Source: Janthinobacterium sp. GW456P
GTDB lineage: Bacteria > Pseudomonadota > Gammaproteobacteria > Burkholderiales > Burkholderiaceae_D
Direction of reading: 5' to 3'
Length of the DNA stretch: 64,000 bases
NCBI RefSeq assembly: GCF_002127655.1
Contig: NZ_NEHB01000008.1
Span: 1-64,000, forward strand
Part shown: piece by piece, positions 1 through 64,000 of the stretch
How the letters are laid out: every line of letters begins with the position of its first letter
Position numbering within the stretch: position 1 is the stretch's first letter
Program-made: the position numbers and the translations under genes
The notes under the pieces: model-generated
What the model was told of the DNA's origin: nothing
Seen by the model: the letters and a program-made list of their open reading frames with translations, nothing else
The model's database searches: none

Positions 1-2
1 AA

Positions 3-383
3 ACCCTCGATTTCGTCACGGGCAAAGGGGCGCTCACGACAGCGCAGCTGCATCATCGGTTATTACCGATGATCGACAACGATATCCTGCTGGTCACCGA
101 TGGCCATGCCGCCTATCGGGCTTTTGCGCGGGAAGCGTGCATCAGCCACCAGGCCGTCAACTTGCGCGCCGGCATCCGCGTGCAGGGAGCTGTGCACGTG
201 CAAAACGTCAACGCCTATCACAGCCGCCTGCGGCAATGGCTACGTCCGTTTCACGGCGTGGCCACGCGCTATCTGCCGAACTACCTGGGCTGGCGTTGGA
301 TACTCGACGCGGGGCGCATCCGTTCCCCGGCAACCTTGTTGAAAGCCGCGCTGGGAGCATTCCCACATCTGACGGTGACATAG
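3..383 (+). CDS. IS1595-family (ISXO2-like) transposase, C-terminal part, cut by window edge
   Basis: The frame is already open at the left edge, so this is the 3' part of a longer gene. The visible residues carry two hallmarks of the IS1595/ISXO2 DDE transposases: an aspartate in LLVTDGHAAYRAF (the second catalytic Asp region), and a C-terminal block with VNAYHSRLRQWLRPFHGVAT followed by RYLPNYLGWRW. It ends at TAG, directly before a hairpin terminator. Known family role: cut-and-paste transposition. Whether the element is intact cannot be judged, because its 5' half and left inverted repeat lie outside the window. No right-end inverted repeat could be assigned without the left one. Confidence 0.85.
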   Translation, partial: TLDFVTGKGALTTAQLHHRLLPMIDNDILLVTDGHAAYRAFAREACISHQAVNLRAGIRVQGAVHVQNVNAYHSRLRQWLRPFHGVATRYLPNYLGWRWILDAGRIRSPATLLKAALGAFPHLTVT

Positions 384-386
384 CCA

Positions 387-419
387 ATAAAAAGGGGCCG
401 CAAGGCCCCTTGTTTTGTT
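387..419 (-). terminator. Bidirectional intrinsic terminator between transposase and ndh
   Basis: An 8-bp perfect stem AAGGGGCC/GGCCCCTT with a GCAA loop. On the minus strand it is followed by TTTTTATT, and on the plus strand by GTTTTGTT. It can therefore end both the leftward ndh transcript and the rightward transposase transcript. Confidence 0.85.
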
Positions 420-448
420 ACGGCGCAAAACCGCTTCATGCAGCCCGC

Positions 449-1747
449 TTAATGCAGCTTGACCTGCGGCGAGCTGCGCTTGATCAGGAAACGGCCCATG
501 GCCATGACGGCCGTGCGCACGCTGCCCAGCACGGCGTTGTGGTGCATCAAATGCAGGCTGACATACATCATGCGCGCGACAAAGCCTTCGACGAACCAGC
601 TCAGGCCCTTCAGGGAACCCATCAGGGTGCCGACCGAGGTGGTGCGGCCAAACGAGACGAGCGAACCGTAGTCCAGGTATTCGTACGGCTTGGTTTGCGG
701 CGGCTTGCCCTTCGCTTGCAGCAGGAACGTTTTCAGCAGGTAATCGGCTTGCTGGTGGGCAGCCTGGGCGCGCGGCGGCACCAGCTTGCCGTCGGGCCCC
801 GTACAGGCGGCGCAGTCGCCCAGCGCGAAAATATTCGCATGGCCCTGCACATTGAGCATGCCCGTCACTTCCAGCTGGCCGGCGCGGTTGGTGGGCAGGC
901 CCAACGTGGCGAGGAATTCCGGCGCGCGGATGCCGGCGGCCCACACGCAGATGTCGGCCGCATAACTGGTGCCGCTGGCAACCGTCACCTTGTCGGCTTC
1001 GATCGTGGTGACGCGCGTATTGGTCACCACCGTGATGCCATGCTGGTGCAGCAGTTTCGAGGCGGCGATGGAGACGCGCTCGGGCAGCGGCGCCAAGATG
1101 CGCGGCGCCCCTTCGAGCAGGGTGATGCGCACATCCTTGATGGCGTTGAGATTCTGGAAACCATACGCGGCATACACGCCGCTCGCTTCGCGCAATTCGG
1201 CCGCCAGTTCCACGCCCGTGGCGCCGCCGCCGATGATGACGATGTCAACGCCGGGATGGCCCGCGTCGCCCTGGCGCTGTTCGGCCATGGCCAGCAGTTT
1301 CAGCAGGGTCAAACGGAAACGTTCGGCGTCTTCCGTGGCATTCAGGGAAATCGTGTTTTCCTGGGCGCCGGGTACGCCGAAGTAATTCGAGGTGCTGCCC
1401 ACGGCCAGCACCAGCTGGTCGTAGCTGACCTGGCGCTGCGGCAAGAGCTGCTCATCCTTGTCCGTGGCGATGGCACCCACGGTGAGGCTGCTCGACGCTG
1501 CGTCGAGCCCGATCAAAGGACCATAGACATAGGTAAAACCATTGTCATGCGCCAGCATCTGGTACGACAGGCCCTCTTGATGAATGTCCAGGGTGCCGGC
1601 CGCCACTTCATGCAGTGATGGCTTCCAGATATGGTACAGGCGGCTGTCGACCAGGGTGACCTGGCCTGGGCCGAGCTTGCGGCTGAGTTTGCAAGCCAGC
1701 TCCAGGCCGCCTGCACCTCCCCCTACGATTACGATTTTACTGTGCAA
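449..1747 (-). CDS. ndh: Type II NADH dehydrogenase (NDH-2), FAD-dependent
   Basis: A 432-residue flavoprotein, a normal length for NDH-2, which oxidises NADH and reduces membrane quinone without pumping protons. The FAD-binding motif IVIVGGGAGG is at residues 5-14. A second nucleotide motif (DIVIIGGGATGVELAAEL) is near residue 170, and the FAD-pyrophosphate motif NIFALGDCAA near 310. The start is TTG, chosen because a strong AGGAGG sits 4 bases upstream and the FAD motif begins immediately after it; no ATG would keep the motif. It lies 20 bases downstream of a small exported-protein gene on the same strand and probably shares its transcript. The Cys-Ala-Ala-Cys after GlyAsp is typical of the family. 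A related sulfide:quinone-type oxidoreductase is less likely. Confidence 0.88.
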   Translation of the reverse strand: MHSKIVIVGGGAGGLELACKLSRKLGPGQVTLVDSRLYHIWKPSLHEVAAGTLDIHQEGLSYQMLAHDNGFTYVYGPLIGLDAASSSLTVGAIATDKDEQLLPQRQVSYDQLVLAVGSTSNYFGVPGAQENTISLNATEDAERFRLTLLKLLAMAEQRQGDAGHPGVDIVIIGGGATGVELAAELREASGVYAAYGFQNLNAIKDVRITLLEGAPRILAPLPERVSIAASKLLHQHGITVVTNTRVTTIEADKVTVASGTSYAADICVWAAGIRAPEFLATLGLPTNRAGQLEVTGMLNVQGHANIFALGDCAACTGPDGKLVPPRAQAAHQQADYLLKTFLLQAKGKPPQTKPYEYLDYGSLVSFGRTTSVGTLMGSLKGLSWFVEGFVARMMYVSLHLMHHNAVLGSVRTAVMAMGRFLIKRSSPQVKLH

Positions 1748-1767
1748 AGATCCTCCTGCTTGCGTGT

Positions 1768-2253
1768 TTAATCCCGGTGCCCGTTGCCGTTGCCGTTGCC
1801 ATTGCCGCGACCATTGCCATGGCCTTTGCCTGGATGGTCATCATGTTTGTCGCGCTTGTCATAGTGCTTGTCATGTCTGTCGTCATGACGGTCGCGGTCG
1901 CGGTAATCGGGACGGCCATGGTCGCCATGCTGCTGGCGGTAGCGGGGCACATATTGGTTGTTATACCAACCATCTTGGACGAAATATACCTCTTGGTTAC
2001 AGGCATTATACTTGCGGCAGTGCTTGGACCAGTGTTTGGCATGGCCGGGCGGTACGCGCAGGTAGATCGGGGCGGCCGAATAATATTGCGGGCGCTGCAC
2101 GATGACGGGCTGGGCGTAGATCAATTGCGGCGCGGGATAGTCGCCTATGTCGATGCGGCCGTAAAAGCCTGGCTGGCCGACGGTGACGGAAACCTGGGCA
2201 ACGGCGGCGGTACCTGCCGACAGCAGGACGGCGGCGAGAATGAGGGTTTTCAT
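1768..2253 (-). CDS. Exported protein with basic His/Asp/Gly-Asn-rich tail, unknown function
   Basis: A 161-residue protein with a clear signal peptide (MKTLILAAVLLSAGTAAVAQ). A Tyr/Pro-rich middle follows (VGQPGFYGRIDIGDYPAPQL), with VPPGHAKHWSKHCRKYNACNQEVYFV in the centre, and then a low-complexity tail of DRDRHDDRHDK and GNGNGNGNGH units. Similar small exported proteins are common in Oxalobacteraceae and have no assigned role. The ATG at 2253 is preceded by AAGGAG at good spacing, so the longer upstream frame is not used. It sits just upstream of ndh on the same strand. The His/Asp tail could bind metal or nucleic acid, but that is conjecture. Confidence 0.72.
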   Translation of the reverse strand: MKTLILAAVLLSAGTAAVAQVSVTVGQPGFYGRIDIGDYPAPQLIYAQPVIVQRPQYYSAAPIYLRVPPGHAKHWSKHCRKYNACNQEVYFVQDGWYNNQYVPRYRQQHGDHGRPDYRDRDRHDDRHDKHYDKRDKHDDHPGKGHGNGRGNGNGNGNGHRD

Positions 2254-2346
2254 GAGGACACTCCTTTTATCAGTTATGCCGCAATTGTAGACCTTGCGCA
2301 AGCAACCGTTTGTTCGCAAGGACACATAAGGAATCCCGTCGCAATC

Positions 2347-3120
2347 TCACCACAGTGTGCCCAGCGGCACCACCAAGCCGCTGAACAGCGACCAGTCCGG
2401 CGACGCCGCCGTCAAGCCGCGCGCCATGCCGATATCGATGGCCAACCGCGGCGTGGGGCTGTAGGTGGCGGCCAGCAGCAGCTGCGCCGTGGCTGGCGCG
2501 CCGCGCAAACGCGTGCCCGACACTTCCGCCGTGGCGCCCCAGCGGTCGCTGACGGGCGTGGAAAAGGAGGCCGCCCAGCCCGTTTGCACCCTGCCCGTGC
2601 CAGGGTCGGAAGCCCCCAGGCGCGTGGCGTTCAGGTTGGCATCCATGTGCACGGCGCCCAGATCGCGGCTGAAAATACCGTTCAACGAGACATCGCTCTT
2701 GCCGCTGCCGATGCTGTCCTTGGCAGTGGGCAACTTCCAGCCCAGTTCCAGGCCCAGCGCCGTGGCACTGTCGAGCAAAAAGGCGCGTTTGAGCACGACC
2801 GTCGTGTCGCCCACGCCCGTCTCGCGCCGGCCCGTGCCGTCGCGCGCGCGCACGAAACCCTCGCCTTCGAGCAGCACGCCCCATTCGGGCGTGAACGCCA
2901 GCTTGAACGTGTACGGCAAGCTGGCGCGGCGCGTGTCGTCCATTTTCGACAGCAGACCGCCCGCCTCGAATTCCAGCTGGCCCGGCACGGGCAGCTGGGC
3001 GGGACTGGCCACCGATGGACGATAAGGCAGGACGGGCTCGCCCTCCTGCGCCTGCGCCAGGGGCGCCAACGACAGCAGCAACAGGGAAAAACTCAAGGAG
3101 GACAGGAAAGAAGATGGCAT
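2347..3120 (-). CDS. Outer-membrane/periplasmic beta-barrel-type protein ('transporter'-like)
   Basis: A 257-residue protein with a signal peptide (MPSSFLSSLSFSLLLLSLAPLAQAQ). The mature part has alternating hydrophobic and polar residues and no cytoplasmic-type domain. Stretches such as FEAGGLLSKMDDTRRASLPYTFKL, GVGDTTVVLKRAFLL and GLELGWKLPTAKD resemble the outer-membrane proteins annotated as putative transporters or phenol-degradation MetA-like proteins. The start is the internal ATG at 3120, which begins the signal peptide. It stands alone between ndh's partner gene and a chemoreceptor gene on the same strand. The family assignment rests on general pattern, so function is open. Confidence 0.65.
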   Translation of the reverse strand: MPSSFLSSLSFSLLLLSLAPLAQAQEGEPVLPYRPSVASPAQLPVPGQLEFEAGGLLSKMDDTRRASLPYTFKLAFTPEWGVLLEGEGFVRARDGTGRRETGVGDTTVVLKRAFLLDSATALGLELGWKLPTAKDSIGSGKSDVSLNGIFSRDLGAVHMDANLNATRLGASDPGTGRVQTGWAASFSTPVSDRWGATAEVSGTRLRGAPATAQLLLAATYSPTPRLAIDIGMARGLTAASPDWSLFSGLVVPLGTLW

Positions 3121-3197
3121 GGGGGACCCTGAAGTGGCAAACGCGCAATAGCGACAGCCTACCACCGCCGCGCCGATTGCGCCCGAGCCGGCCGCTG

Positions 3198-4853
3198 TCA
3201 GGCCAGGCGCCGCACTTCCTGTCTGGCGGCCGGCACTGGCCGGCGCAGCGGCGTGACATTGCTGGCCGCCGCCACGGCGATGCCTTCGGCCTGCGCATGC
3301 AGGCGGAACACGCCCACCAGCTCGGTCAGGGTCTGCGCCTGGTCCTGCAGTGATTCAGCGGCGGCCGCCGCCTCTTCCACCAGGGCCGCATTCTGCTGCG
3401 TCACCTGGTCCATCTGCAGCACGGCCTGGTTGACTTGCTCGATGCCGGCGCTTTGCTCGGCGCTGGCGGCCGTGATTTCCTGCATGATGTCAGCCACCTG
3501 GCGCACGCTGGTCACCACTTCATCCATCGTCTTGCCTGCGTCATGCACGAGTCTGGAACCGATTTCCACCTGCTCAACGGAGTCGCCGATCAAGGTCTTG
3601 ATTTCCTTGGCGGCACTGGCAGAGCGTTGCGCCAGGTTGCGCACTTCCGCCGCGACGACGGCGAAACCGCGCCCCTCCTCGCCCGCCCTGGCCGCTTCCA
3701 CGGCCGCGTTCAAGGCCAGGATATTCGTCTGGAAAGCGATGCTGTCGATGACACTGATGATGTCGACGATCTTGCGCGAAGACGCATTGATCGATTCCAT
3801 CGTCTGCACCACCTGCCCCACCACGGCGCCCCCCTTGCCGGCCACGTCGGACGCGGCGCCGGCCAGCGCATTGGCCTGGCGCGCATTGTCCGCGTTCTGC
3901 CGCACGGCCGAGGTCAGCTGCTCCATCGATGATGCCGTTTCTTCCAGCGAACTGGCCTGCTCTTCCGTGCGCGACGACAAGTCGAGGTTGCCCTGGGCGA
4001 TTTCGCTCGAAGCTGTGTTGATGGTGTCCGTACCCGAGCGCACCTGGCTGACGATGCCCACCAGCTTGTCGCGCATGGCTTTCATGGCGAACAGCAGGCT
4101 GGCATTGTCATGGCTGGCCGTGCGGATATCGATGGTGAGATTGCCCTCGGCGATGGCGCCGGCGATCCTGACGGCATACGCCGGTTCGCCGCCGAGCTGG
4201 CGCGTCAGTCCGCGCGTGATCAGCGCCCCCAGCGCCAGGCCGGCCGCCATGCTGCCCAGCACCAGCGCGATCATGAAGCTGCGGCTGGCCTGGTACACGC
4301 CCGAGGCCTGCTCGGAAGCCGCCTTGGCGCGCTCTTCCTTCTGCAGCGAGAGTTTATCCAGCATACCGTCGAGTTCATCGGCATGCTGGCGCGTCTTGTT
4401 GAGCAGTACGACCAGTTGCGCGCTGCGCTGGGCCAGCGGCTCGGCCGCCGCCAGCGCCAGGGCCTGCTGCATGGTGGCAATGTACTCCGCTTCGACAGCG
4501 GCGAAGCGGGCAAACAATTCCTTGGCGGCTGGCGTGACGAACAGCGGCTGGGCCTTGGCCAGATAGCTTTTATTTAACTCCAGGAATTTGCCGATGTCAG
4601 CCTGGCGCGTGGCGCGCTCCTCGGCGGTAGTGGCCAGCAAGAAATTGCTGCGCGCGCGGCCCACCTTGATCAAGGCGATATTCGCCTCCTTGATGTACGA
4701 CAGCCCCAGCAATTCATGGTTGTACATCTGCCCCGCCATGGTATCGATCTTGCCCATGTTGAAGATGCCGATGCCGGCCACGATGGCCCCCATCAGCGCG
4801 ACGCAAAAGAAGGCAGCGAGCAGGCGCGTCCCCACTTTCATTTTACTCAACAT
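3198..4853 (-). CDS. Methyl-accepting chemotaxis protein (Tar-like, two membrane helices)
   Basis: A 551-residue chemoreceptor. A transmembrane helix is at about residues 10-31, followed by a roughly 160-residue periplasmic four-helix-bundle-like sensor domain. A second helix lies near 190-213 ([21 protein letters not shown]), then a HAMP linker and the MA signalling domain. The hairpin tip is clear: [20 protein letters not shown], then [19 protein letters not shown]. Glu/Gln-rich methylation helices flank it ([20 protein letters not shown]). There is no CheR-tethering pentapeptide at the C terminus. It is an isolated gene away from any che cluster, as is common in this group. The ligand is unknown. 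Confidence 0.92.
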
Positions 4854-4918
4854 GTTTCCCCCCAGACAAGACGGTAGCCAATAATTTAAGCGTATGCCTT
4901 GAATATAAGGAAAAAACA

Positions 4919-4946
4919 GTCACTAAAATGCTCGGATTGTCACTAA
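4919..4946. repeat. Two direct GTCACTAA repeats 20 bp apart upstream of the chemoreceptor gene
   Basis: GTCACTAA occurs at 4919-4926 and again at 4939-4946, exactly two helical turns apart, about 70-90 bases upstream of the chemoreceptor start. Spacing on one face of the helix suits a DNA-binding protein, but no known regulator is recognised. Confidence 0.35.
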
Positions 4947-4975
4947 CCAACAATTCCTTGATACAAAGCAACATG

Positions 4976-5008
4976 TCCCGGGACTTGCCATGCTAGCAAA
5001 TCCCGGGA
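4976..5008 (-). terminator. Strong hairpin after the multicopper oxidase gene
   Basis: Two TCCCGGGA arms at 4976-4983 and 5001-5008 pair perfectly, with an inner TTGC/GCAA extension. The hairpin lies just past the stop of the multicopper oxidase gene. There is no U-tract on either strand, so it may be an mRNA-stabilising 3' structure rather than a classical intrinsic terminator. Confidence 0.5.
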
Positions 5009-5013
5009 GAGCG

Positions 5014-6399
5014 TCAATGGCCGCTGTGTCCGCCTGGCTTGCGCACCGTCATTTCCACGCCGCTTTTTGCCGCCGGCTTGCCCGCGCCCTGGCCCCGCAC
5101 GGGTTCCGGCAAGGCGCCCGTCCATTCATAGGCCACGCTGCCGGCCGGGTGCTGGTACCAGCCCGGGTCGCTGTAATCGCCCGGTTTCTGATCCTTGCGC
5201 ACCTTGACCGTGGTAAACATGCCACCCATGCCAACGGCGCCGAACGGGCCGTCGCCCGCCATCATCGGCAAGGTATTGTCGGGGATCGGCATCTGCATCT
5301 CGCCCATGTCGGCCATGCCCCGTTCGCCCATCACCATGTAGCCGGGCACGAGCTGGTTGATTTTCGCCGCCACGCCCTGGTGGTCGACGCCGATCATGGT
5401 GGGCACGTCGTGTCCCATGGCATTCATCGTGTGGTGCGATTTGTGGCAGTGGAAAGCCCAGTCGCCGAGGTCCGTGGCGGTAAACTCCACGGCGCGCATC
5501 TGCCCCACGGCGATATCGGTCGTCACCTCGGGCCAGCGCGATTCGGGACGCGTCCAGCCGCCATCCGTGCCCGTCACCTCGAATTCATGGCCGTGCATGT
5601 GGATCGGGTGGTTCGTCATGGTCAGATTGCCCACGCGCACGCGCACCTTGTCGCCCTGGCGCACGACCATGGGGGCTATGCCGGGGAAGACGCGGCTGTT
5701 GAACGTGAACAGATTAAAATCCGTCATGGTCATGATCTTCGGCGTATAGCTGCCAGGATCGATGTCGTAATTGCTGAGCAGGAAGACGAAATCGCGGTCC
5801 ACCTTCATGACATTCGGGTCTTTCGGGTGCGTCACCCAGAAACCCATCATGCCCATGGCCATCTGCGTCATTTCATCGGCATGCGGGTGGTACATGAAGG
5901 TACCGGGCCGCCTGGCAACAAATTCATAGACGAAGGTCTTGCCGGGAGGAATACCCGGCTGGGTCAGGCCCGTGACGCCATCCATGCCGTTGGGCAAGCG
6001 CTGGCCATGCCAGTGCACGCTCGTGTGTTCCGGCAATTTATTAGTGACGAAGATGCGCACGCGGTCGCCCTCCACCACTTCGATGGTAGGCCCTGGTGAC
6101 TGGCCGTTATAGCCCCACAGGTTCGCTTGCATGCCGGGCGCCAGTTCGCGCACGACGGGTTCGGCCACCAGATGAAATTCCTTGACGTTGTTGTTCATGC
6201 GCCAGGGCAAGGACCAGCCATTCAGGGTGACGACGGGGTTGTACGGCCGTCCGTTCGGCGGCGGTGGCGGCGCTTTCGTGTCGGCGCCAGCCATGCTGAC
6301 GGCTTCCGGCAGGGACGCCGCACCGACGCGGCTCACCGCTGCCGCACTCAGGGCGACGGCGCCCGCGTTCATGAAAAAATTTCTACGTGTAATCATCAT
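5014..6399 (-). CDS. Periplasmic multicopper oxidase with Met-rich segment
   Basis: A 461-residue three-domain multicopper oxidase. It has a Tat-type leader (TRRNFFMNAGAVALSAAAV). The four copper-ligand blocks are present in order: TSVHWHG (type 2/3), GTFMYHPHADEMTQ, NHPIHMHGHEFEV, and the C-terminal HCHKSHHTMNAM. The last supplies the Cys, the two His of the type 1 site and its axial Met. A Met-rich stretch near residues 350-395 (MVMGERGMADMGEMQMPIP) resembles the cuprous-ion-binding segments of CueO-type enzymes. Its start overlaps the stop of the TolC-family gene by one base (TAATG), so the two are translationally coupled. Likely role: oxidising Cu(I) in the periplasm for copper tolerance. 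It is shorter than PcoA/CopA proteins. Confidence 0.9.
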   Translation of the reverse strand: MMITRRNFFMNAGAVALSAAAVSRVGAASLPEAVSMAGADTKAPPPPPNGRPYNPVVTLNGWSLPWRMNNNVKEFHLVAEPVVRELAPGMQANLWGYNGQSPGPTIEVVEGDRVRIFVTNKLPEHTSVHWHGQRLPNGMDGVTGLTQPGIPPGKTFVYEFVARRPGTFMYHPHADEMTQMAMGMMGFWVTHPKDPNVMKVDRDFVFLLSNYDIDPGSYTPKIMTMTDFNLFTFNSRVFPGIAPMVVRQGDKVRVRVGNLTMTNHPIHMHGHEFEVTGTDGGWTRPESRWPEVTTDIAVGQMRAVEFTATDLGDWAFHCHKSHHTMNAMGHDVPTMIGVDHQGVAAKINQLVPGYMVMGERGMADMGEMQMPIPDNTLPMMAGDGPFGAVGMGGMFTTVKVRKDQKPGDYSDPGWYQHPAGSVAYEWTGALPEPVRGQGAGKPAAKSGVEMTVRKPGGHSGH

Positions 6400-7757
6400 T
6401 ATTCCTTGTTGGCTGGGCCGCTGCCATTGATGGCGCCTTGCAGTTCGGTTTGCGCGATCCAGAAATCGCGCTGGGTTTCGATGGCGCTGTTCACGCTGGC
6501 GACTTGCTCGCGCGCATCGGCCAGCAGTTCGAACACGCTGGCCAGCATGCCGTTGTAACGCAGCAATACTTCATGCGAGATCGTCTTGCGCAGCGGCACG
6601 ACTTCATCGCGGTAGTGACGCGCCAGGTCGTAGGCCGTGCGGTAGCTCGAATACGCTTCGCGCACTTCCGAGCGGGCCTTGACAGCCGTGCCCGCCGTGC
6701 GCTGCAGCGACTGTTCGTACAGCGCTTGCGCCCTGGCGTTGCGCGCCGTGCCCCAGTCGAACAGCGGCAGTTCCAGCGATACCTCGTAGCCGTTTTCGCG
6801 CGGCGCCTCGCTCGTGCTCTTGTTGGTATAAGCCACGTCGAGCACATTGATGACACCCGTGACCTTGGACAGGCCCAGTGCGCTGGCCGTGGCATGGGCG
6901 TCAAGTTTGCTCATCTGCACGTCGAGGCGCTGCTCCATCGCCTGCGCCTCGATATCGCCCGCCTCGGCCGCATGGGCCGGCAAGTCAGGCAGGCGCGACG
7001 GCAAGGTAAACGCCGTCTGCTTGCCCCACAGGCCCAGCAGGCGCGTCAGGTGTTCGCGCGTCACCAATGCCTGGTGGCGGGCGCGGGCCAGGTCGCCGGC
7101 GGCGTCCGCATAAAACACTTGCTGGCGCGCCTGGTCGAGGCGGCTCCAGTTGCCCGCCTGCCGCAGGCGCGTGGCCAGTTCCGCGCCCGCCTCGGCCGAC
7201 AGCAACGCCCGCTGCATGAACGCTTCCGTCTGCACGGCGGCCACGGCATTGAAGTAGGCGCGGCGCGTATCAAGCGCCAGCTGCACGGCGCTGCTGGCGG
7301 CCTGCAGCTTGGCTTGCTCGAAACGGCCCCGCTCGATGTTCACGCGCATGGGCATGGTCAGCAGGCCGGCCAGGTCGAAGCTGACGCCACGGTCGATTTC
7401 ATTGCCGTGGCTGCCATGCGAGCGGCCGAACGACAGGCCCGGGTTGCGCAAGCGCCCCGCTTGCACCAGGTCCGCCTCGGACGCGCCCAGTTCGGCCAGC
7501 GCCGCTTTCATGCCGTGGTTGTTCATCAGGGCGATACGCACGGCGCTGTCGGCGTCCAGGGGCTGGGCCAGCAAAGAGGCCAGCTTTTCCTCGCCGCCCT
7601 TCTCCGTCAATGCCGCGGGGGCGCCCGTGCGGGCGTCGGCCAGCGCGGACACGGCCTGCATGCCGCCATCGGGGCTGAAGCTGGTGCAGCCGCTGAGCAG
7701 CAAAACGGCCGCCAGGGCCAGCGGCGTGAGGCAAGTTGATTTTGTAAAAGGTGCCAT
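6399..7757 (-). CDS. TolC-family outer-membrane channel lipoprotein
   Basis: A 452-residue outer-membrane efflux protein. A lipoprotein signal (LALAAVLLLSGCTS) gives a lipidated Cys near residue 22. The mature part is long and helical with the duplicated OEP pattern (ALDTRRAYFNAVAAVQTEAF and the later VREAYSSYRTAYDLARHYRD). The ATG at 7757 is used because it starts the signal peptide and has GAGGGA upstream; it is one base after the stop of the preceding small gene. It lies in the copper operon between a His/Met-rich peptide gene and the multicopper oxidase gene. No RND pump or membrane-fusion gene is present in the operon, so any inner-membrane partner must be encoded elsewhere. Confidence 0.88.
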   Translation of the reverse strand: MAPFTKSTCLTPLALAAVLLLSGCTSFSPDGGMQAVSALADARTGAPAALTEKGGEEKLASLLAQPLDADSAVRIALMNNHGMKAALAELGASEADLVQAGRLRNPGLSFGRSHGSHGNEIDRGVSFDLAGLLTMPMRVNIERGRFEQAKLQAASSAVQLALDTRRAYFNAVAAVQTEAFMQRALLSAEAGAELATRLRQAGNWSRLDQARQQVFYADAAGDLARARHQALVTREHLTRLLGLWGKQTAFTLPSRLPDLPAHAAEAGDIEAQAMEQRLDVQMSKLDAHATASALGLSKVTGVINVLDVAYTNKSTSEAPRENGYEVSLELPLFDWGTARNARAQALYEQSLQRTAGTAVKARSEVREAYSSYRTAYDLARHYRDEVVPLRKTISHEVLLRYNGMLASVFELLADAREQVASVNSAIETQRDFWIAQTELQGAINGSGPANKE

Positions 7758-7758
7758 C

Positions 7759-8109
7759 TCAGTGTCCCTCATGCTGGTGTTGCGGGGCGGGCTGGGCGGC
7801 AGGCTTGGGACCGGGCTTCTCCATCGGCATTTTGTGGCCTTCCATCTTGTGGCCGTCCATCTTCATCATGCCCATGTGACCGCCTGCCTTGCCGACTTTC
7901 TCGTTGAGGGCGCGCCAGGCCTGGTCGGGCGTGGCGTCGTCCTCGGCGGCGGCACGGTAGCCGGCGAAGGCGGAGCGATAGGTGGGGGCCGGCACGGGCG
8001 CTTGCGCCTCTTGCGGGACGGATGGGGGCCGGGATTGCGCGGCGGCGGCCAGCGGCAGCGAGGCAAGCGCAACGCCGGCGGCCAGCACGAGGCTGAATAA
8101 TTGCTTCAT
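7759..8109 (-). CDS. Small exported His/Met-rich protein, probable periplasmic copper binder
   Basis: A 116-residue protein with a signal peptide (MKQLFSLVLAAGVALASLPLAAAAQ) and a C-terminal run rich in His and Met (GGHMGMMKMDGHKMEGHKM, ending QHQHEGH). Such residues bind Cu(I)/Cu(II), and the setting in an operon with a multicopper oxidase supports a copper-chaperone or buffering role. The start at 8109 has AAGGAA at good spacing. No named family was recognised; the role is inferred from composition and context. Confidence 0.75.
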   Translation of the reverse strand: MKQLFSLVLAAGVALASLPLAAAAQSRPPSVPQEAQAPVPAPTYRSAFAGYRAAAEDDATPDQAWRALNEKVGKAGGHMGMMKMDGHKMEGHKMPMEKPGPKPAAQPAPQHQHEGH

Positions 8110-8222
8110 GGTATTCCTTGAATGACAGGGTATGGCGCGGCGGGCGCGCGACGGGAACGCTGGCGTGGCCGGTACGACGTGCAGGGACGTGCGACGGCGG
8201 CACCGCCAGGTTCAACGGGCGG

Positions 8223-8639
8223 TCAGGCGGAGCGCGTGCTTCTCGGGGGACGTTCAGGGCCGGAGGGGATATGCCCGGCGAACAGGGAATCGGGTGCCAG
8301 CGCCGGAGGCGGCGCGCGCAGGGTCAAGGCGTGCACGGCAGGCATGCCGGGCGGCGCCGTGGCGCCCACCGTGCAGGCGCCATGGTTGCCGCAATCGTGG
8401 CCAGGGTGGCCCGCGCCGCCGTCGTCCATGGCCATGTGCAGCGGCTGGTGCTGCATCTGCATGTCGGCCATGTCATGGCACTGGGGCGCCTGCGTTGCTG
8501 CAGCGGCGATAGTGACCATTGCCGCCCGCTCGTCCACGCAGCAGCTGCGCATGGCCGACGCAAAGCCCTGCAAGGGCAAGGTGACGGCCAGCAGCCAGAG
8601 CAGCGAGCGGGCAAGTGAGCGGAAAAAGGCGCGGTTCAT
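8223..8639 (-). CDS. Small exported Cys/His-rich protein heading the copper operon (DUF2946-like)
   Basis: A 138-residue protein starting MNRAFFRSLARSLLWLLAV, an evident signal peptide. Metal-ligand-rich patches follow: SCCVDE, CHDMADMQMQHQPLHMAM and HPGHDCGNHGAC. Length and layout resemble the DUF2946 proteins often found next to copper genes. It is the first gene after a CueR-like promoter, and the predicted transcription start coincides with its ATG, so it may be translated from a leaderless message. The C-terminal third is Pro/Ala-rich. Function unknown, presumably copper handling in the periplasm. Confidence 0.68.
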   Translation of the reverse strand: MNRAFFRSLARSLLWLLAVTLPLQGFASAMRSCCVDERAAMVTIAAAATQAPQCHDMADMQMQHQPLHMAMDDGGAGHPGHDCGNHGACTVGATAPPGMPAVHALTLRAPPPALAPDSLFAGHIPSGPERPPRSTRSA

Positions 8640-8645
8640 GGCAGG

Positions 8646-8676
8646 ACTATAAACCTTCCCACGCAAGGAAGGTCAA
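8646..8676 (-). promoter_or_regulatory. CueR/MerR-type copper-responsive promoter
   Basis: Reading leftwards: -35 TTGACC (8671-8676), a 19-bp spacer, and -10 TATAGT (8646-8651). The over-long spacer carries the dyad ACCTTCC-N7-GGAAGGT (8653-8673), the operator form bound by CueR at copA promoters. A 19-bp spacer is the hallmark of MerR-family activation by DNA distortion. No cueR gene is in the window. Confidence 0.85.
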
Positions 8677-9218
8677 GTCCCTATTTTTCTCCCGCCGCCG
8701 TGCGTCAGCCAGATGACATAGGCGCCGTAGTAGCCCTGCCCTTCCAAGATGACCTGCCCATCGGCAAAATAGATTTTCTCCACTTGATTGACGGTAAAAT
8801 ACGCGCGGCCATCGGCCGCCTCCACGTCGCCCAAACAACGGGCGCGGGGCCGGCAGTAGCCGCTGGCGCGCCCGATGGCCCACATCAGGTCGCCGATCAT
8901 GAAGTCGTAAATCATTTCGGCCAGCAGCGGCCGGTGGCCCGCCAGCATGGCCGTGATGTCGGGATAGCCGGCCTGCATAAGCTCGGGCAAGTCGCTTTCC
9001 TCGTACTGCAGGTCGTCTTCGCGGCAATCCTGCACGAAACTGTTGAACGGTTCGTCGAGCAGTCCCGCCAGCGCCGCTTCCGGCACGCTCAGGCGGAACG
9101 GGTGCAGCGGCAGCACGCTGTGCTGACCGTAATTGAGTTCGCGACAGTCGAGCAAGGCCAGCGGGTGGGGCTGATCACCGACCTCGCAGCGGATGCCAAG
9201 TTCTTGCTCAAACGTCAT
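8673..9218 (-). CDS. Conserved-type hypothetical protein, cytoplasmic
   Basis: A 181-residue acidic soluble protein with no signal peptide or membrane segment. Coding is supported by codon use and by the ATG at 9218 with GGTGA upstream (the codon before it, TTG, is less likely). Notable stretches are PFNSFVQDCREDDLQYEESDL and MIYDFMIGDLMWAIGRASGY, and an end GYYGAYVIWLTHGGG. No domain was recognised. Its stop codon overlaps the -35 element of the copper promoter, so transcription of this gene could interfere with that promoter. Confidence 0.65.
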   Translation of the reverse strand: MTFEQELGIRCEVGDQPHPLALLDCRELNYGQHSVLPLHPFRLSVPEAALAGLLDEPFNSFVQDCREDDLQYEESDLPELMQAGYPDITAMLAGHRPLLAEMIYDFMIGDLMWAIGRASGYCRPRARCLGDVEAADGRAYFTVNQVEKIYFADGQVILEGQGYYGAYVIWLTHGGGRKIGT

Positions 9219-9351
9219 CAATATTCACCGTCGCCATACCCGTTCCCCGTTGTACACCATCAGGGCCCCATGGTAAGCGCTGGCGGGCAAACAGGACAGG
9301 CTCAGATGCAACAGAAAACAACGGATCAGATCATGCCGCGCGGCACGCCTG

Positions 9352-10926
9352 TCAGGCCGGTTCCGTGATGCCCACGCAATTGCGCCCGTTTTCCTTGGCC
9401 ACGTACAGGGCCGCGTCGGCGGCCAGCAGCACGGCGTCCGTGCTGCGCTCGCCGTGCGACGACGAGACCACGCCCAGCGAGACCGTGATGGCGCCCGCGC
9501 CGGGAATCACGGCGGCGGCCACCTTGGCGCGCAGGCGCTCGGCCACTTGCATGGCCACGTCCAGGTCGGCATCGGGCAGCAGCATGATGAATTCGTCGCC
9601 GCCATTGCGGCACAGCACGTCGGCATCGCGCGAACAGGCGCGCATCAGCTGCGCCAGGCGCAGGATCACTTCATCGCCGATGGCATGGCCCCAGCGGTCA
9701 TTGACTTGCTTGAAATGGTCGATATCGATGGCGATGACGGAAAACGGCCGCGCCTGCGCCTGCCAGACGTCGAGCGCCGCCGCCATGCCGCGCCGGTTCG
9801 CCAGGCCCGTCAGCGGGTCCGTCTCCACGTCGGTCTTTAACTTGCCTATCCTGTTCTGCAACAACGCCAGGCCCTTCAGCAAGGCTTTCTTGATCTGCGC
9901 CGCCTCCACATACCAGGCACGGATGGACGCGATGTGCTCGCTCGTACCGGGCACATCCATGCGCCGCGCCCCCTCGGCCAGTTGCATCAGGGGCCGCGAA
10001 ATCAGGCTGGCCAGCCACCAGATGAATGGCAGGCTCAGCAAGGCGATCGGCAGGGAATGCCAGATTGTATTGGCCATCAGCTGGTTCAGCGGCGCCAGGG
10101 TCATGGCCGTGGGACGCTGTGCCACGATGCCCCAGCCCGTCGACGGCATGACGGCGTAGCCGGCCAGCATGTCCACGCCCAGGCTGTTATGCATGCGCCG
10201 GTTGCCGCCGCCCCGCTGCGTGATGATGGTGTCGATGACGTCATTGCTGCCGGCCACATGGCCCAGGCGCTCGGGGTCCGGGTGGTACAGCAGGCGCCGG
10301 TTCTGGTCGACCACGTACAGGTAAGAGCCGTCGCGGTAGTAATGCTGGCCCAGCATGGTGTACAGGATGTTTTTCTGTTTCAGGTAAATGCTGCCGCCCA
10401 CATAACCGAGGTAGCGCCCATCCTTGCCGACGATGGGATGCGAAATGAAGACCACCAGGTTGCCGACCGAGGAAACATACGGCTGCGTCACCAGCGGGCG
10501 CCGTTCGCGCAGCGCCTGGATGGCGCCGGCCGAATCGAGCGTGCGGTTTTTCAGGGCCAGGGTTTCCGGCGACACGCCCAGCACCTTGCCCTGGGCATCG
10601 ACGATGAGCACGGAATTGAAGCTGTTCGTTTGCAGCCGCAGGCGCTGCGCCTCGTCCGTCAGCCAGGCATCGTCGCCCATGCGCGATGGCAGGCTGCCGG
10701 CACTGTAGGCCAGCTGCTGGCGCGCCGACTGCAGGAAATCCTCGGCCGTGCTGGCCAGCTTGCTCGCGTAGGCGTGGTTCGCTTCCAGGGTGGTATCGAT
10801 CAACAGCTGGCGCTGCACGCTGTAGCTGGCATAAAAGGTGTTGGCCAGGGACACCAGGGCGCTGGCAAAGGCCACGAGCACGATCAAACGGCGCAAGTTC
10901 ATGCGCGGAACAGGTTTAGTCCACAT
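9352..10926 (-). CDS. Membrane diguanylate cyclase with extracytoplasmic Cache sensor
   Basis: A 524-residue protein. A first membrane helix lies at about 10-30 and a periplasmic dCache-like sensor at about 35-285, with SVGNLVVFISHPIVGKDGRYLGYVGGSIYL. A second helix is near 290-310, followed by a C-terminal GGDEF domain. The catalytic motif is intact (CRNGGDEFIMLLPDAD). An RDAD five residues upstream fits the inhibitory I-site, so product feedback is likely. It makes cyclic di-GMP from GTP in response to an unknown external signal. Start ATG at 10926; a second in-frame ATG at 10902 (MNLRRLIVLV) is equally possible, as neither has a strong ribosome-binding site. Monocistronic. Confidence 0.9.
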   Translation of the reverse strand: MWTKPVPRMNLRRLIVLVAFASALVSLANTFYASYSVQRQLLIDTTLEANHAYASKLASTAEDFLQSARQQLAYSAGSLPSRMGDDAWLTDEAQRLRLQTNSFNSVLIVDAQGKVLGVSPETLALKNRTLDSAGAIQALRERRPLVTQPYVSSVGNLVVFISHPIVGKDGRYLGYVGGSIYLKQKNILYTMLGQHYYRDGSYLYVVDQNRRLLYHPDPERLGHVAGSNDVIDTIITQRGGGNRRMHNSLGVDMLAGYAVMPSTGWGIVAQRPTAMTLAPLNQLMANTIWHSLPIALLSLPFIWWLASLISRPLMQLAEGARRMDVPGTSEHIASIRAWYVEAAQIKKALLKGLALLQNRIGKLKTDVETDPLTGLANRRGMAAALDVWQAQARPFSVIAIDIDHFKQVNDRWGHAIGDEVILRLAQLMRACSRDADVLCRNGGDEFIMLLPDADLDVAMQVAERLRAKVAAAVIPGAGAITVSLGVVSSSHGERSTDAVLLAADAALYVAKENGRNCVGITEPA

Positions 10927-11069
10927 GGAGTCGGCAGGAAATTGGAAAGTATTGCGCTACAGAAAGGGCGCATTATACCGAGACACCCGTGCCAATATTG
11001 AAATCCTGGCATCTATGGTCAAAGAATGTGAACAAGCGGCAACGCTGAGCGCCGCCGCCTTGACTTGCA

Positions 11070-11627
11070 TCAAGCGTGAATCGCGTGCTTGCGGACCCAG
11101 CCCACGTAGCGCTGCATCCAGCCCTGGAAGAAACCGAGGCTGGCCGGACCGATGCCACCGTGCTCGTCAAACAGGCCGTCCTTGGCTTGGATAAACATTT
11201 CTGGCTGTCCCAGCAGCGGCACGTCCAGGTAAGCGAGCACATTGCGCAAATGCTGTTGCGCCAGGGCCGTACCGGTGGCGCCCACGGACACGCCCAGCAC
11301 GGCGCCCGGCTTGCCGCCCCACACGCTCTGTCCATACGGACGCGAACCGTGGTCGAGGGCGTTTTTCAGCACGCCGGGGATAGAGCGGTTGTATTCGGGA
11401 GTGAGGAAGAGCAAGGCTTGCGAGGCGGAAATGTCGGATTTGAGGCGCAGCACCTGCTCGGCCTGCGCGCCATCGTCGTCTTGGTTGTACAGTGGCAAGT
11501 CGCCGATTTCAATGTGCTTGAAGGAAAACTCGGGCGGCGCCAGCTTGATGATGGCGTCGGCCAGCTTGCGGTTGAAGGAATCCTTGCGCAGGCTGCCGAC
11601 GATGATTGCGACTTGATATTGGCTCAT
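11070..11627 (-). CDS. NADPH-dependent FMN reductase / quinone (chromate-type) reductase
   Basis: A 185-residue flavodoxin-like enzyme. The N-terminal phosphate loop IIVGSLRKDSFNRKLADAI and the mid-protein LLFLTPEYNRSIPGVLKNALDHGSRP are the signature blocks of the NADPH-dependent FMN reductase family, which includes ChrR-type quinone/chromate reductases. Length is normal. It lies downstream of a strong terminator that ends the alanine racemase transcript, so it needs its own promoter. Physiological substrate unknown; a role in quinone reduction and oxidative defence is usual for the family. Confidence 0.88.
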   Translation of the reverse strand: MSQYQVAIIVGSLRKDSFNRKLADAIIKLAPPEFSFKHIEIGDLPLYNQDDDGAQAEQVLRLKSDISASQALLFLTPEYNRSIPGVLKNALDHGSRPYGQSVWGGKPGAVLGVSVGATGTALAQQHLRNVLAYLDVPLLGQPEMFIQAKDGLFDEHGGIGPASLGFFQGWMQRYVGWVRKHAIHA

Positions 11628-11647
11628 ATAAATCCCCGATGATGGTT

Positions 11648-11683
11648 AAAAAAAAGCCCTGAGGTGCGATGCACGTCAGGGCT
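11648..11683 (-). terminator. Intrinsic terminator after alanine racemase gene
   Basis: Perfect 8-bp arms AGCCCTGA (11655-11662) and TCAGGGCT (11676-11683). On the minus strand they are followed by eight Ts. It ends the dadA-alr transcript 33 bases after the alr stop. Confidence 0.93.
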
Positions 11684-11715
11684 ATCTTGCCACACAATCA
11701 TCGGTTTCGCGCTGC

Positions 11716-12843
11716 TTAGCGTGCTCCGGCCAATCCCCGGTATTCGCGATAGTAGCGTCCGCCCAGGTTCGTCAATACCTCGTAGCCGATGGTATTGGCC
11801 ATGGCCGCCACGGCGTCGACCGGGTGTTCGGCGCAGATCAGGTCGACCAGGCTGCCCGGCGCGACGCGTTCCTCGGCGATGGCGCTCACGTCCAGGGTGA
11901 TGGAATCCATCGAGATGGCGCCGATCTGCGGCACTTTCACGCCATCGACGATGGCCAGGCCCTGATTGCTCATGCTGCGCAGCCAGCCATCGGCGTAGCC
12001 GACGGACACCGTGGCCACCTGGCGCGGCGCGCTGGCCGTGTAGCGGCGGCTGTAGCCCACGTGGTCGCCGGCGGCGATCGTGCGCGTCTGCAAGACCTTG
12101 CCTTGCAGACGCACCACGGAGCGCAGCGGATTCGGCTCGCCGCCCTGCGGCCCGATGCCGTACAGGGCCGCGCCGGGGCGCACCAGGTCGAAGTGGTAAT
12201 CGGGCGACAGAAAGATGCCCGAGGAATTGGCCAGGCTGGCGCGGTAGTGCGGCAAACGGGCGCGGATGGCGATGAAACGGGCCAGCTGCTCGCCATTCAT
12301 CGGGTTGGCGCGCTCGTCGGCGCAAGCCAGGTGGCTCATGACATAGCGCACATTGATGCCGTCGAGAAAGTGCGGATCCAGCAGCCAGGCGTCGATTTCC
12401 CGCGGCGACAAGCCCATGCGCGACATGCCCGTGTCCACCTGCACGATGGCGTCCAGGGCGGTGCCCAGCGCTGCTGCGTGCGCGCGCCAGCCCGCCACCT
12501 GGGGCTCGCTGTTGAGCACGGGCGTCAGGCCGTGGGCCGTGAACTCGCCTTCCGTGCCGACGGGCGGGCCGTGCAGCACGAAGATGGCCGCGTCCGGCGC
12601 CACGTGCGGGCGCAGGCTGATGCCCTCTTCCAGATGGGCCACGAAGAAATGGCGGCAGCCTTCTTCATACAGGGCCGCGCCCACCTGCGCGGCGCCGAGG
12701 CCGTACGCGTCGGACTTCACGACGGCCGAGCAGGCGGCCGGGTGCGCCTTGTCGCGCAGCAAGCGGTAGTTGGCGCGCACGGCATCGAGGTCCACCGTCA
12801 GGATGGCGCCGCTACGTTCTTTCGGAGGCATGCTGGCCCCCAT
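11716..12843 (-). CDS. dadX: Alanine racemase (catabolic, DadX-type by context)
   Basis: A 375-residue fold-type III PLP enzyme that interconverts L- and D-alanine. The PLP lysine is in AVVKSDAYGLG near residue 40. The second catalytic base, a Tyr, is in GYSRRYTASAPRQVATVSVGYADG near 260. The start at 12843 (MGASMPPKERSG) follows the dadA stop by one base; an alternative ATG is at 12831. Sitting directly behind dadA, it most likely feeds D-alanine to the dehydrogenase during growth on alanine, as in the dadAX operons of other proteobacteria. A biosynthetic alr elsewhere cannot be excluded. Confidence 0.9.
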   Translation of the reverse strand: MGASMPPKERSGAILTVDLDAVRANYRLLRDKAHPAACSAVVKSDAYGLGAAQVGAALYEEGCRHFFVAHLEEGISLRPHVAPDAAIFVLHGPPVGTEGEFTAHGLTPVLNSEPQVAGWRAHAAALGTALDAIVQVDTGMSRMGLSPREIDAWLLDPHFLDGINVRYVMSHLACADERANPMNGEQLARFIAIRARLPHYRASLANSSGIFLSPDYHFDLVRPGAALYGIGPQGGEPNPLRSVVRLQGKVLQTRTIAAGDHVGYSRRYTASAPRQVATVSVGYADGWLRSMSNQGLAIVDGVKVPQIGAISMDSITLDVSAIAEERVAPGSLVDLICAEHPVDAVAAMANTIGYEVLTNLGGRYYREYRGLAGAR

Positions 12844-12844
12844 C

Positions 12845-14134
12845 TCAAGCCACCGCGTGTTGCAGTTTGCCATTGCCCTGCGCGCCGCTGTAGCGGCTGA
12901 CGGACAGGTCGTCGGCCAGAATCGCCGGCTTTTTCGACGACATCAGGTCGGCCAGCAATTGCGCCGAACCGCAGGACATGGTCCAGCCCAGCGTGCCGTG
13001 GCCCGTGTTGAGGAACAGGTTGCGCAGCGGCGTGCGGCCGACGATCGGCGTGCCGTCCGGCGTCATCGGGCGCAAGCCCGTCCAGAAGGTCGCCTCGCTC
13101 GTGTTGCCGCCGCCGGGGAACAGGTCGTTGACGACCATTTCCAGGGTTTCGCGGCGGCGCGGGTTCAGGTTCAGGTTGTAGCCGGCGATTTCCGCCATGC
13201 CGCCCACGCGGATGCGGTCGTCAAAACGCGTCACGGCGATCTTGTACGTTTCATCGAGGATGGTCGACACGGGCGCCTTGGCCGCGTTGACGATGGGCAC
13301 GGTGATCGAATAGCCCTTCAGCGGATACACGGGAATGTCGAGCAGCGGCTTGATGAAGCCCGTCGAATAGGAGCCCAGCGCCACGACATAGGAATCGGCC
13401 TTGACGATTTCCGCGCCACATTGCACGCCGGCGATTTCATCGCCCTGCGTCAGCAATGCATCGATGGAGACGCCATAGCGGAACTTCACGCCCAGCGCCT
13501 CGGCCATTTCGGACAGGCGCGTGGTAAACAACTGGCAATCGCCCGTTTCATCGTTGGGCAGGCGCAAGCCGCCGAACAGTTTATCCTTGACCGCTTCGAG
13601 GGCCGGCTCGGCGCGCGACAGCTCGTTGCGCTGCAGCACTTCATACGGCACACCAGCGTCTTTCAACACTTCGATATCCTTGGCTGCGTCGTTGTACTGC
13701 TTTTCGGTGCGGAACAATTGCATCGTGCCTTGCTGGCGGCCTTCATACGTGATGCCGGCCTCGGCGCGCAGCACCTTGAAGCAGTCGCGGCTGTATTCGG
13801 CCAGGCGCACCATGCGCTCCTTGTTCACGGCGTAGGCTTCCGGTGTGCAATTACGCAACATCTGCCACATCCATTTGAGCTGGGCGGCGCTGCCGTCGAG
13901 CGAGATGGCCAGCGGCGCGTGGCGCTGCATCATCCACTTCACGGCTTTCAGGGGAATGCCGGGCGCGGCCCATGGCGAAGCGTAGCCGGGCGAGATTTGC
14001 CCCGCATTCGCGAAGCTGGTTTCCAGTGCCGGGCCCGGCTGGCGGTCGATGACGGTCACCTCATGTCCTGCCTTGGCCAGATAGTAAGCACTGGTGACGC
14101 CGATGACGCCGCTACCCAGAATCACGATACGCAT
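12845..14134 (-). CDS. dadA: D-amino acid dehydrogenase small subunit
   Basis: A 429-residue flavoprotein. The N-terminal FAD motif is [21 protein letters not shown], followed by the DadA-typical [21 protein letters not shown] and a C-terminal [31 protein letters not shown]. It deaminates D-alanine and other D-amino acids oxidatively to 2-oxo acids, passing electrons to the respiratory chain at the inner membrane. GAGGAA lies upstream of the ATG. It is first in an operon with alanine racemase and is divergent from an Lrp-type regulator, the usual arrangement for alanine-inducible dad genes. Confidence 0.95.
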
Positions 14135-14240
14135 AGTTTCCTCATTATATTTTTTTAGGCTGACGCCAGATTAACCGCTATCATATTGGGAAAGAGCCAG
14201 TATTTGTTCACGTATAAATCGAGATATTCAGCAATAAATC

Positions 14241-14741
14241 ATGAGAATCCTTAAAGAATCGGCACGTGGCCTCGACAAGCTGGACCGCCACATCCTGCGC
14301 ATCCTGCAGCAGGATGGCCGCATCTCGATGAAAGACCTGGGCGAACAGGTGGGCCTGTCGATCACGCCCTGCATCGAGCGGGTCAAGCGCATGGAGCGCG
14401 ATGGCGTCATCACGGGCTACCACGCCAAGGTGAACCCGTCCGCGCTGGGCGCCAAGCTGCTCGTCTTTGTAGAGATTACGCTGAATCAAAAATCCGCGTC
14501 CGCCTTCGAGCAATTCCGCCGCGAAGTCTTGCAGATTCCCGAAGTGCAGGAATGCCACCTGGTGTCGGGCGACTTCGATTACCTGATCAAGGCGCGCATC
14601 CATGAAATGGCCGAGTACCGCAAGCTGCTGGGCGACATGCTGCTGCAGCTGCCCGGCGCCGCGCAGTCGAAAAGCTATGTGGTGATGGAAGAAATCAAGG
14701 AAACCCTGGCGCTGTCGACCGACGTATTGCAAAACCGCTAA
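14241..14741 (+). CDS. Lrp/AsnC-family regulator, probable activator of dadA-dadX
   Basis: A 166-residue Lrp-type regulator. The N-terminal helix-turn-helix is LDKLDRHILRILQQDGRISMKDLGEQVGLSITPCIERVKRM, and the C-terminal RAM ligand-binding domain includes VQECHLVSGDFDYLIKARI. It is transcribed away from dadA across a 106-base intergenic region that is AT-rich enough to hold Lrp sites. By analogy with DadR/BkdR-type regulators it should sense alanine or leucine and control dad genes. No clear Shine-Dalgarno sequence precedes the ATG. Hairpin GTACCG/CGGTAC at 14744-14760, after the stop, lacks a U-tract. Confidence 0.92.
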   Translation: MRILKESARGLDKLDRHILRILQQDGRISMKDLGEQVGLSITPCIERVKRMERDGVITGYHAKVNPSALGAKLLVFVEITLNQKSASAFEQFRREVLQIPEVQECHLVSGDFDYLIKARIHEMAEYRKLLGDMLLQLPGAAQSKSYVVMEEIKETLALSTDVLQNR

Positions 14742-14786
14742 AAGTACCGCCTGCCGGTACCGACGGCATCGCATCTTGCGCCTTTG

Positions 14787-14792
14787 TATAAT
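14787..14792 (+). promoter_or_regulatory. Possible -10 element for the small lipoprotein-like gene
   Basis: A perfect TATAAT about 97 bases before the next gene. No good -35 is found at 16-18 bases, so the assignment is weak. Confidence 0.3.
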
Positions 14793-14889
14793 CTTGTAGC
14801 ACATTCGCGGCGAGACAAGCACACTCCTGCCATGACATCACGCCCGTCCCCTCTGAGATTGGAAGCAGTGATGCACACTGGGAGTCCAT

Positions 14890-15237
14890 ATGAACACATT
14901 GATAAAACTGGCAGCTTCCTGCCTCGCGGGCCTGGCCGTGGCCATGTGCACCGCCAGTGAATACAAGGTCAACCGCGCACCCGACAACGGCGCCATCTAT
15001 CAGAACATCAAGGTGGGCAAGACCACCCGCCTCGACCTCGACGCGGCACTGGGCAACGCCACCGTCGTCAGCTTCGATCCCGGCTATGAAGTCTGGGTCT
15101 ACAAGAACCAGCTGAAAACACCCGCCGTGACGCGGCTGATCCCCCTGCTGGGCGAAAAAGGCACACGCGAAGTGGCCGTCATGTTCGACCAGGCGGGCAT
15201 CGTGCGCAAATTCCGCATACACGAGCCACGCAAGTAG
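14890..15237 (+). CDS. Small exported protein, BamE/SmpA-like fold suspected
   Basis: A 115-residue protein with a signal peptide (MNTLIKLAASCLAGLAVAMC). The Cys comes at the end of a lipobox-like segment, although Met just before Cys is unusual. The mature part (NIKVGKTTRLDLDAALGNATVVSFDPGYEVWVYKN) has the pattern of SmpA/BamE-type proteins, where a short helix is followed by strands. GGGAG lies upstream of the ATG. A role in the outer envelope is only inferred. Confidence 0.68.
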   Translation: MNTLIKLAASCLAGLAVAMCTASEYKVNRAPDNGAIYQNIKVGKTTRLDLDAALGNATVVSFDPGYEVWVYKNQLKTPAVTRLIPLLGEKGTREVAVMFDQAGIVRKFRIHEPRK

Positions 15238-15410
15238 GCCATGGGGACGCGCCAGCAGCGCTGTTCTGCGCTGGCGGCCACGCAATGCCCCGCCGCCCTC
15301 GCGCACCTGTCCATAGGCCGGCACTGGCGCAACGACGCGCCCATCGGCCACACCCCGTTCGCCTAGCGCGTGCCGGGCAGGGGCGATAGCGGACCGTCCA
15401 GCGCAAGCCG

Positions 15411-15545
15411 GATGCCGCCATTCAGGCCGTCAGTTCGCCGCTCTCGCCTGGCGGCCCGCCGCTGAAATCCCTGCAATGGCTGCGCACGCTGTCGGTGCCG
15501 AAGAGCAGACCGATCCCATCTGGCGCACCTTCAATGCGCTGACCG
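15411..15545 (+). pseudogene. Frameshifted remnant of a paralogue of the TPR gene at 19.2 kb
   Basis: Translation from 15411 reads DAAIQAVSSPLSPGGPPLKS then LQWLRTLSVP. After a frameshift near 15512 it continues EEQTDPIWRTFNAL. This aligns with residues 154-199 of the intact gene at 19213 (DDAVKLAIQAIISPPSFGGP, PFKALQWLRTQAVPEG, ELDPIWRACGQL). The match stops on both sides and there is an in-frame stop just upstream, so only a decayed internal fragment remains. The flanking 15238-15410 and 15546-15600 hold no other recognisable gene. Confidence 0.8.
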
Positions 15546-15602
15546 GCACGCCGCTGGCGCGCTTGCGCCATAAAGCGCTGCGACCATATTATTTAATATA
15601 TT

Positions 15603-15620
15603 TGGCAAATTTATTTGCCA
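15603..15620. promoter_or_regulatory. Perfect 18-bp palindrome in AT-rich DNA
   Basis: TGGCAAAT-TT-ATTTGCCA, a perfect inverted repeat of 8-base arms, at the left edge of an unusually AT-rich stretch (about 15580-15800). This is an operator-like shape, with the regulator unknown. It lies about 110 bases upstream of a good sigma-70 promoter for the chemoreceptor gene. Confidence 0.45.
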
Positions 15621-15730
15621 CATTGCCAGCACATCTGTATCCATAAAGAAACATTTGTACGTTCATTCCCCTACTTTCTGTGAAAAAGAAGAAAAAATCG
15701 ACATATCGGACGTAAAAATCTCAAATATCA

Positions 15731-15759
15731 TTGACAAATTCATTAAATATTTGTTTAAT
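15731..15759 (+). promoter_or_regulatory. Sigma-70 promoter of the triple-PAS chemoreceptor operon
   Basis: A perfect TTGACA (15731-15736), a 17-base spacer, and TTTAAT (15754-15759, five of six matches). The surrounding sequence is strongly AT-rich. The predicted leader to the ATG at 15913 is about 145 bases. Confidence 0.65.
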
Positions 15760-15912
15760 TGGGCATATTTAATTTATTTGTTTTTTCCAGATACCGCAGC
15801 AACCGTGCCTCCGGCATCTAGCTACATCCCTCGCCTGCTTGACGGGCACGCGGCATGAACAGTCAGGAACAGTTGTGCCGGCGCGCGCCGGTCCGAGAAC
15901 ATGGAGAATGCA

Positions 15913-17634
15913 ATGAACTACCCGATGATGGCCGCTGACATGGCGAAGCAAGGGATGGATGACATGGGCCTGCTAGCCGCACTGAGCAAGGTGCAAGGGC
16001 TGATGCAGTTCGACCTGCGCGGCTGCGTGAGCGACGCCAACCCTCTCGCGCTGGACGTGTTCGGCTACCAGCGCGACGAATTGCTTGGCCAGCCACATCA
16101 GCTGCTATGCACGGCCACGCGCGAGCGTCATCAGGATGAACGGCAATTCTGGAGCCTGCTGGCCGAAGGCCAGCCGCAGGCGGGCGAATTCCGCCGCGTG
16201 GACAAGCAAGGACGGGAAGTCTGGATACAGGCCCGCTATGTGCCGCTGTCGCGCGATGGCGGACAGCCCGACCATGTCATCGCGCTCATCGACGACATCA
16301 CGGCCAATATGCAGTCGCGCCAGGATTTTTCCGGCAAGATCCAGGCCATCGAACGGGTACAGGCCGTGATCGAATTCGATTTGCAGGGCCGCGTGCTGCG
16401 CGCCAATGACAACTTTCTGCGTACCTTCGGCTATCAGGAACAAGAATTGCTCGGCCGCCACCACCGCATGTTTTGCACAGAGGAAGATGTGCAGGCGAGC
16501 AGCTACCGGCAATTATGGGAGGGACTGGAGCGCGGGCAATTCCAATCCGGCGAATTCCGCAGGCTGGACAAACTGGGCCGCGAAGTCTGGATACAGGCGT
16601 CCTACAACCCCATCCTGGATGTCGACGGCCGGCCGCTGAAGGTAATCAAGTTCGCCACCGACATCACGGCCGCCAAGCGCCTGCGCTCCGAAACGTCGGG
16701 CAAGATCGATGCCATCGCCCGTTCGCAGGCCGTGATCGAATTCGACATGCGCGGCAATATCCTGACGGCCAACAGCAATTTCCTGCGCGCCGTCGGCTAC
16801 ACGCTGGAAGAAGTGCAGGGCCAGCACCACAGCATGTTTTGCGACGATGTCCTGGTGCAGAGCGAAGGCTACCGCAACTTCTGGGCCGACCTGGGCGAAG
16901 GAAAGTTCAAGAGCGCACGTTTCCACCGCTTTGCCAAGCATGGCGCCGCCATCTGGCTGCAAGCCACGTACAATCCCATTCTCGACACCGATGGCCGCGC
17001 CTTCAAGGTCGTCAAATTCGCCATGGATATCACGCAGCAGGTCGAGCGCGAACAGACCGTCAGCAGCCGCGTCGCCGGCATCGGCGAGGCCATGCAACAG
17101 CTCGCCGGCGCCATCGACAGCATCGGCCATGGCGCCGCGCATGCGAGCACCATCGCACAGCAAACGGTACAGCATGCCCGGCAGGGGCACGTACTGCTCG
17201 GCCAATCGATCGACTCCATCCTGGAAATCCAGAAATCGTCGCAGGACGTGCAGGAAATCGTCAGCACCATCAGCGATATTGCGATCCAGACCAACCTGCT
17301 GGCCTTCAATGCGGCCGTCGAGGCCGCCCGCGCAGGCGAACATGGCCGCGGGTTCGCCATCGTCGCCGATGAAGTGCGCAAACTGGCCGAGAAATCCGGC
17401 GATGCCGCACGCAACATCGCGCGCCTGATCGACGCCACCATCAGCCGCGTCGATCAAAGCGGCACCCTGTCGGAACAAGTGCGCCTGTCCTTCGAACAGA
17501 TCCGTGACTCCGTTCATAACACAACACAATCGATAGGCCAGATCGATCAGGCCACGGCTGCCCAGGTCGATTCCAGCAGGCATGTGGCGCAGCTGCTGAC
17601 GGACCTGCAGGCAACCGCCGCCGCGGAGCACTGA
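15913..17634 (+). CDS. Soluble chemoreceptor with three PAS domains
   Basis: A 573-residue cytoplasmic receptor with no membrane helix. Three PAS/PAC units occur in tandem at roughly 20-130, 140-255 and 265-375, each with the recurring VIEFD-xGxxLxAN-FLxxxGY core and an EVWIQAxYNPILD-type second half. An MA signalling domain follows, with tip [20 protein letters not shown] and [20 protein letters not shown]. The layout resembles BdlA/Aer-2-like receptors that sense redox or oxygen through PAS-bound cofactors; the cofactor here is unknown. GGAG six bases upstream favours ATG 15913 over 15901. Two bases separate it from the triple-CheW gene, so they form an operon. Confidence 0.9.
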
Positions 17635-17636
17635 GC

Positions 17637-19061
17637 ATGTCTGCCCCTGCACCGGCGGCGCAGGACTACGTGCAGGTGCGCATAGGCACGCTGCAGGTAG
17701 GCATAGCCTCGTCCCATGTGCGCCAGGCGCTGCCGCTCCCCTCCGGCGTGCTGCCCATGCCGGGCGCAACAGGCGCCCTGGCAGGCGTCTTTTCACATCT
17801 GGACCAGCTGATACCCTTGATCGACTTGCGCCGTTGGCTCGACCTGCCGGCCGATGCCCCTTGTGCCTACGTGCTGCTGCTGGCAGCGGAAGGCCGCCTG
17901 GCCGGTCTGGCCGTCGACGCCGTCTCCAACGTACAAAAAATTGCCCCACAGCACATCGAACAAGTGTGCCACGACGAGGAGCCAGACCGCTTTTTCCGCT
18001 ACGTCGCGCGTCCCGCCGGCGGCGCTGAACTGCTCAATTTGCTTGAGCCGCAGCGCCTGATGCTGCGGGCGCAAGCCTGGACGCGGACGGCGGGCGCACA
18101 GACGGGAATCGATGCGCGCCCCGCTCCAGAGCAGGACGGCGGCAGCGCATCGCTGGCGCTGGTCGAGCTGGCGGGACGCGTACTGGCATTGCCCGCGGCG
18201 CTGGTAGCCGAAGTCCTGCCGTGCCCGCCACTGGATACGGCGTTCGGCTGGAATGGACAACTGGCGGGGGTGGTGCGCTGGCGCGGGCGGCAAGTGTATG
18301 TGCTCAACGGTGCCGCTTTCAATGGCGCCTTGCCGGCACCGCCCGCGCCGCCACCCCTGCTGGCCGTGCTGGAACGGGACGGTCGGTGCCTGGGGCTACG
18401 CATCGACAAGACGCTGGACGTGCGCGATATCGATTGCAGCCGCATCCTGCACGGCGCAGACGGACCGTGCGCTCACGCGCTGGTGGCGGCCACGATCACG
18501 GCGCAGTCCGGCCCGCCGCACCTCGTGCTCGATGACGCAGCCCTGCTGGCGCTGTGCCCGCAAGCATCGCGCGAAACGAGTACGCAAACGCTTGCTTCGG
18601 CACAAGGCCTGCGCAGCAGCGACGCCTACATCGTCTGCGACGGGGGCGAGGAACTGGCCTTACCCATGGCCGCCATCGTCACCATCCTGGCCCCGCCCGA
18701 CGACATGCAAGCCCCCTCGTGCGGCGATATCAGCGCCCCGCTTGGCAGTTGTACCTGGCAGGGACGCACACTGCCGCTGATCGCGCTGGGCCAGCAGGGT
18801 GCGCCCACGGCACGCATCGTCGTCATCGAGCACGCGGCAAGACATTTTGGATTACTGGTGCGTAATCTCGTCACCCTGGTTCCCGCCTATGCGGCGACAA
18901 AGCTGAGCTTCCGCCAGTTCGGCGGGCAGTCGCTGACGATGATTACGCTGGACTCGGCGGAAAGGCGCAGCAGCTACCGGCTACTGGACCTGGCAGAAGT
19001 GGCCGCCGCGGCTGGCCTGGCGTCCCGCGCTGCCGGCATGCCGCATGATCCTGCGCCCTGA
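17637..19061 (+). CDS. Protein with three tandem CheW-like domains
   Basis: A 474-residue protein. Domain 1 (about 8-140) has VQVRIGTLQVGIASSHVRQAL and LIPLIDLRRWLDLP. Domain 2 (about 165-305) has LVELAGRVLALPAALVAEVL and VRWRGRQVYVLNGAAF. Domain 3 (about 325-455) has SDAYIVCDGGEELALPMAAI, TWQGRTLPLIALGQQ and ARIVVIEHAARHFGLLVRNL. All three carry the beta-strand pattern of CheW, the adaptor joining receptors to CheA. Single CheW domains are usual; three in one chain are uncommon and could cross-link several receptors or kinases. It follows the PAS receptor gene by two bases, suggesting they work as a pair. No CheA gene is nearby. Confidence 0.82.
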   Translation: MSAPAPAAQDYVQVRIGTLQVGIASSHVRQALPLPSGVLPMPGATGALAGVFSHLDQLIPLIDLRRWLDLPADAPCAYVLLLAAEGRLAGLAVDAVSNVQKIAPQHIEQVCHDEEPDRFFRYVARPAGGAELLNLLEPQRLMLRAQAWTRTAGAQTGIDARPAPEQDGGSASLALVELAGRVLALPAALVAEVLPCPPLDTAFGWNGQLAGVVRWRGRQVYVLNGAAFNGALPAPPAPPPLLAVLERDGRCLGLRIDKTLDVRDIDCSRILHGADGPCAHALVAATITAQSGPPHLVLDDAALLALCPQASRETSTQTLASAQGLRSSDAYIVCDGGEELALPMAAIVTILAPPDDMQAPSCGDISAPLGSCTWQGRTLPLIALGQQGAPTARIVVIEHAARHFGLLVRNLVTLVPAYAATKLSFRQFGGQSLTMITLDSAERRSSYRLLDLAEVAAAAGLASRAAGMPHDPAP

Positions 19062-19212
19062 TGAGCACGATCCATCCCCTGCCCTTGCGCAAGCCCATTC
19101 CAGTGCCCGCCGACCGCAGCGGACCAGGCCGGCCTGGCGCCGCAAGCGCCACTGGCGGACACGGCGCGGCACGCTCTTGCATTACACTGGCGTTTTATGC
19201 TCTGGTGCCTCC

Positions 19213-20073
19213 ATGCAACTACCCGCAAGCTTCGCCCACATCTCGCTAGAACAAGACTGGCAACACTCGACAGCATATCCGCCCCTCGGCTTTATCCCCT
19301 TCCACGAAGGCGCGCTGGGCAATGGCGATACCTTCGGCCTGTACTGGCCCATCGGCCGCGAAGCGTGCGAACCCATCGTCGTCGAGACGTGGCACGACGA
19401 ATGGCGCATCCAGCCGCACTTTTCCAGCCTGGCGGCGTTCCTGCAAGCCTACACGGCAGCGGAAGACGAGTACGTCACCACGCCCTCGCTGGCCGACGAC
19501 CCCGCCTCGCCGCGCGCCGCCTTCCTGGCCGCCAAGGAATTGATCGCGCAGCGCAACCCCGAAGCGGCCATCGCCCTGCTGGAAGCGGCGCTGGCCATCG
19601 TGCCCGAATATACGGATGCGCTGGTCTTGCTGCATGGCCAGTATGTGCGCGCGGGAAGAATCGACGATGCCGTCAAGCTGGCCATCCAGGCCATCATCTC
19701 TCCACCGTCGTTCGGCGGCCCGCCATTCAAGGCCTTGCAATGGTTGCGCACGCAGGCGGTGCCGGAGGGGGAACTGGACCCCATCTGGCGCGCCTGCGGG
19801 CAATTGTCATTCAACTTTGGCGGCAGCAAGGACAATGTGGATTACCCCGTGCTGCTGGCCGCCATCGACACCTATCTGGAACAAGGCAAGCATCTTTCCG
19901 CCTCGACCCTGATGCAGACATATGCCGAACTGATGAGCGCGGAAACCGTATCTTTTCAGGAACGCTACGAATTTGACCAGACTGCCTTCATCGCGCGGCA
20001 AATCGCCGTCAGCGCGAAGCTGCCCAACGGCAGCCGGGACCCGGCAATGCTATGGCTGCCCGATCTGGCCTGA
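19213..20073 (+). CDS. TPR-type protein with N-terminal SMI1/KNR4-like segment
   Basis: A 286-residue soluble protein. The N-terminal 80 residues (FIPFHEGALGNGDTFGLYWP, then EPIVVETWHDEWRIQPHFSS) read like a SUKH/SMI1-KNR4-type domain. The middle has tetratricopeptide-like helices (AAKELIAQRNPEAAIALLEAALAIVPEYTDALVLLHGQYV). The start is the ATG at 19213; upstream codons give an implausible Arg-rich extension. A frameshifted relic of a related gene lies 4 kb upstream. It is convergent with, and overlaps by 24 bases, the GlxA-type gene. Biological role unknown; SUKH-type proteins often act as immunity proteins, but no toxin gene is seen here. Confidence 0.75.
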   Translation: MQLPASFAHISLEQDWQHSTAYPPLGFIPFHEGALGNGDTFGLYWPIGREACEPIVVETWHDEWRIQPHFSSLAAFLQAYTAAEDEYVTTPSLADDPASPRAAFLAAKELIAQRNPEAAIALLEAALAIVPEYTDALVLLHGQYVRAGRIDDAVKLAIQAIISPPSFGGPPFKALQWLRTQAVPEGELDPIWRACGQLSFNFGGSKDNVDYPVLLAAIDTYLEQGKHLSASTLMQTYAELMSAETVSFQERYEFDQTAFIARQIAVSAKLPNGSRDPAMLWLPDLA

Positions 20074-21045
20074 TTGCTGCCGGAACAGCTTGCGGTATGC
20101 CGACGGCGACGTCTGCAAGCTGGCCCGGAAATGCTGGCGCAGCGACAGGGCCGTGCCGAAGCCGGCCTCCTGCGCCACGACATCGATCGAGGCCGCGCTT
20201 TTTTCCAGCAAGCCTTGCGCATGCGCGAGGCGCTGGTTCAGCAGCCATTGCTTGAACGACGTGCCCGTGGCCTGGCGGAAGTGGCGCGTGAAATTGCGCC
20301 GGCTCATGGCGGCCCGCTCGGCCAGCGCGTCGATGCTGTGCGCCTGGCCCAGGCTGGCCGTCACGCAGGCGAGCACCTCGGCAAAGCGCCCTTCGCTGCC
20401 GGACACGGGCAGCGGGCGCTCGATGAACTGCGCCTGCCCGCCCTGGCGGTGCGGCGCCACCAGCAGCCGGCGCGCCACCCGGTTGGCCACCTCGGCACCC
20501 GCCAGCTGGCGCAGCAGGTGCAAGCAGCAATCGAGGCCGGCCGCCACGCCCGCCGACGTCAGCACGCCGCCATCGTCCACGTACAGCACCTCCCGCTCCA
20601 CCCTGACCTTGGGATAGCGCTGCGCCAGCCGGTCCGCCATGCCCCAGTGCGTGGCGGCGCTCTTGCCATCCAACAAGCCCGCCTGCGCCAGCGGAAACGC
20701 ACCCAGGCATAGCCCCACCATGCGCGCGCCGCGATCGCTGGCCGCCTGCAGCGCCGCGACCAGGGATGGCGCCGCATCGCGGCAATCGTCGTGCCAGGCC
20801 GGCATGATGACGATATCGGCGCCCTCCAGTCCTTCCAGGCCGAACTCGGGCGTGATGGCAAAGCCGGCCGCCGTGCGCAGGGGCGCGGGGTCGGCGGCGC
20901 AGACGCGCACGTGGAAAGGCGGCAGATCGGTCTCGTCCGTCTGGGCACCGAACACGAGGCAAGGCACGGACAGGTGAAACGGCGTCATGCCGTCGAAGGC
21001 GATCACGGCGATGGTCAAGGGGGCGGGAGCAGGATAGGCACGCAT
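20050..21045 (-). CDS. GlxA-family transcriptional regulator (DJ-1/PfpI domain plus AraC HTH)
   Basis: A 331-residue protein. The N-terminal DJ-1/PfpI-like domain (IAVIAFDGMTPFHLSVPCLV) has the nucleophile-elbow Cys in MVGLCLGAFPLAQAGLLDGK. The C-terminal AraC-type double helix-turn-helix spans about 225-320 (IDALAERAAMSRRNFTRHFR and IDVVAQEAGFGTALSLRQHF). This family regulates catabolism of amines or betaines in several bacteria, but the effector here is unknown. It is divergent from the cysteine hydrolase gene across about 110 bases, a common arrangement in which the regulator controls its neighbour. Confidence 0.9.
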   Translation of the reverse strand: MRAYPAPAPLTIAVIAFDGMTPFHLSVPCLVFGAQTDETDLPPFHVRVCAADPAPLRTAAGFAITPEFGLEGLEGADIVIMPAWHDDCRDAAPSLVAALQAASDRGARMVGLCLGAFPLAQAGLLDGKSAATHWGMADRLAQRYPKVRVEREVLYVDDGGVLTSAGVAAGLDCCLHLLRQLAGAEVANRVARRLLVAPHRQGGQAQFIERPLPVSGSEGRFAEVLACVTASLGQAHSIDALAERAAMSRRNFTRHFRQATGTSFKQWLLNQRLAHAQGLLEKSAASIDVVAQEAGFGTALSLRQHFRASLQTSPSAYRKLFRQQSGQIGQP

Positions 21046-21157
21046 GGCCCGATTTTATCGCAGATAGGCCTTCGGGCCACTTTTTGTTTTCAACGCGCAG
21101 CTTGAAAATGGCTGCATCGGGGAAGTCCTTCCTCTTTCAACCATTCAGGAGTCACGC

Positions 21158-21796
21158 ATGTCCAACACTACCGTACCGCGCCGCGCCCTGCTCGTCATCG
21201 ACGTGCAAAATGAATACTTCACGGGCGACCTGCCCATCGAATATCCATCCGTCGACATTTCCCTGCCCAACATCGTCGCCGCCATGAACGGCGCCCGCGC
21301 CGCCGGCGTGCCCGTGATCGTCGTGCAGCACGATGCGCCGGAAGCTTCTCCCATCTTTGCAAAAGGCAGCGATGGCTGGCAGCTGCATCCGCAAGTAGCT
21401 GCGTTTGCCGCCGACCACCGCATCAACAAGGTCATGGGCAGCGCCTTTGCGGGCACGGACTTGCGCGCCTGGCTGGAGGGCCATGGCATCGATACCCTGA
21501 GCATCATCGGCTACATGACGCACAACTGCGACGCCGCCACCATCTACCACGCCGCGCACGACGGCTTGCAGGTCGAATTCCTGCAGGACGCCACCGGCAC
21601 CCTGCCCTACGCGAATGCGGGCGGCACGGCCAGCGCCGAGGAAATCCACCGCGTGTTCAGCGCCGTGTTCCATTCGAATTTCGCCGCCGTCGCCAGCACG
21701 CAGGAATGGCTCGATGCCGTGCGCGAGGGCAAGCCGCTGGACAAGGACAATATCTATTTGTCGAATCAGCGCGCGCGCAAGGCGCAGGCGAACTGA
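21158..21796 (+). CDS. Isochorismatase-family cysteine hydrolase
   Basis: A 212-residue alpha/beta enzyme with the catalytic triad of the family: Asp in LLVIDVQNEYF, Lys in RINKVMGSAFAGTDL, and Cys in IIGYMTHNCDAATIYHAAHDG. Family members hydrolyse isochorismate, nicotinamide, N-carbamoyl compounds or related amides; the substrate cannot be told here. AGGAG precedes the ATG at good spacing. It is divergent from a GlxA-type regulator that probably controls it. Confidence 0.9.
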   Translation: MSNTTVPRRALLVIDVQNEYFTGDLPIEYPSVDISLPNIVAAMNGARAAGVPVIVVQHDAPEASPIFAKGSDGWQLHPQVAAFAADHRINKVMGSAFAGTDLRAWLEGHGIDTLSIIGYMTHNCDAATIYHAAHDGLQVEFLQDATGTLPYANAGGTASAEEIHRVFSAVFHSNFAAVASTQEWLDAVREGKPLDKDNIYLSNQRARKAQAN

Positions 21797-21850
21797 CGCA
21801 GGCGGGAATGGACGGGTATCATGCGTCCATTCCCTCTTTGATGATGAACG

Positions 21851-22411
21851 ATGCGAAAAATAACTGTGCTGGGCTTGACGACTGCTGGTGTTTTCCTGCT
21901 GGCCACCGCCGCCCTGGTGCTGGCGGGACTCGACGACAAACTGGCGCCCGCCGACGTGATCGTCGTGCCAGGCAACACGATCCTGCCCGACGGCACGCCC
22001 AGCCCCCGCCTGCAGGCACGGCTCGACGCGGCGCTGACGCAATTCCAGGCACACAGGGCGCCGCGCATTCTCGTCAGCGGGGCGACGGGCAAGGAAGGTT
22101 TTGACGAGGCCGCAGCTATGGCGCGCTATTTGCAATCGCGCGGCGTGCCGGCCGGCGCCATCCTTGAGGATAATCAAGGCTGGACCACGGACGCCACGGC
22201 CCGTAACGCGGCCCTTCTCATGCGCGCACACGGCTGGCAGACAGCCATGGTCGCCACGCAGTATTTTCACGTGCCCCGCTTCCGGCTGGCGCTGGAGCGG
22301 GCCGGCATCGCCGTCAGCGGCCACGTGCACGCGCCGTATTTCGAGCTGCGCGACCTGTATTCCGTGCCGCGCGAAACCGTGGGCTATGCCGTGTATTTCA
22401 TGCGCCATTGA
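21851..22411 (+). CDS. YdcF/DUF218-family envelope protein
   Basis: A 186-residue protein with an N-terminal membrane anchor or signal (LGLTTAGVFLLATAALVLAG). The DUF218 fold follows: ADVIVVPGNTILPDGTPSPR, PRILVSGATGKEGFDEAAAM, and TTDATARNAALLMRAHGW, the last like the ENTxxNA motif of SanA/YdcF proteins. Members act in the envelope, some linked to peptidoglycan or vancomycin tolerance, but the biochemical activity is not settled. It is 54 bases after the cysteine hydrolase gene and may be cotranscribed. Confidence 0.85.
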   Translation: MRKITVLGLTTAGVFLLATAALVLAGLDDKLAPADVIVVPGNTILPDGTPSPRLQARLDAALTQFQAHRAPRILVSGATGKEGFDEAAAMARYLQSRGVPAGAILEDNQGWTTDATARNAALLMRAHGWQTAMVATQYFHVPRFRLALERAGIAVSGHVHAPYFELRDLYSVPRETVGYAVYFMRH

Positions 22412-22429
22412 TCCCGGTTCTTACAACGT

Positions 22430-22539
22430 CTGACAAAACCGTAGCGAGCGGCAGTGATTTGTGGCTAAGAAGCGCAACCGTGCGTGGGCACGGTGAGCAT
22501 CGCAGGCCGCAAAGCGCGACGCGCAGTAGGTTTGGCCAG
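22430..22539. repeat. MITE/REP-like intergenic element with imperfect terminal inverted repeats
   Basis: The space between the convergent YdcF and glpK genes is bounded by CTGACAAAACC (22430-22440) and GGTTTGGCCAG (22529-22539), which are inverted and match at 9 of 11 positions. Inside is a perfect hairpin ACCGTGC-GTGG-GCACGGT (22477-22494). The shape suits a short non-autonomous repeat that may be multicopy in the genome, or a bidirectional 3'-end structure for the two convergent genes. Confidence 0.45.
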
Positions 22540-22545
22540 ATGTTC

Positions 22546-24039
22546 TTACTCGCTCCAGTCGCGCGAGCGCTCCACCGCGCGCTGCCACTTATGCAGGCGC
22601 GTCAGCCGTTCGTCGGCCGCCATCTTCGGTTCGAAACGGCGCCCGACCTGCCATTGGCCGGCGATTTCTTCCTGCGATGCCCAGAAACCCACGGCCAGGC
22701 CCGCCAGGTAGGCGGCGCCCAGGGCCGTCGTTTCCGTCACCACGGGGCGCACCACGGGCACATTCAAGATGTCGGCCTGGAACTGCATCAGCATGTCGTT
22801 GCGCGCCGCGCCGCCGTCCACGCGCAATTCCGATAGCGCGATGCCGGCGTCGTCCTGCATGGCCGACAGCACGTCGACGTTTTGATATGCCACGCCCTCC
22901 AGGGCCGCGCGCGCGATGTGCGCCTTGCCCGTGCCGCGCGTGATGCCGATCAGGGTGCCGCGCGCATACGGGTCCCAGTACGGCGCACCGAGGCCCGCGA
23001 ACGCGGGCACGAAGACCAGGCCGCCCGAATCGGGCACGCTGCTGGCCAGCGCTTCCACTTCGGACGAGTCGCGGATGATGCCCAGCCCATCGCGCATCCA
23101 CTGCACCGCCGCGCCCGCGATAAAGGCGCTGCCTTCGAGCAAATAATCGGTCTTGTCGCCGCCGGCGCCCAGGCTCCAGCCCACCGTCGTCAGCAGGCGG
23201 TTTTTCGATGGCAAGGGGCGCTTGCCCACGTTCATCAACATGAAGCAGCCCGTGCCGTAGGTATTCTTGGCCATGCCCGGCTGCAAACACGCCTGGCCGA
23301 ACGTGGCCGCCTGCTGGTCGCCCGCGATGCCGGCGATCGGCACGGACACGCCCAGCAGGTCAAGGTGCGTGTGCGCGGCCACGCCGCTCGACGGCACGAC
23401 ATCGGGCAGCAGCGAGGCGGGAATGTCCAGCAGCGCCAGCAGATCCGTGTCCCATTGCAGGGTGTGGATATTGAACAGCATGGTGCGCGCCGCGTTGCTC
23501 GTGTCCGTCAAGTGGGCGCCGCTCATCTTGTAGATCAGCCAGCTGTCGACGGTGCCGAAGGCCAGCTCGCCCCGCTCGGCGCGCGCGCGGGCGCCGGGCA
23601 CGTTGTCGAGCAGCCATTTGAGCTTGGTGGCGGAAAAATACGCATCCAGCACGAGACCCGTCTTTTGCTGGATCAGGTCCGCCTTGCCCTGCTCGACCAG
23701 CTGTTCGCAATAGGCGGCATTGCGGCGGTCTTGCCAGACGATGGCGTTGGCGACGGGCGCTCCCGTGGCGCGGTCCCACAGCACCGTCGTTTCGCGCTGG
23801 TTGGTCACGCCGATGGCGGCCACGTCGCTTGCCGCCACGCCGCTGTCGCGCAGCACCTGCTGCAGCACGCCCTCTTGCGAGGCCCAGATTTCGCCCGCGT
23901 CATGCTCGACCCAGCCCGGCTGGGGAAAAATCTGGCGAAATTCGCGCTGCGCGCTGGCATGCGGCCGGCCCGCATGGTCGAACAGGATGGCGCGCGAACT
24001 GGTGGTGCCCTGGTCTAAAGCAAGTATGTATTTGGTCAT
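22546..24039 (-). CDS. glpK: Glycerol kinase
   Basis: A 497-residue FGGY-family kinase that phosphorylates glycerol to sn-glycerol 3-phosphate with ATP. The N terminus [20 protein letters not shown] is diagnostic. [20 protein letters not shown] (FGGY motif region) and [22 protein letters not shown] are also present. Length is normal. It is last in the glycerol gene series, separated from the binding-protein gene by an intrinsic terminator, so expression depends on read-through or a separate promoter. No strong ribosome-binding site is visible before the ATG. Confidence 0.97.
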
Positions 24040-24061
24040 GGTCGCTACTACGGCTATACAG

Positions 24062-24091
24062 TAAAAAAAGGCACGGGCAAAGGCCCGTGCC
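24062..24091 (-). terminator. Intrinsic terminator between glpV and glpK
   Basis: A 9-bp perfect stem GGCACGGGC/GCCCGTGCC with an AAAG loop, followed on the minus strand by seven Ts. It lies after the binding-protein gene and 23 bases before the glpK start, so it should limit glpK transcription from the upstream operon. Confidence 0.9.
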
Positions 24092-24122
24092 CCGGGAAAA
24101 GCGGCGGCAGAAGTTTACACGA

Positions 24123-25850
<1,728 letters not shown>

Positions 25851-25922
25851 CGTGAATCTCCTTTTATAGTTTTTACCGGCCGCCTGCTGGCGGTACGGCA
25901 TCCATCAACACCGGCAAGCCGG

Positions 25923-26228
25923 TCATCCCCAACGCATAACAATCAACAACAACACAAAACTGATGGCGGCGCCGATCGCCTGCTGCATTTCCGTAAAGCC
26001 CGCCCAGGCCAGGTTCACATAGGCGGCCGTGAGCAAGCCGATGAACAAACGGTCGCCGCGCGTCGTCGGCATCGGCAGGAAGCCCTTGCGTTCGATGCTG
26101 GGCGAGCGGATTTGCCACACCGTCATGCCGGCCAGCATCAGGCCGATGCAGATGAAGAACACGGCCACTTCCGGCGTCCACGCCATCCAGCCGAACAGGC
26201 TGGCTGTGCTATCTGTCGTATTTTCCAT
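25923..26228 (-). CDS. glpU: Small membrane protein of the glycerol transporter operon (DUF2160)
   Basis: A 101-residue protein with about three hydrophobic segments (PEVAVFFICIGLMLAGMTVW, RLFIGLLTAAYVNLAWAGF, IGAAISFVLLLIVMRW). It matches the DUF2160-type proteins that accompany GlpSTPQV glycerol importers. The start is ATG 26228, one base after the glpQ stop. Function is unknown; it may be an accessory subunit of the permease. Confidence 0.82.
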   Translation of the reverse strand: MENTTDSTASLFGWMAWTPEVAVFFICIGLMLAGMTVWQIRSPSIERKGFLPMPTTRGDRLFIGLLTAAYVNLAWAGFTEMQQAIGAAISFVLLLIVMRWG

Positions 26229-26229
26229 G

Positions 26230-27036
26230 TCACACCCTTCCCATCGCAAAACCCTTGGCAATGTAATGCCGTACGAACCAGATCACCAGCGCGCCGGGCA
26301 CGATGGTCAGCACGCCGGCCGCCGCCAGCACGCCCCAGTCCATGCCGGCCGCCGAGACGGTGCGCGTCATGGTGGCGGCAATCGGCTTGGCATTGACGGA
26401 GGTCAGGGTGCGCGCCAACAGCAATTCCACCCAGCTGAACATGAAGCAGAAGAACGCCGTCACGCCCACGCCCGACTTGATCATCGGCAAGAAGATGCGG
26501 ATGAAGAAGCGGGGGAAGCTGTAGCCGTCGATATATGCCGTCTCGTCGATTTCCTTGGGCACGCCGGACATGAAGCCTTCCAGGATCCACACGGCCAGCG
26601 GCACGTTGAAGACCATGTGCGCCAGCGCCACGGCCAGATGCGTATCCATCAGGCCCACCGTCGAATACAGCTGGAAGAAAGGCACGAGGAAGACGGCGGG
26701 CGGCGTCATGCGGTTGGTCAAGAGCCAGAAAAAAAGATGCTTGTCGCCGACAAAGTTATAGCGGGAAAAAGCATACGCGGCCGGCAAGGCGACCGTGACC
26801 GACATGACCATGTTCAGCGCCACGTAGATCATGGAATTGAGGTAGCCGCTATACCAGGAACGATCGGTAAAAATCGTGTGGTAGTTGGCAAACGTCAGCT
26901 GCTGCGGCCACAGGCTCAGCACGCCCACGATCTCCTCGTTGGTCTTGAGCGACATGTTGAGCATCCAGTAGATGGGCAGCAAGGAGCCCAGCAGAAAGAT
27001 GATCAGGATGGTGCTGCTCATTTTCTTGTGCATCAT
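26230..27036 (-). CDS. glpQ: Glycerol ABC transporter permease (second subunit)
   Basis: A 268-residue inner-membrane permease of the MalG type with six predicted helices. The ATPase-contact loop EAA-like motif is present (SGVPKEIDETAYIDGYSFPRFF, then RIFLPMIKSG). The start is ATG 27036, overlapping the glpP stop by 4 bases; upstream extensions in this frame are only the shadow of glpP. It pairs with GlpP to form the channel. The symbol follows the rhizobial glycerol importer, not the glycerophosphodiesterase of E. coli. Confidence 0.9.
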   Translation of the reverse strand: MMHKKMSSTILIIFLLGSLLPIYWMLNMSLKTNEEIVGVLSLWPQQLTFANYHTIFTDRSWYSGYLNSMIYVALNMVMSVTVALPAAYAFSRYNFVGDKHLFFWLLTNRMTPPAVFLVPFFQLYSTVGLMDTHLAVALAHMVFNVPLAVWILEGFMSGVPKEIDETAYIDGYSFPRFFIRIFLPMIKSGVGVTAFFCFMFSWVELLLARTLTSVNAKPIAATMTRTVSAAGMDWGVLAAAGVLTIVPGALVIWFVRHYIAKGFAMGRV

Positions 27037-27917
27037 TTCTGGTCTCCCGTGCCGACGCGCTGCATCCACGTGTACAGCACAAAGCAGAACAGCAGGATGA
27101 TGAGGAAGTAAATCAATGAAAACGCCGAGGCCGGCCCCAGGTCGAACTGGCCCACGGCCTTTTGCGTCAGGTATTGCGACAAAAAGGTGGTGGCATTGCC
27201 CGGTCCGCCGCCCGTCAGCACGAAAGGTTCCGTGTAGATCATGAAACTGTCCATGAAGCGCAGCAGCACGGCGATCATCAGGACATTGCGCAGTTTCGGC
27301 AGCTGGATGTAGCGGAACACGGCCAGGCGCGAAGCGCCATCGATGCGTGCCGCCTGGTAATACGCGTCGGGAATGGCGCGCAAGCCCGCATAGCAAAGCA
27401 GCACGACCAGCGGCGTCCAGTGCCAGATATCCATCACCATCACCGTCAGCCAGGCGTCGAGCGAATTGCCGTTGTAATTGTAGTCAATACCCAGCTGGTT
27501 CAGGGTGTAGCCCATCAGGCCGATGTCGCCGCGGCCAAAGATTTGCCAGATGGTGCCCACCACGTTCCAGGGGATCAGCAAGGGCAGCGCGATCAGCACC
27601 AGCGCCAGCGACGCCTTCCAGCCATCGGCCGGCATGCACAGGGCGATCAATATGCCGAGCGGAATCTGGATCGCCAGCACGGAGCCGGAAAACAGCAGCT
27701 GGCGCAGCAAGGCGCTGTGCAGGTCGCCGTCGAGCATGACCATGCGGAACCATTCGGTGCCGACGAATACCTTTTGCGTGGGGCTCAGAATATCCTGCAC
27801 GGAATAATTCACCACCGTCATCAAGGGCAGGATGGCGGAAAAGGCCACGCACAGCAGCACGGGCAAGATCAAGAGCCAGGCGCGGCGGTTGTTATCGGTT
27901 TTACCGTTATGTATCAT
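27033..27917 (-). CDS. glpP: Glycerol ABC transporter permease (first subunit)
   Basis: A 294-residue MalF-type inner-membrane permease with about six helices (WLLILPVLLCVAFSAILPLM and later ALVLIALPLLIPWNVVGTIW). The coupling-loop motif is RAIPDAYYQAARIDGASRLA then VFRYIQLPKLR. The start shares an ATGA overlap with the glpT stop, indicating coupled translation. It forms the heterodimeric pore with GlpQ. Confidence 0.9.
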   Translation of the reverse strand: MIHNGKTDNNRRAWLLILPVLLCVAFSAILPLMTVVNYSVQDILSPTQKVFVGTEWFRMVMLDGDLHSALLRQLLFSGSVLAIQIPLGILIALCMPADGWKASLALVLIALPLLIPWNVVGTIWQIFGRGDIGLMGYTLNQLGIDYNYNGNSLDAWLTVMVMDIWHWTPLVVLLCYAGLRAIPDAYYQAARIDGASRLAVFRYIQLPKLRNVLMIAVLLRFMDSFMIYTEPFVLTGGGPGNATTFLSQYLTQKAVGQFDLGPASAFSLIYFLIILLFCFVLYTWMQRVGTGDQK

Positions 27918-29008
27918 CAGGCCACCCGTTTATCGTTGACATAGAAAAGGGTGCGTTGCGGAGGAAAATGCAACCGCACAGCATCACCGGCGACGGCATC
28001 GATGGCGCGCAGCTTGGCCGCCACCGTCGCGCCGCCCAGCTGGAATTCCGCCAGGTAATGCGTGCCCATATTGCGCACGGCCGTCACCGTGGCGTCCAGG
28101 CAATGGTCGCCCTGCGTCCCCGCCGGCAGGCATTCGACGAATTCCGGCCGCACGCCCACGGTGATTTTCCCTTGCGCGCCAGCCAGGGCCGCGCGTGCGG
28201 AAGCGGAGACGGCCAGCGCCTGCCCCGCCACGCGCACGCCGCCATCATCCAGGGTGCAGTCGAGCAAGTTCATGCCCGGGTTGCCGATGAAATAGCCGAC
28301 AAACGTGTGTTCCGGTTCCTCGAACAGCGCTTGCGCGCTGCCCGTCTGCACCACTTCGCCCTGCGTCATGACGACCACCTGGTCGGCAAAGGTCAGCGCT
28401 TCCACCTGATCGTGCGTGACATAGATCAGGGATAATTTCAGTTCATGGTGGATTTCCTTCAACTTCCTGCGCAGCAACCATTTCAGATGCGGGTCGATCA
28501 CCGTCAGCGGTTCATCGAACAGCACGGCCGCCACGTCGGGGCGCACGAGGCCCCGGCCCAGCGAAATCTTTTGCTTGGCATCCACGGACAAGCCGCTGGC
28601 GCGCAATTTCAGGTCGCCCGTCAATTCCAGCATCTGCGCCACCTGCTGCACGCGCTTTTTCACCTCGCTCTCTTTCCAGCCGCGATTACGCAGCGGAAAC
28701 GCCAGGTTGTCGTGCACGGTCATGGTGTCGTAAATGACGGGAAACTGGAACACTTGCGCGATATTCCTCGCCTCGGTCGGCAGCTGCGTCACGTCCTTGC
28801 CGTCGAACAGCACCTTGCCATGCGACGGTTTCACGAGGCCGGAAATGATATTGAGCAAGGTCGTCTTGCCGCAGCCGGACGGCCCCAGCAAGGCGTAGGC
28901 GCCGCCGTCGTGCCACTCCATGCTCATGGGCCGCAGCGCATAGTCGGCCGGTGCTGTGGGATTCGGTTTGTAGGCATGGGCCAGATCGACCAGTTCGATG
29001 CGCGCCAT
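27917..29008 (-). CDS. glpT: Glycerol ABC transporter ATPase with degenerate signature motif
   Basis: A 363-residue CUT1-type ATPase. Walker A GPSGCGKT is at 42-49, Walker B with the catalytic Glu (VLFDEP) at about 162-167, and the H-loop His at 199 (IYVTHDQVEAL). The expected LSGGQ signature is replaced by LSVDAKQ at 140-146, and the D-loop is altered (TVIDPH). A regulatory C-terminal domain follows. The start is one base after the glpS stop, with GGGGGAG upstream. The name follows the rhizobial importer and is unrelated to the E. coli glycerol-3-phosphate antiporter GlpT. Confidence 0.9.
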   Translation of the reverse strand: MARIELVDLAHAYKPNPTAPADYALRPMSMEWHDGGAYALLGPSGCGKTTLLNIISGLVKPSHGKVLFDGKDVTQLPTEARNIAQVFQFPVIYDTMTVHDNLAFPLRNRGWKESEVKKRVQQVAQMLELTGDLKLRASGLSVDAKQKISLGRGLVRPDVAAVLFDEPLTVIDPHLKWLLRRKLKEIHHELKLSLIYVTHDQVEALTFADQVVVMTQGEVVQTGSAQALFEEPEHTFVGYFIGNPGMNLLDCTLDDGGVRVAGQALAVSASARAALAGAQGKITVGVRPEFVECLPAGTQGDHCLDATVTAVRNMGTHYLAEFQLGGATVAAKLRAIDAVAGDAVRLHFPPQRTLFYVNDKRVA

Positions 29009-29009
29009 G

Positions 29010-30104
<1,095 letters not shown>

Positions 30105-30178
30105 GCGCTTCTCCTCCAGTGATGGTTTCTTATTCTTCGCCGCACCCTCTGCGGGGCGCGGTCGCCAACGTGTGCTGC

Positions 30179-31750
30179 CTACGACGACAACGGGTGCTGC
30201 AACAGCCAGGCGTCGAGCGTGCCCGCCGTCTCGCGCGGCAGGTGCAGGCCCAGCTTGGAGCGCCGCCACAGGATGTCGGCCGCGCTGACGGCCCACTCAT
30301 GGCGCCGCAGATAATCGACTTCCGCCGCGTACAGCCCGGCGGCGATTTCCTCGCCCATGGCCGCCACATCCGTCCGCCCGGCCAGCAGCATATGGATGCG
30401 CGTGCCGTAGGCGCGTGCATAGCGCGCCACCAGCGCCGCCGGCAGCCATGCGTATTCGCGCTGCAAGCCCTGCACGAACTGGCCAAACTCGCGCACGGAC
30501 CGGTTCTGCGGCGTGCCGCCGAACACATCGCCGCCGGGCAGGCAGGCGCTGGCCGTCCAGGCCGGCCGCGCATTGCCCAGCAGGGGCGCCAGCAAATCCA
30601 TCGCTTCCTCCGCCAGCTTGCGGAACGTGGTGATCTTGCCGCCGAAAATGCTCAGCAGCGGCGCGCCTTTCCGGTCCAGCTCGAAGCGGTAATCGCGCGT
30701 GACGGCCTTGGCGTCGGCCGCCGCGTCTTCCACCAGCGGGCGCACGCCCGCATACGTCCACACCACGTCGGCCGGATTGACGGGCTTGCTGAAATAGTAA
30801 CTGGAAAGCTCGCACAAGTAACGAATTTCCTCGTCATCGATTTCCACCTTGCCGCTGTCGCCGTGGTAATCGAGATCGGTGGTGCCGATCAGGGTGAAAT
30901 CTGTCTCATACGGAATCGCAAACACGATGCGCCCGTCCGGATGCTGGAAGATGTAGGCATGATCATGCTCGAACAATCGCTTGACGACGATATGGCTGCC
31001 CTTGATCAGGCGCAAATGCCGGCCCTGCCCGCCCGGCGCCGCCTGCTGCAGGAATTCGGCCGTCCACGGTCCGGCCGCGTTGACGACGCTGCGCGCGCGC
31101 ACCAGCGTCTGCCGGCCGCTGGCGTGCTGCAGGGTGGCCAGCCAGGAAGCGTCCGCCCCCGCTCCATCTTGCCGCAGGGCCGTGCAGCGCGTCCGCGTCA
31201 GGATGGCCGCGCCCTTGTCCCCCGCGTCGATGGCGTTCAGCACCACCAGGCGCGCATCGTCGACCCAGCCGTCGGAATACACGAAGCCGCGCTTGAACTG
31301 GGGTTGCAACGGTGTGCCTGCCGCGTGACGGGTCAGAGCGATGCCGCTGGAAGCGGGCAGGATTTCGCGCTTCGCCAGCATGTCGTACAGAAACAGGCCG
31401 GCGCGTATCAGCCAGGCCGGGCGCTGGCCCTGGGCATGCGGCATGACGAAGCGCAGCGGCCACATGATGTGCGGCGCCGAGCGCAGCAGCACTTCGCGCT
31501 CGATCAGCGCCTTGCGCACGAGGCCGAATTCATAGTATTCGAGGTAGCGCAAGCCGCCGTGTATCAGCTTGGTGGAGGCCGACGAGGTGTGGGCGGCGAG
31601 GTCGTCCTTTTCGCACAGCACCACGGACAAGCCCCGCCCTGCCGCGTCGCGCGCGATGCCGGCGCCATTGATGCCGCCGCCCACCACGAGAACGTCGCAT
31701 GCCAGCGTGTCTGTTGCCGCTGCTTCCACACCTTGCCGTGCTGCCGCCAT
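30179..31750 (-). CDS. glpD: Aerobic glycerol-3-phosphate dehydrogenase
   Basis: A 523-residue FAD enzyme of the inner membrane. It oxidises sn-glycerol 3-phosphate to dihydroxyacetone phosphate and reduces quinone. The FAD motif is CDVLVVGGGINGAGIARDAA near 18-37, followed by the GlpD-typical SSASTKLIHGGLRYLEYYEF; DYHGDSGKVEIDDEEIRYLC is also typical. It is the first gene of the leftward glycerol operon, divergent from the DeoR-type repressor gene. About 75 bases separate it from glpS. Confidence 0.96.
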   Translation of the reverse strand: MAAARQGVEAAATDTLACDVLVVGGGINGAGIARDAAGRGLSVVLCEKDDLAAHTSSASTKLIHGGLRYLEYYEFGLVRKALIEREVLLRSAPHIMWPLRFVMPHAQGQRPAWLIRAGLFLYDMLAKREILPASSGIALTRHAAGTPLQPQFKRGFVYSDGWVDDARLVVLNAIDAGDKGAAILTRTRCTALRQDGAGADASWLATLQHASGRQTLVRARSVVNAAGPWTAEFLQQAAPGGQGRHLRLIKGSHIVVKRLFEHDHAYIFQHPDGRIVFAIPYETDFTLIGTTDLDYHGDSGKVEIDDEEIRYLCELSSYYFSKPVNPADVVWTYAGVRPLVEDAAADAKAVTRDYRFELDRKGAPLLSIFGGKITTFRKLAEEAMDLLAPLLGNARPAWTASACLPGGDVFGGTPQNRSVREFGQFVQGLQREYAWLPAALVARYARAYGTRIHMLLAGRTDVAAMGEEIAAGLYAAEVDYLRRHEWAVSAADILWRRSKLGLHLPRETAGTLDAWLLQHPLSS

Positions 31751-31900
31751 CGGGACTCCGTGTCTGTCGGGGGAACGGCCGGCGAGGAAAGACTAGGCAT
31801 CGCCGGCGACTGTCGTTAAGATCAATACAGCTGTAATTCGAATGCAATATGGATAAGATACGCCAGATTGCGAATCGATAGCAACATATTTTTATCACTA

Positions 31901-31920
31901 TTTGTTCGTTTTTGTTCGTT
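31901..31920. promoter_or_regulatory. glpR: Candidate GlpR operator: exact tandem TTTGTTCGTT
   Basis: Two consecutive copies of the 10-mer TTTGTTCGTT, one helical turn apart, lie 25 bases before the glpR ATG and about 150 bases upstream of glpD. The TGTTCG core matches the half-site of GlpR operators in E. coli, and DeoR-family repressors often bind direct repeats. A possible glpD promoter (TTGCTA, 18 bases, TATCTT on the minus strand) lies nearby. Confidence 0.6.
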
Positions 31921-31944
31921 TGTGATTTCTAAAGAGACAAGCCC

Positions 31945-32703
31945 ATGATTTTGAATCCCCGCCAGCGCCGCCTGCTCGAAGTGGTGCGCCAGAAGGTCAC
32001 CATGTCCGTCGAGGAGCTGGCGCAGCAGCTGGACGTGACGCCGCAAACCGTGCGCCGCGACGTCAAGCAGATGGAAGAAGCGCGCCTGCTGGCCCGCTAC
32101 CACGGCGGGGTCGGCTTGCCCTCGTCCGTGGAAAACATCGATTACAGCCAGCGGCAAGTGTTCAACAGCGATGCCAAGCGGCGCATCGCCGCCGCCGTCG
32201 CCACACAAGTGCCGCACGGCTGTTCGCTGCTGATCAATATCGGCACGACCACCGAGGAAGTGGCGCGCGCGCTGGGCCGCCACACGGGCTTGCACGTGGT
32301 AACGAACAACCTGAACGTGGCCGCCATCCTGGCCGACAACGCGGCCTGCGAAGTCATCGTGGCCGGCGGCGTGGTGCGCGGGCGCGACCGCGGCATCGTC
32401 GGCGAGGCCACCATCGACTTCATCCGCCAGTTCAAGGTCGATATCGGCATCATCGGCATTTCCAGCATCGACGAAGACGGCAGCCTGCGCGACTTCGACG
32501 CGCGCGAAGTGAAAGTGGCGCAAGCGATCATCGAGCAGTCGCGCGAAGTATGGCTGGTGGCCGACCAGCATAAGTTCGGCCGCAAGGCGCTGGTGCGCCT
32601 GGCCGACCTGGCACAAGTCGACATCCTGTTTACGGACGCGCCGCCGCCGCCCCGCTTTGCGGAGGTATTGCGCGAAGCGGGCGTGAAGGTGGTGCTGGCC
32701 TGA
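31945..32703 (+). CDS. glpR: DeoR-family repressor of the glycerol operon
   Basis: A 252-residue regulator. The N-terminal helix-turn-helix is RQRRLLEVVRQKVTMSVEEL then AQQLDVTPQTVRRDVKQME. The C-terminal sugar-phosphate sensor domain has LLINIGTTTEEVARAL, VTNNLNVAAIL and IIGISSIDEDGSLRDFD. By family and position it should be GlpR, which releases DNA when it binds glycerol 3-phosphate. It is transcribed divergently from glpD. Confidence 0.92.
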   Translation: MILNPRQRRLLEVVRQKVTMSVEELAQQLDVTPQTVRRDVKQMEEARLLARYHGGVGLPSSVENIDYSQRQVFNSDAKRRIAAAVATQVPHGCSLLINIGTTTEEVARALGRHTGLHVVTNNLNVAAILADNAACEVIVAGGVVRGRDRGIVGEATIDFIRQFKVDIGIIGISSIDEDGSLRDFDAREVKVAQAIIEQSREVWLVADQHKFGRKALVRLADLAQVDILFTDAPPPPRFAEVLREAGVKVVLA

Positions 32704-33060
32704 GCGGGCCGCATTGCTGCAGGAAAGCCTCGTGCTGTCGCGCGGGCAATACGTCTTGTGTGGGCAAGCATACAGAATGATATGAAATATTTATCAATTC
32801 GGCAAAAATGCTGTTACCATTGATGCAACATGAGTTATTTTTTTAATCTTCCTCTCTCGCAATACGATTATTTGCTTGATATTGCTTTTTTTATGTATTC
32901 AGAGCAAGAAAAAAGGAAAAACTCTTTGCCGCTGAGTGATTTCCTGTGAAAACAGTGTTAGAAATACCTCAAGCATGACGATAGTTCCCCAACAAACCAC
33001 TCGACAGCAAGCGTGAAGGCCCTAACCATGCCCGCAACGCCGCCCAGTGAAGGAAGAGAA
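32704..33060. other. Gene-free AT-rich stretch upstream of the MarR-type gene
   Basis: 357 bases without a gene. The part from about 32770 to 32960 is much richer in A and T than its surroundings, with runs such as TTATTTTTTTAATC and GCTTTTTTTATG. It probably holds the promoter and control region of the MarR-type gene. A weak candidate is TTGCTT, 18 bases, TATTCA (32872-32901). No clear operator palindrome was found. Confidence 0.5.
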
Positions 33061-33561
33061 ATGAGCCATAATTTTGAATCGGCCGCCACGCAAGCCGCCC
33101 ATCCCAACAGCGTTCCCGTCAGCGAACTGGAAGCCCATCTCGGTTACTGGCTGCGTTTCGTTTCCAACCATGTGTCCCACAGCTTCCAGAAGAAAGCCGA
33201 AGCCAATGGCGTGACGGTGTCCGAATGGGTGGTGCTGCGCGAAATGTTCCGCCTGGGCTGCACCTCGCCCACGGTGCTGGCGCAAGTGTCCGGCATGAGC
33301 AAGGGGGCCGTGTCGAAACTGATCGACCGCCTGGAAAGCAAGGGCATGGTCAGCAAATCCATCCTGCTGGCCGACCGCCGCCAGCATTCGATCGAACTGA
33401 CCACGGAAGGCGAGGCGCTGGTGCCCGTGCTGGCCGAGATGGCCGATCAGAACGACGAGGAATTCTTCGGCAAGCTGCCGCGCCAGCTGCGCGACGACCT
33501 GCTCGAGGCGATGAAGGAAGTGGCGCGCACGCATCAGCTCAAGAGCGTCCCGCTGAACTAA
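33061..33561 (+). CDS. MarR-family transcriptional regulator
   Basis: A 166-residue winged helix-turn-helix protein. The recognition region is SPTVLAQVSGMSKGAVSKLI, and the wing is SKSILLADRRQHSIELTTEGEALV, both typical of MarR proteins. AAGGAAG five bases before ATG 33061 favours this start over the upstream in-frame ATGs. Effector and targets are unknown. The next gene, a PLP-dependent dehydratase, lies 78 bases downstream and may be in the same transcript. Confidence 0.9.
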   Translation: MSHNFESAATQAAHPNSVPVSELEAHLGYWLRFVSNHVSHSFQKKAEANGVTVSEWVVLREMFRLGCTSPTVLAQVSGMSKGAVSKLIDRLESKGMVSKSILLADRRQHSIELTTEGEALVPVLAEMADQNDEEFFGKLPRQLRDDLLEAMKEVARTHQLKSVPLN

Positions 33562-33639
33562 ACTGCTCCCGGCAAGGGAGACACGGTGGCGCGGACGCTT
33601 CGGCTATGATGCTGGCCTGACTGTTTACCAGGAATATGC

Positions 33640-34557
33640 ATGGCCCTGCACATCGAAACTCCCTTGCTCAACTCGCGCGCCTTGAGCCTGCATAGCGAGC
33701 GCGCCATCTGGCTCAAGCTCGAAGCCTTGCAGCCGCCCGGCTCCTTCAAAATCCGGGGCATCGGCCTGGCCTGTGAAGAATACGCGCGGCGCGGCGCCAG
33801 CCGCTTCATTTCCTCTTCCGGCGGCAATGCCGGCATCGCCGTCGCCTATGCGGGACGCCAGCTCGGCATTCCCGTCATCGTCGTCGTGCCGGAAACGACC
33901 AGCGAACGGGCCAAGGCCCTGATCGCCCAGGAAGGCGCCGAAGTCATCGTGCACGGCGCCGCCTGGCAAGAAGCGAACGCGCTGGCGCAATCGATGCTCA
34001 CGCCGCAAGACGCCTTTCTGCACCCCTTCGACGACCCGCTGCTGTGGCAGGGCCATGCCGGCATGATCGATGAAGTGGCCCGCGCCGGCCTGAAACCGGA
34101 CGCGGTGGTGCTGTCGGTGGGCGGCGGCGGCCTGCTGGCCGGCGTGGCCGAAGGCTTGCAGCGCAACGGCTGGAATGACGTGGCCATCGTGGCCGTGGAA
34201 ACGCAAGGCGCCGCCTCGCTGGCGGCGGCCGTGTCCGCGCGCGAACACGTGGCCCTGCCGGCCGTCAGCAGCATCGCCACCTCGCTGGCCGCGCGCCAAG
34301 TGTGCTCCCAGGCATACGCCATCAGCCAGACGCGCCTGCTGCACAGCGTGGTGGTGTCGGACCGCGCCGCCGTCGACGCCTGCCAGCGTTTTATCACCGA
34401 CCAGCGCCTGGTGGTGGAGCCGGCCTGCGGCGCGGCGCTGGCGGCCGTCTACGGCAAGGCGCCGGCACTGGCGCCCTACCGCAACGTGCTCGTCATCGTC
34501 TGCGGCGGCGTGACGGCCACCACGCAGCAGCTCGACCACTGGAGCGCCACCCTGTAA
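33640..34557 (+). CDS. PLP-dependent serine/threonine dehydratase-like enzyme
   Basis: A 305-residue fold-type II PLP enzyme. The PLP-binding lysine is in LQPPGSFKIRGIG near residue 38. The substrate loop SSSGGNAGIAVAYAGRQLG and the phosphate-binding VLSVGGGGLLAGVAEGL are present. Shorter serine/threonine dehydratases without the ACT-like domain have this length, as do SDS/SDH-type L-serine dehydratases. It probably deaminates L-serine or L-threonine to the 2-oxo acid; a racemase activity cannot be excluded. AGGAA precedes the ATG. Confidence 0.85.
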   Translation: MALHIETPLLNSRALSLHSERAIWLKLEALQPPGSFKIRGIGLACEEYARRGASRFISSSGGNAGIAVAYAGRQLGIPVIVVVPETTSERAKALIAQEGAEVIVHGAAWQEANALAQSMLTPQDAFLHPFDDPLLWQGHAGMIDEVARAGLKPDAVVLSVGGGGLLAGVAEGLQRNGWNDVAIVAVETQGAASLAAAVSAREHVALPAVSSIATSLAARQVCSQAYAISQTRLLHSVVVSDRAAVDACQRFITDQRLVVEPACGAALAAVYGKAPALAPYRNVLVIVCGGVTATTQQLDHWSATL

Positions 34558-34560
34558 CAG

Positions 34561-36588
34561 CTACGACGCCGCCTCGCGCAGCGCCACGCCATCGCGGCCC
34601 TGCCCCTTGGCGGCGTACAGGGCCTGGTCGGCCAGATCGAGCAACTGCGCCGGCGTCAGCGCGCCTTCGCGAAAGATGGCCATGCCGACGCTGGTCGTCA
34701 CCGGCAGCGGGCCGCCGGCCAGCGCAAACGGCTGGCGGATGGCCTCGACGATCTTGGCGCCGACCTGGCGCACTTCGGCCGCGCCGTTCACCCCTTCGAG
34801 AATGATCACGAATTCGTCGCCGGCCAGGCGCGCCACCAGGTCGCTGGCGCGCACGCTGCGCACCAGGCGCGCGGCGAACTCCTTGAGCACCTCGTCCCCC
34901 GCCTTGTGCCCCAGGCTGTCGTTGATGGCCTTGAAACGGTCGATGTCGAGATAGGCCAGCGCCATCGGCGCGCGCGCGGCCCGCGTGCGCTGCATGCTTT
35001 GCGCCAGCTGCTCGTCGAAACGGCGCCGGTTGGCGATGCCCGTCAGGGTGTCGGTGGCGGCGGCAAACTGCAGCGCCGTGTGCATCGCCTTGGTCTTGGT
35101 GATTTCGTGAATCAAGCCATACACGCCTTCCACCGCGCCGCTCTCGCCCACATCGGGCACGTAGCTGGTATGGAAGGCGCGCTGGCCAGCATCTCCGTCA
35201 CCGCCAATGGTGAACTCATACTCAACCTCCTCGCCCGAGAAGGCGCGCAGCAGGTGCTGCTCGCGCAGCTGGTAGGCCTGCTCGCCCAGCACCTCGCGCA
35301 TGGAATGCATCAGGCTCTCCTTGGCCGAGACGCCGAACCATTTTTCAAACGTCGCATTGATGAACTGGTAGCGGTGCTCGCGGTCGATGTAAACGATCAC
35401 CACGGGAACGTGGTCCGTCAGCAGCTTCAAACGCCGCTCGCTGTCGCGCGTCTGCGCCACGGCGATTTCGCGCTCGGCCATCAGCGAGTAAAAATCGCGG
35501 CTCAAGTCGCCGATCTCGTCGCGCCGCTCGATCTGGAGCGCCTCGATGCCCAGGCGCTGGCGGCGGATTTCATGCACATGATGGCGCAGCCGCGCCAAAG
35601 GCAGCAGCAGGCGCAGCACCACGCGCCAGCCGGCCAGCCCCGCCAGCGCCGCCAGCAGCACGGCGGCCAGCAATATCTTGCTGCGGATGGCGTGCAGCGG
35701 CGCGAACGCGTCGCGCATGGGATACACGGACGCCAGTATCCAGCCCGTCGACGCGATGCGGTGGTAGGCAAACAGGGCATCGACGCCCTGCGTGGTGGTA
35801 CCCGACAGCCAGCCCTCGAAACCCTGCAAGGCGCGCCGCGTGGGCACGCTGATGGGGCCATGCGCCTCGATATGCTGCATGATGCGCGACTTGTCGGGAT
35901 GCTCGACGATGACGCCTTCGCCGGTCATGATGTACAGGTAGCCGCCCGTGCCCGGCTTGAGCGCGCCCAGGCGGCCCAGGAAATCGGGCTGGCGCAGGTT
36001 GACGCTGGCCGCCAGCACATAACGCACGGCGCCCTGCGCGTCGAACACGGGCTGCGTCACCACGACGATGGGCATGCCGGAAATGCTGCCGTTGAGGGGT
36101 GCGGAAATCACCGAGCGCCGGGTCGCCAGCGTCTGTTCAAAGTAAGGGCGGCCCTTCACGTTCAGCCCCGCCTGCGGCTTGAAGGGACTCACGCTGGCCA
36201 GCACGGCGCCGTCGATACCGACCACGCCGGCCGAATAAAATTCCTTGCGCAGCACCGTTTGCGCAGCCAGGTAACGCTGCAGGCTGGCGCCGTCGTGCGC
36301 GGCGCCGGCCGGCAGGCTGTCGGCGATGGCGCGCAGCACCTTGCGCTTCGCGTCGAGTTCCTCATCGATGAAGACGGCGGCGCTGGACAGCGAGACGTAC
36401 TGCTGCCGGCCCGTCACGTCGCGCATGCCGCGCTCGGCCACGGACAGGGTGGCCAGCGCCAGCGAGGCCACGGCAGCGAGCACGAGCAGGAAGACGACCA
36501 CGCTCATGCGCGCCTTGAGGCTGGCCGGCAGGCGCCGGCGCAATCGTTTGCGCCAGGTCGTCACGGCCGCTGCCGCAGGTACCGGCAA
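34561..36588 (-). CDS. Diguanylate cyclase with Cache, HAMP and PAS domains
   Basis: About 675 residues. Membrane helices are at about 28-50 and 305-325, flanking a dCache-like periplasmic sensor ([40 protein letters not shown]). A HAMP segment follows, then a PAS domain ([20 protein letters not shown]), and GGDEF at the C terminus. The active motif reads AGDEF ([15 protein letters not shown]), a common variant; RASD five residues before it is an I-site. It overlaps the cysC end. A GTG at 36564 would give a neat GTGA overlap with the cysC stop and is an alternative start. Makes cyclic di-GMP. Confidence 0.9.
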
Positions 36589-37091
36589 ATGCGCTCGACC
36601 GACTCGTCCAGCGCCAGCGCCTGGGTATCGAGCGTCAGGGCGGCGGCCAGCGGCGCTTCATACGGCGCGGAAATGCCTGTGAATTGCGCCAGCTGCCCTG
36701 CCCGCGCCTTTTCATACAGGCCCTTGGGATCGCGCGCCTCGCACACGGCGAGCGGCGTGCTGACGTGGACTTCAATGAAATGCGCCGCGCCGATGATGGC
36801 GGCGGCCATGGCCCGGTCCGCGCGGTAGGGAGAAATGAAGGCGGCGATGACGGTCAAGCCCGCTTCGTTCATCAGGCGCGCCACTTCAGCGACGCGGCGG
36901 ATGTTTTCATGCCGGTCTTGGGGCGTAAAACCCAGGTCGCGGTTCAAGCCATGGCGCAACTGGTCGCCATCGAGCACCGCCACGGGGCGGCCCTGGGCCT
37001 TGAGCTGGCGCGCCAGCGCATCGGCGACGGTGGTCTTGCCGGCGCCGCTCAAGCCCGTCAGCCAGACCGTAGGATGTTGTGCTGCTGTCAT
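36561..37091 (-). CDS. cysC: Adenylylsulfate (APS) kinase
   Basis: A 176-residue P-loop kinase that phosphorylates APS to PAPS. The Walker A motif is GLSGAGKT near residue 14. The APS-kinase motifs [16 protein letters not shown] and FISPYRADR are present, as is [10 protein letters not shown]. The ATG at 37091 is chosen; the preceding GTG is also possible, and GAGAGG lies upstream of both. It sits 62 bases after the nitrate reductase gene without cysD/cysN partners in the window, so its link to the nitrate genes is by position only. Confidence 0.93.
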
Positions 37092-37153
37092 CACACTGCC
37101 TCTCTCTTATAGAGCAGGCAATATAACAAAGCCGTGGCGGAAAGGACAGATTT

Positions 37154-39823
37154 TCAGGCCGCGCTGCGCGCCTCAAGCAGCAACTGTCGTATCTCGGGCA
37201 CGCAGGAGCCGCAATTGCCGCCCGCCTTGAGGCAGGCCGTCACCTGCGCCGCCGTCGTCAGCTTCTGCTCCACGATGGCGGCGCAGATGGTGTTGCGCCC
37301 CACGCCAAAGCACGAGCACACCATGGGACCGGCATCCGCGCCCTGGCCGATGGGCTGACCCAGCAGCACGCCGGCGCGATCAAGCGCCTCCATTTGCGCA
37401 TGCGCAAACAGGCTGGCCAGCCAGCTGCGCGACGGCAGGTCGGGACGGGGCGAGACATACACGCATTGCACGATGCGCCCCTCGTCCAGGTGCACGGCGC
37501 GGTACACGCCGGCGCTGGCATCCGCGTAATCGAGCCAGTCGGCGTTGTCGTCCGTGACGCCGAGCAGCGCGCGCGCCCAGGCGCCGAGATCCTCGATGCG
37601 CTGGCGGCCCGCCAGTTCGTAGCGCAGGAATTGCTCGCCCTGCACGCGCGTCCAGTGCGCCACGCCGTCCAGGTGGAGCGGCGTGCGGCTCAGGACAAAC
37701 GCATGCCAGTGCACGCGGAATTGTTCGATGCGCACAGGCGTGTGCTTGAATTCCGGCTCGCCCGAGACGGGGTCGACGACCGGATTGACGACGGCGCCCA
37801 CGCGCGCGTCGGAGGCATTCGCGTCGCTCCAGTGGATGGGCACGAAGACCTGGCCGCGCGCGATGCCGCCGCCATGCACGACGCGCGCCACCATCGCGCC
37901 CCAGGCGCTGGAAATGCGCGCCAGCTCGCCCTCGCGCACGCTGTACAGCAGCGCGTCCTGCGGGTGGATGTCGATGAACGCTTCGGCGACGTGGCCCGAC
38001 AGTTTCGCCGCCTTGCCCGTGCGCGTCATCGTGTGCCACTGGTCGCGCACCCGGCCCGTGTTCAGGATCAGCGGATAGTCTTCGTCGGGCATGTTGCGCG
38101 GCGCGCGCGGCGCCGTCGGCACGAAGCGCGCGCGCCCGTCCGCATGGGCGAAACGGCCGTCGCCGAACAAACGCGCCTGGCCCTGCGGCCACTGCTGCGG
38201 CACCAGGGCGTCGTACTGCGCCGCGTCCAGGTTGTCCAGGCCCGTCAGATTGAACAGCCGCGCCGTTTCCGCCCCGTTGCGGAAGATCGACAGCCGCGCG
38301 TGTTCGGCAAAAATGGCCTGCGGCGCCGCGAAATCGAAGCCGGCATAACCCATGCGCCGCGCCACATCGCACAGCACGTCCCAGTCGGCGCGCGCCTCGC
38401 CCGGTGCCGGCAAAAAAGCGCGCTGGCGCGAGATGCGCCGCTCCGAGTTCGTCACCGTACCGTCCTTCTCGCCCCAGCCCAGGGCCGGCAGCAGCACGTC
38501 GGCATGGACATTCGTATCCGATTGCGCGCTGATGTCCGACACCACCACCAGCTCGCATCTGGCCAGCGCTCGGCGCACCTGGTCGGCGTCCGGCATGCTG
38601 ACCAGAGGATTGGTGGCGATGATCCACACGGCTTTGACTTTACCCGCCTCGATCGCCTGGAACAGGTCCACCGCCTTCAAGCCCGGTTTGGCGGCGATGC
38701 GGGGAGAGTCCCAGAAGGTTTGCACGGTGTCGCGGTGCAGCGGATTGTCCAGCTCCAGGTGCGCCGCCAGCATATTGGCCAGGCCGCCCACTTCGCGCCC
38801 GCCCATGGCGTTCGGCTGGCCCGTCAACGAAAACGGCCCCATGCCGGGCTGGCCGATGCGCCCCGTCGCCAGATGGCAGTTGATGATGCTGTTGACCTTG
38901 TCCGTGCCGGAGGACGACTGGTTCACGCCCTGCGAAAAGGCCGTGACGACCTGGCGCGTGGCGGCAAACGCCTGGTAAAACGCCAGCAAGGCTTGCGGAT
39001 CGACCTTGCAGATCTTCGCCACCTGCAAGGGGTCGCCGCAGTCCGCGTGCGCGGCCGCCAGCGCCGCGTCGAGGCCGCGGCTGTGATGCGTGACAAAGGC
39101 GTCGTCGATCACGCCCTCCTTCGCCAGATAGCACAGCAAGCCGTTGAACAGCCACACGTCGGTACCCGGTTTCACGGGCAAATGCAGGTCGGCCAGCTCG
39201 CAGGTGGCCGTGCGGCGCGGGTCGATCACCACCAGCTTCATCTGCGGCCGTGTTTCGCGGAGGCGGGCGATGCGCTGGAACAGGATGGGGTGGCACCAGG
39301 CCGTGTTCGAGCCCACCAGCACGACCATGTCGGCCAGCTCCAGGTCTTCATAACAGCCGGGCACGATGTCTTCGCCGAACGCGCGCTTGTGGCCGGCGAC
39401 GGCCGAAGACATGCACAGGCGCGAATTGGTGTCGATGTTCGCGCTGCCCACGTAGCCCTTCATGAATTTGTTGGCGATGTAATAGTCTTCCGTCAGCAGC
39501 TGGCCCGAGACGTACAGGGCGACGGCGTCGGGCCCGTGCTCGGCTATGATGGCGCGCAGGCCGCCGGCCACCTGGTCCAGCGCGGTATCCCAGGAAGCGC
39601 GCCGCAGCGCGCCATCGGTGCGCACCTGCGGGTAGAGCAGGCGCTGGTCAAGGTCCAAGGTGTCGCCCAGGGCCGAACCTTTCACGCACAGGCGGCCCAG
39701 GTTGGCCGGGTGCGTTGCATCGCCGGCGATGCGGATGGCGCCGTCGGGCAGGCGTGTCGCTTCCACGCCGCAGCCGACGCCGCAGTAGGGGCAAGTGGTT
39801 TTCACTGACGTGCAGCTGGTCAT
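37154..39823 (-). CDS. nasA: Assimilatory nitrate reductase, catalytic subunit
   Basis: An 889-residue molybdopterin enzyme that reduces nitrate to nitrite in the cytoplasm. The N-terminal [4Fe-4S] ligands are in TCPYCGVGCGVEA with a fourth Cys in LGRLCVKG. The molybdopterin-binding core includes YVGSANIDTNSRLCMSSAVA and HPILFQRIARLRE. A C-terminal BFD-like [2Fe-2S] domain (MVCSCFGVGRNTICAAIVEQ, GGNCGSCVPEI) is the extension found in NasA of assimilatory systems. The start is ATG 39823 with AGGA upstream. It lies downstream of the FAD electron-transfer gene in the nitrate operon. Confidence 0.94.
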   Translation of the reverse strand: MTSCTSVKTTCPYCGVGCGVEATRLPDGAIRIAGDATHPANLGRLCVKGSALGDTLDLDQRLLYPQVRTDGALRRASWDTALDQVAGGLRAIIAEHGPDAVALYVSGQLLTEDYYIANKFMKGYVGSANIDTNSRLCMSSAVAGHKRAFGEDIVPGCYEDLELADMVVLVGSNTAWCHPILFQRIARLRETRPQMKLVVIDPRRTATCELADLHLPVKPGTDVWLFNGLLCYLAKEGVIDDAFVTHHSRGLDAALAAAHADCGDPLQVAKICKVDPQALLAFYQAFAATRQVVTAFSQGVNQSSSGTDKVNSIINCHLATGRIGQPGMGPFSLTGQPNAMGGREVGGLANMLAAHLELDNPLHRDTVQTFWDSPRIAAKPGLKAVDLFQAIEAGKVKAVWIIATNPLVSMPDADQVRRALARCELVVVSDISAQSDTNVHADVLLPALGWGEKDGTVTNSERRISRQRAFLPAPGEARADWDVLCDVARRMGYAGFDFAAPQAIFAEHARLSIFRNGAETARLFNLTGLDNLDAAQYDALVPQQWPQGQARLFGDGRFAHADGRARFVPTAPRAPRNMPDEDYPLILNTGRVRDQWHTMTRTGKAAKLSGHVAEAFIDIHPQDALLYSVREGELARISSAWGAMVARVVHGGGIARGQVFVPIHWSDANASDARVGAVVNPVVDPVSGEPEFKHTPVRIEQFRVHWHAFVLSRTPLHLDGVAHWTRVQGEQFLRYELAGRQRIEDLGAWARALLGVTDDNADWLDYADASAGVYRAVHLDEGRIVQCVYVSPRPDLPSRSWLASLFAHAQMEALDRAGVLLGQPIGQGADAGPMVCSCFGVGRNTICAAIVEQKLTTAAQVTACLKAGGNCGSCVPEIRQLLLEARSAA

Positions 39824-39845
39824 GGGCGTATCCTGTTGGTCGCTG

Positions 39846-41072
39846 TCAGGCGGCCTGGGCGCACAGCGCCTGGCCAAACAATAAATGGGTACGCAGCTGG
39901 CTGATGTCGCGGCGCTGCTGGATCAGGTCGAAATACCAGGGGCCGTCCTGCACGTCGCCATACAGCACGGCGCCGGCCAGGCGGCTGCCCTGCACCACCA
40001 GGCGCTTGTAGACGCCACGCCTCGGATCGCGCAGCACCAGGTCTTCGCTGCCCTCGCCGCCGAGGATGTCGCCGGCCGAATACAGGTCGATGCCCGTCAC
40101 TTTCAATTTCGTCGCGCTGGCTTGCTGCACGTAGCGGCGGTGTCCGGCGCCGGCCAGATGCGCGCCGCACACGCGCGCCTGCTCCCAGATGGGCGCGACC
40201 AGGCCGAAGGTGGCGCGCCGGTGCTGCACGCATTCGCCCACCGCGTACACGCGCGGGTCGTAGCTTTGCAGGCAGTCGTCGACGACGATGGCCCGTTCGC
40301 AGTGCAGACCGGCCGCTTGCGCCAGCGCGATGTTCGGGCGCACGCCGGCCGTCATCACCACCAGGTCGGCGGGGATCGAGCTACCATCGGCAAAGCGAAC
40401 GCCCTGCACGCGGCCGGTGCCGAGGATTTCCGCCGTTTGCGCCTGCATCAAAAACCGCAGGCCGCGCGCTTCCAGCGCCGATTTCAGCAGCATCGATGCG
40501 GGCGCGTCCAGCTGCTGGTTCATCAGCGCGCCGCTCATGTGCACCACCGTCACATCCATGCCCTGGCGCTGCAGGCCGTTGGCCGCTTCCAGCCCCAGCA
40601 AGCCGCCGCCGATGACGACCGCGTGGCGGTGCTGGCGCGCCGCCCGCAGCATGGTGTCGACATCGTCGATATCGCGAAAACCGATCACGCCGGGCAGCTC
40701 ATGGCCCGGCACGGGCACGATGAAGGGCGTGGAACCCGTGGCCAGCAGCAGGCGGTCATAACGCACCTCGATGCCCGACAGCGCCTGCACGGTGCGCGTC
40801 TGGCGGTCGATGCGCACGACGGGGTCGCCCGCGTGCAGGGTGATGCCGTTGTGCGCATACCAGTCGCGCGTATGCAGCATGATGTCGTCCACCGTCTTTT
40901 CGCCGGCCAGCACAGGAGACAGCAGGATGCGGTTGTAATTGCCGTGCGGCTCGGCGCCGAACACGGTGATGTCGTACAGGTCCGGCGCGAGTTTCAGCAA
41001 TTCCTCGACCGTGCGCATGCCGGCCATGCCGTTGCCAACGACAACCAGCGAGAGACGCCGGGCCCGGTTCAT
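39846..41072 (-). CDS. nasC: FAD/NAD-dependent electron-transfer protein for nitrate reductase (NasC-like)
   Basis: A 408-residue pyridine nucleotide-disulfide-type oxidoreductase that resembles the N-terminal half of NirB. The FAD motif is LVVVGNGMAGMRTVEELLKL, the NAD motif HAVVIGGGLLGLEAANGLQR, and DPRVYAVGECVQHRRATFGL lies near 285. In Klebsiella-type nas operons such a protein (NasC) passes electrons from NADH to NasA, and its position between nirD and nasA fits. The start overlaps the nirD stop by ATGA. No Fe-S domain is present, unlike larger NasC forms. Confidence 0.85.
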   Translation of the reverse strand: MNRARRLSLVVVGNGMAGMRTVEELLKLAPDLYDITVFGAEPHGNYNRILLSPVLAGEKTVDDIMLHTRDWYAHNGITLHAGDPVVRIDRQTRTVQALSGIEVRYDRLLLATGSTPFIVPVPGHELPGVIGFRDIDDVDTMLRAARQHRHAVVIGGGLLGLEAANGLQRQGMDVTVVHMSGALMNQQLDAPASMLLKSALEARGLRFLMQAQTAEILGTGRVQGVRFADGSSIPADLVVMTAGVRPNIALAQAAGLHCERAIVVDDCLQSYDPRVYAVGECVQHRRATFGLVAPIWEQARVCGAHLAGAGHRRYVQQASATKLKVTGIDLYSAGDILGGEGSEDLVLRDPRRGVYKRLVVQGSRLAGAVLYGDVQDGPWYFDLIQQRRDISQLRTHLLFGQALCAQAA

Positions 41073-41431
41073 ATGGCCACCCAGACCTGGCCGTCGGCCA
41101 CGCGCGCAGGCCACGTGTCCACCGAGTGTTCGGGCGCTTCGATGCATTCGCCGCTGGCCAGGTCGAAATGCTGCTTGTAGATGGGCGAGGCGACGACGAC
41201 GCGCTCGCCGATGCTGCCGACCAGCCCGCGCGACAGCACGGAAGCGCCCGCGTTCGGGTCGACATTGTCGATGGCGTACACGCGCGGCGCGGCATCGCCG
41301 ACGCGGAACACGGCCACGTGGCGGCCGCCCAGCAGCGCGCACACGCCCGTGTCCGGCACGATATCCGTCAAGGGGCAGATCGCCACCCAGTTATCGGCGA
41401 GGGCGCTGTTCAATTCATTCATCGCATTCAT
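41069..41431 (-). CDS. nirD: Nitrite reductase (NADH) small subunit
   Basis: A 120-residue Rieske-like protein (NADNVDPNAGASVLSRGLVG-type region; VVASPIYKQHFDLASGECIE). As usual for NirD, the Rieske iron ligands are not conserved. It pairs with NirB for siroheme-dependent nitrite reduction to ammonium. It starts three bases after the nirB stop and ends in an ATGA overlap with the next gene, so it is tightly coupled on both sides. A second in-frame ATG lies at 41422. Confidence 0.93.
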   Translation of the reverse strand: MNAMNELNSALADNWVAICPLTDIVPDTGVCALLGGRHVAVFRVGDAAPRVYAIDNVDPNAGASVLSRGLVGSIGERVVVASPIYKQHFDLASGECIEAPEHSVDTWPARVADGQVWVAI

Positions 41432-41434
41432 GGC

Positions 41435-43987
41435 TCACGCCTCCACGGCAAGGATGGGGATCACGGTGCTGCGGCGTTCCAGCTCGGTGGCGGGCCGGAT
41501 CTGGCCCCGCTCTTCGACGAACACCACGTTTTCATCGTTCTTTTCGCTGTTGACGAAATGGCGGAAGCGCTGGCGCACGGCGGGATCGGTGACGGCCGTT
41601 TTCCACTCGCAGGCATAGGTGTCGACCACGTGCTGCATGTCCGCTTCCAGTTCCGCCGCCAGGCCCAGGCTGTCGTCGATGATGACGCGCTTGAGATAAT
41701 CGAGGCCCCCTTCCAGGTTGTCGCGCCACACGCTGGTGCGCTGGAGGCGGTCGGCCGTGCGCACGTAAAACATCAAAAAGCGGTCGACATAGCGCACCAG
41801 CGTGGCTTCATCAAGATCGGAGGCGATCAGTTCCGCATGGCGCGGCTTCATGCCGCCATTGCCGCACACGTACAGATTCCAGCCCTTTTCCGTGGCGATC
41901 AGGCCGATGTCCTTGCCCTGCGCCTCGGCGCATTCGCGCGTGCAGCCGGAGACGCCGAACTTGATCTTGTGCGGCGTGCGCAAGCCCTTGTAGCGGTTTT
42001 CCAGCTGGATCGCAAAGCCCACGCTGTCGGCCACGCCGTAGCGGCACCAGGTGGAACCGACGCACGATTTCACCGTGCGCAAGGATTTTCCGTAGGCGTG
42101 GCCCGACTCGAAGCCGGCCGCGATCAGTTCTTCCCAGATGGCCGGCAACTGGTCCACGCGCGCGCCGAACAGGTCGACCCGCTGGCCGCCCGTGATTTTG
42201 GTATATAAACCGTATTTTTTCGCCACCATGCCCACGGCGATCAAGCCGTCGGCCGTCACTTCGCCACCGGGCATGCGCGGCACCACCGAGTACGTGCCAT
42301 CCTTCTGGATATTGCCAAGGAAGTAGTCGTTGCTGTCCTGCAGGCTGGCGTGCACGGGCGACAGCACGAAATCGTTCCAGCAAGACGCCAGGATATTCGC
42401 CGCCACGGGCTTGCACACGTCGCAGCCGAGGCCCTGGCCATGCGCGGACAGCAGTGCGCCGAAGCTGCGGATTTTGCCGACGCGCACCAGGTGGTGCAGT
42501 TCCTGGCGCGAGTAGGCAAAGTGTTCGCACACATGATTATTCACGGCCAGGCCCTGCTTCTGCATTTCCGCCTTCATGATCTGCGTCACCAGCGGCACGC
42601 AGCCGCCGCACGCCGTCCCCGCGCACGTAGCACTTTTCAGGGCGCCGATGCTGGTGGCGCCACCGGCAACGGCCGCGCACAGCGCGCCTTTCGAGACGTC
42701 GTTGCACGAGCAGATTTGCGCTGACTCGGGCAAGGCGTCGACGCCCAGTCCCGCCTTGTGCTGGCCATCGGCCTGCGGCAGGATCAGGAATTCGGGCGAT
42801 GCCGGCAGCTCGATTTTATTCAGCATCATCTGCAAGAGCGTGCCGTATTCGCTGGCGTCGCCCACCATCACGCCGCCCAGCAGGTATTTGCCGCAATCGG
42901 ACACGACGATCTTCTTGTAGATCTGCTTGCGTTCATCCATGAACTGGTAGGAGCGGCTGCCCGGCGCATGGCCGTGCGGGTCGCCCAGGCTGGCCACGTC
43001 CACGCCCATCAGTTTGAGCTTGGTGCTCATGTCGGCGCCCTTGAACGCGGCTTCGCCCTCCTCCTGCAGCAGGTGGCGCGCCGCGATGCGCGCCATTTCA
43101 TAGCCGGGCGCCACCAGGCCGAAGACCAGGCCGCCCCACAGCGCGCATTCGCCGATCGCGTAGATGTCCGGGTCGGAGGTGACGCAGCGGTCGTCGATGG
43201 CGATGCCGCCGCGCGGCCCCACCTCCAGGCCGCAGGCGCGCGCCAGTTCGTCGCGCGGGCGGATGCCGGCCGAGAAGACGATCATGTCCGCTTCCAGGTG
43301 GCTGCCGTCGGCGAACTGCATGCGGTGCGTGGCAGATTCGCCGTCAACGATGGCCAGCGTATTTTTTTGCGTGTGCACGGTCACGCCCAGTTCCTCGATC
43401 TTGCGGCGCAGCACGCGCGCGCCGCCTTCATCGACCTGCACGGCCATCAGGCGCGGCGCGAATTCCACCACGTGGGTATCAAGTTTCAGGTCGCGCAAGG
43501 CTTTCGCGCATTCGAGGCCCAGCAATCCCCCGCCGATCACCACGCCCGTTTTGGATTGACTGCCCCAGGCCAGCATGGCTTCCAGGTCTTCGATGGTGCG
43601 GTAGACGAAGCAGCCATCCCTCTCCTTGCCCGGCAGCGGCGGCACGAAGGGCGTCGAGCCGGTGGCAAACACGAGTTTGTCGTACATCAAGACTTCGCCC
43701 GTGCTGGCGGTGACGGTTTTCGCCGCGCGGTCGATGGCCACGGCGCGCGCATTGAGCTTCAACACGACGTTGCCCTTGTCGAAGAAGCCGGGCGCCACCA
43801 GCGACAGGTCCTCGGCCGATTTGCCGCTGAAAAATTCGGACAGGTGCACCCTGTCGTAGGCGGGGCGCGGCTCTTCGCACAAGACCGTCACGGACAAGTG
43901 CGGCGCGTTGTCCAGGGCCAGGCGTTCGAGGAATTTGTGTCCGACCATGCCATGGCCCAGGACGACGATCTTCAGGGGGTGATTCAT
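41435..43987 (-). CDS. nirB: Nitrite reductase (NADH) large subunit
   Basis: An 850-residue cytoplasmic enzyme that reduces nitrite to ammonium with NADH. The order is FAD motif (IVVLGHGMVGHKFLERLAL), NAD motif (TGVVIGGGLLGLECAKALRD), a BFD [2Fe-2S] domain (ICSCNDVSKGALCAAVAGG, ACGGCVPL), and the siroheme/[4Fe-4S] half with the CX5C (SCVGSTWC) and CX3C (GCTREC) cysteine pairs. Length is normal. GAGGAGAG lies before the ATG. It follows the transporter gene by 10 bases. Confidence 0.97.
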   Translation of the reverse strand: MNHPLKIVVLGHGMVGHKFLERLALDNAPHLSVTVLCEEPRPAYDRVHLSEFFSGKSAEDLSLVAPGFFDKGNVVLKLNARAVAIDRAAKTVTASTGEVLMYDKLVFATGSTPFVPPLPGKERDGCFVYRTIEDLEAMLAWGSQSKTGVVIGGGLLGLECAKALRDLKLDTHVVEFAPRLMAVQVDEGGARVLRRKIEELGVTVHTQKNTLAIVDGESATHRMQFADGSHLEADMIVFSAGIRPRDELARACGLEVGPRGGIAIDDRCVTSDPDIYAIGECALWGGLVFGLVAPGYEMARIAARHLLQEEGEAAFKGADMSTKLKLMGVDVASLGDPHGHAPGSRSYQFMDERKQIYKKIVVSDCGKYLLGGVMVGDASEYGTLLQMMLNKIELPASPEFLILPQADGQHKAGLGVDALPESAQICSCNDVSKGALCAAVAGGATSIGALKSATCAGTACGGCVPLVTQIMKAEMQKQGLAVNNHVCEHFAYSRQELHHLVRVGKIRSFGALLSAHGQGLGCDVCKPVAANILASCWNDFVLSPVHASLQDSNDYFLGNIQKDGTYSVVPRMPGGEVTADGLIAVGMVAKKYGLYTKITGGQRVDLFGARVDQLPAIWEELIAAGFESGHAYGKSLRTVKSCVGSTWCRYGVADSVGFAIQLENRYKGLRTPHKIKFGVSGCTRECAEAQGKDIGLIATEKGWNLYVCGNGGMKPRHAELIASDLDEATLVRYVDRFLMFYVRTADRLQRTSVWRDNLEGGLDYLKRVIIDDSLGLAAELEADMQHVVDTYACEWKTAVTDPAVRQRFRHFVNSEKNDENVVFVEERGQIRPATELERRSTVIPILAVEA

Positions 43988-43997
43988 CTTGCTCTCC

Positions 43998-45305
43998 TCA
44001 GGCCGCGGCCATGTTCGGTTCGGCCGCTACACGGGTAAAGCGCACGGCGATGGCGCACAGGGCCGAGACCACCACCAGCGCGCTCAGGATGATCAGGGTC
44101 TGGCGGATGTCGCCCGTGCCCTTCATCAGGAAGCCGGCCGCCACGGCGCCCACGTTGCCGCCAGCGCCGATGATGCCGGCCACGCCGCCGAGGGCGCGGC
44201 TGTCGATGAAGGGCACCAGCGCGTAGGTGGCGCCGCAGGCCATGTGGGTGAACAGGCCAAAGACCAGCATGGCGATGACGGCATAGGTGACGCTGTCGAC
44301 CTTGGCAAACCACAGCAAGCCCACGCCTTCGCCGATCATCAGCATGAACAGCAGGGTCACGCGGCTATTCAGGTTGCCGCGCAGCGCCAGCTTGTCGGAC
44401 AGCCAGCCGCCCAAGGCACGGGCGAACAGGGCCAGCAAGCCGAAGCTGCCGGCGGCCAGGCCGGCCGATTTCAAGGACAGGCCGAAATGGTCGACGTAGT
44501 AGACGGCGGCGATGTTGTGGATGAAAATTTCGATGCCGAAGCAGGCGCCGTAGGTGACGAACAGCAGCCACACGCGGTAGTTGGAACTGGCCGCCTTGAA
44601 GCTGGCCCAGCCGCCGCTTTTGCCGCCGCCCTTGCCCCCTTCGATGGCGCTGCCGGCGGCGCGCAAGTCCGAGTAGTTCCCTTCCGGACAATCCTGCGTA
44701 TAACGCCAGTACAGGGCCGCCATCACCAGCATCAAGACGCCCGGCACCAGCAGCGCCACGCGCCAGCCCAGCGATTCGGACACGCCCAGCATCAGCACGG
44801 CGCCGAGCAGCAAGGGCATCAGCGCCTGCGCCGCGCCGCCGCCCGCATTGCCCCAGCCGGCAGCGGCCGCATTGGCCGTGCCGACGACACGCGGGGCGAA
44901 CATCACGGAGGTGTGATATTGCGTGATGACAAAGCTGGCACCGACGGCGCCGATGCCCAGGCGGAAGAACAGGAAACTTTCATAGCTTTGCGAGGCGGCC
45001 ACGCCCAGCACGGGGATGGCGCCCAGCAGCAGCAAGCCCGTGTAGGTCTTGCGCGGGCCGTAGCGGTCGCACAAGGGTCCGACGATCAGGCGCACGAGGA
45101 TGGTGATGGCAACGGCCGCGATATTGATGTTCGCCACTTGCGCCAGGGACAGGCCAAACTCGCCCTTGATGACCGGCATCAGCGGCGCGCAGGCGAACCA
45201 GGCGAAGAAACACACGAAAAATGCCATCCACGTCAGGTGGAATGCCCGCATGGGCGGCGTGGCGAGGGAGAAGAGCGCGATGCGCGTTGCTTTTTGGCTG
45301 GCCAT
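43998..45305 (-). CDS. narK: Nitrate/nitrite transporter, MFS (NarK/NasA type)
   Basis: A 435-residue 12-helix MFS protein of the NNP family. Typical blocks are MAFFVCFFAWFACAPLMPVI near the N terminus, the MFS loop VGPLCDRYGPRKTY, and the nitrate signatures AAAAGWGNAGGGAAQALMP and GIIGAGGNVGAVAAGFLMKG. It brings nitrate in for assimilation and may also export nitrite. The start is ATG 45305, just after a leader with a regulated terminator. First gene of narK-nirB-nirD-nasC-nasA, all within a few bases of one another. It could equally be named nasA-type by other nomenclatures. Confidence 0.93.
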   Translation of the reverse strand: MASQKATRIALFSLATPPMRAFHLTWMAFFVCFFAWFACAPLMPVIKGEFGLSLAQVANINIAAVAITILVRLIVGPLCDRYGPRKTYTGLLLLGAIPVLGVAASQSYESFLFFRLGIGAVGASFVITQYHTSVMFAPRVVGTANAAAAGWGNAGGGAAQALMPLLLGAVLMLGVSESLGWRVALLVPGVLMLVMAALYWRYTQDCPEGNYSDLRAAGSAIEGGKGGGKSGGWASFKAASSNYRVWLLFVTYGACFGIEIFIHNIAAVYYVDHFGLSLKSAGLAAGSFGLLALFARALGGWLSDKLALRGNLNSRVTLLFMLMIGEGVGLLWFAKVDSVTYAVIAMLVFGLFTHMACGATYALVPFIDSRALGGVAGIIGAGGNVGAVAAGFLMKGTGDIRQTLIILSALVVVSALCAIAVRFTRVAAEPNMAAA

Positions 45306-45330
45306 GATAGGTTCCCGAAATATCCCGTTG

Positions 45331-45413
45331 ATAAAACAAAACGGCGCCCGCACCCGCCGATGAAAAAATCAGCCAGAGCGGACGCCGTTGTCCAGGTGGT
45401 CCGTCGTTGGACC
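45331..45413 (-). promoter_or_regulatory. ANTAR-type (NasT/NasR) antitermination leader with intrinsic terminator
   Basis: Read leftwards, the leader has hairpin P1, GGTCC-AACGAC-GGACC (45398-45413), a 4-base linker, then hairpin P2, GGAC-AACGGC-GTCC (45380-45393). Both loops are hexanucleotides with A at position 1 and G at position 4, the defining feature of RNA targets of ANTAR proteins. P2 overlaps the 5' arm of a 12-bp terminator stem (AACGGCGTCCGC, 45378-45389, with its partner at 45340-45351, one G-U pair), followed by TTGTTTTAT. P2 and the terminator are therefore mutually exclusive. The narK ATG is 26 bases past the end. No ANTAR protein gene is in the window. Confidence 0.87.
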
Positions 45414-45461
45414 GTTGTTAAGTTTATTCAAGGGATCGCCGTTGATCCGTACCGTCTGTTT

Positions 45462-45478
45462 AGCAAGCGCCGTGCCAG
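45462..45478 (-). promoter_or_regulatory. Sigma-54 promoter of the nitrate operon
   Basis: Minus strand reads CTGGCACGGCGCTTGCT, matching YTGGCACGRNNNTTGCW at every defined position, with the GG and GC doublets correctly spaced. The expected start (about 45450) gives a leader of about 145 bases that contains the ANTAR hairpins and terminator. Confidence 0.92.
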
Positions 45479-45518
45479 GCCCGTTCCAGGAGCAGCCTGC
45501 GTATTTGTACGGACTTTG

Positions 45519-45540
45519 CGCCAGGTCATGGCACCTGGCG
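45519..45540 (-). promoter_or_regulatory. Inverted repeat upstream of the sigma-54 promoter, possible enhancer site
   Basis: Arms CGCCAGGT and ACCTGGCG with a 6-base centre, 41 bases upstream of the -24 region. An overlapping TGCACC-N4-GGTGC half resembles NtrC sites but is one base short of the usual spacing. It is a candidate for NtrC or another activator. Confidence 0.5.
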
Positions 45541-45628
45541 GTGCAGGCACGCCTCTTCTTGGTGCGTTGGGAACTCGAAAGTGCAATGTTTGTCTAATTG
45601 ACATTGAGTTCATGAAGCGGAGGCCGGC

Positions 45629-47350
45629 ATGTTCGGGCAACTGCGGCAATGGCAGCCACGGCGCGGCTTGGCGCGCGCGCTGGCATGCGTCTGCGTGGGT
45701 GCGCTCTTGATCGCCTGGAGTAACACTGCCGCAGCGCAAGATGAGTCTCCCGAACCCAAGGAGCACAGCGAGCTGGACGCCACTGTCTTCGCTCCCTTCC
45801 ACGCGGCGCGCGGCGAGCGGCTCACGCAGGCGCGCACATTTGTCGTGTGGCTCAGCTACCCGGACGAAGGCCGCCCGCATGCCGTGCGCTGGACCTTGAC
45901 CTTGTCCGGTCCCGGCCCGCAAGGCGCCGTGCTGCGGCGCTGGTCGGGCCTGGAACAGGTGGGCGCCGGCGGCAAGAGCGTCAACTTGCCCTGGGATGGC
46001 CGCGCCGACGCCGATGCGCGCGAACGGCGCATGCTGGCGCCGGACGGCTTATACCAGCTGCGCCTGCTGGCCGCGGCCGAGACCGGCACGCCGCGCGAGG
46101 CGCAGGTGGAACAGCAATGGCAAATCGCGGTGCAGCGGGGCGCCAGCACGGCGCCCAGGGTGCGCGCCTTCGAGGCCGGCCTGCGACAACTTCAAAGCCT
46201 GGAAGGCCAGTCCGGCTACCGCATCGTCTACGCCAACCTGCACAGCCAGACGCGCCACAGCGACGGCGGCGCGGCGCTTGACGCCTGCCATGGCGCGCAA
46301 GACCCGCAAACGGCGCCGTTCGGCCCCATCGATGCCTATAAGTATGCGCAGGAGCACGGCCTGGACGCCCTGCTGACATCCGAGCACAACCATATGTATG
46401 ACGGTTCGGACGGAACAAACCCCGCAGCCACGCCTGCCGAAGCGAAGGCCTTGTACCAGACGGGGCTGGCCGAAGCGGCCGCCTATACAAACGCCCACCC
46501 CGGTTTCCTTGCCCTGTACGGCATGGAATGGGGCGTCATCAACAAGGGCGGCCACCTGAACATCTTCAATAGCGACCAATTGCTGGGCTGGGAAAGGAAT
46601 GCCCGGGGCGAATTGCTGGCCGACCTGGAAACGCCGAAAAGCGACTACGCCGCCCTGTATGCGCTGATGCGCGAACGGGGCTGGATCGGCCAGTTCAACC
46701 ACCCTGCCTATGCGGGCCAGTTTCTCGTCGATGGCCAGCCGCTCGGCTATACGCAGGATGGCGACGCGGCCATGGTGCTGTGCGAAGTGATGAATACGTC
46801 CGCGTTTTCCACCAACGACCAGGAAACGGAAACGCGGCGCAGCAATTACGAGGCGGCCTGCAACCGTGCCCTGGCGGCCGGCTACCATGTGGCCTTCAGC
46901 AGCAACCAGGACAACCACTGCGCCAACTGGGGCGCGGCCTACGGCAACCGCACGGCCGTGCTGGTGGCCAGCCCAGCCGCCGGCATGCCCCAGCCCCTGT
47001 CACGCGACAGCTTCCTCGAAGCGCTGCGCGCGCGCCGCGTGTTTGCCACCATGGACAAGCACGCGCAGCTGCTGTTCACGGCCAATGGCAAGCTGATGGG
47101 CGAACGTTTCGACAACCACGGGCCTTTGCAACTATCCACCAGTTTCAGCAACAGCGCGGGCCGGCAAGCTGCCGCCATCGCCATCTTCCACGGCGTGCCC
47201 GGCGGCAACGGCTCCGTCACCCCCATATCGGACCAGGCCGAGCTCATTGTCACGCCCGCGCCCGGCCCCCATGTCTATTACGCGCGCCTGACGCAGGACG
47301 ACGGCAACATCGTCTGGTCGGCGCCCGTGTGGGTCAATCAGCTGCCGTGA
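45629..47350 (+). CDS. Exported PHP-type (CehA/McbA-like) metallohydrolase domain protein
   Basis: A 573-residue exported protein with a signal peptide (ALACVCVGALLIAWSNTAAAQ). After an N-terminal beta-rich segment, a PHP-like metal site runs from about residue 200: RIVYANLHSQTRHSDGG, ALLTSEHNHMYDG, LALYGMEWG, GQFNHPAYAG and SSNQDNHCANWG. These supply the His/Asp/Glu ligands of the fold. A C-terminal beta-sandwich tail follows. Similar proteins are annotated as CehA/McbA-type hydrolases (some cleave carbaryl) but the real substrate is unknown. GGAGG lies before the ATG. It is divergent from the nitrate operon; the link is probably only positional. Confidence 0.82.
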   Translation: MFGQLRQWQPRRGLARALACVCVGALLIAWSNTAAAQDESPEPKEHSELDATVFAPFHAARGERLTQARTFVVWLSYPDEGRPHAVRWTLTLSGPGPQGAVLRRWSGLEQVGAGGKSVNLPWDGRADADARERRMLAPDGLYQLRLLAAAETGTPREAQVEQQWQIAVQRGASTAPRVRAFEAGLRQLQSLEGQSGYRIVYANLHSQTRHSDGGAALDACHGAQDPQTAPFGPIDAYKYAQEHGLDALLTSEHNHMYDGSDGTNPAATPAEAKALYQTGLAEAAAYTNAHPGFLALYGMEWGVINKGGHLNIFNSDQLLGWERNARGELLADLETPKSDYAALYALMRERGWIGQFNHPAYAGQFLVDGQPLGYTQDGDAAMVLCEVMNTSAFSTNDQETETRRSNYEAACNRALAAGYHVAFSSNQDNHCANWGAAYGNRTAVLVASPAAGMPQPLSRDSFLEALRARRVFATMDKHAQLLFTANGKLMGERFDNHGPLQLSTSFSNSAGRQAAAIAIFHGVPGGNGSVTPISDQAELIVTPAPGPHVYYARLTQDDGNIVWSAPVWVNQLP

Positions 47351-47564
47351 ACGCCGCACATCAGGGCACGGCAACGGCACGGACTGGCATACCAAGTGCC
47401 GCAGAATCTACGGCCCTGATCCTTTCCAGCAAACAATATTGGAAAAGTAACTATTTTTTCAGGTAGCCGTCCATAGACACTGGTTCCTCACAGCAATCCA
47501 TGGCACCATGGCTGCGCCGTTTTGCCTGCAACGCGGCCTCCACCGGACCAACCAGGAACCTTAC

Positions 47565-49670
47565 ATGTCGTCATATCGCACTCTCGCCGGCAGCATGCTG
47601 CTCGGCCTGGCCGCAGCGGGCATCGCCCACGCGCAAGCCCCCGCCCCTGCCGCCGCCAACACCGATCCCCACCAGTGGCTGGAAGAAGTCCTCGGCGACA
47701 AGCCGTTGGCCTGGGTCAGGCAGCACAATGCCGTCACCACCAAAGAGCTGGAAGCCCGGCCCGGCTTCACGGCCCTGCAGGCGCGCCTGAAAACCATCCT
47801 CAACTCGAAGGAACGCATTCCCTACGTCAGCAAGGAAGGCGAGTATTACTACAATTTCTGGCGCGATGCCCAGCACGTGCGCGGCATCTGGCGCCGCACC
47901 ACCCTGGCGCAGTACCAGCTGGCCGAACCCGCGTGGGAAACCGTGATCGACCTCGACCAGCTGGCCGCCGGCGAGAACGAAAACTGGGTCTGGGGCGGCG
48001 CCTCCTGCCTGTATCCGAAGGGCGAACGCTGCCTCATTTCCCTGTCGCGCGGCGGCGGCGACGCCAAGGTGGTGCGCGAATATGACGTGGCCAAGCGCGC
48101 GTTTGTCGACGGCGGCTTCACCCTGCCCGAAGCGAAGGGCAGCGCCAGCTGGATCGACCAGGATACCCTGTTCGTGTCCACCGATTTCGGCCCCGGCTCG
48201 ATGACCAGCTCGGGCTATCCGCGCATCATCAAAGAGTGGCAGCGCGGCACGCCGCTGGCGCAGGCGCAAACCTTGTATGAAGCCAAGCCCGATGATCTGA
48301 GCGCGGGTGCCTACAAGGATTTCACGCCCGGCCACGAACACCAGTTCATCGAGCGGCAAATCGATTTTTACAGCGGCGAAACCTTCCTGCGCGAAGGTGC
48401 GGATCTGAAAAAAGTGCCGAAGCCGGACGACGCGACGGCCTTCACCGTGCGCGACCAATTGATCATCACCCTGCGCTCGGACTGGAAGGTCAACGGCAAG
48501 ACCTACCTGCAAGGCTCGCTGCTGGCGATCGACTTCAAGTCTTTCATGCAAGGCAAGCAGGAACTGGAAGTGCTGTACGCGCCCACGGCCACCTCGTCGC
48601 TGGACAATGTCACGGCCACCAAATCGGCCATCCTCGTCACCACCCTGGACAAGGTCAAGAACCGCCTGACGGAACTGCGTCACGTGAACGGCAAGTGGCA
48701 GCGCCGCGCCGTCGACGCGCCGAAGCTGGGTACCCTGGCCGTCAGCGCGCTCGATCCCGTCGACTCGGAGCAGTACTTCCTGACGGTGACCGACTTCCTC
48801 AATCCGACCACCCTGTATCTGGCCACGGCGCAAAGCGACCAGCGCACGAAAATCAAGTCGCTGCCCGCCTACTACGATGCGACGCCGTACAAGGTGGAGC
48901 AGTTCGAATCGACGTCGAAGGACGGCACCAAGGTGCCCTACTTCGCCATCATGAGCAAGAAGACGAAGTTCGACGGCAGCAACCCCACGGTGCTGTATGG
49001 CTACGGCGGCTTTGAAGTGTCGCTGAAACCGAGCTACAGCGGCACCACCGGCGTGGCGTGGCTGGAAAAAGGCGGCGTGTATGTGCTGGCGAATATCCGC
49101 GGCGGCGGCGAATTCGGCCCCCGCTGGCACCAGGCGGCGCTGAAGGAAAACCGCCAGCGCGCGTATGACGATTTCATCTCGGTGGCGCAGGATTTGATCA
49201 AGCGCAAGGTCACCAGTCCGCGCCACCTGGGCATCATGGGCGGCAGCAATGGCGGCCTGCTGACGGGCGCCGTGCTGGTGCAGCGTCCCGATTTGTTCAA
49301 CGCCGTCGTCAGCCAGGTGCCGCTGCTCGACATGCGCCGCTATAACAAGATGCTGGCGGGCGCTTCGTGGATGGGAGAATACGGCGACCCCGACATGCCG
49401 GAACAATGGGCCTACATCAGCAAATACTCGCCGTACCAGAACGTCTTCAAGGACAAGAAATATCCGCGCGTGCTGTTTACCACCTCGACGCGCGACGACC
49501 GGGTCCACCCCGGTCATGCGCGCAAGATGGTGGCGAAGATGGAAGAGCAAGGCCACGACGTGCTGTACTGGGAAAACACGGAAGGCGGCCACGCGGGCGC
49601 GGCCAACAACGACCAGCAGGCGCTGATGTGGGCGCTGACCTACACCTTCCTGCACGAGCAGCTGAAGTGA
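47565..49670 (+). CDS. Prolyl oligopeptidase family serine peptidase (S9), exported
   Basis: A 701-residue protein with a signal peptide (LAGSMLLGLAAAGIAHAQ), an N-terminal propeller, and a C-terminal alpha/beta hydrolase domain. The catalytic Ser is in IMGGSNGGLLTGAV, the Asp in TSTRDDRVHPGH, and the His in ENTEGGHAGAANN. YGYGGFEVSLKPSYS and LANIRGGGEFGPRWHQAAL are typical of prolyl oligopeptidases. It cleaves after proline in short peptides, here in the periplasm. The start is ATG 47565 with AGGA upstream. The 214-base gap before it contains only a weak TTTCCA/TGGAAA hairpin after the previous gene. Confidence 0.93.
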   Translation: MSSYRTLAGSMLLGLAAAGIAHAQAPAPAAANTDPHQWLEEVLGDKPLAWVRQHNAVTTKELEARPGFTALQARLKTILNSKERIPYVSKEGEYYYNFWRDAQHVRGIWRRTTLAQYQLAEPAWETVIDLDQLAAGENENWVWGGASCLYPKGERCLISLSRGGGDAKVVREYDVAKRAFVDGGFTLPEAKGSASWIDQDTLFVSTDFGPGSMTSSGYPRIIKEWQRGTPLAQAQTLYEAKPDDLSAGAYKDFTPGHEHQFIERQIDFYSGETFLREGADLKKVPKPDDATAFTVRDQLIITLRSDWKVNGKTYLQGSLLAIDFKSFMQGKQELEVLYAPTATSSLDNVTATKSAILVTTLDKVKNRLTELRHVNGKWQRRAVDAPKLGTLAVSALDPVDSEQYFLTVTDFLNPTTLYLATAQSDQRTKIKSLPAYYDATPYKVEQFESTSKDGTKVPYFAIMSKKTKFDGSNPTVLYGYGGFEVSLKPSYSGTTGVAWLEKGGVYVLANIRGGGEFGPRWHQAALKENRQRAYDDFISVAQDLIKRKVTSPRHLGIMGGSNGGLLTGAVLVQRPDLFNAVVSQVPLLDMRRYNKMLAGASWMGEYGDPDMPEQWAYISKYSPYQNVFKDKKYPRVLFTTSTRDDRVHPGHARKMVAKMEEQGHDVLYWENTEGGHAGAANNDQQALMWALTYTFLHEQLK

Positions 49671-49680
49671 GTGGTGAGGC

Positions 49681-49704
49681 CGGATTACGGGTCCCGCCAA
49701 TCCG
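49681..49704. repeat. REP-like palindrome, copy 1
   Basis: CGGATT and AATCCG flank a core with GGGTCCCGC. It shares the pattern GGATTACG-GTCCCGC-AATCC with the copy at 49827-49854, suggesting a dispersed intergenic palindrome family. Confidence 0.6.
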
Positions 49705-49731
49705 ACCTGGCGGGCTGTCGGTAGACGCAGG

Positions 49732-49780
49732 CCGGCGTAGGTCGGCGTAGGTCGGCGTAGGTCGGCGTAGGTCGGCTTAG
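49732..49780. repeat. Tandem array of a 10-bp unit, about five copies
   Basis: The unit GTCGGCGTAG occurs three times exactly (49741, 49751, 49761), with partial or variant copies on each side (GCCGGCGTAG before, GTCGGCTTAG after). The last unit forms one arm of the hairpin that follows. Confidence 0.9.
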
Positions 49781-49800
49781 CCCAACGGGCGTAAGCCGAC
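49771..49800. terminator. Strong hairpin after the prolyl oligopeptidase gene
   Basis: GTCGGCTTA (49771-49779) pairs with TAAGCCGAC (49792-49800), with an inner GCCC/GGGC around AAC. The long GC-rich stem has no U-tract. It may stabilise or end the transcript of the upstream gene. Confidence 0.5.
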
Positions 49801-49826
49801 AACATTGTTGGCCCGCCCGCGATGAT

Positions 49827-49854
49827 GTTGGATTACGCGTCCCGCTAATCCAAC
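49827..49854. repeat. REP-like palindrome, copy 2
   Basis: GTTGGATTA (49827-49835) and TAATCCAAC (49846-49854) are perfect 9-base arms around CGCGTCCCGC. It has the same core as the element at 49681-49704. Confidence 0.65.
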
Positions 49855-49911
49855 CTACGGGGCGAAAGCGGCCGCCGCAGACCGGAGGTCGACGCGGGCC
49901 GCAAGCATGGC

Positions 49912-50535
49912 CTACTTCGCCTGCGCGCTGGGCCGTTCGGCGATGCGGTCGCGGTAGGCCTGCAGATTGGATAAACCTTCCGCGCCGGGACGGTATTTCA
50001 TCAGGCCGCGCGCAAATTCCAGCGCGCAGAAGGCCGTGATGTCGGCAATCGTAAACCGCTCGCCGGCGATGTAGGGCTGGTGAGCCAGCACCTGGTCCAG
50101 CCATTGCGCCGTCTCGCGCAGCTTGCCCGCCTGCGCCGTGGCGAAATCGGGAAACTGCGGGTTTTCCAGCGCCACCAGGGCCGGATGGCCGTGGCGCACC
50201 CAGTTGGCGGCGGCGCTGAACAGATGCAGTTCCACGCGGCGGTCAGCCATTTCAATGAATGCGCGCTCCTCGAAGCCCTCGCCCATCAGGTTCGGCTGCG
50301 GCTGCAAGCCTTCCAGGTAGGTGCAGATGGCGCGCGTCTCGGTCAGCACGCGTCCGTCGTCCAGTTCCAGCACGGGCACGCGGCCCAGCGGGTTTTTCGC
50401 CAGAAAGGCGGGATCGCGGTGCTGGCCCGCCATCAGGTCGAGCGCCACTTCTTCGATGCCGCTGATGCCCTTCTCGGCGATGAACATGGTGACGCGGCGC
50501 GGATTGGGCGTGCGGGGGCTGATATAGAGTTTCAT
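49912..50535 (-). CDS. Glutathione S-transferase family protein
   Basis: A 207-residue soluble protein. The N-terminal thioredoxin-like domain (MKLYISPRTPNPRRVTMFIA, NPLGRVPVLELDDGRVLTET) carries the cis-Pro and ET residues that contact glutathione. The C-terminal helical domain has YIAGERFTIADITAFCALEF, the usual N-capping box region. The start is ATG 50535, since the extra upstream residues do not belong to the fold. Substrate unknown. Confidence 0.9.
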   Translation of the reverse strand: MKLYISPRTPNPRRVTMFIAEKGISGIEEVALDLMAGQHRDPAFLAKNPLGRVPVLELDDGRVLTETRAICTYLEGLQPQPNLMGEGFEERAFIEMADRRVELHLFSAAANWVRHGHPALVALENPQFPDFATAQAGKLRETAQWLDQVLAHQPYIAGERFTIADITAFCALEFARGLMKYRPGAEGLSNLQAYRDRIAERPSAQAK

Positions 50536-50650
50536 GTGCAGGTCTCGTCTCGTTATGGTGGTGGCCAATCAGGCGCGGCACCAGCCTGTGGCAATGCAGT
50601 CAGGCGCCCATCATACCAGCGCACCGGCATGGTGCGGCGCCCCTCGCGCG

Positions 50651-50679
50651 TTGACTTTGCCCCCGTTTCGCCTTAGATT
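50651..50679 (+). promoter_or_regulatory. Sigma-70 promoter for the M1 aminopeptidase gene
   Basis: TTGACT (50651-50656), a 17-base spacer, then TAGATT (50674-50679). The predicted start near 50686 gives a leader of about 100 bases. Confidence 0.6.
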
Positions 50680-50732
50680 GCTGTACGGGAACGCTGGCCG
50701 CCAGTTCCAGCGATGTCCCCCACACGTCATCA

Positions 50733-50767
50733 ACGCCCGCAGCCTATCCGGCTGGCGGGCGTTTTAT
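50733..50767 (+). terminator. Terminator-like hairpin inside the aminopeptidase leader
   Basis: ACGCCCGC-AGCC pairs with GGCT-G-GCGGGCGT around TATCC, followed by TTTTAT. It lies between the predicted promoter and the ATG at 50788, in the sense direction, so it could attenuate transcription. An upstream CTGG/CCAG pairing near 50694-50704 might compete with nearby structure. Confidence 0.55.
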
Positions 50768-50787
50768 CCATGAACCAAGGGCATACC

Positions 50788-53493
<2,706 letters not shown>

Positions 53494-53539
53494 GTGGTTC
53501 CCCGGCGCCGCGGCGCCGGGAACTGATGAAAACGCAGGC

Positions 53540-53773
53540 AAAAAAAACCGGCTTCGCACAGTGCGGTAGCCGGTTGAAACGCTGTTTCAGAGCGCAGGGA
53601 TAAACAAGAAAACACATGAAAAAGTGGAAATCGTGCCGGTCATTGAGGTGTCCGGCAACCTTGCGCCCGGGGTTTCCGTGCGCCATGTATCCACTATGCC
53701 AGCCCTTCCCTGAGCCAGGCTTAGGACTTCATTAAATCCCCGCCCGATTCCTGCATTTCCCCTGCCAAGTCCT
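53540..53773 (-). ncRNA. Candidate small RNA between promoter and orphan terminator
   Basis: On the minus strand a possible promoter (-35 CAGACA at 53803-53808, 17 bases, -10 CATAAT at 53780-53785) is followed about 200 bases later by a strong terminator: AACCGGCT/AGCCGGTT arms (53546-53575) and eight Ts. No credible protein gene lies between; an in-frame ATG at 53781 is upstream of the predicted start. The body can pair with itself: GGACTT with AAGTCC near the 5' end, and GCCGG with CCGGC in the middle. It matches no RNA family I recognise. The rest of the 53494-54028 gap shows nothing clear. Confidence 0.42.
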
Positions 53774-54028
53774 GCGATCATTATGATAAAACAAGTTTTA
53801 CATGTCTGGTGCCGATGGTTGAGCTCACCGGCTAAGCTGTTGAGTCATGCCTGCATCCTATCGCTCCCGGAGCGTAGTGATTTGCGCAATGCATGCTGTG
53901 TGCCAACGAAAGCATCATAGCAGCGTCATATGACCGCCTTATGACGTAGCTCTAACATTGCACGCGCGCCGCCGCGCCGATCGCGTACTATTCCCCCATC
54001 GCCCTTGCCCGTACCGTCCCGACTGCCC

Positions 54029-54775
54029 ATGCCCAGCCATCACCGCCCCTGGCCCTCCGCCATCCGCATCACGTTTCTGCTGGCCTGCGCCGTGCTGGCC
54101 GCCTGCACGCCCTTGCCTCCGGCACCGGCCCCCGCGCCCGCGCCAGCCATCCCCGCAGCCATGCCCACGCCCGCATGGCAGCGGCCAGGCGTGCAAGTGC
54201 TGCACATCGCGCCCGACGAATCGCTGCTCACCATCACCGTGCGCCGCGGTGGCGCGCTGGCGCGGCTCGGGCATGACCACGTGGTGTCCAGCCATACCCT
54301 GCAGGGCGTGGTGGCGCCCGCGCTGGGACGCGCGCAGTTCCGCTTCCGGCTCGACGAGATGCGTGTGGATGAAGAAAGCCTGCGCCAGGCGGCCGGCTTG
54401 ACGACGACGCCGTCGGCCGACGCCATCGCCGGCACGCGCCACAACATGCTGGTGCGCGTGCTCGAGGCGGAACGCTATCCGTGGGTCAGCATCGAGGCGC
54501 GCCGCACGGGCGACAAAGAGGTGTTTGATGCCGACATCACCCTGCATGGCGTGACGCGCACGGTGCGGCTGCCGGTGCGCGTCGAGCAAGCGGCCGATGG
54601 GCGCCGCCTGCAGGCCAGCGGCAACCTGCTGCTGAAACAAAGCGACTTCGGCATCGTGCCCTTCGCCATCCTGGGCGGCGCCATGGCCGTGCAGGATCAG
54701 ATGGAACTGGCGTTCCGCATCACCGCCCGGCAGGACCTCAACGGGCCAGGATCAGGCGCAAGCCCAGGCCGATGA
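54029..54775 (+). CDS. YceI-like lipoprotein
   Basis: A 248-residue protein with a lipoprotein signal (LLACAVLAACTPLPP; Cys near residue 26) and a Pro/Ala-rich linker. A lipocalin-like YceI domain follows: [58 protein letters not shown] and LLLKQSDFGIVPFAILGGAM. YceI proteins bind isoprenoid or other amphipathic lipids. The ATG at 54029 is preferred to a TTG at 54005. Its 3' end overlaps the convergent LysE gene by 38 bases. Confidence 0.82.
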   Translation: MPSHHRPWPSAIRITFLLACAVLAACTPLPPAPAPAPAPAIPAAMPTPAWQRPGVQVLHIAPDESLLTITVRRGGALARLGHDHVVSSHTLQGVVAPALGRAQFRFRLDEMRVDEESLRQAAGLTTTPSADAIAGTRHNMLVRVLEAERYPWVSIEARRTGDKEVFDADITLHGVTRTVRLPVRVEQAADGRRLQASGNLLLKQSDFGIVPFAILGGAMAVQDQMELAFRITARQDLNGPGSGASPGR

Positions 54776-55367
54776 AGATGGTGCCGGCCACGCGGTCCAG
54801 CCACAGGCCGGCGCGCGGGCGGCGGTTCAGCCACAGGCCGACGGCGCCGGAAAAATAGCCGAGCAGGCCGAACAGCACGCACGCCTGCGCCGTGAAGACC
54901 AGGCCCAGCTGCGCCGTCTGCCAGCTGGCATTGCCCTGGCCCGCGACGATGAACTGCGGCAGGAACGACAGGAAAAACAGCACGACTTTCGGATTGATAC
55001 TGTTGGCGAACAAGCCTTTGCCGAACAAACGCAGCAAGGATTCGTCGGGCAAGGCCGCCGCGCCATCGACTCTGGCGCCGCCACGGCTGCGCAGGGCGCC
55101 GATGCCCAGCCACACCAGATACAGCCCGCCGGCTACTTTCAGTACGGTGAACGCCGTCGGCGAAGCGGCCAGCAGGGCCGACACGCCGATGGTCGCCAGC
55201 ACTGTGTGCGTGAGGCAGCCAAGGGCGCAGCCCAGGCCGAACGCCATGCCCTGGCGGCGCCCGCGCGACATGCCCACACCCAGCACCATCAGGTTGTCGG
55301 GGCCGGGACTGGCGGTGATCAAAACGGCGGCGGCCAGGAAGGCCAGGAACTGGTCGGGACTGAGCAT
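54738..55367 (-). CDS. LysE-family amino acid exporter
   Basis: A 209-residue inner-membrane protein with about six helices and the family signature ITASPGPDNLMVLGVGMSRG near the N terminus; FANSINPKVVLFFLSFLPQF is the second conserved block. Exports amino acids or homoserine-lactone-like compounds; the substrate is not predictable. Convergent overlap with the YceI-like gene. Confidence 0.92.
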   Translation of the reverse strand: MLSPDQFLAFLAAAVLITASPGPDNLMVLGVGMSRGRRQGMAFGLGCALGCLTHTVLATIGVSALLAASPTAFTVLKVAGGLYLVWLGIGALRSRGGARVDGAAALPDESLLRLFGKGLFANSINPKVVLFFLSFLPQFIVAGQGNASWQTAQLGLVFTAQACVLFGLLGYFSGAVGLWLNRRPRAGLWLDRVAGTIFIGLGLRLILAR

Positions 55368-55460
55368 GACTATCTCGCGGGCAAAAGCGGCATGATACCG
55401 GAGCGGGCGCTAGGCGGACAGGACAGGAAATTGCCCGTATGTCACCGAGAGTCGATTAAA

Positions 55461-58424
55461 ATGGGCACTCCACAGCAAACGGCGTTGCCGCCGCTTCCCG
55501 CGCGACCATCACCCACTCCATCGATGCCAGCCCACTCGCTCCCTCCCTGCCACCGCGCTTCCAGCTCCCGCGTCAGCGCCTGGCTATGCGGCTGGCCGCT
55601 CGTGCTCAGCCTGCTGTTCGGCCTGCTGGGCCTGGCGGGCGCGGCGCAGGCGACGCCCTTACCTATGAGCAAACAAGGCATCGCTCACCTGGGCAAGGGC
55701 GGACAACTATTTCTTGCCGAAAATGAAGCCGCGCCGGCCGATGCCGCCGCCCTGCCCGCCTGGCTGGCGCGCCAGCGCCCGGCCGGGCAGGTCGACCTGT
55801 TCGGCGGCGCCTACTGGCTGCATGCGCAGGTGCGCAACGACAGCAACGAAGCGGCCTGGGTCATCGACCCGAACGACACCCTGATCGAACTGGTCGATCT
55901 GCACGTGTATGGCCCCGGGGCGCACACGGCGCCGCGTACCTTGCTGACGGGCTACCAGCGGCCGCATGACTATTTGCTGCACTATGGCACGAACGTGCAG
56001 CTGGCGCCGGGCGCCACGTATGACATACTGATCCGCTTTTCCAGCCCCTACTACGCGCGCGCCCCCCTGTTCGGCGTGAAGACGCAGCAGGAATACCGCA
56101 AGCTGGTGGGCAAGGAAAACTTCCTGATGGTGGCGTCCATCGGCGCCCTGCTGGCGCTGGGCCTGTTCAATTTCTTCATCTTTTCCATCACCCTGGACAA
56201 AGCCTCGGCGTATTACGCGCTGTACGTGCTGACGTACGGCCTGGCCTGGGCCATGACCTTCCACGTGTTTGCCGACCTGTTCGACTGGCACCAGCTGCAG
56301 CTCCATTACGTGCCGTTTTTCCTGCTGCCCGTCTTCAGCACCCTGTTCTACATGCATTTCCTGCGCCTGCGCGACTACTCTCTGCTGCTGTACCGTCTCA
56401 GCAAGGTCAACCTGGCGCTGCCCCTGCTGCTCCTGCCCAGCTGTTTCTTCGCCCTGTCGTATGCGCACACGCTGGCCACCATCGCCATCAGCATCTGGAT
56501 GCTGCTGGCGCTGATCTGCGGCATCGTCGTCTGGCGCCGCGGCTACCAGCCGGCGCGCTTCTTCGTGCTGGCCTTCGTCGCGCTGATGCTGCCCGGCTTT
56601 CTGATCCTGCCGGCCAACCTGGGCCTGATGCCGGCCATGGTGGCCAACGCCCAGCTGGTCACCCTGCTGGGCGGCACGCTCGACGGCTTGCTGCTGGCCT
56701 TCGCACTGGCCGACCAGATCCGCCTGCTGCGCAACAACCTGGAACAGCGCGTGCAGGAACGCACCCTGGCGCTAACCCTCAGCAACGACGCCCTGCTGAA
56801 GGCCAAGGAGCACGCGGAGGTGGTCAGCCGCCACCGCATCGATTTTCTGTCGGCCATGAGCCACGACATCCGCACGCCGCTGGCCGGCGTGATCGGCATG
56901 CTGAAATTCGCCCTGCGCGACCAGTCTGTCAAGGGTCGCACGCAGGAATACCTGCGCATCGGTTTGCACAATGGCGTGTCGCTCCTGACCATCCTCAATG
57001 ACATCCTCGACTTTTCGAAGATCGACGCGGGCAAGCTGCCCCTGGAAACCGTGGACTTCGACTTGCTGGCGCTGATCGGCGACGCGGCCGGCATCGTGCA
57101 GGGCCAGGCCGACGCCAAGAGCCTGCTGCTGCGCCGCGAACTGGCGCTGGACTTGCCGCGCTACGTGCGCGCCGACCCTACGCGCCTGCGGCAAATCCTC
57201 ATCAACCTGCTGGGCAACGCGCTGAAATTCACGGCCAATGGCGAAGTGCTGCTGGAAGTGCGGCGCGCCCGCACGCCGCCGCGCCGCGATGGCCGCAGCG
57301 AGATCGAATTCATCATCAGCGACACGGGCCCCGGCATCGATGCGGACACCTTGCCGCGCCTGTTCCAGAAATTCGAGCAGGCCGACCATTCCACCACGCG
57401 CCGCTACGGCGGCACGGGCCTGGGTCTGGCCATTTGCAAGGAACTGGTCGAACTGATGCACGGCACGATTGGCGTGGAAAGCCGGGTCGGCATCGGTTCG
57501 CGCTTCCACTTCACCTTGCCGCTGGAAGACGGCAGCGCGCCAGCGGCAGACGCGCGCCGACCGGTGCGCCAGGCGCGCCACGCCTGCCGCCTGCGCATCC
57601 TGTGCGCCGAAGACGTACGCACCAACCAGATCATCATCGGCACCCTGCTCGAAAGCATGGGCCATGACGTGACCATCGTGGAAAACGGCGAGCAGGCGCT
57701 GCAAGCGCTGGGATCCGGCCCCTACGACTGCGTGCTGATGGATGGCCGCATGCCGGAAATGGATGGGGAACAGGCCGCGCGCCTGATCCGCGCCGGCGGC
57801 AATGCCCAGTTCCCCATTCCCGACGCGCGGATTCCCATCCTCGCGCTGACGGCCAACGCCAGCGAACATGACCGGCAACGCTACCTGGCCGCCGGCATGG
57901 ACGACTTCCTCAGCAAGCCCGTCGACGAAGCGCTGCTGTTCGAGAAAATCGACGCCATCATCGACCTGCTGCTGGCGCGCGGCCACGCGCTGCCGCAGGC
58001 CATACAGGCCGACGACGACACCCTGGCGCGCCAGTTCGGCCTGGACGATGCCGACGACGCGCAGGCGCAAACGCCGGCGCCGCCCGATCCCATGACGGCG
58101 CCCGTGCACATCCTGCCGCTGGCAGGGTTGTCGCAGCAGCACTTGCAGCGCATCGCGCAAGCGTTTTTGACGGAAGCGCCGCGGCGCCTGGACCTGGCTT
58201 GCCACGCCGTGCGCGATGGCAATGCCAGCGCGGCGGCGGCCGCCTTCCACGCCTTGAAGGGCAGCGCCGGCTACCTGAGCCGCCCCACCCTGCACGGCCT
58301 ATGCCACCAGATGGAAACCCTGGCCTCGAATGGCCAGCTCGATAACGTGGAACAGTTCCTGCCGCAGCTACGGGCGGCGCTGGACGTGGCGCGGCGGGAC
58401 CTGGAAGATCAGCCCGCAGGCTGA
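55461..58424 (+). CDS. Hybrid histidine kinase with 7TMR-DISM sensor, receiver and HPt domains
   Basis: A 987-residue kinase. A signal peptide precedes a periplasmic 7TMR-DISM extracellular domain (VDLFGGAYWLHAQVRNDSNE). Seven membrane helices lie between about 210 and 430. HisKA has its His in FLSAMSHDIRTPLAGVIGML. The HATPase has the N box (LLGNALKFTA) and G boxes (DTGPGIDAD, GGTGLGLAI). A receiver has its Asp in YDCVLMDGRMPEMDG and its Lys in FLSKPVD. The HPt domain has its His in AAFHALKGSAGYLS. All phosphorelay residues are intact. The ATG at 55461 is chosen; the next is 55524. No cognate regulator adjoins it. It overlaps the convergent hydrolase by 16 bases. Confidence 0.92.
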   Translation: MGTPQQTALPPLPARPSPTPSMPAHSLPPCHRASSSRVSAWLCGWPLVLSLLFGLLGLAGAAQATPLPMSKQGIAHLGKGGQLFLAENEAAPADAAALPAWLARQRPAGQVDLFGGAYWLHAQVRNDSNEAAWVIDPNDTLIELVDLHVYGPGAHTAPRTLLTGYQRPHDYLLHYGTNVQLAPGATYDILIRFSSPYYARAPLFGVKTQQEYRKLVGKENFLMVASIGALLALGLFNFFIFSITLDKASAYYALYVLTYGLAWAMTFHVFADLFDWHQLQLHYVPFFLLPVFSTLFYMHFLRLRDYSLLLYRLSKVNLALPLLLLPSCFFALSYAHTLATIAISIWMLLALICGIVVWRRGYQPARFFVLAFVALMLPGFLILPANLGLMPAMVANAQLVTLLGGTLDGLLLAFALADQIRLLRNNLEQRVQERTLALTLSNDALLKAKEHAEVVSRHRIDFLSAMSHDIRTPLAGVIGMLKFALRDQSVKGRTQEYLRIGLHNGVSLLTILNDILDFSKIDAGKLPLETVDFDLLALIGDAAGIVQGQADAKSLLLRRELALDLPRYVRADPTRLRQILINLLGNALKFTANGEVLLEVRRARTPPRRDGRSEIEFIISDTGPGIDADTLPRLFQKFEQADHSTTRRYGGTGLGLAICKELVELMHGTIGVESRVGIGSRFHFTLPLEDGSAPAADARRPVRQARHACRLRILCAEDVRTNQIIIGTLLESMGHDVTIVENGEQALQALGSGPYDCVLMDGRMPEMDGEQAARLIRAGGNAQFPIPDARIPILALTANASEHDRQRYLAAGMDDFLSKPVDEALLFEKIDAIIDLLLARGHALPQAIQADDDTLARQFGLDDADDAQAQTPAPPDPMTAPVHILPLAGLSQQHLQRIAQAFLTEAPRRLDLACHAVRDGNASAAAAAFHALKGSAGYLSRPTLHGLCHQMETLASNGQLDNVEQFLPQLRAALDVARRDLEDQPAG

Positions 58425-59320
58425 GGCAGCCAGCCATGCGATTGCAGCCACGCCAGCAGCTGCTGCGGCCACGCGGCCGGCTCGCTGCCCGGCTTGCCCA
58501 GGCCCCAGCCATGGCCGCCGTGCCGGAACTGGTGCTGTTCCACGGGCACGCCCGCGCGTCGCAAGGCCGCCGCCATCAATGTACTGTTCTCGGGCGGTGA
58601 AATCGGATCGTCCAGCGCCTGCGCGATGAACATCGGCGGCGTGCGCGCATCGACGTGGAGCTCCACCGACAGCGCATCGCGCGCCGCCTGCGTGGGGTGA
58701 TTGCCCAGCAGCTGCCTCTTCGCATGCGTCGTGTCGAACGGCGGCTGCATGGTCAGCACGGGGTACAGCAGCACGACGAAATCAGGCCGCGCGGAGACGC
58801 CATCGACCGCATCGACGCGCGCATACAGGGCGGCGTCCGGCTGGACGGCCGTCATGCCGGCCAGGTGCGCGCCGGCGGAAAAACCGAGCATGCCGATGCG
58901 CGCCGGGTCGATGCCCCACTCGGCCGCACGCGCGCGGATCACGCGCATGGCGCGCTGGCCGTCCTGGAACGGCGCGGCCACCCCGCCGCCTTCCTGCGGC
59001 AAGCGGTACACGAGTTCAAACGCCGTGACGCCCTGCGCTTGCAGCCAGGCGGCGACGGGGCCGCTCTCCTTGCCCGCCTCGATATGCGCATAGCCGCCGC
59101 CGCTGACCAGCACGATGGCCGTGCCGTTCGGCCGCGCCGGGCGGTGCACGAGCAGGTAAGGCTGCGCCACCTGCGTGATGGAACCCCTGGCGCTGTCGCG
59201 CTGCGGACCCTGTGCCGCGCCACCGGGCGGGGCGCCGGGCCATAGCAACACCGCGCCCGGCGGCGCGGCGCCCGCGTGCAGGTGGGCAAGGACAAAACAC
59301 AACAGCATCAGGCGCCGCAT
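58409..59320 (-). CDS. Exported alpha/beta hydrolase (esterase/BD-FAE-like)
   Basis: A 303-residue protein with a signal peptide (MRRLMLLCFVLAHLHAGAAP). The oxyanion loop is VLVSGGGYAHIEAGKES, the nucleophile elbow is IGMLGFSAGAHLAGM, a late acid is in FIAQALDDPISPPENS, and the His is in FRHGGHGWGLG. The triad is therefore complete. Related proteins deacetylate sugars or act on small esters. It starts two bases after the stop of the 1050-residue fusion gene, so the two are cotranscribed and probably act in the same pathway. Confidence 0.88.
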   Translation of the reverse strand: MRRLMLLCFVLAHLHAGAAPPGAVLLWPGAPPGGAAQGPQRDSARGSITQVAQPYLLVHRPARPNGTAIVLVSGGGYAHIEAGKESGPVAAWLQAQGVTAFELVYRLPQEGGGVAAPFQDGQRAMRVIRARAAEWGIDPARIGMLGFSAGAHLAGMTAVQPDAALYARVDAVDGVSARPDFVVLLYPVLTMQPPFDTTHAKRQLLGNHPTQAARDALSVELHVDARTPPMFIAQALDDPISPPENSTLMAAALRRAGVPVEQHQFRHGGHGWGLGKPGSEPAAWPQQLLAWLQSHGWLPQPAG

Positions 59321-59322
59321 GC

Positions 59323-62300
59323 CTAGAAATCCGTCTCGCCCTGGATCACGGCGGGATAGCCCGTCATGGCGCGCGAGGTCTGCATGCCGGCCATCACGGC
59401 CGCCTCCACGCAGCCCGCGTTCAAGCCCGTCCTGATCCAGTCGCCCGTCAGGAACAGGTTGCTGAAGCCCGACTGGTCGGTCGCCAGCCGGTACTGCGTG
59501 CTGCCCACCACCGACATCACGTAGCGCTCGGACGGATCGACGTTGGCGCGCCAGTACTGGCTGTCGAAGCGCGCCGGGCCACTGCCCTCCTTCGCGTCGA
59601 CCAGCCATTGCCACGGGAACGCGCCCGGTGCGCCGGCCTCGGGCCACAGCGCGCCGATCTCGCGTTCCAGCTGGTGCAGCGCGCCCTGTTTCGCCCTGGC
59701 CGCGCAGCGGGCGGGAAAAGCCGTGTCGGTGACGGGCGGATAGCTGTCGACGGGGAAGGCGCTGCAAAAATACGAGACGTTCTTCGGTTCCAGCCCCGCC
59801 GGCCAATCCTCGCGCGCCAATAATTGATCCATCGGCGCCCACGTGTCGTACGGCTCCGTGAAGGCCGACAGCACCGGTTGCTGGCCCTTCGGCTGCGTGG
59901 TCCAGCCCATCTGGGACAAATCCTTGTTCAGCCACACCTGGTACGCCTGCGTGGCCACCGTTTTCACCTTGTCGGCCGCCAGTTGCAGGGCCGGGCTTTG
60001 CGCCAGCAGTTGCGGGCACAGGGCTTGCAGCGAGCCGATGGAAATGCCGAACACCACCTTGTCGAAATCGACGCCCTTCTTCAACACCGTGGCGGGCAGC
60101 GCGCGGCCGAACGCCTGCCGATACTGCTGCGGCCAGTCGCTCCAGTACGATTCCAGGTTGACTTCCTGCGCTTGCAGCAGCGCCGCCTGGGCCGGTTCGA
60201 TCTGCGCATAATCGGGCGCGCTGGGCCAGCAAGCCATGCCTTTCACGTCCACCAGCGGCGCATAGTCGGCGGCCGGGTCCTTCAATTGCACCTGCTGCGT
60301 GATGCGGATGCTGTCGATGTCGCCCGCACCCGGCACCAGTTCTTCCACGCGCTGGAAGAACTTGAATTCCACGCCGCGCTTGCGCAGCACTTCGTACAGC
60401 GGCGTGAAGATGGTGTCGCCCATGCCGGCCTGCATCTTGAACATGATGCCGCCCTTGTAGGCCAGGCCGATGCGCGCCATCGAGCGCAGCAAGGTGCCCG
60501 CCTCGATGTTCGGCTTGGAAAAATCGCCGCCCTCGTAGGCGAACACCAGGTCGTAAAAGCCGCGCACGGGCGCCGAGTTGACGCTGAACTGCTCGTCGCC
60601 GCCATGCTTGCGCAGCCAGGCGCGGAAATCGATGTCGTTGATGACGTCAAAGCCGTTCTTGAAGACGCCATCCTCGAACATGCCCTTCATGACCGTGATG
60701 CCCAGGTCCAGGCAGGTGAACAGGCGGCGCAATTCATCGTCGCCATCGATCAGCGCACGGTAGCGCAGGCGCAGCCAGGCGCGGATGCCGTTCAGGGTAC
60801 TGGCCAGCAGCTGGTGGCGGGCCCGGTCATGGCGCGTGGAGTCCGGCGCCAGGTCGGCCACCAGCGCGGCCAGGGCGCCGACGGACAAGCCCACGTCGAG
60901 CCCCAGTTCATCGGCCTGTCCCACCACTTCGTCGGCCAGGCGGCGCAGCCAGCCCGGCCACACGCCTTCGCCCTCACCTTGGGCGCTGGCGCCGGCAATG
61001 GCACGCTCAATGCGCGCGTCGGCGTCCGCCACTTGCCGGATCTGGCGTATCCACTGCTCGATCCAGCCCACCATGGCGATGGCCATCTGCCACAGGGTGA
61101 CGTCTTCGCCGCCCTCGCCCGGCTCGCCCGGCAAGGTGGGAAAGACGATGGACCAGTTGCGCCATTGCCCCTTGACGTCTTCCGACAGGGCCACGTAATC
61201 GTGTTGTTTAAAAGCGTCGCGCCAGGTGGCCAGCGGCGCGCCGGGAGGGCGTTCCAGGCTGGCGTAGGCTTCCTTGATCATCCTGAAGGCGTTCGCATAA
61301 AAACCGAACCAGATGTGCAGGCCGTGTTCCTCGATGCGCTGGCCGAGCTGCGCATTGCGCCCGCTGGCGCCCTTGCCGCCCAGGCGCCAGCCCAGCTGGT
61401 AGACGGTGATGGCATGCCGGTTTTGCCAGCCCGGCTGGTTCGTCAAATAATACGCGGTGGTCATGGCCGCCACGCCGCCGCCCAGGATGGCGATCTTTTC
61501 CGGCGCGATGCGGGAATTGTCGACCAGTTCCTCGCCCGGCATGGCCGTGAAATCGAAATTCACATTGAAGGGCAAAATGGCCGCCTGCGGTCCCAGCTGC
61601 AAGCCCAGGGTCTGGTCCAGCGGGAAGCTGTCGAAGGCGTGCAGCGTGCATTCGTACTCATAGCCGAGCAGGCGCGCGCTGTGCAGGCGGTTGATCTCGG
61701 CCGGCGCGGCCACCAGGGCCTGGTACACGGCTTTCACGCCCGCGCTGTCGGGGAATTGCTTGAGGAATATCTGGTCGATGCGCGGGTTGCGCAGCAGCGA
61801 CAGGATGTCGGCCCAGCCGGCCTGGTCCATGTCGAAGAAATCGGGGATGGAGAGAAAAATCTGGAATGCCTGCTCGATGAGCTCGAGGAAACTGTTGACG
61901 GGTTTGTGCTGTCCCGTCTGCACGGTGGCATTGACTTCCAGCAGCGGATGCAGGGCCAGCTTCGTTTCCGGCGAAAAATGCTGGAAACCCTTGGCGGCGA
62001 CGGCGCAGCGCAGCGGCTCGCTGCCGGCGGCGGGAATCTCGTAGTCGCACAAGTATTTCGGATAGCCGAACAGTTCGCGGCCGTTGATCAGGGCCATCGC
62101 ATCATCGACGAAGATATGGCACGGATACCAGTAGATATGCGCGAGCTTGCCGTGTTCATCCATCTGGCCGACCATGATCCAGGTGACGATGTCGACTTCC
62201 GTGATCCAGCCCTTGGCCTGGTCGACGGGGTTGGCGGAATCGGCATGATTGACGCGCGTAAACGTCAGCATCACATACGGCGACAGGGCTTTCAGGGTCA

Positions 62301-62475
62301 TCCTGCTGCCCGCCACCTGGTTCAGGGTGGTGTTCACGGTGGCCTGCAGCTTGGCCAGGTCGCCCCTGACGAAATAGCCGTACATTTCCGACTGTTTCAA
62401 TTGCAGCGGCGAGTGCATCATCACCGAACCGCCCTGATAGATATACGAAGGTCTTGCCGAAGGTATCGCCGTCAT
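59323..62475 (-). CDS. Fusion of an acetoacetate decarboxylase-like domain and an FAD amine-oxidase-like domain
   Basis: A 1050-residue protein. Residues about 20-320 resemble acetoacetate decarboxylase: GRELFGYPK ends in Lys140, aligning with the Schiff-base lysine of the clostridial enzyme, while the next residue is Tyr instead of Lys. From about 327 a flavin domain begins (KIAILGGGVAAMTTAYYL) and continues with QLGWRLGGKGASGRN, EEHGLHIWFGFYANAF and, at the end, LFLTGDWIRTGLNAGCVEAA. That is the layout of amine oxidase/phytoene-desaturase/hydroxysqualene-dehydroxylase-type enzymes. The start is ATG 62475, with AGGGG upstream. It is followed by the hydrolase gene. Substrate unknown; an isoprenoid or polyketide is plausible. 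Confidence 0.82.
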   Translation of the reverse strand: MTAIPSARPSYIYQGGSVMMHSPLQLKQSEMYGYFVRGDLAKLQATVNTTLNQVAGSRMTLKALSPYVMLTFTRVNHADSANPVDQAKGWITEVDIVTWIMVGQMDEHGKLAHIYWYPCHIFVDDAMALINGRELFGYPKYLCDYEIPAAGSEPLRCAVAAKGFQHFSPETKLALHPLLEVNATVQTGQHKPVNSFLELIEQAFQIFLSIPDFFDMDQAGWADILSLLRNPRIDQIFLKQFPDSAGVKAVYQALVAAPAEINRLHSARLLGYEYECTLHAFDSFPLDQTLGLQLGPQAAILPFNVNFDFTAMPGEELVDNSRIAPEKIAILGGGVAAMTTAYYLTNQPGWQNRHAITVYQLGWRLGGKGASGRNAQLGQRIEEHGLHIWFGFYANAFRMIKEAYASLERPPGAPLATWRDAFKQHDYVALSEDVKGQWRNWSIVFPTLPGEPGEGGEDVTLWQMAIAMVGWIEQWIRQIRQVADADARIERAIAGASAQGEGEGVWPGWLRRLADEVVGQADELGLDVGLSVGALAALVADLAPDSTRHDRARHQLLASTLNGIRAWLRLRYRALIDGDDELRRLFTCLDLGITVMKGMFEDGVFKNGFDVINDIDFRAWLRKHGGDEQFSVNSAPVRGFYDLVFAYEGGDFSKPNIEAGTLLRSMARIGLAYKGGIMFKMQAGMGDTIFTPLYEVLRKRGVEFKFFQRVEELVPGAGDIDSIRITQQVQLKDPAADYAPLVDVKGMACWPSAPDYAQIEPAQAALLQAQEVNLESYWSDWPQQYRQAFGRALPATVLKKGVDFDKVVFGISIGSLQALCPQLLAQSPALQLAADKVKTVATQAYQVWLNKDLSQMGWTTQPKGQQPVLSAFTEPYDTWAPMDQLLAREDWPAGLEPKNVSYFCSAFPVDSYPPVTDTAFPARCAARAKQGALHQLEREIGALWPEAGAPGAFPWQWLVDAKEGSGPARFDSQYWRANVDPSERYVMSVVGSTQYRLATDQSGFSNLFLTGDWIRTGLNAGCVEAAVMAGMQTSRAMTGYPAVIQGETDF

Positions 62476-62675
62476 TGCCCTGCCCCTAAATGAAGTTTCA
62501 GACAAACAAGATTGCTATAGTGTATTTGAGAAAGAACAATGCATGATATGAAATAAATTAAAGGCTTTGCCAAGATGCATAGGCTCAGCTGCAAGCGGCT
62601 GGCGCACGGCAGCCGGGGCAAGCGCCTGCCATCGGGTGTACGATGAAGCCTCTTGAGCGTTCCGAGCACCCTGCC

Positions 62676-63224
62676 ATGGCAATGATTACCACTGACTACG
62701 TTTCCACCTATTCAGGCAACCGTTTTTATCCCTTGCGCCCGCATATCGACAAGGTCGCCATCGAAGACATTGCCCACGGCCTCGCCTACCAGTGCCGCTT
62801 CAATGGACAGACGCAAGTGTTTTACTCGGTCGCCCAGCACAGCCTGATCGTCGCCGAACTGGTGCCGCCCCATTTGCGCCTGGCCGCCCTGCTGCACGAC
62901 GCGGCCGAAGCCTACCTGGGCGACATGGTGAAACCCTTGAAAGTGCTGCTGCCGGAATTTGCCATGCTGGAAGACAAGGTCAGCGCCATCATCGCCGCCA
63001 CGTATGGCCTGGATTTTTCCGATTACGCACCGATCAAGCGGGCCGACCTGATCGCACTGGCCACGGAAAAGCGCGACCTGATGCCGCACTCGGCCGAACG
63101 CTGGGCTTACCTTGACGGCATCGCCCCCTTGCCCGGTATAATCGACGCCATGGGCCCGGCCGAAGCCAAGCAGCGCTTCCTACACGCCTTTGCCCAGTTG
63201 GGCGGGCTTGGGCTGGCCGCATGA
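62676..63224 (+). CDS. HD-domain phosphohydrolase (YfbR-like)
   Basis: A 182-residue protein with the HD metal site: first His in YSVAQHSLIVAEL, HD in LAALLHDAAEAYLGD, and later Asp residues near KRADLIALATEKRDL. Small HD proteins of this type hydrolyse nucleotides such as dNMPs. Starts at ATG 62676 or 62682 (MAMIT). Divergent from the fusion gene across about 200 bases. A weak GGGC/GCCC hairpin with a T-run follows at 63250-63271. Confidence 0.82.
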   Translation: MAMITTDYVSTYSGNRFYPLRPHIDKVAIEDIAHGLAYQCRFNGQTQVFYSVAQHSLIVAELVPPHLRLAALLHDAAEAYLGDMVKPLKVLLPEFAMLEDKVSAIIAATYGLDFSDYAPIKRADLIALATEKRDLMPHSAERWAYLDGIAPLPGIIDAMGPAEAKQRFLHAFAQLGGLGLAA

Positions 63225-63286
63225 AATGCTGCCAGCTTGCCGCATGAACGGGCGCTAAGCCCCGGTTTTTGCACAGCTTTTTTAGA

Positions 63287-63307
63287 TATCCACAGCAACT
63301 GTGGATA
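63287..63307. promoter_or_regulatory. Paired DnaA-box-like inverted repeat
   Basis: TATCCACAG-CAA-CTGTGGATA is a perfect 9-base inverted repeat. The right arm with its next base reads TTATCCACA on the minus strand, the consensus DnaA box; the left arm is one base off. The surrounding 63270-63480 stretch is AT-rich with another GTTGATAA nearby. Confidence 0.5.
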
Positions 63308-63524
63308 AAGTTGTTGATAAGCCCCTCTTGACAAGCCGCAACACCAGTATTGATGCGGGTTTCAACAATTTGCTGATTTCACAGGCATTTTTTTACCCCA
63401 ATGAAATCAATGACTTGCAATCACGAATTTGTGCTCAAGCAAAGTTACTTCGCCGCCATGAAAATATATTTTTCTGTGCATAAGCAATTCAGGCGGCTGG
63501 CCGTCTTGCTTGAACAGCATTGTT

Positions 63525-63553
63525 TTGACAAACCCCGTAGACTGGCATAGTGT
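63525..63553 (+). promoter_or_regulatory. Sigma-70 promoter for the response-regulator gene
   Basis: A perfect TTGACA (63525-63530), a 17-base spacer and TAGTGT (63548-63553). The start codon is about 35 bases further on, with GGTGG upstream. Confidence 0.5.
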
Positions 63554-63587
63554 GGAGTAGCAAGCACGATCAACGGTGGATAAACGC

Positions 63588-64000
63588 ATGAACATGGATA
63601 GCGACAACGCCGCCAAGGGAGCGGACGAACCGGACTGGCTGGTCGACGAACCGCTGGAACGGGCAGACGCGGCGGCAGAGCCTGCCACCGCGGCGCCATG
63701 GCGCGTGCTGATCGTCGATGACGATGTCGACGTGCACGTGGTGACCAAGTTCGCCCTCAGCCAGGCCAGCTTCCAGGGCCGCAGGCTGAGCTTTTTGCAC
63801 GCCTACTCGGGCGCCGAGGCGCTCACCTTGCTGCGCGGCACTTCCGATATCGCCGTGGTGCTGCTCGATGTGATCATGGAAACCCAGGATGCCGGGCTGC
63901 AAGTGGCGCGCCAGATCCGCGAAGAGCTACACAACAGCGCCGTGCGCATCATCCTGCGCACGGGCCAGCCCGGCCAGGCGCTGGAACACCGCATCATCAT
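63588..64000 (+). CDS. Response regulator (probably REC-DUF3369 type), cut by window edge
   Basis: 137 codons are visible and the frame stays open at the right edge. After a 36-residue acidic leader, a receiver domain begins: VLIVDDDVDVHVVTKFALSQ supplies the acidic pocket, and VVLLDVIMETQDAGLQVARQ the phosphoacceptor Asp. RIILRTGQPGQALEHRII has the Arg-Thr-Gly-Gln pattern seen in receivers joined to a DUF3369 domain and then HD-GYP, GGDEF/EAL or kinase output domains. The output part is outside the window. Confidence 0.85.
   Translation, partial: MNMDSDNAAKGADEPDWLVDEPLERADAAAEPATAAPWRVLIVDDDVDVHVVTKFALSQASFQGRRLSFLHAYSGAEALTLLRGTSDIAVVLLDVIMETQDAGLQVARQIREELHNSAVRIILRTGQPGQALEHRII

Follow-up and report, generated by a model that had tools for sequence, protein, structure and literature searches.

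In Bradyrhizobium, NasT acts on a leader RNA (PMC6759348), and in Paracoccus a leader hairpin is required for growth on nitrate (PMC5424462); these and the other PMC-numbered sources are cited here from excerpts. The NasS-NasT leaders of Paracoccus denitrificans nasA and Bradyrhizobium nosR, and by prediction that of nirA, pair the ANTAR protein NasT and its sensor NasS with leader hairpins and a terminator located before nitrogen-oxide genes. In the excerpted text on Paracoccus, two leader hairpins (HI and HII) are described (PMC5424462). The narK gene of Bradyrhizobium has predicted NasT hairpins, yet it was up-regulated in a nasT mutant (PMC6759348), so the presence of NasT hairpins in a leader does not necessarily imply simple positive control. 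The Klebsiella nasF leader combines nitrate-controlled ANTAR antitermination with Ntr control (PMC5424462) through the one-protein NIT-ANTAR sensor NasR, which is treated in PMC7496416, and ANTAR RNAs of actinobacteria are covered in PMC8164766. The Enterococcus eut target of EutV carries hexaloops with A at loop position 1 and G at position 4 (A1/G4), the second of which (P2) lies within the 5′ arm of the terminator (PMC3369931, PMC8934654). A EutV dimer binds a single hexaloop at any moment, the first hairpin recruiting it and the last one causing antitermination (PMC8934654, PMC3369931), and the structural work proposes that the dimer moves from the recruitment hairpin to the antiterminator hairpin (PMC8934654). 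The natural linkers of EutV targets measure 5–12 nt, linkers of 3 or 14 nt impaired the response (PMC3369931), and a linker 20 nt longer abolished the effect (PMC8934654, PMC3369931). In addition, EutX sequesters EutV (PMC8934654).

We examined the window, a stretch of 64,000 nt from Janthinobacterium sp. GW456P, in which a leader precedes narK on the minus strand. This narK leader very probably mediates nitrate-responsive antitermination by an ANTAR protein (NasT) in a nitrate assimilation operon. Judging from its sequence, it appears to be a NasT leader of the known type but a triple-hexaloop variant, with a conserved first hairpin (P0) and a likeness to the Rfam narK RNA. Such triple-hexaloop leaders are common to many related bacteria. 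Like the known NasS-NasT leaders, the locus has leader hairpins and a terminator before nitrogen-oxide genes, whereas it has three hexaloops instead of the two hairpins described for Paracoccus, a sigma-54-type promoter abuts P0, and nasTS is unlinked to the leader in the window's genome. It shares with the EutV target the A1/G4 hexaloops and the position of P2 in the terminator 5′ arm, but the sensor and the operon are different, and the hexaloops number three against two. Unlike EutV, which has a receiver domain, NasT of the window's genome matches only the ANTAR domain in Pfam. The P1–P2 linker of 4 nt falls between the impairing 3 nt and the natural 5–12 nt of EutV targets in the excerpts of PMC3369931. 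The Klebsiella nasF leader resembles the locus in its nitrate-controlled antitermination and Ntr control, while the window's genome has NasS-NasT in place of NasR. The activity and start of the promoter, the binding of NasT, the response to nitrate and the order of binding are what we infer for the window from these comparisons.

Architecture and folding of the narK leader

Read 5′ to 3′ on the minus strand, the leader consists of a sigma-54-type element, P0, P1, P2, the terminator with its U tract, and the ATG of narK (Table 1). The preliminary description had read this region as an ANTAR leader from two adjacent A1/G4 hairpins with the loops AACGAC and AACGGC. The sequence confirms both hairpins, as P1 and P2, and the ANTAR reading is supported, but there are three hexaloops rather than two; P0 and the sigma-54-type promoter had been missed. 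It had also placed the bases of the second hairpin in the 5′ arm of a 12-bp terminator just before narK, which is correct for the loop and the 3′ arm of P2 but not for its 5′ arm (GGAC), which lies outside the 12-bp stem.

Table 1. Features of the narK leader and the following operon, in window coordinates
Feature	Position	Strand	Basis
Sigma-54-type promoter TGGCACG-N4-TTGCT (-24 GG, -12 GC)	45462..45477	-	sequence TGGCACGGCGCTTGCT; GGCAC-N5-TTGC motif
Hexaloop hairpin P0, GGATC-AACGGC-GATCC	45433..45448	-	sequence and conservation
Hexaloop hairpin P1, GGTCC-AACGAC-GGACC	45398..45413	-	sequence and conservation
Hexaloop hairpin P2, GGAC-AACGGC-GTCC, the antiterminator hairpin	45380..45393	-	sequence and conservation
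Intrinsic terminator hairpin, 12-bp stem (45389-45378 with 45351-45340)	45340..45389	-	folding and conservation
U tract of the terminator, TTTTGTTTTAT	45331..45341	-	sequence
narK, nitrate/nitrite MFS transporter, 435 aa from ATG (45305)	43998..45305	-	TIGR00886 298.7 bits, just below the cut-off of 311.7
nirB, nitrite reductase large subunit	41435..43987	-	profile matches
nirD, nitrite reductase small subunit	41069..41431	-	profile matches
NirB-N-terminus-like FAD/NADH oxidoreductase	39846..41084, start approximate	-	TIGR02374 positions 1-399 of 794
nasA-type nitrate reductase with C-terminal BFD-like [2Fe-2S] domain	37154..39877	-	profile matches

Minus-strand folding, which the preliminary description had suggested as a check, gave a minimum free energy (MFE) of -55.8 kcal/mol for the leader RNA (z -6.2), and none of 200 shuffles was equally low. 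The energies of the single hairpins were -35.9 kcal/mol for the terminator, -5.3 for P0, -7.3 for P1 and -4.0 for P2. With ViennaRNA energies, the fold made of P0, P1 and the terminator reached -37.6 kcal/mol against -20.7 kcal/mol for P0, P1 and P2, a gap of 16.9 kcal/mol that was computed with the inner pairs of the terminator omitted. Since the fold with the terminator is more stable by this amount, transcription is predicted to terminate by default. Once the terminator has formed in this prediction, P0 and P1 are still folded and lie outside it. The MFE structure also contained a long helix between the 5′ and 3′ parts of the leader (AUCCCUUGA with UCAACGGGAU), which is probably incidental as judged by eye on the alignment of related leaders (A1, below).

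The frequency of such hairpins was evaluated in shuffled leaders and in the window by counting A1/G4 hexaloop hairpins with a stem of at least 4 bp and an energy of -3 kcal/mol or better. Among 5000 dinucleotide shuffles of the leader, three such hairpins occurred in none, two in 3 and one in 157, and the narK leader was the only 75-nt span with three of them on either strand of the window. No Rfam family matched the window at the gathering score. The permissive Rfam matches other than narK (ctRNA, P11, mir-1909, SR6 and sR19) looked like chance matches.

The sigma-54 promoter consensus is GGCAC-N5-TTGC, and this element was present in 69 of 72 aligned leaders, or in 71 of 72 in a relaxed form. 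Placed at the usual distance from the promoter, the predicted transcription start (ca. 45451) lies about three bases 5′ of P0, and the 5′ end of the transcript is probably where P0 is located. No clear NtrC site was found upstream of the leader, the best match in the window being 9 of 13 positions of the consensus. Against a composition-shuffle mean of 8.0, the best matches in the 72 rows were 10 (43 rows), 9 (26 rows), 11 (2 rows) and 8 (1 row).

All five genes after the leader that the preliminary description had placed under its control were recovered on the same strand, namely narK, nirB, nirD, the FAD oxidoreductase gene and the nasA-type reductase gene. The closest relatives of NarK were from Janthinobacterium. 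The oxidoreductase encoded between nirD and nasA is, from its sequence, probably an electron donor or electron-transfer subunit of the nitrate reductase. For the nasA-type reductase, none of the NCBIfam models among the 25 matches listed reached its cut-off, and the exact name used here is a presumptive one. An adenylyl-sulfate kinase gene (36561-37094, minus strand; PF01583, 216.8 bits) lies 59 bp after nasA on the same strand; this sulfate assimilation gene thus stands at the end of the nitrate operon and is perhaps co-transcribed with it. Upstream of the leader, a divergent gene (45629-47350, plus strand) codes for a metallohydrolase of the CehA/McbA type (NF038032, 85.8 bits; cut-off 80), for which Pfam gave no match.

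Conservation and covariation among related leaders

The window was aligned with 71 of the 80 loci obtained by a search for NarK relatives (alignment A1, 72 rows). Two loci at contig ends (L021 and L056) were left out, as were seven from outside Oxalobacteraceae without an A1/G4 P1 (L062, L063, L066, L068, L070, L076 and L079). A smaller alignment (A2) kept 45 of the 72 rows after redundant rows, L061 and L040 had been dropped. Loop positions A1 and G4 were invariant in P0 (71 of 71 rows, one row being without P0), in P2 (72 of 72) and in P1 (72 of 72), although the figure for P1 covers the rows retained and would be lowered by the seven excluded leaders. The P1 loop occurred in 13 different sequences, with A at position 2 in 69 of 72 rows and with variation at positions 3, 5 and 6 (C 35, T 15, G 12 and A 10 at position 6). 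This variability apart from A1 and G4 is the pattern expected if mainly these two positions matter. In the P2 loop, A1, A2, G4, G5 and C6 were invariant in all 72 rows.

Across the stems of P0, P1 and P2, 95.5% of the cells were paired in the 72 rows. Both sides had changed in 8 of 17 pairs (shuffle mean 4.7, reached by 2 of 500 shuffles) and in 51 cells (shuffle mean 17.7, reached by none of 500), but the aligned leaders are kin and the shuffle figures therefore overstate independence. The P0 stem covaries, with 3 of 5 pairs changed on both sides and 100% of the cells paired. The P1 stem covaries as well (5 of 8 pairs changed on both sides, 90.6% of the cells paired), the column pairs 140-153 and 141-152 showing 20 and 16 double changes. 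This stem has 5 bp in the window and ten near relatives and 7–8 pairs in the other 61 rows, and its outer three pairs were open in 12 to 21 of the 72 rows. In contrast, none of the 4 pairs of the nearly invariant P2 stem covaried, which is what one would expect where the letters of P2 double as letters of the terminator. Covariation, which the preliminary description had asked of P1 and P2, was thus seen in P1, and also in P0, but not in P2. In the terminator, 93.4% of the cells were paired and three pairs were double-changed (reached by 2 of 500 shuffles), while its third pair was open in 50 of 72 rows. The linker between P1 and P2 measured 4–12 nt in the 72 rows when counted from the 5-bp core of P1, and that between P0 and P2 34–60 nt in 71 rows.

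Distribution of the leader and of NasT-NasS

Related genomes were searched with a covariance model of P0-P1-P2 (R1), which favours three hairpins, and with a model of P2 and the terminator only (R2), built from 59 sequences (alignment A3, 59 of 70 located stretches). Since some of the training leaders of R2 had come from searches with R1 and with the Rfam narK family (RF03032), R2 is not fully independent of them. The same leader was found with R1 in each of the 12 further genomes searched from the genus of the window, and R2 matched 132 of 399 genomes of the order at E values up to 0.01. The 90 places examined in the R2 survey comprised nearly all of those with the best scores, and P2 was located in 89 of them (all but L293). 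The hexaloop hairpins upstream of P2 were of the A1/G4 type in 120 of 202 cases, the next commonest type occurring 10 times. At least one upstream A1/G4 hexaloop was present in 81 of the 89 leaders, at least two in 38 and none in eight, compared with 5.5% (at least one) and 0.2% (at least two) in composition shuffles; one hexaloop call in one sequence can arise by chance. The leaders with two or more came from 14 of the 25 families and 23 of the 50 genera seen. No paper on an ANTAR leader with three hexaloops was seen among those listed in literature searches, which does not establish that the triple form is absent from the literature.

The best Rfam match of the window's leader was RF03032 (23.5 bits), below the gathering score of 43.2. 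This family matched 34 of 300 genomes of the order at E values up to 0.001, and in 3 of the 34 the score exceeded the gathering threshold. In the 30 RF03032 loci examined, A1/G4 hexaloop hairpins numbered two or more in 23 loci, one in five and zero in two; a sigma-54-type element (relaxed pattern) was present at the start of 25 and a U tract in 27. The RF03032 consensus starts with GGCAC-N5-UUGCU and contains hexaloops of the types AACGG and AAAGAC, while its Rfam structure line, unlike the window, pairs the first hairpin only and has no middle hairpin. From these features, the RF03032 matches in the order appear to be leaders of this type too, namely a sigma-54 promoter followed by an ANTAR leader. 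The source study of RF03032 is reportedly Weinberg 2017; literature searches for a paper on RF03032 or the narK RNA motif found none. The first 15 or so positions of the family seem to include a DNA promoter element, sigma-54 -24/-12 (matches L083-L112).

The window's genome has two ANTAR proteins (L001 and L002), in agreement with the preliminary description, which had expected one. L001 is a protein of 217 aa (PF03861, 73.3 bits) followed by an NMT1-type protein of 392 aa (PF13379, 304.2 bits), and by these profile matches the two are a NasT-NasS pair, in which NasS would bind nitrate. The pair lies on contig C5 and the window on contig C77; the expectation of an unlinked NasT/NasS or NasR was borne out for NasT-NasS, whereas no NasR was seen, neither of the two ANTAR proteins having a matched sensor domain beyond a receiver. 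L002 (1090-1722, contig C29) is a REC-ANTAR protein with a receiver domain, and its neighbour is a gene which we take to be thiamine-phosphate-synthase-like. The binder of the leader would be NasT and not the REC-ANTAR protein.

An ANTAR match was present in 151 of 195 genomes of the window's family. Leaders matching R1 at E < 1e-4 gave 99 rows in 98 genomes (120 genomes match at E up to 0.1), and an ANTAR gene was present in 97 of these 98 genomes among the ANTAR matches listed (Fisher p 6e-15 for co-occurrence, with the kinship of the genomes ignored). The single leader-positive genome without an ANTAR match (G298) was retained in the count; in the stretch examined, its leader match (L179) lacks a U tract downstream of P2 and is probably due to chance. 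Among the ANTAR matches listed, which extended to E 2.1e-17, 56 of the 99 rows had an ANTAR gene on their contig no more than 10 kb away, in every case on the strand of the leader and in 53 cases upstream, whereas 43 rows, including that of the window, had no ANTAR gene within this distance. In L122, nasT ends ca. 110 bp before the narK promoter. The narK leader was the single significant target in the window's genome in both the R1 and R2 searches. The next best R1 match reached 18.0 bits (E 0.23), and the next best R2 match (19.4 bits, E 0.15) was the antisense of the terminator of the narK leader itself. A wider regulon was not found in this genome with R1 and R2, models tuned to the narK leader.

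Proposed mechanism and alternatives

The proposed regulation of the narK operon is as follows. Transcription would start at the sigma-54-type promoter directly before P0, under nitrogen-limitation control, and by default the nascent RNA would fold the 12-bp terminator, so that transcription stops before narK. By analogy with Paracoccus and Bradyrhizobium, as described in the excerpts of PMC5424462 and PMC6759348, NasS may sense nitrate or nitrite and NasT would then be released. NasT would land on the hexaloop hairpins as they emerge, on P0 and then on P1, and would finally keep P2 folded; the terminator then could not form and narK-nirB-nirD-reductase-nasA would be read. In such a relay, NasT would be recruited on P0, step to P1 and be handed to P2 next to the polymerase. 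As P0 and P2 are 34–60 nt apart and P1 lies 4–12 nt before P2, P1 could hand NasT from P0 to P2. The combined proposal that three hexaloops are common in the ANTAR leaders of the order, that the upstream two form a relay and that the Rfam narK RNA belongs to the same class is tentative, although a real possibility.

It is rather unlikely that the functional dual hexaloop consists of P1 and P2, with P0 as just a common hairpin that stabilises the 5′ end, or as an inert vestige. The P1–P2 spacing, counted from the 5-bp core of P1, is indeed closest to that of the known dual motif, and one aligned leader (L061) and three fetched ones (L164, L165 and L176) carry P1 and P2 without P0. However, the P0 loop kept A1 and G4 in every row that has P0 and its stem covaries, and this loop rule is unexpected of an inert hairpin; moreover, the Burkholderia/Paraburkholderia leaders L062, L063, L076 and L079 retain P0 and P2 and show no A1/G4 P1. 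If the latter leaders work, the relay is not needed everywhere. A role of P1 in spacing or compaction, as a hairpin joining P0 to P2 with a hexaloop unneeded for binding, is in our view unlikely. The leaders with one upstream hexaloop in the R2 survey had it near P2 in 21 cases and far from P2 in 22 (of 89 leaders), and in 15 of these 22, but not in the other 7, the fold of the gap is more stable than the shuffle mean by 2 kcal/mol or more, often as a hairpin with another loop (loops judged by eye). The Cupriavidus leaders L066 and L070, which are without an A1/G4 P1, likewise have a CUUC-loop hairpin at the place of P1 (by eye). A spacer would need neither A1 nor G4, yet both are constant in P1 of the 72 aligned leaders amid variable positions.

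The predicted terminated form leaves a complete hexaloop pair, P0 and P1, free outside the terminator, and the terminated leader RNA of about 120 nt could therefore act as a decoy that titrates NasT, a role for which the sequestration of EutV by EutX is a precedent in the excerpted PMC8934654. Titration from a single promoter would probably be weak, and we regard this explanation as improbable. Least probable by far is that the leader is just a terminator separating divergent genes, or that it attenuates with no ANTAR protein involved, the hexaloops being coincidental: the terminator is strong on its own, but the shuffles, the invariance of the loops, the covariation and the linkage to nasT already disfavour it and argue for the NasT antitermination leader.

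If the relay from P0 through P1 to P2 holds, it would lengthen the distance and the time over which antitermination works. The family of three-hexaloop leaders, together with the natural leaders without P0 or without an A1/G4 P1, makes the stepwise model of the EutV type directly testable. The leader also offers a function for the Rfam narK RNA and a marker of nitrate regulation in the order.

Two further leaders (L183 and L191, in G313 and G354) have the P2 loop ACAGGC instead of AAxGGC and one A1/G4 hexaloop upstream, and no sigma-54-type element was seen in them by eye. These two leaders perhaps represent another class of ANTAR targets.
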